Shown: positions 1 through 44,306 of the stretch, one piece after another
Layout of the letters: the number at the start of each line of letters is the position of its first letter
Position numbering within the stretch: position 1 is the first letter of the stretch
NCBI GenBank assembly: GCA_945882415.1
Contig: CAMCWC010000019.1
Span: 1 to 44,306, forward strand
Direction: 5' to 3'
Origin: Chthonomonas calidirosea
Lineage (GTDB): Bacteria > Armatimonadota > Fimbriimonadia > Fimbriimonadales > Fimbriimonadaceae
Length of the DNA stretch: 44,306 nt
Position numbers and translations under genes: made by a program
The notes under the pieces: generated by a model
Told to the model about the DNA's origin: nothing
The model's input: the letters and a program-made list of their open reading frames with translations, nothing else
The model's database searches: none

Positions 1-41
1 CGATCAATGAGCGTCGGCCCGTTCTGTTGCAAGGTGCTAGT

Positions 42-512
42 TTAGAACCGGTAGTGAGCAAACGCCTTGTTAGCGTCGGCCATTCGGTGGGTGTCTTCTC
101 GCTTCTTGATCGTGCTACCCGTACCGTTGTAGGCATCGAGGAACTCGGAGGAGAGCTTGTCCACCATGGTCTTGCCCGATCGCTTTCGCGCCGCGGCAAC
201 CATCCAGCGGAGGGCTAAGGTTCGTCGTCGGTCTGGTCGGACTTCCATCGGAACCTGGTAGGTCTGTCCACCAACTCGTCGTGGTCGAACTTCAACCGTC
301 GGCATCGAGTTGTGGATGGCCTTGTCGAACACTTCGAGAGCTGGCACGCCGGCCTTAGCTTCGCAGTTCGCCATGGCGGCGTAGAAGATCTTTTCTGCGA
401 CGGTCTTCTTGCCGTCCATCATCATTCGGTTGATGAATCGCGTTACCATTTCCGATCCGTAAATCGGATCTGGAATCGCGGGTCGCTTTGTTGCTGGTCC
501 TTTACGTGGCAT
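42..512 (-). CDS. rpsG: 30S ribosomal protein S7
   Basis: Small-subunit ribosomal protein that binds the 3' major domain of 16S rRNA and nucleates assembly of the head. The 156-residue product is the usual bacterial length. It shows the family blocks from the N-terminal MPRKG through [17 protein letters not shown], the [13 protein letters not shown] loop and the conserved end [10 protein letters not shown]. Its ATG overlaps the rpsL stop by one base (TAATG at 514-510), so the two are translationally coupled as in a classical str operon. fusA would be expected next but would lie beyond position 1. The 41 bases left of the stop show no terminator. Confidence 0.98.
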
Positions 513-916
513 TACTTCTTCTTCCCTGCTGCTGCCGGTGCGCCAGCCTTCGGTCGCTTGGTTCCGTACTTGCTTCGTCCCTGCATTCGCTTGGAGGTAC
601 CGGCGGTCTGCTGGGTTCCTCGAACGATGTGGTAGCGGACGCCGGGAAGGTCCTTAACTCGGCCTCCTCGAACAAGCACAACTGAGTGCTCCTGAAGGTT
701 GTGGCCTTCGCCCGGAATGTAGGCAGTTACTTCGATGCCATTCGTCAATCGCACACGTGCGGTCTTTCGAAGAGCCGAGTTTGGCTTCTTCGGGGTCATC
801 GTTCGCACGACGGTGCAAACACCGCGCTTGAAGGGGTTACTCTTCAAAGCCGGTGACTTTGACTTCACTTTCGGGACCGAACGTCCCTTTCGAACCAATT
901 GATTAACGGTTGGCAT
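512..916 (-). CDS. rpsL: 30S ribosomal protein S12
   Basis: Ribosomal protein of the decoding centre; mutations in this family give streptomycin resistance. The product is 134 residues starting [12 protein letters not shown]. It contains the invariant [11 protein letters not shown] block around the conserved Lys42 region and the second conserved loop [13 protein letters not shown], then a Lys/Ala-rich tail. The frame is open upstream to position 1000, but that extension overlaps a terminator-like hairpin and has no family similarity, so the ATG at 916 is the start. A weak purine stretch (GCAGAGAAAAG) precedes it. First gene of the str operon; see the structured leader at 977-1101. Confidence 0.98.
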
Positions 917-976
917 ACTTTTCTCTGCTTTATTTTTCTCGCTTTTCGAAACGGGCAGGCGGCCAAGCGGGCAACC

Positions 977-1009
977 AAAAACCCCGTCGCGCATTCGCAC
1001 GGCGGGGTT
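977..1009 (-). terminator. Terminator-like hairpin in the rpsL leader (possible attenuator)
   Basis: Read on the minus strand, a 10-bp stem (arms 1000-1009 and 980-989, one G-U pair) encloses a 10-nt loop and runs into TTTTT at 981-977. No gene ends upstream of it on this strand: the next gene to the right is the divergent fasciclin gene. The hairpin therefore sits inside the 5' leader of rpsL, about 60 nt before its start codon. That position suggests attenuation rather than simple termination. The U-tract is short, so strength is uncertain. Confidence 0.5.
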
Positions 1010-1033
1010 CAGGGGGTCGGTGGCAATTCACTT

Positions 1034-1091
1034 CCAAGACCTATCGCTAGTTCCCTCCGGGCAAACGATCTTGGTCCTGCCAAAAAGGCAG
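1034..1091 (-). other. Two hairpins in the rpsL 5' leader
   Basis: On the minus strand a first hairpin pairs CTGCC with GGCAG (1087-1091 with 1077-1081) around five T. A second pairs CCAAGATC with GGTCTTGG (1067-1074 with 1034-1041, one G-U pair) around a 25-nt loop that contains GGAGGGAAC. With the terminator-like hairpin at 977-1009 this gives three stem-loops between the candidate promoter and rpsL. No known ribosomal-protein leader family was recognised. Confidence 0.4.
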
Positions 1092-1107
1092 AAACCGAGA
1101 CCTTCAA

Positions 1108-1138
1108 ATATTACCTTCACGCTCTGTTAAATTTTCAA
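1108..1138 (-). promoter_or_regulatory. Candidate promoter of the rpsL-rpsG operon
   Basis: On the minus strand TTGAAA (1138-1133) is followed after 19 nt by TAATAT (1113-1108). The spacing is long for a sigma-70 promoter, but a start site near 1101 would place all three leader hairpins in the transcript. The remainder of the 353-nt gene-free stretch 917-1269 holds these hairpins and the upstream region of the divergent fasciclin gene. Confidence 0.35.
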
Positions 1139-1204
1139 GCTCACGTTCGACTTTCCCGGATTGACTGCCGCCACGGACAGAAATTTCATTTCTCATCATT
1201 CATT

Positions 1205-1210
1205 TATGAT
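1205..1210 (+). promoter_or_regulatory. Candidate -10 box of the fasciclin gene
   Basis: TATGAT matches the -10 consensus at five of six positions and lies 59 nt before the ATG at 1270. No convincing -35 box is found 16-18 nt upstream, so this is tentative. Confidence 0.3.
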
Positions 1211-1251
1211 GTTTTGACGCACTTTTCATCACGGAATGCGTAGGGTGTGGT

Positions 1252-1266
1252 GGAGTCAGTGACTCC
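1252..1266. repeat. 15-bp palindrome just before the fasciclin start codon
   Basis: GGAGTCA and TGACTCC form a perfect inverted repeat around a single G, ending 3 nt before the ATG. It occupies the place where a ribosome-binding site would be. It could be a protein-binding operator or could fold in the mRNA and limit initiation. Confidence 0.45.
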
Positions 1267-1269
1267 GGA

Positions 1270-1782
1270 ATGAAAATGAAACTCAACAAAATCGCTTTGA
1301 CCCTCGTTGCTCCTCTCGCCCTTGGGTCCTTCGCCTTTGCAAAGGCCGAAAAGGATATCGTCGACACCGCCGTTGCCGCAGGTAGTTTCAAGACCCTCGT
1401 GAGCCTCGTCCAGAAGGCTGGCCTCGTCGATACCCTTAAGGGCACCGGACCATTCACGGTTCTCGCACCATCCGATGCCGCTTTCGCTAAGCTGCCAAAG
1501 GCTCTCGTCGCTAAGATCGTCGGCGACAAGAAGCTTCTGACCAGCATCCTCACCTATCACGTTATTGCTGGCAAGGTCCTCTCGACCGACCTCAAGAACG
1601 GCCTCAAGGCGAAGACCGTCCAGGGCGAAGAAGTAACCGTCATGATCAAGGGCAAGACCGTCACCTTCAACAAGTCGAAGGTGAGCGCTGCCGACATCAT
1701 GGCAACCAACGGCGTCATCCACGTCATCGACACCGTCCTCGTCCCACCAACGATCCTCAAGGCTCTCTCGGCTAAGAAGTAA
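1270..1782 (+). CDS. Exported fasciclin (FAS1) domain protein
   Basis: A 170-residue protein with a Sec signal peptide (MKMKLNKIALTLVAPLALGSFAFA) followed by a single FAS1 domain (about residues 28-165). The H1-type motif (GPFTVLAPSDAAFAKLP) and the H2-type YHVIAGKV and GVIHVIDTVLVP stretches are clear. Secreted single-FAS1 proteins are commonly adhesion-like or envelope proteins; the ligand here is unknown. The second ATG at 1276 is an alternative start. The gene stands alone, diverges from rpsL, and ends in a strong terminator shared with the convergent C11 lipoprotein gene. Confidence 0.93.
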   Translation: MKMKLNKIALTLVAPLALGSFAFAKAEKDIVDTAVAAGSFKTLVSLVQKAGLVDTLKGTGPFTVLAPSDAAFAKLPKALVAKIVGDKKLLTSILTYHVIAGKVLSTDLKNGLKAKTVQGEEVTVMIKGKTVTFNKSKVSAADIMATNGVIHVIDTVLVPPTILKALSAKK

Positions 1783-1792
1783 GACACGCAAG

Positions 1793-1831
1793 AAAGCCCG
1801 GTCTGCACGATGCAGACCGGGCTTTTTTTTT
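1793..1831 (+). terminator. Strong bidirectional intrinsic terminator
   Basis: A perfect 15-bp stem (1793-1807 with 1811-1825) with a 3-nt loop runs into nine T at 1823-1831 on the plus strand. On the minus strand the same stem runs into TTTCTT. It therefore serves both the fasciclin gene and the convergent gene ending at 1830. This is the only convergent pair in the window with an obvious shared terminator. Confidence 0.9.
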
Positions 1832-4691
1832 ACAAGCCGTAGCCAAACTCCAAGTTCTGATCCTCGATCTTTTCCTGAATTGGATTGATGCTCACCTTAC
1901 AGCGGCCGGCCCCCGCGTTGCGCGGATATGACCAACCAGGGACGGTCACCTTCTTTACCGAAGTTCCAGCATAGTCAAAGATCTCTATCTCGGACGCCCC
2001 GACTGATCCGGCCGTGTCAGAAATCTGGCTGAATACCGTCAGGTAGTGGGTTTTGTCCTGTGCCTTTTCTGTTATGAGATAGTCTCGTCGCCCTGAAAGC
2101 GAGTCTATATCTTCAATCACGTGATATCCACGGTCAAATGACCATCGTGGAACCGAGCTTCCAGGAAGATTGTCCGGGTCGAACATGCAGAAGTCCGCTT
2201 CAGTTGAAACCCTCACCGCATAAAGGTGACGGTAAATCTCCACCAACATCTCCCCGTACTTTGTGCGCCGAGAGACCTCCAACCCTTCGAAGTCATAGAC
2301 GAAATGATCAAACTCGGCTCGGTCCGGATACCAGAGAGACATCCCGTTGCGACCCGGAATCGCGCTGCCTGCGTAGTTCTTGAGAACCACCGCTTTGAGG
2401 GCGTCACGAATTTCAATTCCCGTGTTTCGGTACGGAATATTGACGCTGGCGATCAAGAAGTCAGCAACCTGCTTGAGGTCGCGACTGTCGGGCCAACTGT
2501 TTCCTCCAGAACTTGCCTCGTGCCGTAGAACGGACGGACAGAACGCCTTAATATCCAGCATGCTCCGCCAGACGTTGCTGTCGTAGAGCCCGTTCAAACC
2601 GTTTCCATCTGGGTCAGACACAATGCGGTTCGACCAACTGTCCACGGCGGTGTCCAGGGCTGGCATCTTGGTCAAGTCGTAGGCGGCAATGTGCTCGTCT
2701 TTAATGCCTAACGCCGTACTATCGGCGGCGAAGTCCTCCACTACCTTGACCGCGAGTTCTTGAGCGGTCATGTTAGGGTTGTCAACTAGGCCCTGCATCG
2801 TCAAGTCATAGCGCAGTCCACGTCCAGGCATCAGGACCTGTGATCCTACGTATGCCTTGGCCACGTCTTGAAATTCGCTCACGACTTCCCAAGAGCCCAT
2901 GAGGCAAGCATCGTTTACGATAACGTCAACCGGCCCGGTGCGCTTTATCACGTCATGAATGTCATCGACGGTCATGAAGTTTCCGGATGAATCGTCATAC
3001 GAGAATCCAGCTCGCTTGGGGCGCGCAACGGCGCGCGCATGGTTTGCGTTCCGACGTAATGCGGGCGTTGCCCGGAAACCGTTCCCGTGATCCCAGAGAA
3101 TCAGCGCGTACTTCTCGGCCGGGCGATACGCTTTAGCCCAACGAATGAACTCTTCCAGTTCACTCACCTGACCCATGTCTCGCTCACCAAGCCTCTGTAC
3201 CGGCTGCGTGGCAACCTGAGCTTTGTTTTGCGAGTCATATGCCATCAGATAGCGTGCCGAATCACCCTTAAGTGACCGGTCTATTTGGGTGAGGACCGAC
3301 ACATCTGAATTCAGGCCCTTCACATACTGAACCTTTTCCATTTCCTTAAGATCTGGATCGACATAGGGATCTAAGTTGTTGTCCCCATTAATGAAAACCA
3401 TCACCGTCCATTTCTGATTAGCCGGCGCGGTACCGATGACCTCAAAGGAAACGCCGTCTTGACCGTCGGTGTAGTCGATGCTTGGGTCAAATACTCCGTT
3501 CCGGTTTACGTCGACAACAACATCGTACTTGCCAGGTCTGAGGTCAGGGAAAAGCAGGATCTTCGGATCAAACAAGACATCCGCACTCGGAGACGTGAAC
3601 GAAAGTGAACTGTCCGCAGAGAAAAAGCTGATCTGATCTCCGGCGGCAAACGTGCGATCACGATAAACGAGAATGTTTCCCACGGTTGTGCTGCCCGGCA
3701 CGGTTGAAGGTGCAACGGCCATCGGAGTGTCATTTACCAAGAACTGGTTTTGGGCTTCAAAGTTGAAATTGCTAGCCAGGTCAATCTCTCCGCCGGTCGC
3801 CGCACGCCGCGCTCCACTGACGCCGAATGAACCGAGAAGTGCATCTGGTCGCAGATCCGTTCCTTCTTCATAAGTGCCGTTTTTGTTGAGGTCAAGAATG
3901 ACCTCGAAGCGGTACGAGTTTGCCTCGCCGTTGATCGTGGGCCATAGTTCAACGACCGCGCTGCCATCGGCGCCAATCGTCACCCGATCTGCATTGCCAA
4001 CGAGGCGCTGTCTGCCGGGCGGAACACCCGGGTTCTCGCGGAATCCGGAAACGTCCTTGAGCTTCTCACCGGAGCGCATACTCGGAGTGGTTCTCACAAC
4101 AAAGGCATCAAACGTGTCACCGGGGGTAAAGCCGTAAAATTTGGCGGAAACGGACTCAGAAGCGGCGAACAGCCTATTAGGCTCAAAAGCGGTGCTTCCC
4201 TTCCCGACTCGGAACCCCTTACCGGCATTCTCAGCAACGGTGAATGACTGTGAACCAACAAGCGCCGATTCCGTCCCGATCAGACGAGAGACGCGCATCG
4301 TATAAGTCCCGGCTTCCAAAAGTGGCGTGACGAGCGTCGACCGGATTGCACCAGTTTTGTCTGTTCCAACCGTGTTGTACGAAACTACTTTCTCGCCACT
4401 TGGAGCAGTGACGGTATTTCGAGGACCGGTCACAACGACTTCGTAAATGGACTTTTCCGCCAAACCTGTGGCGGTTGCCATTAGCCCCTTCCCGGAAGCA
4501 ATCGGCCCCGTAATGGCAGCACCAGATGAATCCTTAAAGGTGAAATTGCTGATACTTCCGATCGGGCCTCCGCCGCCGCCGGATCCCGTGGCACTACTGC
4601 CACAACCATCGCCCCCGCAACCGGCGAGAGTCAAGAGAATGCCGTAGCTGCAGGCACGGTAAAGAACTCGAGTGATTCTTGAGAAAGCCAT
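1830..4691 (-). CDS. Lipoprotein with C11 (clostripain-like) peptidase domain
   Basis: A 953-residue lipoprotein: a type II signal peptide ends at the lipobox TLAGC (Cys25) and is followed by a Gly/Ser linker. Residues about 45-425 are beta-rich with no recognised family. The peptidase C11 domain starts near residue 427 (KWTVMVFINGDNNLD). It carries the catalytic His in LILWDHGNGF (His535) and the catalytic Cys in IVNDACLMGSWE (Cys596). Clostripain-family enzymes cleave after Arg/Lys, often after self-processing; the specificity here is inferred only. The C-terminal about 150 residues look beta-rich. It lies 70 nt downstream of a LuxR-type regulator on the same strand and may be its target or operon partner. 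Confidence 0.9.
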   Translation of the reverse strand: MAFSRITRVLYRACSYGILLTLAGCGGDGCGSSATGSGGGGGPIGSISNFTFKDSSGAAITGPIASGKGLMATATGLAEKSIYEVVVTGPRNTVTAPSGEKVVSYNTVGTDKTGAIRSTLVTPLLEAGTYTMRVSRLIGTESALVGSQSFTVAENAGKGFRVGKGSTAFEPNRLFAASESVSAKFYGFTPGDTFDAFVVRTTPSMRSGEKLKDVSGFRENPGVPPGRQRLVGNADRVTIGADGSAVVELWPTINGEANSYRFEVILDLNKNGTYEEGTDLRPDALLGSFGVSGARRAATGGEIDLASNFNFEAQNQFLVNDTPMAVAPSTVPGSTTVGNILVYRDRTFAAGDQISFFSADSSLSFTSPSADVLFDPKILLFPDLRPGKYDVVVDVNRNGVFDPSIDYTDGQDGVSFEVIGTAPANQKWTVMVFINGDNNLDPYVDPDLKEMEKVQYVKGLNSDVSVLTQIDRSLKGDSARYLMAYDSQNKAQVATQPVQRLGERDMGQVSELEEFIRWAKAYRPAEKYALILWDHGNGFRATPALRRNANHARAVARPKRAGFSYDDSSGNFMTVDDIHDVIKRTGPVDVIVNDACLMGSWEVVSEFQDVAKAYVGSQVLMPGRGLRYDLTMQGLVDNPNMTAQELAVKVVEDFAADSTALGIKDEHIAAYDLTKMPALDTAVDSWSNRIVSDPDGNGLNGLYDSNVWRSMLDIKAFCPSVLRHEASSGGNSWPDSRDLKQVADFLIASVNIPYRNTGIEIRDALKAVVLKNYAGSAIPGRNGMSLWYPDRAEFDHFVYDFEGLEVSRRTKYGEMLVEIYRHLYAVRVSTEADFCMFDPDNLPGSSVPRWSFDRGYHVIEDIDSLSGRRDYLITEKAQDKTHYLTVFSQISDTAGSVGASEIEIFDYAGTSVKKVTVPGWSYPRNAGAGRCKVSINPIQEKIEDQNLEFGYGL

Positions 4692-4761
4692 TTCTATCTC
4701 TGTTAGGTTGACGGAAAGCTCTCCCCGATTCCAGTTACCTTTTCAGGGGGGACCTTGGTTT

Positions 4762-5586
4762 TTAAGAGGTAGCCGGAGTCGATTCATGCGTAGCGATGAG
4801 AAGTTCTGCTCGAGACCGAACCCCGAACTTTGAATAAAGTTCTTTGACATAGCCATGAACCGTGTGTTGACTTAGTGAGAGGCTTCGAGCAATCTCCTTT
4901 TCAGAAAGACCAGATTGGAGCCCACCCAAAACACGTCGCAACCTTTGCGGCAAGCTTTGGATTTGGATTTCCAAATCCGATTCCGGCTGTCTCCAAATCT
5001 CCGCAAGAATCGGCTCAACCGAAAGCAAAAAGCCAAACGCTTGATCGCGTTCCGACTCTGAAAATTGTGCATCCCCTGTTCCTCGGAGTAGACAAAGGGT
5101 CCAGAGCACCTTCTCACCAGTAGGCACAAAAATCACAGGAATCGTCGCGTACAAGCAGGCGTCTTGGCCGGCTGCAACGCGGAACTCACGGTAATGGCTA
5201 GATTCGTACCAATCCACATCCGAAACAAGATCCTGCCGGCGGGCCGACATCGGGCCACCAAATTTTGGATGCTGTAAGTAGGCGGCAAGAAACGGATCGG
5301 GATAGTTAGAGCTATCTTTCGCATACCGATCTCGAGCGGTTCTCGCAGCCGAAGACCACTCCCCAAGATCAATCATCCGAATAAACGTCACATGATTGTT
5401 CGCATCAACGGATGATTGCGTCAAAACACCCGCAAGAGCAGACAGTTGATTGATTGCACCTTCAAAGATCAGCTTGACTTGGCCAACGGGATCGGCAGAG
5501 TCTTGCATTGCGCGCACTACGATCCGCGCCCATTGAACCCAGTCGGCCTGCAATGCTCGGTGAGGTAGTGGCTCTGGAGCTGTCAT
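4762..5586 (-). CDS. LuxR-family transcriptional regulator
   Basis: A 274-residue regulator. About the last 65 residues form a LuxR/GerE helix-turn-helix (SGLSEKEIARSLSLSQHTVH, then VKELYSKFGVRSRAELL). The N-terminal about 200 residues look like a GAF/PAS-type sensor fold, including a stretch (YATIPVIFVPTGEKVLWTLCLL) typical of such sheets; the ligand is unknown. There is no receiver domain and no membrane segment. The frame is open to a TTG at 5592, but the ATG at 5586 has a good Shine-Dalgarno (GAGGA about 8 nt upstream). Neighbours are the C11 lipoprotein downstream and the symporter upstream. Confidence 0.88.
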   Translation of the reverse strand: MTAPEPLPHRALQADWVQWARIVVRAMQDSADPVGQVKLIFEGAINQLSALAGVLTQSSVDANNHVTFIRMIDLGEWSSAARTARDRYAKDSSNYPDPFLAAYLQHPKFGGPMSARRQDLVSDVDWYESSHYREFRVAAGQDACLYATIPVIFVPTGEKVLWTLCLLRGTGDAQFSESERDQAFGFLLSVEPILAEIWRQPESDLEIQIQSLPQRLRRVLGGLQSGLSEKEIARSLSLSQHTVHGYVKELYSKFGVRSRAELLIATHESTPATS

Positions 5587-5653
5587 CGGCAATTCCTCGG
5601 CGTCGATGATGGAACCGAACGCCGATCATCCTTTGAGAACATAGACTTCACTT

Positions 5654-7051
5654 TCAAGACTCGGTTACCTGCTTAGGTTCGGATCTCTCCACCATCCGCG
5701 CAACGCAAGCAGCGATGGTCATGTCACCGGTCACGTTCAGCACGGTTCGGGACATGTCCAAAATCCGGTCAACTCCCAGAACGATTCCAACTGCGGCCAC
5801 CGGAATGACCTGACCGTTCGCCGATGTCAAGCCCGCCATGATCGTCGTAATCATTGGCCAAGCGCCACCCGGGATTCCAGCGGTGCCGATGCCGCCGACG
5901 ATCGATAGCCCCATCACCATCAGCTGCTGCGTGATCGTGAGGTCAAGGCCGAACATTTGGGCGAAGAACAAGATCGTGATGCCTTCGAATAGGGCCGTGC
6001 CGTTCTGGTTTGCCGTTGCGCCTACGGTGAGAACGAACGAGGAAACGTCCTTCGGCAAATGAACCTCATCGGTTGCCGCCTTTAGAGCGGTCGGCAAAGT
6101 CGCGTTGCTTGAGCTGGTCGCAAACGCCGTGATCATCGTTGTCCGCATCTGGCGGAAGAACTCAATTGGATTCCGCTTAGCGATCAGCTTCAGCACGATG
6201 CTGTAGGTCACGTATTGGTGGATGACCAGACACACTAAGACCACCAACACGTAAGCCCCGACGGCGGCAAACACCTCCAATCCCAAAGTCGAGGTCGCCC
6301 GAAACACGAGGAAGAACACGGCAATGGGGCCGTAACTCATCGCGTAGTCAATCACCTTTTGACTTGCCGCAAAAATCCCTTCGAAGAACACCTTGACCGG
6401 TTCGGATTTCTCTTTCTCGATCGCCGAGAGTGCAATACCAAATACGATCGCAAAGAACATGAAAGGCAGCAAGCCGCCGTCAAGTGCGCGGTTGATTTCT
6501 TTGAATGGGTTCTTTGGAATCACGCCAAGCAAAGGCGGATCGTCGGGTCCTTTCTTCGCCGATTCCAAGAATTTGGCCGCCTGCTCGGTGTTTCCGTATT
6601 GCTTCTCCAGCGCACCACGCTGTTCCAGCGAGATCACTTTTCCGGGCTGCACCAAGTTGACCGCCGCGACGCCGAGACCAACGGCCGTGCCGCTGAGCAC
6701 GACCGTCATGATCAGCGAATAGATGCCAACCTTCCCGACTCTCGCGGCATCGCCAAGCTCACCGACACCCAGCAGGAGCGCCGAGAACAGCAACGGCACC
6801 ACCACCATGAACAGCATGTAAAGGAAGATGTTGCCCGCTGGCGTGGCGATGACTTCCACAAACCACTTCAGGTTTTCGTTCGTTGCCCCAAACAGGGCCT
6901 GCACGATTCCTCCCGTGATCGCCCCAAGAACGAGGCCGATGAGAATTTTCGTGTGGAGCGGAATCTGCTTCAGGCGCGACATCATCCGCGCTATCGTATC
7001 AGGATTTTTTGCAGAAGGACCCATCCGGGCAGGTTTCTGGCGCCTCTGCAT
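5654..7051 (-). CDS. Dicarboxylate/amino acid:cation symporter (DAACS, SLC1 family)
   Basis: Inner-membrane secondary transporter of the glutamate/aspartate/C4-dicarboxylate family, 465 residues, with several hydrophobic segments from residue 35 on. Family signatures are in order: the serine-rich TSSSNATLP (about 312-320), NQNGTAL (about 348-354, where NMDGT is more usual), GIPGGA (about 392-397) and DRILDMSRTVLNVTGD. The last includes the Arg that in characterised members binds the substrate side-chain carboxylate, so an acidic substrate is likely. An insert of about 35 residues (140-175) lies in the extracytoplasmic loop region. The start at 7051 is supported by an upstream TTAAGG; Met23 is an alternative. 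Confidence 0.92.
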   Translation of the reverse strand: MQRRQKPARMGPSAKNPDTIARMMSRLKQIPLHTKILIGLVLGAITGGIVQALFGATNENLKWFVEVIATPAGNIFLYMLFMVVVPLLFSALLLGVGELGDAARVGKVGIYSLIMTVVLSGTAVGLGVAAVNLVQPGKVISLEQRGALEKQYGNTEQAAKFLESAKKGPDDPPLLGVIPKNPFKEINRALDGGLLPFMFFAIVFGIALSAIEKEKSEPVKVFFEGIFAASQKVIDYAMSYGPIAVFFLVFRATSTLGLEVFAAVGAYVLVVLVCLVIHQYVTYSIVLKLIAKRNPIEFFRQMRTTMITAFATSSSNATLPTALKAATDEVHLPKDVSSFVLTVGATANQNGTALFEGITILFFAQMFGLDLTITQQLMVMGLSIVGGIGTAGIPGGAWPMITTIMAGLTSANGQVIPVAAVGIVLGVDRILDMSRTVLNVTGDMTIAACVARMVERSEPKQVTES

Positions 7052-7057
7052 CGACTA

Positions 7058-7063
7058 ACCTTA
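7058..7063 (-). promoter_or_regulatory. TAnnnT -10 element 6 nt before the symporter start
   Basis: On the minus strand TAAGGT lies exactly 6 nt before the ATG at 7051, the spacing of a leaderless promoter. The same bases include TTAAGG, so a Shine-Dalgarno role is an equally good reading here. Confidence 0.4.
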
Positions 7064-7094
7064 AGAAAGTGGGCGAAACCATCGCCTCCACAGG

Positions 7095-7685
7095 TTGAAA
7101 GTCATGCTCGGTCTTCTTCTCATTGCCAGCCAACAAGTAGCCCAAACCCCTGCACCGCCCGTTCTACAAATTAGCTTTCAGGATTCAAACGGAAAGCTCC
7201 GAGCGATCACCGGAACCCCAGATCACCGCGGGACCGTGATGTTCCTAATGATTCCGGACTGCCCGATTGCGCGGCAATACGCCGCGGAAATGGAAAGAAT
7301 CCGAAAGGAATACGCTCCGAAGAAGATCCAAACCTTCACCGTGATTGCCGATCCGGACTACACCCCTGCAAGGTCCAAACTGTTTGCCAAGGAGTACGGG
7401 ATCGGATCGCCGGTAATTCTAACTAGCAAAAATCGGTTCACATTTTCGAGCGGTCAAGCAATCAGTCCAACGGCAATCGTCATTTCGAACGAAGGTCAGA
7501 TTGTCTATCGGGGTCGGATCGACGACCGCTTCCCGAAACTAGGCGTTCAGCGAAAGCCCCAGCGACGAGACCTGCGAATCGCGCTGGATCAGTTCTTGGC
7601 CGGCAAACCTGTTACCGTTCCGCAGACCAAAGCCGTCGGCTGCATCATTCCGCCTGAATTCCTCAAAGGTCGAGCCGAGCGGTAA
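7095..7685 (+). CDS. Exported redoxin / thioredoxin-like protein
   Basis: A 196-residue protein with an N-terminal signal-like segment and an AhpC/TSA-type redoxin fold. The motif IPDCPIARQYAAEM has one cysteine where a CxxC would be expected; a second Cys appears near the C terminus in KAVGCIIP. The arrangement resembles single-Cys redoxins of environmental bacteria, so these two cysteines may be the redox pair. The longest frame starts at a TTG (7095) that supplies the Lys of the signal n-region. The ATG at 7104, 9 nt after AGG, is an alternative. The 3' end overlaps the convergent xth gene by 23 nt. Confidence 0.82.
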   Translation: MKVMLGLLLIASQQVAQTPAPPVLQISFQDSNGKLRAITGTPDHRGTVMFLMIPDCPIARQYAAEMERIRKEYAPKKIQTFTVIADPDYTPARSKLFAKEYGIGSPVILTSKNRFTFSSGQAISPTAIVISNEGQIVYRGRIDDRFPKLGVQRKPQRRDLRIALDQFLAGKPVTVPQTKAVGCIIPPEFLKGRAER

Positions 7686-8436
7686 CGAACGTGTGGTCGC
7701 TGGGCTTCTCGAGCTTCCTCGCGGCCAAGTCGATCTCAACATCCTTAACCAGTCCAACCAGCGGCTCGGTCACATAGATGTGGTCAATCCGCCACCCGAG
7801 TTTCCGGTCAACCGCGCGAGGCACCGTGAAGTCCCAAAACGTGTACTCAACCTCGGTGGGATACAGGTGCCGGTAGGTATCCGTGAGCCCGAAGTCCACG
7901 ATTCGGTCGAGCCGAGAGAATTCATCCGGGTGGTGCCCAACCATGCCCAGCTTCCGGTCGCTTTCGTAAACGTCAATGCCGGTTGGGGCGATGTTGATGT
8001 CGCCCAGCCAAATCACCGGAGCCTGCGGCGAATATCGCTCCCGGAGCAGGCGAGCAAACCGCTCCAGCCAAGCCATCTTGTAAACCCACTTGTCGCTGCC
8101 CACGGTGTTCCCGTTCGGCACGTAGGTGTTGATGATTTCGATCCCGGAGATCGTCGCCGAAATCACCCGAGCATCTTGTGGCATCAGCTCGTCGCCAAAG
8201 CCAATCTGCACATTGTCAATTGGTAGCCGCGAGAGGAAGCAAACCCCGTTCCAGCTCTTTTGCCCGTTCAGCGCAAGCTCATAACCGCGTGCTTCGAATT
8301 CCTCAACCGGAAACTTGTCGTTCTCGACCTTCGTTTCCTGAATCGCCACAACATCCGGCTCGTTCTCGTCCAGCCATTCCAAAAGTCTCGGCAATCTCGC
8401 TCGCACCGAAGCGGCGTTGTACGTGCAAATCTTCAC
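7663..8436 (-). CDS. xth: Exodeoxyribonuclease III
   Basis: Mg-dependent AP endonuclease/3'-5' exonuclease of base-excision repair, 257 residues from the chosen start, matching the family length. Motifs in order: KICTYNAASVRARL, the metal-binding QETKV, NTYVPNG, the catalytic WLGDINIAP and the C-terminal RIDHIYVT and PSDHTFV. The frame continues to an ATG at 8496, but that would run into the divergent pyrC gene and adds about 20 non-family residues. The GTG at 8436 places the strand MKICTYN at the normal N terminus, and a TAGAAT box lies 7 nt upstream of it. Confidence 0.95.
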   Translation of the reverse strand: MKICTYNAASVRARLPRLLEWLDENEPDVVAIQETKVENDKFPVEEFEARGYELALNGQKSWNGVCFLSRLPIDNVQIGFGDELMPQDARVISATISGIEIINTYVPNGNTVGSDKWVYKMAWLERFARLLRERYSPQAPVIWLGDINIAPTGIDVYESDRKLGMVGHHPDEFSRLDRIVDFGLTDTYRHLYPTEVEYTFWDFTVPRAVDRKLGWRIDHIYVTEPLVGLVKDVEIDLAARKLEKPSDHTFVTARLDL

Positions 8437-8443
8437 CGGCCAA

Positions 8444-8449
8444 ATTCTA
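8444..8449 (-). promoter_or_regulatory. TAGAAT -10 element 7 nt before xth
   Basis: On the minus strand TAGAAT (five of six to the -10 consensus) lies 7 nt before the GTG start of xth, inside the 27-nt gap to divergent pyrC. No -35 or Shine-Dalgarno is visible. It fits a leaderless transcript and supports the GTG start. Confidence 0.5.
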
Positions 8450-8463
8450 ATCCAGAATGAGAC

Positions 8464-9789
8464 ATGCCGTTTGATCTCCTCCTCACGAATGCCCAAGTTG
8501 TGACCCCAACCGGAACCGCGGTTGGAGACATTGGAATCACGGACGGCAAGATCGTCGCCCTTGGAGCCCTTGTCGGATCAGAAGCCGCAGACAGCATCGA
8601 CTGCACCGGCCTCACCGTCATTCCCGGACTCATCGACACTCAAGTCCACTTCCGAGAGCCCGGACTGGAGCATAAAGAGGACCTAGAATCCGGCACCCGA
8701 GCGGCCCTGACGGGCGGAGTCACCAGCATCCTCGAGATGCCAAATACGTCACCGAACACCACGGACGCGATCACCTTGCAGGACAAACTCAACCGAGCCG
8801 CGGGCAGGGCCTGGTCCAACTACGGATTCTTCATCGGTGCCTCCACCGAAAACGCCGAGCAGCTTGGTGAGCTCGAGCAATTACCAGGCTGCCCGGGAAT
8901 CAAAATTTTCATGGGCAGCTCAACCGGCAGTCTCTTGGTGTCTAATGAAGAGGACATTCGAAAGGTCTTGAAAAACGGCACTCGCCCGTGCCCAATTCAC
9001 GCCGAAGACGAGCCTCGAAACCGAGCACGAAAGTCACTGATCTCCGAGGAACCATCCGCCCGCGAGCACCCCTTCCTCCGCGACAGCGAAAGTGCAATCA
9101 TGGCGACGCGCCAGATTCTGCGGCTGAGCAAAGAGACCGGCCGACCAGTCCACGTGCTGCACATCAGCACCAAGGAAGAGCCATGGATTATCGATGAAGC
9201 CCGCAAAGCCGGTGTCCGCGCAACTTCCGAGGTCACTCCGCAGCATCTATTCTTCGCCGGTCCCGACTGCTACGACCGCCTTGGATCGTTGGCCCAAATG
9301 AACCCACCCATCCGAAGCGAAGAAGACCGCGCCGGGCTGTGGCGCGCACTGGACGAAGGTCTTTTCGATGTGTTCGGTAGCGACCACGCGCCGCACACGC
9401 TGGAAGAAAAGTCCAAGCCCTACCCTGCCTCGCCGAGCGGAATGCCCGGCGTCCAAACGCTCCTGCCGGTGCTCCTGACTTTTGTCGCCCAAGGTCGCCT
9501 TGCGCTTGAAACACTGGTGCGGATGTCTTCAACGCGTCCCGCGGAGCTTTATAACATTCAGGGCAAAGGATCAATTGCAGTTGGCATGGACGCGGATCTG
9601 ACCATCGTCGACGTCAACCGAAAGTGGACATTCGAGCGGGCCCATGTCGAAAGCAAGTGCGGCTGGTCGCCTTACGAAGGGGAAACCTTCACCGGCGCGG
9701 TCGAGCACGTCATCCTGGGCGGCTCCGTGGCCGTCCGTTCTGGCGAGCGCATCGCGAAACCGACCGGCCAAATGCTCGAATTTCGGTGA
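8464..9789 (+). CDS. pyrC: Dihydroorotase (amidohydrolase family)
   Basis: Converts carbamoyl-aspartate to dihydroorotate in pyrimidine synthesis; 441 residues. Recognisable family elements are PGLIDTQVHFREPG, LEMPNTSPNT, GIKIFMGSSTGSLLV, PIHAEDE, HVLHIST, FGSDHAPHTLEEK and the C-terminal GMDADLTIVD. In most dihydroorotases the first metal motif is DxHxH; here it reads DTQVH, with Gln60 replacing the first His. To my knowledge the same variant occurs in Bacteroidetes-type dihydroorotases, so activity is still expected, with an altered metal site. A related cyclic amidohydrolase is the alternative. It diverges from xth by 27 nt and ends directly against the pafA-like stop. Confidence 0.88.
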   Translation: MPFDLLLTNAQVVTPTGTAVGDIGITDGKIVALGALVGSEAADSIDCTGLTVIPGLIDTQVHFREPGLEHKEDLESGTRAALTGGVTSILEMPNTSPNTTDAITLQDKLNRAAGRAWSNYGFFIGASTENAEQLGELEQLPGCPGIKIFMGSSTGSLLVSNEEDIRKVLKNGTRPCPIHAEDEPRNRARKSLISEEPSAREHPFLRDSESAIMATRQILRLSKETGRPVHVLHISTKEEPWIIDEARKAGVRATSEVTPQHLFFAGPDCYDRLGSLAQMNPPIRSEEDRAGLWRALDEGLFDVFGSDHAPHTLEEKSKPYPASPSGMPGVQTLLPVLLTFVAQGRLALETLVRMSSTRPAELYNIQGKGSIAVGMDADLTIVDVNRKWTFERAHVESKCGWSPYEGETFTGAVEHVILGGSVAVRSGERIAKPTGQMLEFR

Positions 9790-11265
9790 TTACTTGGCGT
9801 CCAGAGCGTTGACCCCGTCATACGTGTCAAACGGATCGCTCAGATCGATGTGCCGATCACGAGCGGTCTGAACCCCGTTCCAGTCGAAGACGTAGTACCG
9901 CGACTTCTTCTGCAGCACCTGCTCCACCAACCGCGCGCGACCCTTTGCCCGCGTGTTTTGCGGCGGGTCTGTCATTGCCGTGACAATATCCAAGTCATCG
10001 ACCATCCGCTTCGTCTTGCCCATTTCTTGATACGCGTGGAAGAGCGACGCTGCGGGATCGATGTTGTGGTACTCAAGGTCGACGGAATGCAGCGCATCAT
10101 CGCTCCACTCCAGGCCTTCTTCGGTCCGGTACTGATCGACGATCTGCCGCTTAGCAACCCAGTCAATCCGATCGCCCAGCTGCAACGGGTCTTTCTCCAG
10201 ACCATCCAAAATCGACACCCAGTTGTCCAGCGTCCAGTTGATCTGTTCGCTCTCGTCCCGATACGCCTGTGCGAGTTCAAGATATTGGCGTTGGATGTCA
10301 ATCGCGTTCGAACTCGAGCCATCCAGCATTTCGACCTTCCATTGGTATGAAGGATCACGCGAAACCTGCCGAAGCGCGATCAACGGCTGGGCGATGATCA
10401 TCGATTCGGGGATTCGACCCTCCTCGGCTAGCCTGAGCGCAATCAGCGTCGTACCGATCTTGAGCGCATAGGCAAACTCGTTCTGGTTGCTCTCGCCGAA
10501 GAGCATGTGGAGCCGGGTGAAGCCGTTGTGCGAGTAGAAATGCTCCCACTTCGGATTGATCAGCGCTCGGTTAAAGCGAACCCGCGAGGCGAGCGTTTTG
10601 ATAATGTGATCCGCACGCTGGCTGAGCTGAAAATCAACCCCGTCATCCGGAATCACGCCGTAAACGTTCGAAACCCAGATGTAGTCGACCGGGTTGTTCG
10701 CCATCTCCTGATAGCTCGGTCGATATCCGCCGGCCGTCAGAACGTGCCCACCCACTCGACCAACTCCGGCAAAAATTTGGCGGGTCACGAGAAACGGATA
10801 CAGCAACACGACTCCGGACTCAAGGAGTGAGTCATCCGCTCGGACCATGTAGTTCTCATGGCAACCAAACGTGTGCCCACCAAAGTGATCAACGCTGTTG
10901 TTGTAAACGCTGACGACATCCTGAACGCCGAGATCATAAATTGCTCGAACGATCTGCCGTTGCCCGGCTCGGTCGTTTGCGACCAAGTCCGTCAACGTTA
11001 GACATTCCGCCGTTGCATATTCCAAGTGACTTCCGACCGCGTCGATGTACATTCGCGCGCCGTTCATCAGGAATCCGCCGGATTGTGCCGGCTCAAAAAC
11101 GTCGTCTCGCGAATGAAGATCGATTGCGCCGAGCTTCATTTCATAGAACAGCGTGTCCTTGATGGCCTCAACCACGCCCTCCGGAGTTCCGAGGTTCTCG
11201 TCCGCGACGAGACATCCAAACTCTGTTTCAACTCCGAAAATACGATCACCGGGGCGGCGGCTCAT
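9790..11265 (-). CDS. pafA: Pup ligase / deamidase family protein (PafA/Dop-like)
   Basis: Carboxylate-amine ligase-fold protein of 491 residues. In actinobacteria PafA joins the C-terminal Glu of Pup to substrate lysines for the proteasome, and Dop deamidates or removes Pup. Conserved signatures: FGVETEFG (metal-binding Glu), NGARMYIDAVGSHLEYATAE with the catalytic-type Asp, FGCHENYMV, LLYPFLVTRQI, MLFGESNQNE, SNAIDIQRQYL and RIDWVAKRQI. The VGSHxEYATAEC text is closer to PafA than Dop, but about 15 extra residues sit where Dop carries its loop. The ATG at 11265 (Met3 of the longest frame) lies 6 nt after TAGACT; 11271 is the alternative. No Pup, UBact, proteasome or ATPase gene is in the window. 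Confidence 0.9.
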   Translation of the reverse strand: MSRRPGDRIFGVETEFGCLVADENLGTPEGVVEAIKDTLFYEMKLGAIDLHSRDDVFEPAQSGGFLMNGARMYIDAVGSHLEYATAECLTLTDLVANDRAGQRQIVRAIYDLGVQDVVSVYNNSVDHFGGHTFGCHENYMVRADDSLLESGVVLLYPFLVTRQIFAGVGRVGGHVLTAGGYRPSYQEMANNPVDYIWVSNVYGVIPDDGVDFQLSQRADHIIKTLASRVRFNRALINPKWEHFYSHNGFTRLHMLFGESNQNEFAYALKIGTTLIALRLAEEGRIPESMIIAQPLIALRQVSRDPSYQWKVEMLDGSSSNAIDIQRQYLELAQAYRDESEQINWTLDNWVSILDGLEKDPLQLGDRIDWVAKRQIVDQYRTEEGLEWSDDALHSVDLEYHNIDPAASLFHAYQEMGKTKRMVDDLDIVTAMTDPPQNTRAKGRARLVEQVLQKKSRYYVFDWNGVQTARDRHIDLSDPFDTYDGVNALDAK

Positions 11266-11271
11266 GGTCAT

Positions 11272-11277
11272 AGTCTA
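11272..11277 (-). promoter_or_regulatory. TAGACT -10 element 6 nt before the pafA-like gene
   Basis: On the minus strand TAGACT lies 6 nt before the ATG at 11265. The spacing matches the other leaderless-type starts here and favours Met3 over the ATG at 11271. Confidence 0.42.
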
Positions 11278-11318
11278 CGTAGGTGAAGGCCAGATTGCCC
11301 ACCAGACCCAGTGGCACG

Positions 11319-12185
11319 ATGAATCCGTCGTCCGAGGTGCCCGGTCTGGTATCTTTGATAGCCTTGAGAAGTCCGGCTAGCGGTCCCGATGGAGCTTTTC
11401 TTCAGTGTCAGAACTGCAAGAAAATTATCTTCTCCGTGGAGTTCGAACAGAATTTGCGGGTGTGTCCACACTGTCAACACCATCACCGGTTGACCGCGCA
11501 AATTCGCATCGACTGGACGTTCGATGAGGGCTCCTTCGTCGAGCACGACACCGGCCTGAGCTCGGTTGACCCACTTGGGTTCCCAGATTACGGCAAAAAG
11601 CTCGAACAGCTGAACGCAAAGGGCGAGAATCACGACTCCGTTCTAAGCGGTACGGCGACGATTGAAGGCCTTAAGGTCAGCGCGGCCGTTTGCGATTTCG
11701 CCTTCATCGGCGGGTCGATGGGTAGCGTGGCCGGCGAAAAGATCACCCGCGCGCTTGAGCGAGGCATCGAACTCAAATGCCCAGTAATCATCTTCTGCGC
11801 CTCGGGCGGCGCTCGCATGCAGGAAGGACTGCTCAGCCTCATGCAGATGGCGAAAACCACCGGCGCCGTCGAAAAGTGCCGGGCGAACGGCATCCCTTAC
11901 ATCGCGGTGTTCACCGACCCAACGATGGCTGGCGTTCTCGCAAGCTATGCCAGCGTGGCGGACGTCATTATCGCGGAGCCGAAAGCGCTCGTGGGCTTCG
12001 CTGGTCTCCGCGTAAGCAAGCAGGCGGGAGTTGGTAAAGTGCCCGACGATTTCCAAACCGCCGAATTCGTTCTCAAACACGGCATGATCGATCGCATCGT
12101 CTCTCGAAAAGAACTCCGAGCAACCCTAGCAGGCCTCGTCCGAACCCTTGGCGGACACCTTCTCCATGCGGAGGCAGAAGCCTGA
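11319..12185 (+). CDS. accD: Acetyl-CoA carboxylase carboxyltransferase subunit beta
   Basis: The zinc-binding beta subunit of the carboxyltransferase that makes malonyl-CoA for fatty-acid synthesis. The N-terminal zinc ribbon (CQNCKK, then VCPHCQHHHR) is complete. It is followed by FIGGSMGSVAGEKI, FCASGGARMQEGLLSLMQM, VFTDPTMAGVLASYAS, EPKALVGFAG and DDFQTAEF. The start is not settled: GTG 11283 (300 residues), ATG 11319 (288, used here) and TTG 11364 (273) are in frame. The TTG is preceded by CTGGTATCTTTGATAGCC, nearly the text before the thiolase start. The stop overlaps the accA start (TGATG), so the two are translationally coupled. Confidence 0.95.
   Translation: MNPSSEVPGLVSLIALRSPASGPDGAFLQCQNCKKIIFSVEFEQNLRVCPHCQHHHRLTAQIRIDWTFDEGSFVEHDTGLSSVDPLGFPDYGKKLEQLNAKGENHDSVLSGTATIEGLKVSAAVCDFAFIGGSMGSVAGEKITRALERGIELKCPVIIFCASGGARMQEGLLSLMQMAKTTGAVEKCRANGIPYIAVFTDPTMAGVLASYASVADVIIAEPKALVGFAGLRVSKQAGVGKVPDDFQTAEFVLKHGMIDRIVSRKELRATLAGLVRTLGGHLLHAEAEA
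11350..11355 (+). promoter_or_regulatory. Possible TATCTT -10 element of accD
   Basis: GGTATCTT recurs before the thiolase gene at 27707-27714. Here it lies 8 nt before the in-frame TTG at 11364. If active it would make accD start at that TTG. Confidence 0.28.
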
Positions 12186-13174
12186 TGGCAAAGGAAACCG
12201 CAAAAACGCACAAAGAGTGGGAAAAGCCACTGCTAGAGCTAGAGGACACGATTGCCAAGCTCCGCGAAGCCGCCCGACGCGAGGCAGACCCCGTTAAACA
12301 GGCCAACTACATTGAGAAGGCCGAGACCTACCAAGAGCAGTGCAATCGATACGTCAAGCTGATGTACTCCAACCTCGGAGACTGGGAGAAAGTCCTTGTC
12401 GCCCGGGCCGAAAAACGGCCATACACCTTGGACTACATCCAGAGCATCTTTAACGGCTTTATCGAACTCCAGGGAGACCGAAACGGATTCAACGACAACG
12501 CAATCGTTGGCGGCCCTGCCGAGTTCAACGGTCGTCCCGTCATCGTTCTGGGCCACCAGAAGGGCCGAAACATCCAAGACCGCCAGATGCGGAACTTCGG
12601 CATGGCGAAACCAGAAGGCTATCGAAAGGCGATTCGCCTCTTCGAAATGGCCGAACGATTCCGAATGCCGGTGATCTCTTTCGTGGACACCCCAGCCGCC
12701 GATCCCGGCGTGGAAAGTGAATCCCGAGGGATCAGCGAAGCCATTGCCGCCGCGATGTTGAAGATGTTCCAACTGACCGTACCGACGATTTCCGTGATCA
12801 TCGGCGAAGGCGGCAGCGGCGGTGCCATCGGTATTGCCGTTTCAAATCGCGTGCTCATGCTTGAGCATGCCGTCTACTCAGTGATTCCTCCAGAAGGTTG
12901 CGCTGCGATCCTTTGGCGCGCGCCTGAGCGTGCACCAGAAGCTGCCGAGGCTCTCCAAATCACTGCCAAGTCGGCGCTCTCGTTTGGCATCATCGATGAG
13001 ATCGTTTCCGAGCCGGAAGGCGCTGCCCACCGAGACCCGGCTGGTGCTTCGGACCTCATCAAAGAAGCGGTTGTCCGGCACCTTGATGAACTGTTGCTAC
13101 TCTCGCCGGCAGAACTTCATGCTGATCGACACGCGAAGTTCCGCAAGCTTGGTAAGTTCGCTGAGACTTTCTAG
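12185..13174 (+). CDS. accA: Acetyl-CoA carboxylase carboxyltransferase subunit alpha
   Basis: Partner of AccD in the carboxyltransferase half-reaction; 329 residues, a normal length. An N-terminal helical region (LLELEDTIAKLREAARRE) is followed by the crotonase-like core. Core elements include IFNGFIELQGDRNG, GHQKGRNIQDR, FGMAKPEGYRKAIRL, FVDTPAADPGVESESRG, GEGGSGGAIGIA and SVIPPEGCAAILWR. The start codon is inside the accD stop (TGATG), so the subunits are made in coupled fashion. The stop lies 2 nt from the convergent xylanase stop, with no terminator between them. Confidence 0.97.
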   Translation: MAKETAKTHKEWEKPLLELEDTIAKLREAARREADPVKQANYIEKAETYQEQCNRYVKLMYSNLGDWEKVLVARAEKRPYTLDYIQSIFNGFIELQGDRNGFNDNAIVGGPAEFNGRPVIVLGHQKGRNIQDRQMRNFGMAKPEGYRKAIRLFEMAERFRMPVISFVDTPAADPGVESESRGISEAIAAAMLKMFQLTVPTISVIIGEGGSGGAIGIAVSNRVLMLEHAVYSVIPPEGCAAILWRAPERAPEAAEALQITAKSALSFGIIDEIVSEPEGAAHRDPAGASDLIKEAVVRHLDELLLLSPAELHADRHAKFRKLGKFAETF

Positions 13175-13176
13175 CG

Positions 13177-15330
13177 CTATTCCCAGTTCACTCGGAAGCT
13201 CGCCGCGTCTCCCGGAATAATGTCCCCGATAAACTCTCGCGTCACCTTGCCAAAGGTGACCTTGATTCGGTGCGTTCCGTAAAACGGTCGGAACTTCGCC
13301 ATTCCGTTTGAATCCGTGGCGATTGTTTCGTTGGTCCACCACTTCTTAAAGACGAGGTCTCGGTACGCCTTGACCGTCGGGCGAGCGGTCCAATCTCGCC
13401 GGAACATTGCCCCGCCTTCGTTGGCTCGCCAATGGGCGCCTTCCCAGAAACCCCACATGATGAACCCATCCATCTTCGGATGGCTAAAGCACGTCGTCAG
13501 GAAGTCAGTCAGGTGTTCGGCGTGAACTTTGTCGTCCTGCACGCCAAGGTCGTACTCCGTAATCTCGAGTCGAGGACCCAGAGCGGCCATCTCGTCAAGG
13601 GCCTTAAAGACGGTCGGCATCGGCGTCATCGGAGTTCCAACGTGCGCTTGAATGCCGATGATGTCCACCGGTGCACCTTGATTCAGCAGTTGCTGAACCC
13701 GCTCAATCGCCTTCTTCTTGTGCCCCGTCCCAGCCTGGGATTCTTCCGTGATGTTGAAATCGTTGTAAGCCGTAAGAGCCGTTGGATCGGTAACCTTCGC
13801 GATCCGGAAAACCTGACCGAACGATTCCCAGCCGATTCGATCCCACAACGAAGTCTCGGTGACCGCTTCGTTCACGACATCCCACAGGTAGAGCTGCCCC
13901 TTGTAACGAGTGACGACTTCCTCGACTCGGTCGGAAACGCGTTCTTTCAGAACATCGTTTTTCATTGCCCAAGCGCCAGCTGGGATGTTCCGCTCCGAGC
14001 CCCATACGCCGTTGTGTCCCCGAACTTTGAACCCATTCTTTTTGAGCCAGGCAATCGCCTTATCGGGAGCGTCATATCCGTTGGCATCGGTATCAGGCCA
14101 TTTCAGGTCGTTCTCCAAAGTCACGGTGTTGAACAGATTCTTCAGCTCAGCCTTAAAACGTGTACTGGTTGCGTCATCCCCGTTGATGAGCGCGGCAGGA
14201 GCGGCGGTCCCGAATCGGAATTCATGCCGCAACATTTCAACCTGCACCTTGGCGCCAGCCAACGGCTTCCCATCCCGGACCACATTCACTACCAACGGAC
14301 CCCGTCGCTGCTTCTCAATCCTCGCCTCCGCTGCAGCTAGCCAGGAAAGATCACGCTTGCCAGATGCGTAGTATTGGATCGTTTGCTTGACCGAACTGAG
14401 CGGCTTAAATCCGAGGTTCTCAACGACAACATCTTTCAGTTCGACTTCTCCAGACTCATAGCCTAGGAAAATCGTAAGTTGCCCTTCTTTTGCCTCAAGG
14501 CTCCGTGGCACAATTCCCGCGAAGCGGAACGCCTGCCAGGTTGGCGTTAGCGCAACTGGACCATTGACGTACTTAGCGTTCGGCGGATTGCTCTCTTCGA
14601 TGTGAACGGTCGCGCGAGATTTTGTCTTGCTGCGCATCTGAAGTGAAACCAGAACGGTTTGCCCGGCGACGATCGGTTTATCCAGCGGAACCCCGATGAG
14701 GTTGTCCCACGGAGACGCTCCCGGCTTAACCGCAAACTTCGCGAACAGATTTCCGGCTGAGTTTGTGAGTGTTGATCCATTCGTTCGCCAGTCTGAAAGT
14801 TTTGGCGCGGTGAGCAAGCTCTGCGGTTTCGCCAGGGGTGCCGGATCAATTGCTTCCAAGCTCACCGAGGATAGTTCTACGGTGCCGCTTCCGAAGTTTA
14901 AGTGAAACCCAGCTTGCGCCTGTTTCGCGGGAAACGAGGCATTCGCCAGTCCAGAAATCTTGTACGACTTCCACTCGGGAGTCAAAGTAAATTCCCGGCT
15001 GATCACATCGGTGTAGGGCGCGGTCGCACCCTGCACAAATGCGTTGATGCGATTTTGGGTGATGCTGCGCGCCCAAAAACTTAGCTCAAGAACCTGCCCC
15101 TGCTTTAGCGGACTGTTAATCGGCTGCTGGCATTGAACTTCCCAGCCCGGTGCTCCAGGAATTTGCTTAAGGTCCAGCTTGACCGCTTTGCCGCCTCGGT
15201 CCGAGTTCACAATCTCGCGCTGACAAAACTCGGAAGCGGTGATCTGCCACCCCTCCGTTCCTGCACTAAAGTCAGGGTTTGATATCAGATTTCCCGCGAG
15301 GGCGACCGATGCGAGCAACACGGACAACAT
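13177..15330 (-). CDS. GH10 endo-1,4-beta-xylanase with two CBM-like domains
   Basis: Secreted glycoside hydrolase of 717 residues. After a short signal-like segment there are two carbohydrate-binding-like beta-sandwich domains (about 14-160 and 170-305, CBM4/9-like). A short Ig-like linker (345-370) and the GH10 barrel (about 370-665) follow. The acid/base is Glu488 in YLWDVVNEA and the nucleophile Glu592 in LEITEYDLG. Substrate-contact stretches VRGHNGVWG and IMWGFWEGAHW are present. A last about 50 residues form a small beta domain. An in-frame TAA lies just upstream of the ATG, so the signal peptide truly lacks a positive n-region. The gene stands alone. Confidence 0.94.
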   Translation of the reverse strand: MLSVLLASVALAGNLISNPDFSAGTEGWQITASEFCQREIVNSDRGGKAVKLDLKQIPGAPGWEVQCQQPINSPLKQGQVLELSFWARSITQNRINAFVQGATAPYTDVISREFTLTPEWKSYKISGLANASFPAKQAQAGFHLNFGSGTVELSSVSLEAIDPAPLAKPQSLLTAPKLSDWRTNGSTLTNSAGNLFAKFAVKPGASPWDNLIGVPLDKPIVAGQTVLVSLQMRSKTKSRATVHIEESNPPNAKYVNGPVALTPTWQAFRFAGIVPRSLEAKEGQLTIFLGYESGEVELKDVVVENLGFKPLSSVKQTIQYYASGKRDLSWLAAAEARIEKQRRGPLVVNVVRDGKPLAGAKVQVEMLRHEFRFGTAAPAALINGDDATSTRFKAELKNLFNTVTLENDLKWPDTDANGYDAPDKAIAWLKKNGFKVRGHNGVWGSERNIPAGAWAMKNDVLKERVSDRVEEVVTRYKGQLYLWDVVNEAVTETSLWDRIGWESFGQVFRIAKVTDPTALTAYNDFNITEESQAGTGHKKKAIERVQQLLNQGAPVDIIGIQAHVGTPMTPMPTVFKALDEMAALGPRLEITEYDLGVQDDKVHAEHLTDFLTTCFSHPKMDGFIMWGFWEGAHWRANEGGAMFRRDWTARPTVKAYRDLVFKKWWTNETIATDSNGMAKFRPFYGTHRIKVTFGKVTREFIGDIIPGDAASFRVNWE

Positions 15331-15336
15331 CGCTCC

Positions 15337-15342
15337 ACTTTA
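15337..15342 (-). promoter_or_regulatory. TAAAGT -10 element 6 nt before the xylanase gene
   Basis: On the minus strand TAAAGT lies 6 nt before the ATG at 15330. The TAA inside it is also the in-frame stop that fixes the start codon. No -35 box is seen. A GGAG only 2 nt from the ATG is too close to act as a Shine-Dalgarno. Confidence 0.5.
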
Positions 15343-15399
15343 CTGCGAACCACCCCAAACCGAATAGCCTTTCGCTAACAGACATACGAACCGAACCGG

Positions 15400-15405
15400 T
15401 ATCCT
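15400..15405 (+). promoter_or_regulatory. Possible TATCCT -10 element of aspS
   Basis: CCGGTATCCT ends 9 nt before the aspS ATG. The GGTATC core is shared with the accD and thiolase upstream regions. The spacing would give a leader of only a few bases. Confidence 0.33.
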
Positions 15406-15414
15406 TTCGGTCCC

Positions 15415-17232
15415 ATGGGGTTTGTAAAACGCACGCATACATGCGGCGAAATTCGCGCCGAGCACGTCGGCGAAACGGTGTCACTGAACGGCTGGATCCA
15501 CCGCGTTCGAGATCTTGGCGGAGTAAAGTTCGTGGATCTTCGAGATCGCACCGGACTTGTTCAGCTCGTTCTCGCGCCTGAAACCTTCCCCGATTCCTCG
15601 AACCTGCGGGCCGAGGCTTGCGTTAGCTTTACTGGCAAAGTACTAGAACGATCGGACGAGGCAAAGAACCCCAAAATGCCGACCGGCGATATCGAAATTG
15701 AAGTTCAAAGTTTCGAGCTACTTGGCCCAACTAAACCACTCCCATTCCAACTGAGCGATGAGGAACAGATGCAGTCTGTCAACGAGGAGCTCCGCGTAAA
15801 GCATCGCTATCTCGACCTTCGCCGTCCTTCGATGCATCGACGCTTCGCCGTCCGCAGTTCGGTCATTCGTCGATATCGAAGCTACCTAGACGCTCGTGGC
15901 TTCCTGGAAATCGAAACTCCGATCATCACGAAATCGACCCCGGAAGGCGCGCGTGACTATCTGGTTCCCTACCGAAACGATTCTGGGCTTTGGTACGCCT
16001 TGCCTCAAAGCCCGCAGCAATACAAGCAGCTCCTCATGGTCGCTGGCATGGAGCGGTACTACCAGGTTGCGAAGTGCTTCCGCGATGAAAGCAGCCGCGC
16101 CGACCGACAACCCGAATTCACCCAGCTCGATATTGAAATGTCCTTCATCGATCAGGAAGACATCCTGACTTTGATCGAAGCCATGACTCAAGAAGTCGTG
16201 AACGGCACGATCGAGGAGTTTGGACTCGATAAAGAGCCCGTTGGACCGATGGAACGCATCACCTACGATGAAGCGATGCGGGACTATGGCTGCGACAAGC
16301 CTGACACTCGGTTTGGCCTGAAGCTGATCGATCTCACGGGTTGTTTCCCGGAGACCCAGTTTGCTGTCTTTAAGAACACGATCGAGACAGGCGGTATCTT
16401 GCGTGCAGTCCGCTTCCCCGGTGCCGCGACGTACTCCCGAAAGGAAGTCAGTGGACTCGAGGAGTTCTGCAAGGAGCTCGGCGCCAAGGGGATGGCTCAT
16501 CTTGCTGTCCTGCCTGCAGCCGAGGCTGGCGAAGGCGCATACATCAGCCCGAACGGTCTTGCGATCAAGAGTTCGATCGTCAAGTTCCTCGCTGAAGCAG
16601 AGTTGGAAGCCGTTCTTCAAACTTCCCAGGCCGAGGCCGGAGACCTGATCTGCATCGTGGCCGACGCTTGGCAGACGACCAACGACGTCCTCTATCGCCT
16701 CCGGTTAGAGATCGGCGATCGCCTTAAGCTGCGCGATCCACGGATTCTGAAGTATCTGTGGGTCGTTGACTTCCCGCTCGTCGAGTGGAGTGATACCGAC
16801 GGACGATGGAGCTCGATGCACCACCCATTCACCATGCCTAAGTGGGAAGACCTGCCGAAGATCGAAACGGATCCAGGCAGCATTCGTGCGCAAGCGTACG
16901 ACTTGGTCTGTAACGGAATGGAAGTCGCCGGAGGCTCGATCCGAATCAACCGACCGGATATCCAAGCGCAAATCTTTGGCCTCCTCGGGATCGATGAAGC
17001 AACCCAGCAAGACCGATTCGGGCACCTGCTGGAAGCTTTCAGCTACGGTGCGCCTCCCCATGGCGGCATCGCACCGGGAATCGACCGGCTCATCATGCTT
17101 CTCACCGACACCGAGAACATTCGAGAAGTCATTGCCTTCCCGAAGGTTGCTGGAGGCCAAGACCCAATGATGGGGGCCCCCAGCACAATCGACTCTCAGC
17201 AGTGGGCCGAACTCGGCCTACGGCGTTCCTGA
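15415..17232 (+). CDS. aspS: Aspartate--tRNA ligase
   Basis: Class II aminoacyl-tRNA synthetase charging tRNA-Asp; 605 residues, typical of the long bacterial type. The N-terminal OB-fold anticodon-binding domain (about 1-105) contains NGWIHRVRDLGGVKFVDLRD. The catalytic core follows, with YLDLRRP, TPEGARDYLVP, ALPQSPQQYKQLLM, motif 2 CFRDESSRADRQPEFTQLD (about 221-239) and motif 3 near GGIAPGIDRLIMLL. The bacterial GAD insertion domain occupies about residues 300-410. It stands alone on the plus strand and its stop is 4 nt from the convergent aldo-keto reductase stop. Confidence 0.98.
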   Translation: MGFVKRTHTCGEIRAEHVGETVSLNGWIHRVRDLGGVKFVDLRDRTGLVQLVLAPETFPDSSNLRAEACVSFTGKVLERSDEAKNPKMPTGDIEIEVQSFELLGPTKPLPFQLSDEEQMQSVNEELRVKHRYLDLRRPSMHRRFAVRSSVIRRYRSYLDARGFLEIETPIITKSTPEGARDYLVPYRNDSGLWYALPQSPQQYKQLLMVAGMERYYQVAKCFRDESSRADRQPEFTQLDIEMSFIDQEDILTLIEAMTQEVVNGTIEEFGLDKEPVGPMERITYDEAMRDYGCDKPDTRFGLKLIDLTGCFPETQFAVFKNTIETGGILRAVRFPGAATYSRKEVSGLEEFCKELGAKGMAHLAVLPAAEAGEGAYISPNGLAIKSSIVKFLAEAELEAVLQTSQAEAGDLICIVADAWQTTNDVLYRLRLEIGDRLKLRDPRILKYLWVVDFPLVEWSDTDGRWSSMHHPFTMPKWEDLPKIETDPGSIRAQAYDLVCNGMEVAGGSIRINRPDIQAQIFGLLGIDEATQQDRFGHLLEAFSYGAPPHGGIAPGIDRLIMLLTDTENIREVIAFPKVAGGQDPMMGAPSTIDSQQWAELGLRRS

Positions 17233-17236
17233 GCTC

Positions 17237-18199
17237 TTACCAAGCGTAATCTTCCGGGCTAGACTTCCGGCCCGGAAAGATTGCGTCGATCTTCGCCAGA
17301 ACTTCCGCATCCAACACGATGTCAACTGCTTTCGCGTTGCCGTGAAGCTGAGCCATCGTTCGCGGTCCGATGATGGGTCCGGTAACGCCAGGCTGGTGCA
17401 AGGTCCAAGCAAGCGCGACGTCGGCTGGGTTTTCTCCCAACTCAGCGCAAAGCGCTTCCCACTTTTCGAGCTGGTCCGCGTGTTTGACTCGTGCTTCGGC
17501 GGTTCCGCCTTCGTTTCGGCGGGCACCCTGATCTTCCGTCTTTCCACCGAGCAAACCGCTGGCGAGTGGGCTCCAAGGAATCACGCCTAGGCCGTATTCG
17601 CGGCATGCCGGGAGCACTTCAAGCTCAATGTTTCGGTTGAGCAGGTGGTAGATCGACTGCTCACTCACCAATCCGAGCATGTTCTGGGCCGATGCGCGCT
17701 CGTTGAACCGTGCGATGTGCCAGGCGCCAAAGTTTGACGAGCCGAAGTACAGCACTTTCCCCTGCTGTCGAAGCACCGTGAAGGCTTCCAGAATCTCTTC
17801 CGTCGGCGTCAGACGATCAATGTGGTGCATTTGATAGAGATCGATAAAGTCCGTCTGCAAGCGAGAGAGAGACGCATCGCAGGCCTTGCGAATATGGAGT
17901 GCGCTACATCGGCCGGAGTTTGGCCACTCGCCCATGTCGCCATAAGCTTTGGTTGCGATGACCGTTTTGTCGCGTCGGCCGCCGCCCTGAGCAAACCATC
18001 GGCCGATGATGCTCTCCGTCCAGCCATCTTTCTTCCAGCCGTAAACGTCGGCCGTATCAAAGAAGTTGATCCCAAGGTCGTGCGCCTGGTCCATGATCTC
18101 AAAGCTGTCGGCTTCGGTCGTCTTTGGTCCAAAGTTCATGGTGCCAAGACAAAGTCGGCTGACCTTTAAGCCACTGCGTCCAAGTTGCGTGAATTGCAT
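17237..18199 (-). CDS. Aldo/keto reductase
   Basis: NAD(P)H-dependent cytosolic oxidoreductase with a TIM-barrel fold, 320 residues. The tetrad residues lie in NFFDTADVYG (Asp, Tyr), VIATKAYG (Lys) and LYQMHHID (His). The C-terminal IIGPRTMAQL corresponds to the cofactor-binding loop. The sequence starts LGRSGLKVSRLCLGTMNFG, close to the general-stress/YdhF-Tas type of bacterial AKR; the substrate cannot be told. On the minus strand GGTAGAAC ends 9 nt before the ATG, a weaker version of the leaderless-type element. Convergent with aspS. Confidence 0.93.
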   Translation of the reverse strand: MQFTQLGRSGLKVSRLCLGTMNFGPKTTEADSFEIMDQAHDLGINFFDTADVYGWKKDGWTESIIGRWFAQGGGRRDKTVIATKAYGDMGEWPNSGRCSALHIRKACDASLSRLQTDFIDLYQMHHIDRLTPTEEILEAFTVLRQQGKVLYFGSSNFGAWHIARFNERASAQNMLGLVSEQSIYHLLNRNIELEVLPACREYGLGVIPWSPLASGLLGGKTEDQGARRNEGGTAEARVKHADQLEKWEALCAELGENPADVALAWTLHQPGVTGPIIGPRTMAQLHGNAKAVDIVLDAEVLAKIDAIFPGRKSSPEDYAW

Positions 18200-18271
18200 A
18201 TCACCGTCGTTCTACCGTGCAAAGGTCCCGAACGCATTGCAGACGGGACATTTTCACGCACAATTGGCTGA

Positions 18272-18757
18272 ATGGAACTCGTGCGCTATCGACCTGACCA
18301 AGCCATCCGCTGGCTACGCATGGGAGCCGAGACCCAAAAGCAAACCGCGAAAGAGAAAACGAAAAAGGTCTCTGATCCGAAGCAACGGTTTGCGGATCAT
18401 CTCAAAAACGCCGCGAGCGCAATCATGGACTACGGCAAAGGTACTTACACCGAAGCGATGCACAGCGTCGCCGAGGCGAACGAGTTCGTGATCCAAGAAA
18501 CCCAACTTGATATCGTTCGCAATGGCACCATAAAGACCGTTCCCTACGATCGTATCAAAGCGATTCAGCTTCGAACGGATCGAGCGACCCTCGTTCTGGA
18601 TAAAGGGACGGTCGTGATCAAGCCATTTGCATATCTGAGTGCGGGGCGAGCAAAGGTTCCGGTGGGCTGGCAACGCAATGGACTCGACGTTCCGTTTGAA
18701 CTCCTCTTCGAAGAAATAAGTGCGCGAAGTGGCATTCCCCTAACTGAAACAGAATAA
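18272..18757 (+). CDS. Uncharacterised cytosolic protein
   Basis: A 161-residue protein I do not recognise. It has no signal peptide or membrane segment. The N-terminal third is charged and probably helical (many Lys/Gln/Ala). Residues 70-125 alternate as beta strands (IVRNGTIKTVPYDRIKAI, then ATLVLDKGTVVIKPFAY), which resembles a PH-like or SH3-like barrel. It reads toward nadC, with 30 nt between them that contain an inverted repeat. CACAAT lies 7 nt before the ATG, a possible weak -10 element. Codon use is like the neighbours, so it is probably a real gene. Confidence 0.72.
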   Translation: MELVRYRPDQAIRWLRMGAETQKQTAKEKTKKVSDPKQRFADHLKNAASAIMDYGKGTYTEAMHSVAEANEFVIQETQLDIVRNGTIKTVPYDRIKAIQLRTDRATLVLDKGTVVIKPFAYLSAGRAKVPVGWQRNGLDVPFELLFEEISARSGIPLTETE

Positions 18758-18758
18758 C

Positions 18759-18788
18759 CCTGTCCTGAGAAAAGGTACATAGGACGGG
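18759..18788. repeat. Inverted repeat across the nadC promoter and start
   Basis: CCTGTCCT (18759-18766) pairs with AGGACGGG (18781-18788; one G-T pair) around 14 nt that contain most of the presumed -10 box. The right arm ends on the first base of the GTG start. It could be an operator for a repressor of NAD synthesis or an mRNA hairpin. Confidence 0.38.
18776..18781 (+). promoter_or_regulatory. TACATA -10 element 6 nt before nadC
   Basis: GGTACATA ends 6 nt before the GTG at 18788. Spacing matches the leaderless-type starts, although the last base is A rather than T. Confidence 0.38.
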
Positions 18789-19642
18789 TGAGCGCATGGC
18801 ATCAGCCAGAACCACAGCAGTGGTGGCACATCGTAGAAGACGCCCTCAGCGAAGACGTGGGTAGCGGCGACATTACCGGCGCGGCCCTTTCTGCGACCGA
18901 CATGGTTCGCTGGCACATTGAGGCTCAAGCTGACGGAATTATTTGCGGTCTCGGAATTGCGGAGTTTCTTCTTGCGCCCTCGCCGGACGACTCGGGGCGC
19001 GCGAATATCGAGGTCTTAAAGAACGATGGGGATGCGGTTTCTCGCGGCACCATCCTCATCCGCGGCTACCTCAGTGCTCGCCAAGTCATGATGGCGGAAC
19101 GAACCGCCCTGAACTTCCTGATGCACCTGAGTGGGGTCGCAACCTTAACGCATGAATTCGTGGAGCGAGTCAAAGACACGGATGCACGCATCGTGGACAC
19201 CCGAAAAACGATCCCGATGCTCAGGTCGTTACAAAAGTACGCCGTCCGATGCGGCGGCGGACATAACCATCGCATGGGTTTGTATGACGGCGTCATGCTG
19301 AAAGACAATCACATCGCCGCTCTGGGCGGAATCAAACCGGCGGTAAAAGCCGTTCGGGGTTACGCATCCCACATGCTCAAGATCGAAGTTGAATGCGAGA
19401 CCCTGGAGCAGGTGGCAGAAGCAGTTGAAGCCGGTGCAGACATCGTGATGCTCGACAACATGGATCCGTTCATGATGCGAGAAGCCGTAAAGGCGTACAA
19501 GCATCAAGTACTCCTTGAAGCAAGTGGCGGTGTTTCTCTTGAAACCGTTCGCGGAGTTGCCCTCACCGGGGTTCATCTCATCTCGGTCGGGGCTCTGACC
19601 CACTCTGCGGTTTCCCTGCCCATGCATTTGGAATTGCTGTGA
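18788..19642 (+). CDS. nadC: Nicotinate-nucleotide pyrophosphorylase (carboxylating)
   Basis: Quinolinate phosphoribosyltransferase: makes nicotinate mononucleotide from quinolinate and PRPP in NAD synthesis. The 284 residues show ALSEDVGSGDITGAAL at the N terminus, AERTALNFLMHLSGVATLT, the substrate-binding DTRKTIPMLRSLQKYAVRCGGGHNHR region (read in two parts), MLKDNHIAALGG, IEVECETLEQ and VMLDNMDP. The start is GTG. Its stop overlaps the birA start (GTGA, 4 nt), so the two form an operon. nadA and nadB are not in the window. Confidence 0.96.
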   Translation: MSAWHQPEPQQWWHIVEDALSEDVGSGDITGAALSATDMVRWHIEAQADGIICGLGIAEFLLAPSPDDSGRANIEVLKNDGDAVSRGTILIRGYLSARQVMMAERTALNFLMHLSGVATLTHEFVERVKDTDARIVDTRKTIPMLRSLQKYAVRCGGGHNHRMGLYDGVMLKDNHIAALGGIKPAVKAVRGYASHMLKIEVECETLEQVAEAVEAGADIVMLDNMDPFMMREAVKAYKHQVLLEASGGVSLETVRGVALTGVHLISVGALTHSAVSLPMHLELL

Positions 19643-20346
19643 AATTTGACATTTCCGCTCATCAGCCTTTTTTCCGGTTTGCGGAGCTCGATTCAACGCA
19701 AACCTACGTATCAGCGTCGATTCGAGATGGTGAACCGATCTCTGGCTGCCTCACGGAGAGCCAAACCAACGGGCGGGGACGATTTCAACGCGAATGGATT
19801 GCTGGTCCCAACTCTAGCCTGACCACCACTTTGGTGTTCAATGCCTACAAGAACCACCCGGAGCCTCACCTTATTGGTATGGCGACCGCGATTGCTGTGG
19901 CAAACGCTTTCGACGCAAAGCTACAGTGGCCCAACGACATCGTGGTTGGCGGCAAGAAGCTTGCCGGAATTCTAACCGAAGTAATTGTGGGGCCAGATGG
20001 TGATCGTCGAACCATCGTCGGCATTGGGCTAAACCTTGGACAAACGCGGTTCCCTACCGAAATCGCCTTTCGGGCAACGAGCCTCGCCATAGAAGGGCGT
20101 GAAGTGCCGACAATTGACGAAGCGCTTCAGAGGGTTATTGCCAGCATCCATGCCGTTCCGGAGCCAGATGCCTGGTCAGCCCTTAGAGAACAGTGGGATC
20201 GCCGCTGCGCAACCCAAGGCAAGATCTTCCTCCTCCCGGGGGGCGACATGGCGCTCGGCGTTAAAGTAAATGAAGCTGCGTGCCTTGAATGCACGGTTGA
20301 TCAGCAAACACGCGTGGTAAGCGTGGGAGAAGCCTTATTTGGCTAG
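19639..20346 (+). CDS. birA: Biotin--[acetyl-CoA-carboxylase] ligase
   Basis: Attaches biotin to the AccB carrier of acetyl-CoA carboxylase, whose AccA and AccD subunits are also encoded here. The 235-residue protein has FAELDSTQTYV, the biotinyl-AMP loop SQTNGRGRFQREW, LQWPNDIVVGGKKLAGIL, TIVGIGLNLG and a short C-terminal domain. It lacks the N-terminal helix-turn-helix of bifunctional BirA, so it is a class I ligase without repressor function. The GTG start overlaps the nadC stop. Confidence 0.93.
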   Translation: MKFDISAHQPFFRFAELDSTQTYVSASIRDGEPISGCLTESQTNGRGRFQREWIAGPNSSLTTTLVFNAYKNHPEPHLIGMATAIAVANAFDAKLQWPNDIVVGGKKLAGILTEVIVGPDGDRRTIVGIGLNLGQTRFPTEIAFRATSLAIEGREVPTIDEALQRVIASIHAVPEPDAWSALREQWDRRCATQGKIFLLPGGDMALGVKVNEAACLECTVDQQTRVVSVGEALFG

Positions 20347-20361
20347 AACTTCAAATGAAGT

Positions 20362-20436
20362 TGGAGCGGGCGACGAGATTCGAACCCGCGACCTATTCCT
20401 TGGCAAGGAATCGCTCTACCACTGAGCCACGCCCGC
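20362..20436 (-). tRNA. tRNA-Gly (anticodon GCC)
   Basis: On the minus strand the gene starts GCGGGCGTGGCTCAG and ends with CGCCCGC, T and an encoded CCA. The 7-bp acceptor stem is perfect. The D arm, an anticodon stem closing CTTGCCAAG, and a T arm with GGTTCGAATC are all present. The anticodon GCC reads glycine codons GGC/GGU. The last bases overlap a small AACTTC-AAAT-GAAGTT hairpin at 20347-20362 without a T-tract. It is convergent with birA. Confidence 0.97.
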
Positions 20437-20448
20437 TCGCGGATTAGT

Positions 20449-20477
20449 AAGTTACCCGAACCCGCATCCATTGTCAA
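20449..20477 (-). promoter_or_regulatory. Sigma-70 promoter of tRNA-Gly
   Basis: On the minus strand a perfect TTGACA (20477-20472), a 17-nt spacer and TAACTT (20454-20449) place the start site about 5-7 nt before the tRNA. This is the clearest two-box promoter in the window and shows that the host sigma factor uses the normal sigma-70 consensus. Confidence 0.8.
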
Positions 20478-20511
20478 CCCTAACCCACCTTCTTCCAAGC
20501 TAGATTCCCTT

Positions 20512-20517
20512 CATAAT
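20512..20517 (+). promoter_or_regulatory. CATAAT -10 element 6 nt before the phosphatase gene
   Basis: CATAAT (five of six to consensus) ends 6 nt before the ATG at 20524. There is no Shine-Dalgarno. Confidence 0.45.
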
Positions 20518-20523
20518 GCCGGT

Positions 20524-21285
20524 ATGCCTATTGATCTCAATGTTCTTGCCGAAATAGGCACCCGTGCGGGACTCCTCGCTCAAGAGGAACGGAAGCGACT
20601 CGCGACAGAACTTAAGTCCGACGGCAGCCTTGTCACGAACGCAGATCGAAAGGTCGAGGAATTCTTGCGTTCCGAACTCGTTCCCCTGGCGACAAACACG
20701 TCGGTCTGGGGCGAAGAGTTTGGCCGCGCGGACGAGGACACAAACGGAATCTGGCTTCTAGACCCCATTGACGGCACATCCAACTTTGCCATGGGCCTGC
20801 CCACGTGGGGCGTGAGCATTGCTCGTTGGCATGATGGCGCCCTTCGTGAAGGTTGCATTTACCTTCCTGACCTCGGAGAACTGTACGTCGCGGGAGAGGG
20901 CCGAGGAGCGACCTTGAATGGCGAGCCCATTAGCGTGGTCGTGCCCGGACGACCAAAGGCTTTTGAATTGATCTCGTGCTGTCCGCACATCGCACCGCTC
21001 ATCGGGAGCGAAAAGGTGCCCGGAAGACTACGTTGTTTCGGCGCATCCGTCGTAGACGGCAGTTGGACGGTTACCCAGCGTCTACGGGGCTTGTATGGGA
21101 TGGGAGAGCGGCTTTACGATGTTGCTGCGACCCTGGTCATGGCCGCCGAAGTCGGACTGATTGCGAGCTACACGGACGGTACGCCGCTAAATCTTCCTTC
21201 ACTGGTTGCTGGAACGCCGATTCACCGACCGTGGCAGATCATGCCACCGGCAGACAAAGCAACTTCCGCAAATCCTCGGGGGTGA
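20524..21285 (+). CDS. Inositol monophosphatase-family phosphatase
   Basis: Metal-dependent sugar/polyol phosphatase of the IMPase fold, 253 residues. Motifs: VTNADRKVEEFL, the metal-binding VWGEEFG, the signature WLLDPIDGTSNF with metal-binding Asp residues, and near the C terminus ERLYDVAATLVMAAEVG, where WDxAAG is usual. The family covers inositol-phosphatase, histidinol-phosphatase (HisN) and fructose-1,6-bisphosphatase activities, which sequence alone does not separate. The last 47 nt overlap the convergent peroxiredoxin-like gene. Confidence 0.9.
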   Translation: MPIDLNVLAEIGTRAGLLAQEERKRLATELKSDGSLVTNADRKVEEFLRSELVPLATNTSVWGEEFGRADEDTNGIWLLDPIDGTSNFAMGLPTWGVSIARWHDGALREGCIYLPDLGELYVAGEGRGATLNGEPISVVVPGRPKAFELISCCPHIAPLIGSEKVPGRLRCFGASVVDGSWTVTQRLRGLYGMGERLYDVAATLVMAAEVGLIASYTDGTPLNLPSLVAGTPIHRPWQIMPPADKATSANPRG

Positions 21286-21751
21286 CATTGTCCGAAGCGT
21301 CCTTGGCCTTCCGCGACCAAGTGACCTTTCCTTCGGCATCAATAACAAACGCCCCACCAAGCTGGATTGGATCGGTTGTAGGCAGGAAACCACCTTTCGT
21401 GCCGGACTTAATCACCGCGAATCCTCGCTTTACAACGCTCGGGCCGAAGAGTTGCCCAATCGAAGCCCGCTGCAATCCAAAGTGCAGATAAAGGTGGTGC
21501 TGCGGGTCCGAGATGAACGTGTGGGGAGATCGCGTTGCGTCCTTTAATCGTTGCGATTCCTCTGCGGAGCTCAGTGTCACGAACGCAATCGGCAAATCGA
21601 GCGCATCGTTCAGAAGCTGAATCTGTTCACGGCAAAAGATACAACCGGAATGCCGGAGGAAGATGAGGGCAAAAGGCAAACCGGGAAAGAGCTTGGCAAT
21701 GGCGACCTCTTGCCCGGTCGAAAGCAGAACCGTTCGATCTGGCAGATTCAT
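21239..21751 (-). CDS. Peroxiredoxin-like (AhpC/TSA family) protein
   Basis: A 170-residue cytosolic redoxin-fold protein. The presumed active site is CIFCREQIQLL, a CxxC in the peroxiredoxin-like (PRX_like2) position, preceded by FALIFLRHSG. The later PIQLGGAFVIDAEGKVTW strand carries the usual redoxin core. The enzymatic substrate is not determined. It starts 11 nt after the rpoD stop on the same strand, probably in the dnaG-rpoD transcription unit. Its 3' end overlaps the IMPase gene by 47 nt. Confidence 0.85.
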   Translation of the reverse strand: MNLPDRTVLLSTGQEVAIAKLFPGLPFALIFLRHSGCIFCREQIQLLNDALDLPIAFVTLSSAEESQRLKDATRSPHTFISDPQHHLYLHFGLQRASIGQLFGPSVVKRGFAVIKSGTKGGFLPTTDPIQLGGAFVIDAEGKVTWSRKAKDASDNVTPEDLRKLLCLPVA

Positions 21752-21762
21752 ATCAATGCGTA

Positions 21763-22800
21763 CTACGCATCAATCGCGACATCTATCAACTCTTGGAACG
21801 GTTTCATTTTCGATGGGTGCTTCAATTTCTTGAGCGACTTCTGCTCGATTTGCCGAATTCGCTCCCGAGTGACCTGGAAACACCGCGCCACTTCTTCAAG
21901 GGTGTGAGGTTGGCCATCTAAAAGGCCGTACCGCATCATGATCACTTCCCTTTCCCGTTCCGCTAAAGTCGAGAGCAGATCGTCGATCTGGCCCCGCAAA
22001 ATTGATCGTAGCGCCGCATCGGCCGGGTTCTCGCCGGAACGATCCACAAGAAACTCAACCAGCGATGTATCTTCGCTGTCGCCGATCGGAGAATCCAGCG
22101 AAAGTGGCTCGGCAATGGCGCGTTGAAACTCTTCGACTCGCTCGACCGAAATGTTGAGACACTCCCCGATTTCCTGGGAAGTTGCTTCTCGGCCGAGAGT
22201 CTGCTGAAGCTGCCCCGTCGATCGCATCATGCGATTGACTGCTTCCAATGTGTGCACGGGAATACGAATCGTACGCCCGTGATCGGAAAGGGCACGAGAA
22301 ATAGCCTGTCGAACCCACCAGGTGGCGTAAGTGCTGAACCGGAAGCCTCGCTCAGGGTCAAACTTCTCGACCGCGCGAATCAGACCCATATTGCCTTCCT
22401 GGATCAGATCCTGCATCGAAAGACCGCGGCTGATGAATCGCTTTGCAATGGACACCACGAGGCGAAGGTTTGCCTCGATGAGCATCTGCTTGCAACGATC
22501 ACAACCTGTTCGTGCGCACCGCGCCAGGTTCACTTCGTCTTCGGCGTTCAAAAGTGGAATGCGACCGATCTTTTGTAGCCACATTCGAACCGAGTCTTCG
22601 AAGTGATGCTCAACTTCGGATGGACTCGCCTCAGCATCGCCATCGGTTTCGAACGATTCCTCCGAGACCGAGCGGTTTCGGGCGTTTTGGTTCGCCGCAA
22701 GCATCCTAGCCGGACAACGTGGTGTCCGATGGAAAACGAGTGCGGTTCCCCCTCCGCACTCCGTAGCGCCCTCCGTCAATTCCTTCCCTGAAAGCATCAT
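21763..22800 (-). CDS. rpoD: RNA polymerase primary sigma factor (RpoD/SigA type)
   Basis: Sigma-70 factor of 345 residues with regions 1.2 to 4.2 but no long region 1.1 or non-conserved insert. Region 2 contains [33 protein letters not shown] and [17 protein letters not shown] for -10 melting and recognition. Region 3 follows, then region 4 with [32 protein letters not shown] and SLKKLKHP. The first about 50 residues are not conserved. The ATG at 22800 has GGAGGT 12 nt upstream; Met33 (22704) is possible. It follows dnaG by 93 nt, the classical dnaG-rpoD order, and has its own promoter candidate. Confidence 0.96.
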
Positions 22801-22840
22801 TAGATCACGCGACCTCCGTTGGTGAGCGCGAACGTCTTAC

Positions 22841-22849
22841 ACTATAGCA
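22841..22849 (-). promoter_or_regulatory. Extended -10 promoter candidate for rpoD
   Basis: On the minus strand TGCTATAGT combines the extended TGn motif with a five-of-six -10 box, in the gap between dnaG and rpoD. No -35 box is seen. A start near 22834 would give a leader of about 34 nt containing GGAGGT. Confidence 0.42.
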
Positions 22850-22893
22850 AAGGTTTTCCGAGTCTCCTTCAGAATTCTTCCGAACCGCGTGAA

Positions 22894-24657
22894 TTACCAG
22901 TCTTCATGTGTCGATTCGGCTTCCTGAGGCGGAATTGGCTTGAGTTTCTTGAGTTGCTCAAGATACTTTTGCCGTTCCTCATCGCTATCAAGAAGAGGAC
23001 GGGCGGCGGTCGTTTTCTGGAGCGTGGCCTTTTCTCGAAGTTTAACGATCGACTCCGTGATGTAGTCCTCTTTCAGCATGTCGCCGCGAAGGTCTTCTTC
23101 GATGTCGGCAAGAATTGATCGCAACCGCTCCGGTTCCAGATTTCCCAGCCATTGACTCACCTCACCGTTTGGTGCAGCGGTTGGAAACGTGAGCGCAATT
23201 GCAGCGGAAAGCTCTTTCCCGAGCGAAGTGACGAACAAGTCGCCGTGCCTTGAAAACATCCAGCCTTCCTTCCTGAATTTACTGCTGAGAAAAGCCCGAA
23301 ACACCACGACCTCGGCCGATTCCAGGTCCTTCACGGTCGTCCTGGCCCGGGTGATCGACCGAGCCGCCTGTCGAGTCGCTTCCGGATCAAATGCCCGAGC
23401 TCGACGGATGTTCCCCACAGTCCGTTTGAGCGCCTTCTGCGCTTGGATCGGATCCGTAAGGCCCGGATACTTTGGGGCAAGGCGAACCAATTGCCGATCG
23501 AGCTCCAACTCGTTCGGAGCGTCAGCAAGGATCTCCAGAGCTTCCTGCCAAAAACTCTCATCCGCCGGATCCACTTTCTCTTCGAGCCGACGAATCTTGA
23601 AGTCAATCGGTGGCAAACCTTTCGCCACCGCCTCAGCAACTGCCCCCGGTCCCTTTTGACGGAGCAGCGAATCGGGGTCATCCCCCTTTGGAAGCAAAGA
23701 AACCCGCACTCGAAGGCCTTCCGCCTGCATCACCGCAATCGCTCGATCAGCCGCCTTCTGCCCAGCTTCGTCACTATCGTAGAGAATCGTAACTTCTTCT
23801 GCCCACCGCTTGAGCAACTTTGCTTGCTCTTCGGTCGCCGAGGTGCCAAGCGACGCCACCGCTTGCGTTACCCCTGCGGCGTGGCAAGCGATGACGTCCA
23901 GATAGCCCTCAACCAGGACCGCCCGCTTAAACTTTCCGATTGAGTCCCGCGCTTCGCTGAAGCCGTAGAGCACTCGGCTCTTCCGATACAGCGGCGTGTC
24001 TCCGCTGTTGATGTACTTCGGCATACCGGTGCCAAGCACGCGTCCTCCAAAGCCAACCGTTGCCCCGCGCTCGTCCTTGATCGGAAACATGAGTCGGCCG
24101 CGAAACTTGTCGAAGAATCCGCCCGATGGATCGGTGTCTACCAAGAATAAGTCTTTACAGTCCTGAAGCGAAAATCCGAGTTTCTTGAGGTGGTTCGCCA
24201 GGGCTTCACCGACCTCGGGGGCATAGCCGATTCCCCACTTTGTCAGCGTCTCAGAATCCAGCCCTCTTCGCTCGCAATACTCTCGGGCGGTTGAACTTTT
24301 CGAGAGTTGTTCTTGGAAGAACGCTAGCGCCGCCGCCATTGGCTCAGCGTAAGACTTGGACTTTTCCCCGCCCTCGCGGCTCTTGAGGGTGACTCCTGCC
24401 TCTTTCGCAAGAATTCGAAGTGCTTCGACGAAATCGACGTTCTGCCGATTCATGACCCAGTTGAAGATATCCCCCGTCGCTCCGCAAGACCAGCATTTGT
24501 AACGTCCGGTCGAGGGCGAAACCGTCATCGACGGATTCTTATCAGGATGGAATGGGCAGAGCCCTTGAAAATTCTTGCCGACCTTCTTGAGGGGCATCTC
24601 AGATGAAATAAGCGAGACGATATCGACTCTTTGTCGAATCTCGTCTCGCTCATCCAT
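22894..24657 (-). CDS. dnaG: DNA primase
   Basis: Makes RNA primers at the replication fork; 587 residues. The N-terminal zinc domain has CPFHPDKNPSM and CWSCGATGD (CHC2 type). The catalytic RNAP-like domain includes FRGRLMFPI, GFGGRVLG, the TOPRIM core LVEGYLDVIACHAAG and ILYDSDEAGQKAA. The C-terminal about 150 residues are a helical helicase-binding region. The ATG at 24657 has TAGGCT 6 nt upstream. It lies upstream of rpoD as in the macromolecular-synthesis operon, but rpsU is absent; the preceding gene is the Gly/Pro-rich exported protein. Confidence 0.97.
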   Translation of the reverse strand: MDERDEIRQRVDIVSLISSEMPLKKVGKNFQGLCPFHPDKNPSMTVSPSTGRYKCWSCGATGDIFNWVMNRQNVDFVEALRILAKEAGVTLKSREGGEKSKSYAEPMAAALAFFQEQLSKSSTAREYCERRGLDSETLTKWGIGYAPEVGEALANHLKKLGFSLQDCKDLFLVDTDPSGGFFDKFRGRLMFPIKDERGATVGFGGRVLGTGMPKYINSGDTPLYRKSRVLYGFSEARDSIGKFKRAVLVEGYLDVIACHAAGVTQAVASLGTSATEEQAKLLKRWAEEVTILYDSDEAGQKAADRAIAVMQAEGLRVRVSLLPKGDDPDSLLRQKGPGAVAEAVAKGLPPIDFKIRRLEEKVDPADESFWQEALEILADAPNELELDRQLVRLAPKYPGLTDPIQAQKALKRTVGNIRRARAFDPEATRQAARSITRARTTVKDLESAEVVVFRAFLSSKFRKEGWMFSRHGDLFVTSLGKELSAAIALTFPTAAPNGEVSQWLGNLEPERLRSILADIEEDLRGDMLKEDYITESIVKLREKATLQKTTAARPLLDSDEERQKYLEQLKKLKPIPPQEAESTHEDW

Positions 24658-24663
24658 GCTATC

Positions 24664-24669
24664 AGCCTA
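24664..24669 (-). promoter_or_regulatory. TAGGCT -10 element 6 nt before dnaG
   Basis: On the minus strand TAGGCT lies 6 nt before the dnaG ATG, between it and the upstream gene that ends at 24700. It fits the leaderless-type pattern. Confidence 0.45.
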
Positions 24670-24699
24670 CTTCAGGGTCGATGCCCTGCGCAGGTTGAC

Positions 24700-25563
24700 T
24701 TACGACTTTCCGGCCGCAACCACGACGCCAACGACGACCTGTGGTTTCTTTGGTGCAAGCCGAGCGAATCGGAATGCAACCTTGCCTCGGGTGAGGTACT
24801 TCACGAACATGTTGTCACCGGCAATTTCGTAACCGTCCGGATTCGCATACTTGCCGACAACTGTCTTGAAGTTCGCGCCAAACGTAACGCCGTTTCGGGT
24901 CTTGACCATTGGATCTTTCAACCCGATGGCTTCGATCTGGACAACTCGACCGAGTCGGTCGATGATGAACGCGTACTTCGAGGACTTCTTGTTGTAGACC
25001 CATCGAGTAAACGTCACTCGCGTTCCGGCTCCTGCAGCCGGAGGAGCACCCGCTGCGCCACCACCAGCCGGAGGTGCGCCTGCACCCGGTCGTCCGCCGC
25101 CAGGGCCACCGACTCCCGGAGGAGGGCCGCCGCCATTGGGAACGCCTGGAGGCGGACCACCAGGACCAAACGGGCTAGAGCCACCGCTTTGGCGGCCACC
25201 CGGGGCAAACTGTCGTAGATCGTCTTCGGACGAAAGAGGTGGCATAAAGTCAGCAAGCTGTCCGCCTGCCGCTCCGCCTCCACCTGCCGCACGGCCACCG
25301 CCGCCAGCACCGGCTGCACCGGGTCTTCCGGCAGGTGCGCCAGGAGCACCAGCTCCACCGCCACCACCGCCGAACTGGGCGCCGCCACCGAGGGTCACCG
25401 GTAGGATTTCATCCGGTGTACCAAACTTCTGCAATACGCGAGTGCTTTTGTCAAACAGGTTGATTCCTAACAACCCTGTCTCCGCACGCTGCGCGAGTGC
25501 ACTCGCAGCAAGCGGAACCATTGCAAGCACCGTTAGCGTTTTTTGAACAATCCTCGTCTTCAA
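24700..25563 (-). CDS. Exported protein with Gly/Pro/Ala-rich insertion
   Basis: I do not recognise this family. The chosen start is a TTG at 25563, giving a textbook signal peptide (MKTRIVQKTLTVLAMVPL, then ASALAQ) with GGAGGA 10 nt upstream; the ATG at 25581 adds six residues. The mature part begins LLGINLFDKSTRVLQKFGTPDEI. About 120 residues of almost pure Gly, Pro and Ala follow (65-186 of the longer form). A compact C-terminal domain contains VYNKKSSKYAFIIDRLGRV, GVTFGANFKTVVGKY and GYEIAGDNMFVKYL. The repeated pattern of a ligand strand followed by a PDG/E turn resembles small envelope-assembly (SmpA-like) domains, but this is only a guess. Confidence 0.8.
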   Translation of the reverse strand: MKTRIVQKTLTVLAMVPLAASALAQRAETGLLGINLFDKSTRVLQKFGTPDEILPVTLGGGAQFGGGGGGAGAPGAPAGRPGAAGAGGGGRAAGGGGAAGGQLADFMPPLSSEDDLRQFAPGGRQSGGSSPFGPGGPPPGVPNGGGPPPGVGGPGGGRPGAGAPPAGGGAAGAPPAAGAGTRVTFTRWVYNKKSSKYAFIIDRLGRVVQIEAIGLKDPMVKTRNGVTFGANFKTVVGKYANPDGYEIAGDNMFVKYLTRGKVAFRFARLAPKKPQVVVGVVVAAGKS

Positions 25564-25627
25564 AGGGAATTCGTCCTCCATTGTGGGCGAGACATCCTGC
25601 CTGCCCTTACGCTAGTAATTGACGTAC

Positions 25628-25656
25628 CTAGGACCCGGATTCGTAACAGGTCCTAG
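25628..25656. repeat. Perfect inverted repeat upstream of trxA
   Basis: CTAGGACC (25628-25635) and GGTCCTAG (25649-25656) are perfect 8-bp arms around 13 nt. They lie 15 nt before a TATACA hexamer (25671-25676) that may be the trxA -10 box. The 149-nt gap between the divergent exported-protein gene and trxA otherwise holds only a Shine-Dalgarno-like TTAAGGA. A regulatory site for either gene is plausible. Confidence 0.42.
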
Positions 25657-25712
25657 AAAGGAACCTCAGGTATACACCCGGTATTAGTTCAGTTAAGGAA
25701 ACTGACAATCTC

Positions 25713-26036
25713 ATGGCAGCCAATTTAGAAATCAGCAGCTCGCAGTTCGAAGCCGAAGTCATCAACTCGGAACTTCCCGTCCTCATCGACTTCTGGGCAC
25801 CTTGGTGCGGCCCTTGCCGAGCCATCGCACCTTCGGTCGAAGCCCTCGCCGAGGAATTCGCCGGAAAGGCCAAGGTCTTCAAGATCGACGTCGACAAGGA
25901 ACCAGACCTCGCCTCCAAGTACGGCGTGATGAGCATCCCAGCTCTCCACGTCTTCAAGGGTGGACGAGAAGTCAACAAGGCCGTTGGTGCTTTGCCAAAG
26001 GATCAGATCAAAGCTCTGATCGAATCCGCACTCTAA
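25713..26036 (+). CDS. trxA: Thioredoxin
   Basis: Cytosolic dithiol reductase of 107 residues with the canonical active site WAPWCGPC (about residues 28-35) and the cis-proline loop MSIPALHVFKGG. No signal peptide, so it is the general cytosolic thioredoxin. The AAGGA upstream is about 13 nt from the ATG, rather far. A strong terminator follows immediately, so it is a single-gene unit. Confidence 0.96.
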   Translation: MAANLEISSSQFEAEVINSELPVLIDFWAPWCGPCRAIAPSVEALAEEFAGKAKVFKIDVDKEPDLASKYGVMSIPALHVFKGGREVNKAVGALPKDQIKALIESAL

Positions 26037-26053
26037 ACGAGTCCAGCGTTCAG

Positions 26054-26086
26054 AAGGGCCCGATTCCGCAAGGATCGGGCCCTTTT
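26054..26086 (+). terminator. Intrinsic terminator after trxA
   Basis: A perfect 11-bp GC-rich stem (26054-26064 with 26074-26084), a 9-nt loop and TTTT. The murJ -10 element begins 3 nt after it. Confidence 0.85.
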
Positions 26087-26089
26087 CGG

Positions 26090-26095
26090 TTTAAT
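26090..26095 (+). promoter_or_regulatory. TTTAAT -10 element 6 nt before murJ
   Basis: TTTAAT (five of six to consensus) ends 6 nt before the GTG start of murJ. It sits directly behind the trxA terminator, so murJ needs its own promoter. No -35 box is visible because that region is the terminator stem. Confidence 0.5.
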
Positions 26096-26101
26096 TGACC
26101 T

Positions 26102-27700
26102 GTGAGTTCCGAACCCAAACCGGCCGATGTTGGCACCAGCGTGGCCAAAGCCGGCGGAATCATGGTCATCTCGCTCTTCCTGAGCCGAGTCCTGGGCATG
26201 GTCCGAGAGATGGTCATGACCGGAAAGTTCGGTTCCGGCAGTCAAACCGACGCCTACAACCTAGCGTTCTCTCTGCCTGACCTGCTCTTCTTTCTCATCG
26301 CCGGCGGAGCATTGAGTTCGGCATTCATCCCGGTCTTCACCGAGTACTACCAAACCGAACGGGAGGACGAAGCGTGGCACGTCTTCAGCGTCGTCGCAAG
26401 CGTGATGTCCATCGTCGTGCTGACCTTCATTACGATTGCCTGGATTCTCGCTGAGCCGATCACTCACCTCCTCGCGCCATCGGCAACGGGGCAGAAGTTC
26501 AACGACATCGTGCTGATGAGCCGAATCGTGCTGCCAACTCAGTACGCGTTCTTCATCGGCGGCCTGATGTTCGGCACTCTCTATGCCAGGCGCGTTTTTG
26601 CCATTCCGGGCCTTGGGCCGAACGTCTACAACATCGGAATCCTTTTCGGCGCCCTCGTGCTGTCCAGCTTCACCAACCCACCCATCGCTGGCATGTCCTG
26701 GGGCGCGCTCGGCGGAGCGATGATCGGCAACCTGGTCATTCCGTTCCTCACCATGCGCAAGCTGGGGTCGAAGTTCGCCTTCTCGCTTGATGTTCGCCAT
26801 CCGGGCGTCGTAAAGGTCTTCAAGCTGATGCTGCCGGTCGTGCTTGGGCTCTCACTTCCCGGCGTTTACGATCTGATCTCCCGCTATTACGGGCAGATGT
26901 ATTCCGACGGGTTGGTAACGAATCTGAAGTTGGGCAACGTCCTGATGCAAGCGCCCCTTGCTGTGTTCGGCCAATCGCTCGCACTGGCTGCCTTCCCGGT
27001 GCTGTCCCAGCACTTCGCCCGTGGCGAAACCGGACTCTACCAGTCCCAGATGAACGCAACCATCCGCCAGGTGCTGTTCATCTCGATCCCGATCTCCGCG
27101 CTCATGTTTGCGGCACCGGAGCCGATTGTCGTGGCGATCTTCCAGCACGGCGCGTTTACGGTCGAGAGTTCCCGGATCGTTTCCGACCTTCTGCGTCTTC
27201 TGAGCCTTGGCATTTGGGCATGGTGCCTGCATCCGGTTCTCATGCGTGGATTCTTTGCCGCGCAACACTCAGCGACTCCAATCGTAATTGGCACGATCAC
27301 TACGGGCGTGTTCTTCATTCTCATCAACCTCGGTCGGCAGACCTCGCTCAGCTATCTGGCGATTCCACTCGCGTCCTCGCTTTCCGGCCTATTTCTGGTG
27401 GCGGCTCTGCTGATCGCTCTGCATCGCCGGATGGGCGGCGTGGACTTTCCCGGAATTTTTGCGACGATGGGTAAGGCCCTGCTGGGTTCGATCGTGTTCG
27501 TGGGTGTTACTTACGGCTTGCTCCAAGTTCCATATCTGCAGTCGATTCAAACCAACAAACTTGGCGCGGTGCTGATCCTGCTGCTCGTTTGCCTTCCCGG
27601 ATTTTCGCTCTACGTGATCATCGCTCGGGCGCTGAAAATGCCAGAAACCGCCGCGCTTGACCGGACCTTTGACAAAATACGCAGCCGGGTTGGTCGCTGA
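26102..27700 (+). CDS. murJ: Lipid II flippase MurJ
   Basis: Polytopic inner-membrane MOP-superfamily protein of 532 residues that flips lipid II for peptidoglycan synthesis. About 14 hydrophobic segments can be traced. The N-terminal VAKAGGIMVISLFLSRVLG, REMVMTGKFGSGSQTDAYNL, LPDLLFFLIAGGALSSAFIP and the PVLSQHFARGE stretch are typical MurJ text. The start is GTG directly after a -10 element. It reads toward the thiolase gene with a 20-nt gap; both have their own start signal. Confidence 0.95.
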   Translation: MSSEPKPADVGTSVAKAGGIMVISLFLSRVLGMVREMVMTGKFGSGSQTDAYNLAFSLPDLLFFLIAGGALSSAFIPVFTEYYQTEREDEAWHVFSVVASVMSIVVLTFITIAWILAEPITHLLAPSATGQKFNDIVLMSRIVLPTQYAFFIGGLMFGTLYARRVFAIPGLGPNVYNIGILFGALVLSSFTNPPIAGMSWGALGGAMIGNLVIPFLTMRKLGSKFAFSLDVRHPGVVKVFKLMLPVVLGLSLPGVYDLISRYYGQMYSDGLVTNLKLGNVLMQAPLAVFGQSLALAAFPVLSQHFARGETGLYQSQMNATIRQVLFISIPISALMFAAPEPIVVAIFQHGAFTVESSRIVSDLLRLLSLGIWAWCLHPVLMRGFFAAQHSATPIVIGTITTGVFFILINLGRQTSLSYLAIPLASSLSGLFLVAALLIALHRRMGGVDFPGIFATMGKALLGSIVFVGVTYGLLQVPYLQSIQTNKLGAVLILLLVCLPGFSLYVIIARALKMPETAALDRTFDKIRSRVGR

Positions 27701-27708
27701 CCGGCTGG

Positions 27709-27714
27709 TATCTT
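27709..27714 (+). promoter_or_regulatory. TATCTT -10 element 6 nt before the thiolase gene
   Basis: GGTATCTT ends 6 nt before the ATG at 27721, with no Shine-Dalgarno between. The same octamer occurs before accD and a variant before aspS. Confidence 0.48.
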
Positions 27715-27720
27715 GATGCC

Positions 27721-28902
27721 ATGGACAACGTGGTCATCGTTTCTGGCGCCCGCACCGCAATCGGCGCTTTTCAAGGCAGTCTTAGTAGCAAATCCGCCCC
27801 TGCGCTAGGTTCGGTCGCCATTCGTGAAGCAATCTCACGGGCTGGAATCGATGCCGCGGAGATTAGCGAAGTCCTCATGGGCAACGTCCTCAGCGGCGGA
27901 CTCGGCCAAGCTCCCGCCCGCCAGGCTGCCCTTGGTGCGGACCTTCCAAACTCCGTCCCTTGCACCACGGTGAACAAGGTTTGCGGCTCCGGCATGAAAA
28001 CGGTCATGATGGCCGCCCAGGCCCTCCGCGCCGGAGACGCCAGCATCGTCGTTGCCGGCGGAATGGAGAGCATGTCCAACGCGCCCTATGCCCTCGAGAA
28101 AGCCCGAACGGGTTACCGAATGGGTAACGGCACGCTGCTCGATCTGATGATCCACGACGGACTCTGGGACCCATATAACAACTGCCACATGGGCAACTGC
28201 GGCGATTCCACCGCGAGCGAGTTCAACATCTCCCGCGAGGAGTTGGACGCCTTCTCCGCCGAAAGCTATCGTCGCGCATCAGCCGCCCAGGCCGAAGGTC
28301 GATTTGAGCGCGAAATCGCACCGATTCTGATTCCGCAACGAAAAGGCGACCCGATCCAAGTAAATCAAGATGAGGAGCCCGGCAAAGGCGATCCGGCAAA
28401 GCTTCCTTCCCTGCGAGCTGCCTTCAGCAAAGACGGCGTCACGACCGCCGGCAACGCAAGCTCGCTTAATGACGGAGGCTGCGCTCTCGTGCTGATGCTC
28501 GAATCCGAAGCCCACAAGCGCGGCCTTCAGCCACTCGCTCGCGTAATCGCTCAGGCACAATTCGCTCAAGCTCCCGAACGGTTCACCAGCGCACCAACCG
28601 GCGCCATCCAAGCTGTTCTTGCCAAGGCTCAACTAAGCGTCTCCGACGTCGACATCTTCGAAGTCAACGAAGCGTTCGCCGTTGTCGCGATGCTCGTCGC
28701 CCAGCAGGCCGAGATTCCGCACGAGAAGCTGAACGTCAACGGCGGAGCGGTCGCCTTGGGCCACCCAATCGGCATGACCGGTGCGCGACTGATTCTGACG
28801 GCCGCATACGAACTCCAAGCTCGAGAAGCCCGGTACGCCGTTTGCTCCCCCTGCATTGGCGGCGGCGAAGCGACCGCCGTCCTTCTGGAACGAGTCAGCT
28901 AG
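27721..28902 (+). CDS. Acetyl-CoA C-acetyltransferase (thiolase)
   Basis: Thiolase of 393 residues, the biosynthetic-type length. The nucleophilic Cys is in VNKVCGSGMKTV, the catalytic His in GGAVALGHPIGMTGAR and the second Cys in CSPCIGGGEATAV. It also has VAGGMESMSNAPY and FEVNEAFAVV. Condenses two acetyl-CoA or cleaves acetoacetyl-CoA; whether it serves polyhydroxybutyrate, isoprenoid or degradation routes cannot be told because no partner genes are near. The 3' end overlaps convergent queG by 8 nt. Confidence 0.95.
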   Translation: MDNVVIVSGARTAIGAFQGSLSSKSAPALGSVAIREAISRAGIDAAEISEVLMGNVLSGGLGQAPARQAALGADLPNSVPCTTVNKVCGSGMKTVMMAAQALRAGDASIVVAGGMESMSNAPYALEKARTGYRMGNGTLLDLMIHDGLWDPYNNCHMGNCGDSTASEFNISREELDAFSAESYRRASAAQAEGRFEREIAPILIPQRKGDPIQVNQDEEPGKGDPAKLPSLRAAFSKDGVTTAGNASSLNDGGCALVLMLESEAHKRGLQPLARVIAQAQFAQAPERFTSAPTGAIQAVLAKAQLSVSDVDIFEVNEAFAVVAMLVAQQAEIPHEKLNVNGGAVALGHPIGMTGARLILTAAYELQAREARYAVCSPCIGGGEATAVLLERVS

Positions 28903-29848
28903 CCTCGGACCGATTCTTCAGGTTCAACTTCACGTTGCGGACTAAACCATCGAATCCGGCTCGGCGAATCGCTGAGCCGGCAAAGGTGGAATCCCAATCT
29001 TCTCGGCTCATGGTCGCGAGTTGCACCAAGCTGGGATACTCACGAGCCGCAAAGTCGGGTTCTGTCGTGACCTGCCCCCGGTCTGGTTGTCGCGGACCGG
29101 GGTGATTGAATGGACAAACGTCCTGACAAACGTCACAACCGAAGCTCCAATCACCGACCCCGGCCGCCAGTTCGGGCGAGATTTCACCTCGATGCTCAAT
29201 CGTGAGATAACTGACGCATCGATTTGAATTGATGAACCATCGGCCGTTACCAAACTGAATCGCTCCCGTCGGGCAAGCCTCGATGCACGCGCGGCAAGTC
29301 CCGCAGCCGCCTAACGCCGGTTGATCGCGCTGAATGTCCAGCGACGTGAGAATGAGGGCAATGAAGAAAAAGCTACCTCGCTTACTATCGATCAGGCACG
29401 TGTTCTTCCCAAACCAACCAAGCCCTGCCAGGTGGGCGTACTCACGTTCAAAAATCGGCGCGCTGTCGATGCATCCTCGGAACTCTGCCCCCGCAAACTC
29501 CTGTTCCCACCGGGCAATCAGCCGGTTCATCTTGCTGCGAATAACCTTGTGATAGTCCCGACCTCGCGCATATTGCGCAACCCGAAAGTCTGCCGCCTCC
29601 GCAGCTGGTTGGCGGTAATTCAAAGTCAGCGCAATTACCGTATGGGCGGACTCCAACAATCGACGAGGATCAGAACGCAACTCGACCGAGTTCGGCAGAT
29701 ATTCCATCCCCGCGTGGTTGCCGTCAGCAATCCATTGCTTGTAGAACTCCAATCCCGCTGGCGGCTCAACCGCGCAGATACCAGCCGTCGTGAACCCCGC
29801 CGACAGCGCAGCGGATTTAAACGGGCCAGAATCCAGGAACTCGCTCAC
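28895..29848 (-). CDS. queG: Epoxyqueuosine reductase
   Basis: Cobalamin- and Fe-S-dependent enzyme of the last step of queuosine synthesis in tRNA; 317 residues. The N-terminal domain has YARGRDYHKVIRSKMNRL and CIDSAPIFEREYAHLAGLGW. The two 4Fe-4S clusters use GCGTCRACIEACPTGAIQ and FGCDVCQDVCPFNH. The GTG start at 29848 has TAAAAT 6 nt upstream and lies inside the 3' end of rsmA (32-nt overlap). Confidence 0.96.
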   Translation of the reverse strand: MSEFLDSGPFKSAALSAGFTTAGICAVEPPAGLEFYKQWIADGNHAGMEYLPNSVELRSDPRRLLESAHTVIALTLNYRQPAAEAADFRVAQYARGRDYHKVIRSKMNRLIARWEQEFAGAEFRGCIDSAPIFEREYAHLAGLGWFGKNTCLIDSKRGSFFFIALILTSLDIQRDQPALGGCGTCRACIEACPTGAIQFGNGRWFINSNRCVSYLTIEHRGEISPELAAGVGDWSFGCDVCQDVCPFNHPGPRQPDRGQVTTEPDFAAREYPSLVQLATMSREDWDSTFAGSAIRRAGFDGLVRNVKLNLKNRSEAS

Positions 29849-30635
29849 AGATCAATTTTAGGAGACGCCACCATTCTTCGTTGGTCAATTCTTGTGGACG
29901 CGCCCGCGGGGAAATCTCCAGCTCAACCAACCAATCGGCAATCTCGACCTTAGATTTTCGCAATCCGGTAGCCAGATTGTTCTCCAGGGTTTTGCGTCGC
30001 TGCGCAAAACCGATGTTCAGGGCCTTTCCTAGGCCCTTTCGGTCCGACTGGGAGACCGAGCGGGGAGTGAAGCGCAGAACGACGCTATCGACCTTTGGAG
30101 GGGGGAAAAACGCGTCCGGCGGAACGTCAGCTACGCGGGAAATCTCAAAACCGCATTGCATCGCCACCGAAAGCCCGCCGCGCTCGCTGCCACCAGCAGG
30201 GGAAAGAATGCGATCCCCGACTTCCCTTTGCATCATGAGCACGGCCCGATCAAGTTCTCCCGCCAATTCTTCAATCCGGCCGAGCAACGGGCCCGTGATG
30301 TAGTACGGCATGTTCGAAACGATGACCAAAGGCTTGGGCATCGCAGAAACAAGCTCGGGCAGATTCAGCTTCAGCGCATCTCCCCAAGTCACCGGAACGC
30401 GCGGCGCGCACACGGAAAGCGGCTTTGCCATGCGCTCGTCGAGTTCGACGGCGTGAACGTGCTCGAAAGCATCCGACAATGGACGCGTCAGAATGCCCGG
30501 ACCGGGACCAATTTCGAGGATCGATCCGGCTCCATTGCAAGCGTCCAAGATGGCGGACACAGCAGGCGCGGAGATCAAAAAGTGTTGCCCAAAGCTCTTA
30601 TCTGCTTTGAGCTGGTGCCGCTTGAGAAACGGCAC
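29817..30635 (-). CDS. rsmA: 16S rRNA dimethyladenosine transferase (KsgA)
   Basis: SAM-dependent enzyme that dimethylates the two adjacent adenines near the 3' end of 16S rRNA. The 272 residues start MPFLKRHQLKADKSFGQHFL. They contain the SAM motif ILEIGPGPGILTRPL, AVELDERMAKPL, the catalytic SNMPYYITGPLL, QREVGDRI and PPPKVDSVVLRF. The start is GTG; the frame is open a few codons further. The 3' end overlaps the queG start by 32 nt. Confidence 0.96.
   Translation of the reverse strand: MPFLKRHQLKADKSFGQHFLISAPAVSAILDACNGAGSILEIGPGPGILTRPLSDAFEHVHAVELDERMAKPLSVCAPRVPVTWGDALKLNLPELVSAMPKPLVIVSNMPYYITGPLLGRIEELAGELDRAVLMMQREVGDRILSPAGGSERGGLSVAMQCGFEISRVADVPPDAFFPPPKVDSVVLRFTPRSVSQSDRKGLGKALNIGFAQRRKTLENNLATGLRKSKVEIADWLVELEISPRARPQELTNEEWWRLLKLICERVPGFWPV
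29855..29860 (-). promoter_or_regulatory. TAAAAT -10 element 6 nt before queG
   Basis: On the minus strand TAAAAT (five of six to consensus) lies 6 nt before the GTG start of queG, inside the rsmA coding region. It suggests an internal leaderless promoter. Confidence 0.45.
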
Positions 30636-30657
30636 CAGTTCGTCAACCGACCATATT

Positions 30658-31287
30658 CTAGGAGGCTGACTTGAGTACGTGGACCGTCACCTTTCGGCGT
30701 CCAAAGGAGAAGGCTCGAGATCGAGAATCGTAACAGAGATCGATTTTCTTGCCCTTGATTGCTCCGCCGGTGTCGGAAGCTAAAGCAAAACCATAGCCTT
30801 CGATGTAGAGCAGCGAACCGAGCGGAATGACTCTAGGGTCTACGGCAACGTGACCAAACTTGGCACGATGGCCAAGCTTCGTTCGGCCAGAACCGCCTCT
30901 TGGGTTCGGATCGTAAGCACTGGCGCTCATGTTGATGACCGACCCGCGTACGAATGAACCACGACTGGTTGGAAAACCAGCTCGACTAATCAAGAATACG
31001 GTGTCTTTGGCCGGAGTTTTAGTCTCCGAAACGAGTTTGTATTCGACGGGTTGGTCGTTGACATAGGTGACAACGAAGTTTCTTTCAATCGAACCTACGG
31101 TTCCATCCTGAATCTTGCGGATGGCGCCCGGTCGGAGCGATCGATCGAATTGATAACGAACGGTGGGTTTGATCTCCGTTCGCCGGACCTCAGTCCTGGT
31201 TTTTTCTTCGGACGTTCCAGCAAATGCCATTCCGGCAAAAGCTAGAAGCCCTATAAGCAAACTCCCTTTCGGTGAGCAGTTGCGCAT
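30658..31287 (-). CDS. Exported G5/3D-domain protein (cell-wall-active type)
   Basis: A 209-residue exported protein with a signal peptide (MRNCSPKGSLLIGLLAF, then AGMAFA). A G5-like region follows (about 75-110; YVNDQPVEYKLVSETKTPA). The C-terminal 3D domain carries the family Asp residues in AVDPRVIPLGS, ALASDTGGAIKG and KIDLCYDS. 3D domains occur in YocH/YabE/MltA-like enzymes that act on peptidoglycan. The longest frame begins at 31311, but the ATG at 31287 has a perfect AGGAGGT, so it is preferred. The 74-nt gap upstream holds TACTATAAC and small GCC/GGC hairpins; no riboswitch class was recognised. Confidence 0.88.
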   Translation of the reverse strand: MRNCSPKGSLLIGLLAFAGMAFAGTSEEKTRTEVRRTEIKPTVRYQFDRSLRPGAIRKIQDGTVGSIERNFVVTYVNDQPVEYKLVSETKTPAKDTVFLISRAGFPTSRGSFVRGSVINMSASAYDPNPRGGSGRTKLGHRAKFGHVAVDPRVIPLGSLLYIEGYGFALASDTGGAIKGKKIDLCYDSRSRAFSFGRRKVTVHVLKSAS

Positions 31288-31361
31288 TCGGTACCTCCTG
31301 CTTGGCTGCAAAGCCTATGGCTAAGCGACGAGTTATAGTACCAAACAAATGCCTCAAATGT

Positions 31362-32224
31362 CTACTTTCTGCGAATGACGGATACCAGACAGGGCGTGTT
31401 TTCGGCCGTGGTGATCAGAAATTTGCCGTCTTCCGAGTATGCAATTCCCTCGCCTTGAAGGTCTAGATTTGTTCGAATCGCCATCGGCTCCTTCTTGGTC
31501 CAGCCGGCTACACCCGCCGAAATATCCCACTCGTAAGCCGACATATAGGTTCGAAGTGCGAGGAATTTTCCATCTGGCGACACCGCTCCGCCTGTCACCA
31601 TGCGCGATTCTTTGATGAATCCGCCCAGGTCCACTTCCCCAACAAAAGTCAGCGTCTGAACTCCCTTGGTTTTCTCGAGCGAACCTTTGAAAACTTTTGA
31701 TTTCCCCTTCTGCATTTTCACGCAAATCTGGAATTCTCGACCACCCGGCATGATCAAAAGTGCCTCAGCATTATAGGCATCGGGATAAACAAACTCGACC
31801 TTTTCGGCGAATTCGACCTCCTTAACCTGGTCATCCGGCTCCTTGACGATGTACAGAACGAGCGACTTTCTTTTGCGACCATTGTTTCCAATGTCACCGA
31901 TGGCCAGGTACTTCTCGCCATCTCGCTCGAAGCTCGCGATATCTTCCCAATCTTGCGCGGTCGCGCCCTTTACGCGCACTTCTTGGGTGACCTTGCCTGA
32001 CTCATCGAACCGGTAAAACCGTGGGTAATCACCGCTGTCGTTGTGGGTGAAATACGTACCGGGATACCGAAGACTGGCCGCCACGCCAGAAGATTCTTTA
32101 ACCCGGGGGTCCTTGATTAGGCACAGAGTTTCTGGCCGGAGGTAGGTCCGATCCATCCTTTCGTCGGGGGAAAACCCGCACCCGGCGGCGAGCAAAACCG
32201 ATGCCGCAAAGATGGGGCTAACTC

Positions 32225-32228
<4 letters not shown>
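31362..32228 (-). CDS. Lipoprotein, probable beta-propeller
   Basis: A 288-residue lipoprotein with lipobox LLAAGC (Cys17). Text such as KESSGVAASLRYPGTYFTHN, SGDYPRFYRFDESG, AQDWEDIASFERDG and YLAIGDIGNNGRKRK resembles beta-propeller proteins with HNDSG and GDxGxN motifs. Later strands (VSPDGKFLALRTYMSAYEWD, then ITTAENTPCLVSV) fit the same fold. Function is unknown. The start overlaps the glycosylase stop (ATGA, 4 nt), so it belongs to the DUF151-ligA-ogg operon. Confidence 0.82.
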
Positions 32229-35121
<2,893 letters not shown>

Positions 35122-35631
35122 TCAAACCAAGTCGGAATCGACGTCGAGCAATTCATCCGCGACGTAAATCGGTGCTTCGAATCGTAGGGCCATCGCGATG
35201 GCGTCGGAAGGGCGCGAGTCAATCTCAACTTCGGCGTTTCCAGACTGCAGGTACATCTTCGCGTAATAGACCGCGTTCCAGAAGTCGTCAATCACGACTC
35301 GGTCGATATCGCAACCAACGCGATCGAGAATATTTTTGATGAGATCGTGCGTCTGCGGCCGGTCGGGACGCTTCTGCTCGATGATGTACATGATCGCGTT
35401 GCTTTCCGATGCCCCAATGAGAATTGGGAGTTTTCTCACTCCATCGGTCAGGAGCACAAAGTGAGAGATCCGGCCCTTGGTTTCGGCACCAAAGACGCCC
35501 TGTACGGAAACCTCTACAAGCTCGCCAAAGTTTCCTGGCTCACGCTCCGGATTCGACCCGCTATAGGGGAAAAACGAAGGCGGCGTCTCTAGGCCTTCGC
35601 CACCTTCTCCACCCTCATACTCCTCTGCCAT
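35122..35631 (-). CDS. Bifunctional nuclease (DUF151) family protein
   Basis: A 169-residue protein with the DUF151 / bifunctional nuclease fold: LPILIGASESNAIMYIIE, RPQTHDLIKNIL, VVIDDFWNAVYYAKMYL and EIDSRPSDAIAMALRFEAPI are all typical. An acidic, Gly-rich N-terminal tail of about 35 residues precedes it. Family members have reported RNase/DNase activity, but the role is poorly defined. It appears to be the first gene of the operon with ligA, ogg and the lipoprotein; TAACCT lies 7 nt before the ATG. Confidence 0.9.
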   Translation of the reverse strand: MAEEYEGGEGGEGLETPPSFFPYSGSNPEREPGNFGELVEVSVQGVFGAETKGRISHFVLLTDGVRKLPILIGASESNAIMYIIEQKRPDRPQTHDLIKNILDRVGCDIDRVVIDDFWNAVYYAKMYLQSGNAEVEIDSRPSDAIAMALRFEAPIYVADELLDVDSDLV

Positions 35632-35638
35632 CGAACGT

Positions 35639-35644
35639 AGGTTA
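35639..35644 (-). promoter_or_regulatory. TAACCT -10 element 7 nt before the DUF151-ligA operon
   Basis: On the minus strand TAACCT lies 7 nt before the ATG at 35631, in the 34-nt gap after rho. No Shine-Dalgarno is visible. Confidence 0.42.
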
Positions 35645-35665
35645 CCCGCCGCTCAACCGGCTCTT

Positions 35666-37045
35666 CTAGACCGTTGCCTTAGTTCTTGCGATGACGGATT
35701 CGAGGAAGATGTTGTTCGTCGGCGTGCGCTTGAGGAGCTTGATGAGACCTTCAGTAGCTTCGACCGAATTGTTCTCCTTTGCCATGAGTCGGCGAAGCTG
35801 AACAACACCTTCGAGTTCAATCTTCTCGAAGAGCAATTCTTCGTGTCGAGTCGAGGAACGTCGAATGTCGACGGCCGGCCAGATTCGTCGTTCTGACAAA
35901 TCACGGTCCAGAACGATTTCCATGTTGCCGGTTCCCTTCAGTTCTTCGAAGATCGCTTCATCCATCTTCGATCCGGTCTCGACGAGAACCGAAGCGACGA
36001 TCGTGAGCGATCCGCCTTCTTCGATATTTCGCGCCGCGCCGAAGAATCGACGTGGACGATAAAGTGCCGCTGGGTCCAAACCACCCGTAAGGGTTCTTCC
36101 GGAAGGATTGATGGTCAAGTTGGATGCTCGCGAAAGTCGAGTGAGCGAGTCGAGCAGGATGACAACGTCTCGACCGGCTTCGACCAATCTCTTGGCCTGT
36201 TCTAGACAAAGATCGGTCACTCGCATGTGATTCTCGGCGGGCTCGTCGAAAGTCGATGAAATGACCTGACCGCGAACCGACCGCTTCATATCGGTAACTT
36301 CTTCTGGTCGCTCATCGACGAGCAGGACCATCAAAGCAACTTCGGGATGGTTGATGCTGATTGCGTTCGCAATCGACTTCATCATCGTCGTCTTTCCGGC
36401 CTTTGGCGGAGAAACGATGAGGCCGCGCTGGCCCTTTCCGATTGGAGAGATCAGATCAACAATTCGCGTCGCGATGTTGTCGGGACCGGTCTCCATCACC
36501 AGCTTCTCGTTCGGGAAAAGTGGGGTGAGTTCATCGAAGTTCTTGCGTCGGTGCATCTCCGGGCTCTTGGATGCAATGCCGTTCACGCCTTCGACACGCA
36601 GAAGGGCGGGATACTTTTCGCCTTCTCGTGGTAATCGGACTTGGCAGAAGACGGTGTCTCCGGGCTTCAGGTTCGCTTTTTTGATCGCCGCGCCGCCGAT
36701 GTAAACATCCGATGGGGTCTGGTGATAGTCGTCCTTGCGAAGGAAGCCGTAGCCGTCGGGGAGGACTTCGAGAATGCCGTACGCGTAGTTGGAATCTGGG
36801 TTAACCAGTTGGAGGAGCTTTTCGATCAGCTCATGCCGCAGCAAGGTTTTCGGGTCGAGTTTGGCGGCTTTGGCTTCCTTGAGGAGGGCAGCCGGGGTCA
36901 TTTGGTCGAAGAAGTTGTAATCCTTCTCCGGTAGTAGCTGCTCAATCTCCTGCTCGTTGGTCTGCGGAAGTCCGGGTCGCTGATTCTGATTTCCACGTCG
37001 GCGACGTCCGCCCTCTTGCTTACGAGGTCTGAAACTATGGGTCAT
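35666..37045 (-). CDS. rho: Transcription termination factor Rho
   Basis: Hexameric RNA helicase that ends transcription; 459 residues. A basic Arg/Gly/Gln-rich tail (1-35) is followed by a Rho-N helical region and the RNA-binding cold-shock-like domain ([15 protein letters not shown]). The ATPase follows, with Walker [46 protein letters not shown] and [13 protein letters not shown]. It lies 59 nt after hpt on the same strand. Its presence fits the near absence of intrinsic terminators between the convergent genes here. Confidence 0.98.
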
Positions 37046-37104
37046 ATGATTTGCCTGGAATGTTGTGGCTTGCGTCTTCTGTTTCCGCTTCAGCGTGCTA
37101 GACG

Positions 37105-37686
37105 CTAACCAGCGAAGAGTTCAGGTTGGGAGTTATCGTCCTGATTCCGAAGGATTGCGATGTACGGCAGATTGCGATATCGCTCGCCGTAATCGAGTCC
37201 GTATCCTACCACGAACTCATTCGGAATTTCGAAACCTACATAGTCGACCTGTGCGTCGACGCGGTGTGCATCTGGTTTAGAGAGCAGCGCGGCAATTCGC
37301 AGAGTCTTCGGCTTTCGTGTGAGGAGGAGTTCCCTCAAGTGGTTCACCGTTGTTCCGGTGTCCACAATATCCTCCACTAGTATAACGTTAAGACCGGCAA
37401 TATTGATGTCCAAATCTTTCCGAATCTGAACCAAGCCAGTCGTTTCACGTGCACCGTGGTAGCTACTGGCCTGAAGAAAGTCCAGTTGACTGTCCAAACG
37501 GAGGTGTCGTGCCAGATCGGAAAGGAAGTGGATGGACCCCTTAAGAATGCCAACCAAGAGCACCGATTCGCCTTCAAAATCAGCTTCGATCTGCCGCGCC
37601 ATCTCGGCAACCTTCGCCGTGATCGCCGCGTTGTCGATCAAGACTTCGGTGTTTTGCTCAATCGCAAATACAGGTTCATTTCCCAT
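37105..37686 (-). CDS. hpt: Hypoxanthine phosphoribosyltransferase
   Basis: Purine salvage enzyme making IMP/GMP from hypoxanthine/guanine and PRPP; 193 residues. It contains LLVGILKGSIHFLSDL, SYHGARETTG, the PRPP-binding VILVEDIVDTGTTVNHL and the base-binding VGFEIPNEFVVGYGLDYGE. The frame is open to a TTG at 37707 inside guaA; the ATG at 37686, 7 nt after the guaA stop, is the likelier start. It shares the purine theme with guaA upstream. Confidence 0.95.
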   Translation of the reverse strand: MGNEPVFAIEQNTEVLIDNAAITAKVAEMARQIEADFEGESVLLVGILKGSIHFLSDLARHLRLDSQLDFLQASSYHGARETTGLVQIRKDLDINIAGLNVILVEDIVDTGTTVNHLRELLLTRKPKTLRIAALLSKPDAHRVDAQVDYVGFEIPNEFVVGYGLDYGERYRNLPYIAILRNQDDNSQPELFAG

Positions 37687-37693
37687 TGTTTGA

Positions 37694-39217
37694 CTACTCA
37701 AGTTCAATCGTCGCCGGTGGCTTGCTGGTGAGATCGTAGAACACTCGGTTCACTCCATCGACCTCGTTTACGATCCGTGTGGCGATGTGCTCAAGGGTTG
37801 CAAACGGAATGTTGACCGCCCGGGCCGTCATCGCGTCCTCACTCTCCACGGCTCGAAGCACAATCGGCTGCTCGTATGTTCGCTCGTCTCCCATCACGCC
37901 GACGCTTCGAACGTCGAGCAGTGCCGCGTATGACTGCCAAATCCCAACGTGCTGATTTCGAGCCCGGAGTTCGCTACGGAAAATCCAGTCTGCATCTTGG
38001 GTCATTCGCACGCGCTCTCGGGTGACTTCGCCCAAAACTCGAACCGCGAGCCCTGGTCCTGGGAACGGCTCTCGATCGACCATGTCATCTGGCAGGCCGA
38101 GCTTTCGCCCGACTTCCCGAACTTCGTCTTTGAACAACCACCGCAGTGGCTCAATCAGCTTGAGCTGCATCCAGTCCGGCAATCCGCCAACGTTATGGTG
38201 AGTCTTGATCTTCGCCGCGGTCGGCGATCCGCTTTCGATGACGTCAGGATAAAGCGTTCCTTGCGCCAAGAAGTCACAGCCCGCGAGCTCGGATGCGTGG
38301 TCTTCAAAGACCCGGACAAACTGCTCTCCAACGATCTTGCGCTTCCGTTCTGGTTCGGTCACTCCAGCCAATGCGCCAAAGAATCGATCTGATTCTTCGA
38401 AGACCTTAAAGTTGCCGCCAAAATGATTCTGGAACGTCTCCGCAACTTGCGCGCCTTCACCCTTTCGCAAAAGACCATGATCCACAAAAACGCAAACCGC
38501 GCGCTCGCCGATGGCGCGAATCAGCAACGCGGCCATCACGCTGGAGTCGACGCCACCCGAGACTGCACAAAGCACCTTCCCGGTCGGTCCAACTTGCTCT
38601 TGGATCGCGGCAACCTGCTCTTCGATAAACGATTCGCTCGTCCAATCTGGCTTCAAATCCGCGACATCAAATAGGAATCGTCGCAACAGCTCTTTGCCAG
38701 ACGGCGTGTGGCTGACCTCGGGGTGGAACTGGATTCCGTACTTGCGCGTGAGCGGATTCTGCATTGACGCGACCGGGCACGTGGTCGTGCTGGACGTAAT
38801 CGCAAATCCTGCAGGAACCGATACCACCTGGTCGCCGTGACTCATCCAAACCGTTGTGCTGGCCAAATCGCCAACGAAGCCCTCCGCGTTCTCAAGGACC
38901 CGCAGGCCGTACTCCTTGAGCGAGGCGGATTCAACTTCCCCGCCAAGCCGGTACGCCATCAGCTGGTGTCCGTAGCAAATGCCCAAGACCGGAATGTCTT
39001 CTAGCAATCCAAAGTCGATGGTCGGCGCATCGGCGCCCAACACCGACCGAGGTCCGCCGCTGAGGACAACGGCATCCGGCTTGAGCGCGCGGATCCTATC
39101 CCCGGCGGCGGTCCACGGGATCATCTCGGAGTAAACGCCAAACTCACGGATTCTTCGAACGATGAGCTGCGTGTACTGGCCGCCAAAATCGATGACGTAA
39201 ACGGTCTGATGGGCCAT
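37694..39217 (-). CDS. guaA: GMP synthase (glutamine-hydrolysing)
   Basis: Converts XMP to GMP; 507 residues. The N-terminal class I glutaminase domain has VLGICYGHQLMAYRLGG with the catalytic Cys, and FHPEVSHTPSG with the His-Glu pair. The ATP-pyrophosphatase domain has LCAVSGGVDSSVMAALL, and the C-terminal dimerisation domain ends YDLTSKPPATIELE. TAAGGA precedes the ATG, which lies 22 nt after the M28 peptidase stop. hpt follows directly. Confidence 0.98.
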   Translation of the reverse strand: MAHQTVYVIDFGGQYTQLIVRRIREFGVYSEMIPWTAAGDRIRALKPDAVVLSGGPRSVLGADAPTIDFGLLEDIPVLGICYGHQLMAYRLGGEVESASLKEYGLRVLENAEGFVGDLASTTVWMSHGDQVVSVPAGFAITSSTTTCPVASMQNPLTRKYGIQFHPEVSHTPSGKELLRRFLFDVADLKPDWTSESFIEEQVAAIQEQVGPTGKVLCAVSGGVDSSVMAALLIRAIGERAVCVFVDHGLLRKGEGAQVAETFQNHFGGNFKVFEESDRFFGALAGVTEPERKRKIVGEQFVRVFEDHASELAGCDFLAQGTLYPDVIESGSPTAAKIKTHHNVGGLPDWMQLKLIEPLRWLFKDEVREVGRKLGLPDDMVDREPFPGPGLAVRVLGEVTRERVRMTQDADWIFRSELRARNQHVGIWQSYAALLDVRSVGVMGDERTYEQPIVLRAVESEDAMTARAVNIPFATLEHIATRIVNEVDGVNRVFYDLTSKPPATIELE

Positions 39218-39239
39218 TAATCCTTACGATTGTGGCGAA

Positions 39240-40274
39240 TCAACCGCCCGTGATGCCGCGCTTCTCTCGAAACCGCTGGGTTTTTGGATTTTTTGCGTCC
39301 CACTCCGGGGCAACGGTCGCGTCTGCAACCGTAAGCACCGTCCATCCAACGAACTTGACGATCTTCTCCATGTTCGCGTAGTCAAGCTTTTCCCAGTGAT
39401 CGCCAACCTTGTGATAGTCCGCAAACGAGAACGCCGTGCAAATGGTGTGCGCGGGTATCCCTGCCATCGCCAAGGCTGCGTTGTCGCTCGCGACAAAGTA
39501 CGCATCGCTGAATCGAGGGTGCTTCTGGACCTCAACGCCCGACGCCTTACCGACGGACTTCATCCAATCTCCCAGCGTCGAAAAGTCAGCGCCAGTGACC
39601 GACACCGCATTCACTCGTGGCCCCTCGCTGTCATCCGTTCGACCGATCTGCTCCAGGTTGATGTCAGCCACGGTCTTGGCGAGCGGAAAAACCGGTGTCT
39701 TTGCATACTCTTGGCTACCCAAAAGCCCTCTCTCTTCGCCCCAAAATGCCATGAAAACGATGGTCCGCTTTGGCTTGAGCTTGGCCGTGCCGAAAGCGCT
39801 CGCGAGTTCAATCAAGCCGGAGGTTCCGCTGGCATTATCGTTCGCACCGTTAAAAATCAGATCCCCTTCTCCGGTCTCTTTCACTCCAAGGTGATCGTAG
39901 TGGGCAGTCACCAAAACGTAGGTGTCTTTCAGCTTCGGGTCGGTGCCGGGCAAGATCCCGACAACATTCTTGACCTTCTTATCCTTGTAGGTGAACTCCT
40001 GGAAGTACGAACCCGTTGGCAATTCGCTGAGTCCCGCTCGGCGGTAGGCCGCAGCAATGTATTCGGCCGCCGCATCTAGACCAACCGATGGCGTTCCACG
40101 CCCGGCCAGGGCATCGCTAGCTAAAAACGCCACGTGCCCTTTCAGGCTCTGTGAAGTGACCATATCGATTGCGCGCTTGTAATCTTTGTTATCAACCGGG
40201 ACGGTTTGCGCGATGCCGAGGCTCGTCGCTAGACCGAGAACAAGGGCGGGGAGAAAAGTACGCCGAAACACCAT
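39240..40274 (-). CDS. Exported M28-family zinc peptidase
   Basis: A 344-residue exported aminopeptidase-type enzyme. The signal peptide is MVFRRTFLPALVLGLATS-like. The zinc ligands lie in VTAHYDHLG, GANDNASGT, WGEERGLLGSQ, VADINLEQIG and SFADYHKVGD. M28 members remove N-terminal amino acids or act on other amides. The start lies 9 nt after the stop of the upstream unknown gene, yet a TAGAAT element sits 6 nt before the ATG. Confidence 0.93.
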   Translation of the reverse strand: MVFRRTFLPALVLGLATSLGIAQTVPVDNKDYKRAIDMVTSQSLKGHVAFLASDALAGRGTPSVGLDAAAEYIAAAYRRAGLSELPTGSYFQEFTYKDKKVKNVVGILPGTDPKLKDTYVLVTAHYDHLGVKETGEGDLIFNGANDNASGTSGLIELASAFGTAKLKPKRTIVFMAFWGEERGLLGSQEYAKTPVFPLAKTVADINLEQIGRTDDSEGPRVNAVSVTGADFSTLGDWMKSVGKASGVEVQKHPRFSDAYFVASDNAALAMAGIPAHTICTAFSFADYHKVGDHWEKLDYANMEKIVKFVGWTVLTVADATVAPEWDAKNPKTQRFREKRGITGG

Positions 40275-40280
40275 TCAGGC

Positions 40281-40286
40281 ATTCTA
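40281..40286 (-). promoter_or_regulatory. TAGAAT -10 element 6 nt before the M28 peptidase gene
   Basis: On the minus strand TAGAAT begins with the TAG stop codon of the upstream gene and lies 6 nt before the ATG at 40274. One hexamer would thus act as stop codon and promoter. Confidence 0.42.
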
Positions 40287-41048
40287 TTCCGGTTTCTGCT
40301 GCTTGATCGTGAGGATAGTCACCAAACGCCGTTCGTAAGGCTCTTTTCCAGTCGGAAAGACCTTGTCCACCGAAACCGCACGAATCTTCGCCAGCGTAAC
40401 CGATCTGGTCTTCCGGTCAAAAGTCGCCGTCCCGTCTCCGGTAATCGTCGAATCCACCCTTCGGGCACCCGGCGCTTCGGCTTCGAGCGCGTTTCCGGTC
40501 TGGTCCTCAAATCCAACCACCGTCTGGGCGATTTTCACGGCCATCTCCACGCGCTCTTCCAGAATCTTGGTGGGCGTCACGGTGTATTTTGCTTGGCTCC
40601 CGTTGAAGGCCTTCTCGAACGTAAACGGGATGTTCAGCTTGACTTCCGCAGCCGGAAATTCCAGCGGCAAATACGTAATGTCCGGAAACTTCTGCGAGTC
40701 AAGCCCCGGCAATCGCACCGGAAGCTTTGTCTTCGGCGCATCCGTCGACTCCACCTTGCCGCTTCGCGTCGCAACCACCGTTGTCGGCGGGAAGAAACCT
40801 TGAATGTTCTTCTCAGTGAACGGCAACTCGGCGCCATCCAGGCTCATGCGAAACTTTTCGATTGTGCTGAGCGCCTGAAGCTTCTTTTCCGGAGCCTCCT
40901 GACCATCCACCCGAACCAAAAACTCCACCTTCGCTTTCGATTCTCGGCCCCCCAAAATTGGCACGTAGCCATCGAACTCGACCGACACATCAAACCGCTG
41001 CATAGACCCGGCAACGATGCCGTAAGCCAAGATCATCAAGGGTCTCAT
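40284..41048 (-). CDS. Uncharacterised exported protein
   Basis: A 254-residue protein I do not recognise. A short hydrophobic N terminus (MRPLMILAYGIVAGSMQ) suggests export. The rest is rich in beta strands and Thr/Val/Lys. It has one very regular stretch, ATFDRKTRSVTLAKIRAVSV, and no cysteines or obvious catalytic motif. It resembles in style the structural or lipid-carrier-like periplasmic proteins. Its ATG overlaps the stop of the AI-2E-family permease (4 nt), so the two are co-translated. Confidence 0.75.
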   Translation of the reverse strand: MRPLMILAYGIVAGSMQRFDVSVEFDGYVPILGGRESKAKVEFLVRVDGQEAPEKKLQALSTIEKFRMSLDGAELPFTEKNIQGFFPPTTVVATRSGKVESTDAPKTKLPVRLPGLDSQKFPDITYLPLEFPAAEVKLNIPFTFEKAFNGSQAKYTVTPTKILEERVEMAVKIAQTVVGFEDQTGNALEAEAPGARRVDSTITGDGTATFDRKTRSVTLAKIRAVSVDKVFPTGKEPYERRLVTILTIKQQKPE

Positions 41049-42256
41049 CCCACACTCCGACGATGCCGTAGCGGCACAACAGGCATGCCTAAGCCCTCAC
41101 CAGGCGCGGTTGCCACATTCAGAATCCGATCCAAAATCACCTTCACTGCCCCCGAAATCGGGAAGGCCAAAACCATTCCCGGCAATCCGAACAACGCCTG
41201 CCCCGCCATCACGACGAAGATCGACAAAACCGGACTCAAACCAACCGACTCGCCCACCACATTCGGGACCACAAACGTGTCAAACGAGGCGCCGATCAGC
41301 ATGTAAATGATCGCCACCAGCACCCCGTACAGCCACGGATTCCCAACGCTGAACATCGCATTCCCCGCAACGCCCGTAAAGCCCATCAAGACGAAAATGC
41401 AAAACGCCGTGATGAAATTCCCGATGATCGGAATCAGATAAAACGCCCCGAAAACGATCCCGAGCAGGATCGAATACGGCAAGCCCAAGAAGGTCAAAAC
41501 AATCGTCTGAACGATCGTGAAGTACACGATCAGCAAGCTCATGCCCCGGAGGTAGCCGAAGAAAACGTCCGAAACGTCACGCGCAATTGACAGCGTTTGG
41601 TTTCGGATTGAAGGTGGAATCCACTTCGGAGACTTCTGCCGGAGGTTGTCCATCTCAAACAGAATCATCATCACGATGACCGGAATGAGGAACACCACGA
41701 AGAACTGCGACAGCAATCCGGTGAGCAAGCCAAAGAACGAATCGAACGCACCCTGAACAAAATCTGCGATCTTTTGCCGGTTGGAGTTGAAATACCGGTC
41801 GATCAGACCGCGACGAGTAGAAGGCAGCCCAGCTTGTTCTAGGGTCGTGCCATACCGCTGCAGAATCTTGTCGAGCTGGCCGGAGGGCGTATCTTCCCTT
41901 TCCGTAATCGTGACTGGCTGCCAGCGGACGAAGTAGTTGTCCCGCTCGCCATCCTCAATAATCGTCCGCGTGAGGTCTTGCGCCTTGATCGAAACGCCCG
42001 CAATCTGCCGAACCACCGTCGGCGCGGCCAAAGCGATCACGACTCCGACGATGATGAAGAACGTGGCAATGGTGCCAATGACGGCAACGCGTTTAGGCAC
42101 ACCGCGTGCCGAGAGCTTTCGAATCAGCGGCTCAAGCAGCGCCGCAATCGCGACCGAGAGAACGAAGGGGAATAAAACGCCGCGGACGAGCCACAAAAAC
42201 ACAAGTGCGGCGATAACCACCGCACTCCATATCGCAACTCGCCAGCCGGGCTTCAC
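41045..42256 (-). CDS. AI-2E family transporter (YhhT/PerM-like permease)
   Basis: Polytopic inner-membrane protein of 403 residues with about eight hydrophobic segments. The N-terminal pair is AIWSAVVIAALVFLWLVRG and LSVAIAALLEPLIRKLSARG, with the family PFVLSVAIAALLEPL motif. The C-terminal block contains LGIVFGAFYLIPIIGNF, NVVGESVGLSPVLSIF and GQALFGLPGMVLAFPISG. Family members export diverse small molecules or ions; the name does not prove AI-2 transport. The GTG start has TTTAAT 5 nt upstream, overlapping the ytxH-like stop. Confidence 0.9.
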   Translation of the reverse strand: MKPGWRVAIWSAVVIAALVFLWLVRGVLFPFVLSVAIAALLEPLIRKLSARGVPKRVAVIGTIATFFIIVGVVIALAAPTVVRQIAGVSIKAQDLTRTIIEDGERDNYFVRWQPVTITEREDTPSGQLDKILQRYGTTLEQAGLPSTRRGLIDRYFNSNRQKIADFVQGAFDSFFGLLTGLLSQFFVVFLIPVIVMMILFEMDNLRQKSPKWIPPSIRNQTLSIARDVSDVFFGYLRGMSLLIVYFTIVQTIVLTFLGLPYSILLGIVFGAFYLIPIIGNFITAFCIFVLMGFTGVAGNAMFSVGNPWLYGVLVAIIYMLIGASFDTFVVPNVVGESVGLSPVLSIFVVMAGQALFGLPGMVLAFPISGAVKVILDRILNVATAPGEGLGMPVVPLRHRRSVG

Positions 42257-42262
42257 GACAGA

Positions 42263-42493
42263 TTAAACGCCGAGCTCTTCGGGAGCGGCCTGTTCAATCT
42301 TCTTTCGGTTCTCGGCAACCCATTCTTCGGTCTTTGCCTTGATTTCCTTCAGCTTTTCGTTCAGCTCGCTTCGGAGTTCATCGCCTGCCTTCGGAGCAAA
42401 AAGAATGCCCGCAGCCGCGCCGATGATGGCTCCCAGGCCAACGCCTGCGAGTAGGTAAAGCATATTGTTCTGGTTGTTTTGCTCTTGACTCAT
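42263..42493 (-). CDS. YtxH-like small membrane protein
   Basis: A 76-residue protein: a short polar N terminus (MSQEQNNQNNM), one transmembrane helix with a Gly/Ala-rich face (LLAGVGLGAIIGAAAGILFA) followed by PKAG, and a charged coiled-coil tail (about residues 40-70). This is the YtxH architecture; such proteins are often stress-linked with unknown function. The longer frame from 42562 is rejected, since the ATG at 42493 has AGGAGG upstream. A two-box promoter and a leader hairpin precede it. Confidence 0.85.
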   Translation of the reverse strand: MSQEQNNQNNMLYLLAGVGLGAIIGAAAGILFAPKAGDELRSELNEKLKEIKAKTEEWVAENRKKIEQAAPEELGV

Positions 42494-42506
42494 TTGAAAT
42501 TTCCTC

Positions 42507-42523
42507 CTCCGGGGAACCCGGAG
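42507..42523 (-). other. Hairpin overlapping the ytxH-like ribosome-binding site
   Basis: On the minus strand CTCCGGG and CCCGGAG form a perfect 7-bp stem with a 3-nt loop. The 3' arm shares two bases with the AGGAGG at 42508-42503, so folding would partly mask it. The structure would start at about the first base of the transcript. Confidence 0.45.
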
Positions 42524-42529
42524 TGATTC

Positions 42530-42558
42530 ATTACACCCTAAAACTCCGCAATAACCAA
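42530..42558 (-). promoter_or_regulatory. Promoter of the ytxH-like gene
   Basis: On the minus strand TTGGTT (42558-42553), a 17-nt spacer and TGTAAT (42535-42530) form a good sigma-70 promoter. The start site near 42523 gives a leader of about 30 nt, so this gene is not leaderless. Confidence 0.65.
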
Positions 42559-42581
42559 GCACAGCGACCTAACGCTGGGCC

Positions 42582-43712
42582 TTATTCGGTCGCCACGAGT
42601 TCCGGGGCGCTTCGGGTTAGACGCACGCCGCCAACGATCGTTCCGCCAGCCGCAACCGACTTCCCACGATACGCCACCGCGATCTGACCCGGCGTTACCG
42701 CACGAACTGGCTCCTTAAAAACAAGCTTCGGCTTCTCTCCGCCCACCAACATTGCCGGCTGCGGAGCCATGTTGTAGCGAATCTTGGCTTCCACCGAAAC
42801 CGGCTTATCCGAATCCACCACCGAGCCCCAATACATATCTTCTAGCTCGACCTCGGACCGCAGAAGCTCGCCTTCTTCTCCAACCACCACGCGACCCGTC
42901 TTCGGCTGCAGGTCCAAAACATACAACGGGCGACCGGATCGGCTCGCAATCCGCACTCCGCGTCGCTGGCCAATCGTAAAGCCCGCCGTGCCCTCGTGCT
43001 CGCCCAGCGTCTCGCCCTCGGTGGTCACAACTTCCCCGGCTTTGAAAATCTCCGGCCGCTGCTTTCGCAGGAACTCCGCGTACCCGCCCGCTTCGCTGAC
43101 GAAACAAATCTCCTGACTGTCCGGCTTATCCGCAAGATGCAAACCCAAATCGTGCGCTAGGCTCCGAACGTAAGCCTTACTCGGCATCTCCCCCATCGGG
43201 AACCACGTGTTGCGAAGCTGAGCCTGGTCCAGCATGTAAAGCACGTAGCTCTGATCCTTATCCTGAGCCCGAGATCGAAGCAACCGAAATCTCCCCGTGC
43301 TAGCGTTCTGCCGAATCCGCGCGTAGTGCCCGGTCACAAGCTTGTCGCAGCCAAGCTCCTTCATCTTCTGCATCAGCACTTCAAACTTCACGTGCTTGTT
43401 GCACTGCACGCACGGGTTCGGGGTTCGACCCGCGGCGTATTCGTCAATGAAGTTCTCAATCACGTTCTGCCGGAACTCTTCCCGGAAGTTCATGACGTAA
43501 TGCGGAAAGTCCAGCACTCGAGCAACTCGACGCGCGTCCTCAACCGCCCCAAGCGAACAGCAACCCGCGTGGCGCGGATCGGTCTGGCTCTCTTGCCAAA
43601 TCTGCATCGTCAGGCCAATAACGTCGTAACCGCGACGCTTTAAAAGCGCCGCGGCTACCGAGCTATCCACTCCGCCAGACATGGCCACAAGGACCGTTGG
43701 TTTCTTCGCTAT
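42582..43712 (-). CDS. mnmA: tRNA-specific 2-thiouridylase
   Basis: Thiolates U34 of Lys/Glu/Gln tRNAs using ATP and a persulfide relay. The PP-loop AMSGGVDSSVAA is at the N terminus. The catalytic cysteines are in RTPNPCVQCNKH and SQEICFVSE; TVGYARI-type text appears as LVTGHYARI, and FTIGQRRGV follows. No ATG/GTG/TTG precedes a GTG at 43688, but that GTG would cut into the first strand (KKPTVLVAMSGG). An ATA at 43712 restores it and has AGGAG 6 nt upstream, overlapping the stop of the DsbA-like gene. I therefore place the start at this AUA; the conventional choice would be 43688. Confidence 0.92.
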   Translation of the reverse strand: MAKKPTVLVAMSGGVDSSVAAALLKRRGYDVIGLTMQIWQESQTDPRHAGCCSLGAVEDARRVARVLDFPHYVMNFREEFRQNVIENFIDEYAAGRTPNPCVQCNKHVKFEVLMQKMKELGCDKLVTGHYARIRQNASTGRFRLLRSRAQDKDQSYVLYMLDQAQLRNTWFPMGEMPSKAYVRSLAHDLGLHLADKPDSQEICFVSEAGGYAEFLRKQRPEIFKAGEVVTTEGETLGEHEGTAGFTIGQRRGVRIASRSGRPLYVLDLQPKTGRVVVGEEGELLRSEVELEDMYWGSVVDSDKPVSVEAKIRYNMAPQPAMLVGGEKPKLVFKEPVRAVTPGQIAVAYRGKSVAAGGTIVGGVRLTRSAPELVATE

Positions 43713-43721
43713 CGTTTGCTC

Positions 43722-44306
43722 CTACTTCTTCCCGTTCAAGATCGCCTTGTACTCCGGCTGGGCCAGAAGTTCAAAGATCTTGTTGGCGCGAGCCGTCTTG
43801 GTGCTCATTCCTGGCGCGGTGACAATAAAGGTCGGCGTGGAATCCACTCCGAGCTTTGCCGCCGCATCCGCATCATCCGCAATTCTCTGGAACACCGGGT
43901 TCTTCGTGTCCGAGAGCGCCTTCTTCATCTCATCAGGATCAAGCCCGACCAATCGCGCCGCCCCAAAGAACGGTGCCGGCTCCTCCGGAATACTTCCGTT
44001 GAGTCCCTTCATCGTCGTCTCGATGAACTCGTAAAACTTGCCCTTTGTACCGGCATACTCCGCCGCGGCCGCGGCAAGTGGAGCCATCTTGTGCGAAGGG
44101 ATCAAGAAGTGACGGTAAACCCACCGGACCTTGCCGGGGTACTTGTCCACAAACTCCGCAATCTTCGGCGAAGTCAGCTGACACGAAGGACAGCAGATAT
44201 CTGCAAACTCGACAATGGTGATCGGCGCATCCGCCTGGCCGTAAATGTAGACGTCTTTCGGCACCAACTCAACCTGCCGAAGCGAGGCATCTGGGACCGT
44301 CGAAAC
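43722..44306 (-). CDS. DsbA-like thiol oxidoreductase (5' end beyond window)
   Basis: A thioredoxin-fold protein with the DsbA helical insertion; the frame stays open to the window edge, so the N terminus with its likely signal peptide is missing. It shows PITIVEFADICCPSCQ with a CPSC active site, YRHFLIPSHKMAPLAAAAAE, and the cis-proline loop GVDSTPTFIV. It probably forms or rearranges disulfides, or acts as a reductase, in the periplasm. Its TAG stop overlaps the Shine-Dalgarno of mnmA, so the two genes are coupled. Confidence 0.88.
   Translation of the reverse strand, partial: VSTVPDASLRQVELVPKDVYIYGQADAPITIVEFADICCPSCQLTSPKIAEFVDKYPGKVRWVYRHFLIPSHKMAPLAAAAAEYAGTKGKFYEFIETTMKGLNGSIPEEPAPFFGAARLVGLDPDEMKKALSDTKNPVFQRIADDADAAAKLGVDSTPTFIVTAPGMSTKTARANKIFELLAQPEYKAILNGKK

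Follow-up and report, generated by a model that had tools for sequence, protein, structure and literature searches.

A PafA-type gene, probably the ligase of a UBact-proteasome system, stands apart from its partner genes in a Fimbriimonadaceae genome

RESULTS

The locus

The window, by which we mean the whole stretch of 44,306 nucleotides that was analysed (contig CAMCWC010000019.1 of assembly GCA_945882415.1, Chthonomonas calidirosea; Fimbriimonadaceae, Armatimonadota), contains an intact 493-aa open reading frame encoding a PafA/Dop-family protein. An earlier reading, made from the sequence alone, had placed this gene between pyrC and accD, and both neighbours are indeed matched by NCBIfam profiles:

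8464-9789, + strand: pyrC (dihydroorotase), NF006559 597 bits; convergent neighbour, no functional link
9790-11271, - strand: putative pafA-type UBact ligase gene, 493 aa (PF03136, tree, AlphaFold model)
11283-12185, + strand: accD, TIGR00515 326.6 bits (cut-off 317.45); divergent neighbour, no known functional link

The genes pyrC and pafA lie tail to tail (ends at 9789/9790), and accD lies head to head with pafA; the end at 11265 reported previously corresponds to a start at the second Met, the full frame reaching 11271. Profile searches found no tag or proteasome genes among the genes scanned around pafA, so that the claim of a PafA/Dop-like gene without Pup, UBact or proteasome holds for the window itself, the partners being on other contigs. 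A conserved link of pafA to pyrC or accD was considered and dropped: adjacency to pyrC recurs only in a 96%-identical relative (L039), and accD-accA adjoin pafA in 10 of 33 named relatives. The named relatives comprise Fimbriimonadaceae and other Armatimonadota. Elsewhere in the window, the 953-aa product of positions 1830-4691 (-) contains a peptidase domain of the clostripain (C11) type (PF03415, 138.7 bits).

The window protein matches PF03136 (Pup_ligase, Pfam) over the full length of the profile (405.7 bits, E 3.6e-121, gathering cut-off 25 bits; residues 10-467 against profile positions 1-440 of 441). The NCBIfam models score it at 281.5 bits as PafA and 270.8 bits as Dop, both below the curated equivalog cut-offs (551.3 bits for TIGR03686, the Pup--protein ligase equivalog), and these scores alone give no choice between ligase and deligase; the identity claimed below is that of a UBact ligase, not of a Pup ligase.

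Partner genes in the same genome

The genome searched (3.36 Mb in 38 contigs, 99.19% complete, contamination 0; Fimbriimonadaceae-type Armatimonadota) contains exactly two PF03136 genes, the window gene and one on contig C3. The sequence-only reading had proposed looking genome-wide for UBact, prcA/prcB, Mpa/ARC and a second PafA/Dop copy, and all of these were found, on C3 and C6:

L005:9417-11039, + strand (own genome, C3): PF03136 gene, Dop-like
C3:150035-150217: UBact, 60 aa, ending RQRSGE; NF033388 79.5 bits (cut-off 35), PF20513 78.3 bits
C3, behind UBact: prcB, TIGR03690 136.7 bits
C6:137075-137743: prcA, TIGR03691 66.2 bits, E 2.9e-18, below the curated cut-off
C6, about 60.6 kb: Mpa/ARC-type ATPase, TIGR03689 437.9 bits (cut-off 504.75), two PF16450 matches

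The second PF03136 gene scores 350.4 bits as Dop against 252.3 bits as PafA and has a full-length Dop loop with the motif WDYxxExPxxDxRGF. On C3, Dop is followed by UBact and then prcB, with overlaps of 4 bp (ATGA, Dop stop/UBact start) and 1 bp (TAATG, UBact stop/prcB start), and prcA and the ATPase occupy two separate places on C6. The matches to prcB, prcA and the ATPase are all significant and all below the NCBIfam equivalog cut-offs. Pup gave no match in the genome up to E 1 and was dropped as the modifier, while UBact, which had been suggested as a different modifier, stands directly behind Dop. The finding named in the sequence-only reading as refuting it, a full locus for tag and proteasome at another place that includes a pafA of its own, was looked for and is not what the genome shows, the C3 locus consisting of Dop, UBact and prcB without a second PafA. 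The window pafA is not an orphan: tag, tag-remover, proteasome and ATPase lie at other loci of the same genome.

Among 79 UBact-bearing loci, in which some genomes are counted twice, the tag ends in RQRSGE in 58 and in RQRSGQ in 21. Because the UBact of this genome ends in Glu, deamidation by Dop would not be needed in this organism. Both ends occur within one family (e.g., L121 compared with L005), GE being the commoner, and with such a mix the need for deamidation by Dop would vary within Armatimonadota. Two loci (G013:C4:768105-768378 and G079:C30:12142-12415) each carry two adjacent UBact-like matches, and the tag may have been duplicated in tandem there.

Tree position and predicted fold

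UBact PafA, UBact Dop, Pup PafA and Pup Dop came out as four strongly supported groups. The window gene, for which placement in a PafA-Dop tree had been proposed, fell into the UBact-PafA group with 46 other Armatimonadota PafAs (SH-aLRT 100). The deeper branching is less firm. With the Pup side represented by a few fast-evolving Actinomycetota, the careful tree joins UBact PafA and Pup PafA at 87/74, a grouping that is preferred without being firm, whereas a quick tree instead paired the enzymes by system (support 74), and this system-wise pairing was not rejected against the careful tree (p-AU 0.365). Ligase and deligase may thus have arisen separately in the two lineages, that of UBact and that of Pup.

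The AlphaFold model of the window protein (pLDDT 87.1, pTM 0.90) resembles Dop (5lrt: Z 42.8, rmsd 2.3, 434 residues, 33% identity) a little more closely than PafA-Pup (4bjr_B: Z 38.7, rmsd 2.6, 429 residues, 32% identity), and YbdK-type and gamma-glutamylcysteine ligases score far lower (Z of about 20 and below).

Active site and diagnostic residues

The following elements of the gene, all on the - strand, bear on its active site and type:

9883-9885: Asp463, PafA-diagnostic (M. smegmatis PafA Asp418; Ser450 in Dop)
10543-10557: NPKWE in place of NTRDE (Pup-PafA, Dop), with Lys241 at the phosphate-binding Arg site
11041-11064: NGARMYID with catalytic Asp77, an Asp that every PafA and Dop in the comparison has
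11074-11130: region (GxxDxxxRDxxFEPxxxGGF) that includes the 12-14 residues by which the protein exceeds Pup-PafA, where the loop of Dop would be, by spacing and conservation
11215-11235: GVETEFG metal-binding strand, whose two Glu (E15, E17) occur in every PafA of the comparison

The metal-binding and catalytic residues of A. cellulolyticus Dop (E8, E10, Y92, D94, E99, H155, R205 and H241) map to E15, E17, Y75, D77, E84, H138, R219 and H255 and are all kept, which bears out the earlier description of the active-site text as intact. Asp418 of M. smegmatis PafA and the VGS signature are among the residues separating PafA from Dop (PMC7947786); the position equivalent to Asp418 is Asp in 47 of 47 Armatimonadota PafAs and in 10 of 11 actinobacterial PafAs (the other being gapped there), and in none of 58 Dops. 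Because of its tree position, Asp463 and the PafA-type VGS signature at residues 79-81, the window protein is judged to be of the PafA (ligase) type rather than Dop, in line with the earlier remark that it reads like PafA.

One departure concerns the phosphate-binding motif. R227 of A. cellulolyticus Dop (NTRDEP), which holds the catalytic phosphate (PMC8599861), is a widely conserved trait outside the Pfam definition of PF03136, and its place is taken by Lys241 in the window protein, a replacement that keeps the charge. In a comparison covering Armatimonadota and Actinomycetota sequences, P and K of this NPK motif are present in 47/47 Armatimonadota PafAs, always in the form NPK(W/R)(E/D), whereas T and R, as part of NTRDE, are found in 11/11 actinobacterial PafAs and 58/58 Dops. 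The Arg-to-Lys change could alter or weaken the chemistry. We found no description of NPK for NTR in PafAs in the literature searched, to which the original UBact report did not belong.

Among the Dops, several of those from Fimbriimonadales (that of the C3 locus, L005, and those of L121, L131 and L097) have the first metal-binding Glu (GIETEYG) replaced by Asp (GLDTEYG, GIDTEYG, GSDIEYG); the PafAs keep this Glu without exception.

The extra residues at the place of the Dop loop

The sequence-only reading had counted about 15 additional residues where Dop has its loop, and had considered that a single enzyme might do both jobs. The insertion is real and at that position, but it amounts to 12-14 residues and has no Dop-loop motif. 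The spacing from ETEFG to NGAR is 49-57 aa in all Armatimonadota PafAs (50 aa in the window protein) against 36-38 aa in actinobacterial PafAs, and 75-80 aa in Armatimonadota and 90-104 aa in actinobacterial Dops; it is too short in the window protein for a Dop loop of ~40 residues, and WDYxxExPxxDxRGF is confined to Dops in the alignment. Nine residues of the segment (G48, D51, R55, F59, E60, P61, G65, G66 and F67) are invariant among 27 Armatimonadota PafAs. Since the segment is present in every Armatimonadota PafA examined, strongly conserved and devoid of the Dop motif, it is a constant feature of these PafAs and does not point to dual function.

A bifunctional enzyme that attaches and removes the tag, with the extra residues serving as its Dop loop, would agree with the sequence position of these residues and with the closeness of the model to the structures of both Dop and PafA. 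We nevertheless regard it as very improbable, because a separate Dop with the complete loop and motif adjoins UBact in the same genome, and the same short segment is found in PafAs that have a Dop in their own operon.

Distribution and gene order across Armatimonadota

PF03136 was found in 150 of 251 genomes of the phylum sample and UBact above the cut-off in 137, all of them within the 150. Distant Armatimonadota have the order Mpa-Dop-UBact-PrcB-PrcA-PafA (L083 and L095, and also L102, where a gap precedes PafA), and relatives of the same order as the window genome have Dop-UBact-PrcB-PrcA-PafA (L084-L087). The PafA standing last in these blocks is the ortholog of the window PafA, and intact UBact operons thus contain orthologs that share its NPK motif. 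In some of these lineages PafA has already come away from the block (L091/L092, L098/L099). Within the window's family, 33 named loci were compared, 27 of them with complete 6-kb flanks, and none has Dop, UBact, PrcA, PrcB or Mpa beside PafA. G117, a single-contig genome from the genus of the window genome, has Dop-UBact-PrcB at ~1.55 Mb, PrcA at ~3.47 Mb and PafA at ~3.73 Mb. Of the 61 genomes from the family, 55 have PrcA. In this family the UBact block is scattered, with PafA alone, and the gene set is kept. Two small genomes of the same family (G177 and G181; 1.5 Mb, 97% complete) gave no match to PF03136, UBact or PrcA in profile searches, a joint absence that fits one functional unit.

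These distributions bear on two further explanations. The gene might be a divergent paralogue that now serves some other carboxylate-amine ligation outside the UBact system, which would suit its distance from the other genes of the system and the NPKW for NTRD in its active site; however, it is the sole PafA-type copy in the genome, its NPK orthologs lie in intact operons, and the system is missing as a whole from the two reduced genomes, which makes this reading highly unlikely. That the contig was mis-binned and its PafA belongs to another organism is scarcely credible, since the fragmentation into 38 contigs is offset by the completeness and contamination values given above, the 96%-identical relative has the same pyrC, accD and accA neighbours on a 916-kb contig, and the recurrence of a detached PafA in single-contig G117 contradicts it.

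Some Armatimonadota, most of them with no UBact match in their genomes, have a second kind of PF03136 cluster, with tandem divergent PafA-like genes: L167 (G005:C39), L168 (G007:C18), L170 (G053:C507), L171 (G219:C78), L172 (G132:C13) and G082:C14. An AAA ATPase adjoins the tandem in five of these six, carrying a proteasomal-ATPase OB domain in L167, L168 and L170 and weakly in L171; a JAB-type protein is found in L167, L168 and L171, a ThiF/E1-like protein in L168, and a YukD-like ubiquitin-fold ORF in L172 (9889-10161, -). Such a cluster gives the impression of an E1/JAB-type system that works with an enzyme of the PafA family.

DISCUSSION

The window gene very probably encodes the PafA-type ligase of a UBact-proteasome system, attaching UBact, a ubiquitin-like tag already known from bacteria, to proteins for proteasomal degradation. 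This reading is based on several lines of evidence: (i) the full gene set in the same genome; (ii) orthology to the PafA of intact operons; (iii) an intact active site; (iv) a separate Dop; and (v) the joint absence from two small genomes. By homology with PafA, the enzyme would consume ATP in phosphorylating UBact at the gamma-carboxylate of its C-terminal glutamate and would then transfer UBact onto a lysine of the target protein; the Dop-type enzyme of C3 would take the tag off, and the unfolding and breakdown of tagged proteins would fall to the Mpa/ARC-type ATPase and the PrcA/PrcB proteasome. We infer the chemistry, the substrates and the continued joint action of the scattered genes.

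The UBact conjugation system (PF20513/NF033388; PafA, Dop, Mpa and PrcAB), reportedly first described by Lehmann and co-workers in 2017, has the gene set found here, with a tag of the same family ending in G-E or G-Q and the same PafA ortholog as in intact Armatimonadota operons; the difference is that the genes of this genome lie at at least four places, compared with one operon. The actinobacterial Pup ligase PafA (4bjr, 4b0t) shares with the window protein the fold, the metal-binding residues and the PafA-diagnostic Asp, but it uses Pup whereas the window ligase would use UBact, and the window type differs from it in the 12-14 extra conserved residues before NGAR, in NPK(W/R)(E/D) for NTRDEP and in GE(S/A/P/G)N for GD(S/T)N. 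The depupylase Dop (5lrt, 7oyh) likewise shares fold and metal-binding residues, but the window protein is without the Dop loop, has PafA-type VGS and DW signatures and stands apart in the tree. It is conceivable, if in our estimate rather doubtful, that UBact ligases form a mechanistically distinct class, in which the Lys of NPK(W/R) in place of the phosphate-binding Arg and FEPxxxGGF at the place of the Dop loop would make tag recognition or the phosphoryl step unlike that of pupylation.

To conclude, the apparent puzzle of a tag ligase without a tag is removed: enzyme and system are both of a known kind, and although the genomic arrangement is unusual, the window gene is ordinary apart from its location. 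PafA genes were found to neighbour Pup in all lineages seen by Iyer and co-workers in 2008 (PMC2588565), and the window's family departs from this pattern in that PafA is not beside the tag gene. The sole part deserving specialist attention is the UBact-PafA signature; the NPK motif and the conserved insert offer an easy way to recognise UBact-type ligases of Armatimonadota by sequence, as well as residues to mutate. Since the operon came apart in one family, annotation by gene context would miss or misname the ligase there.
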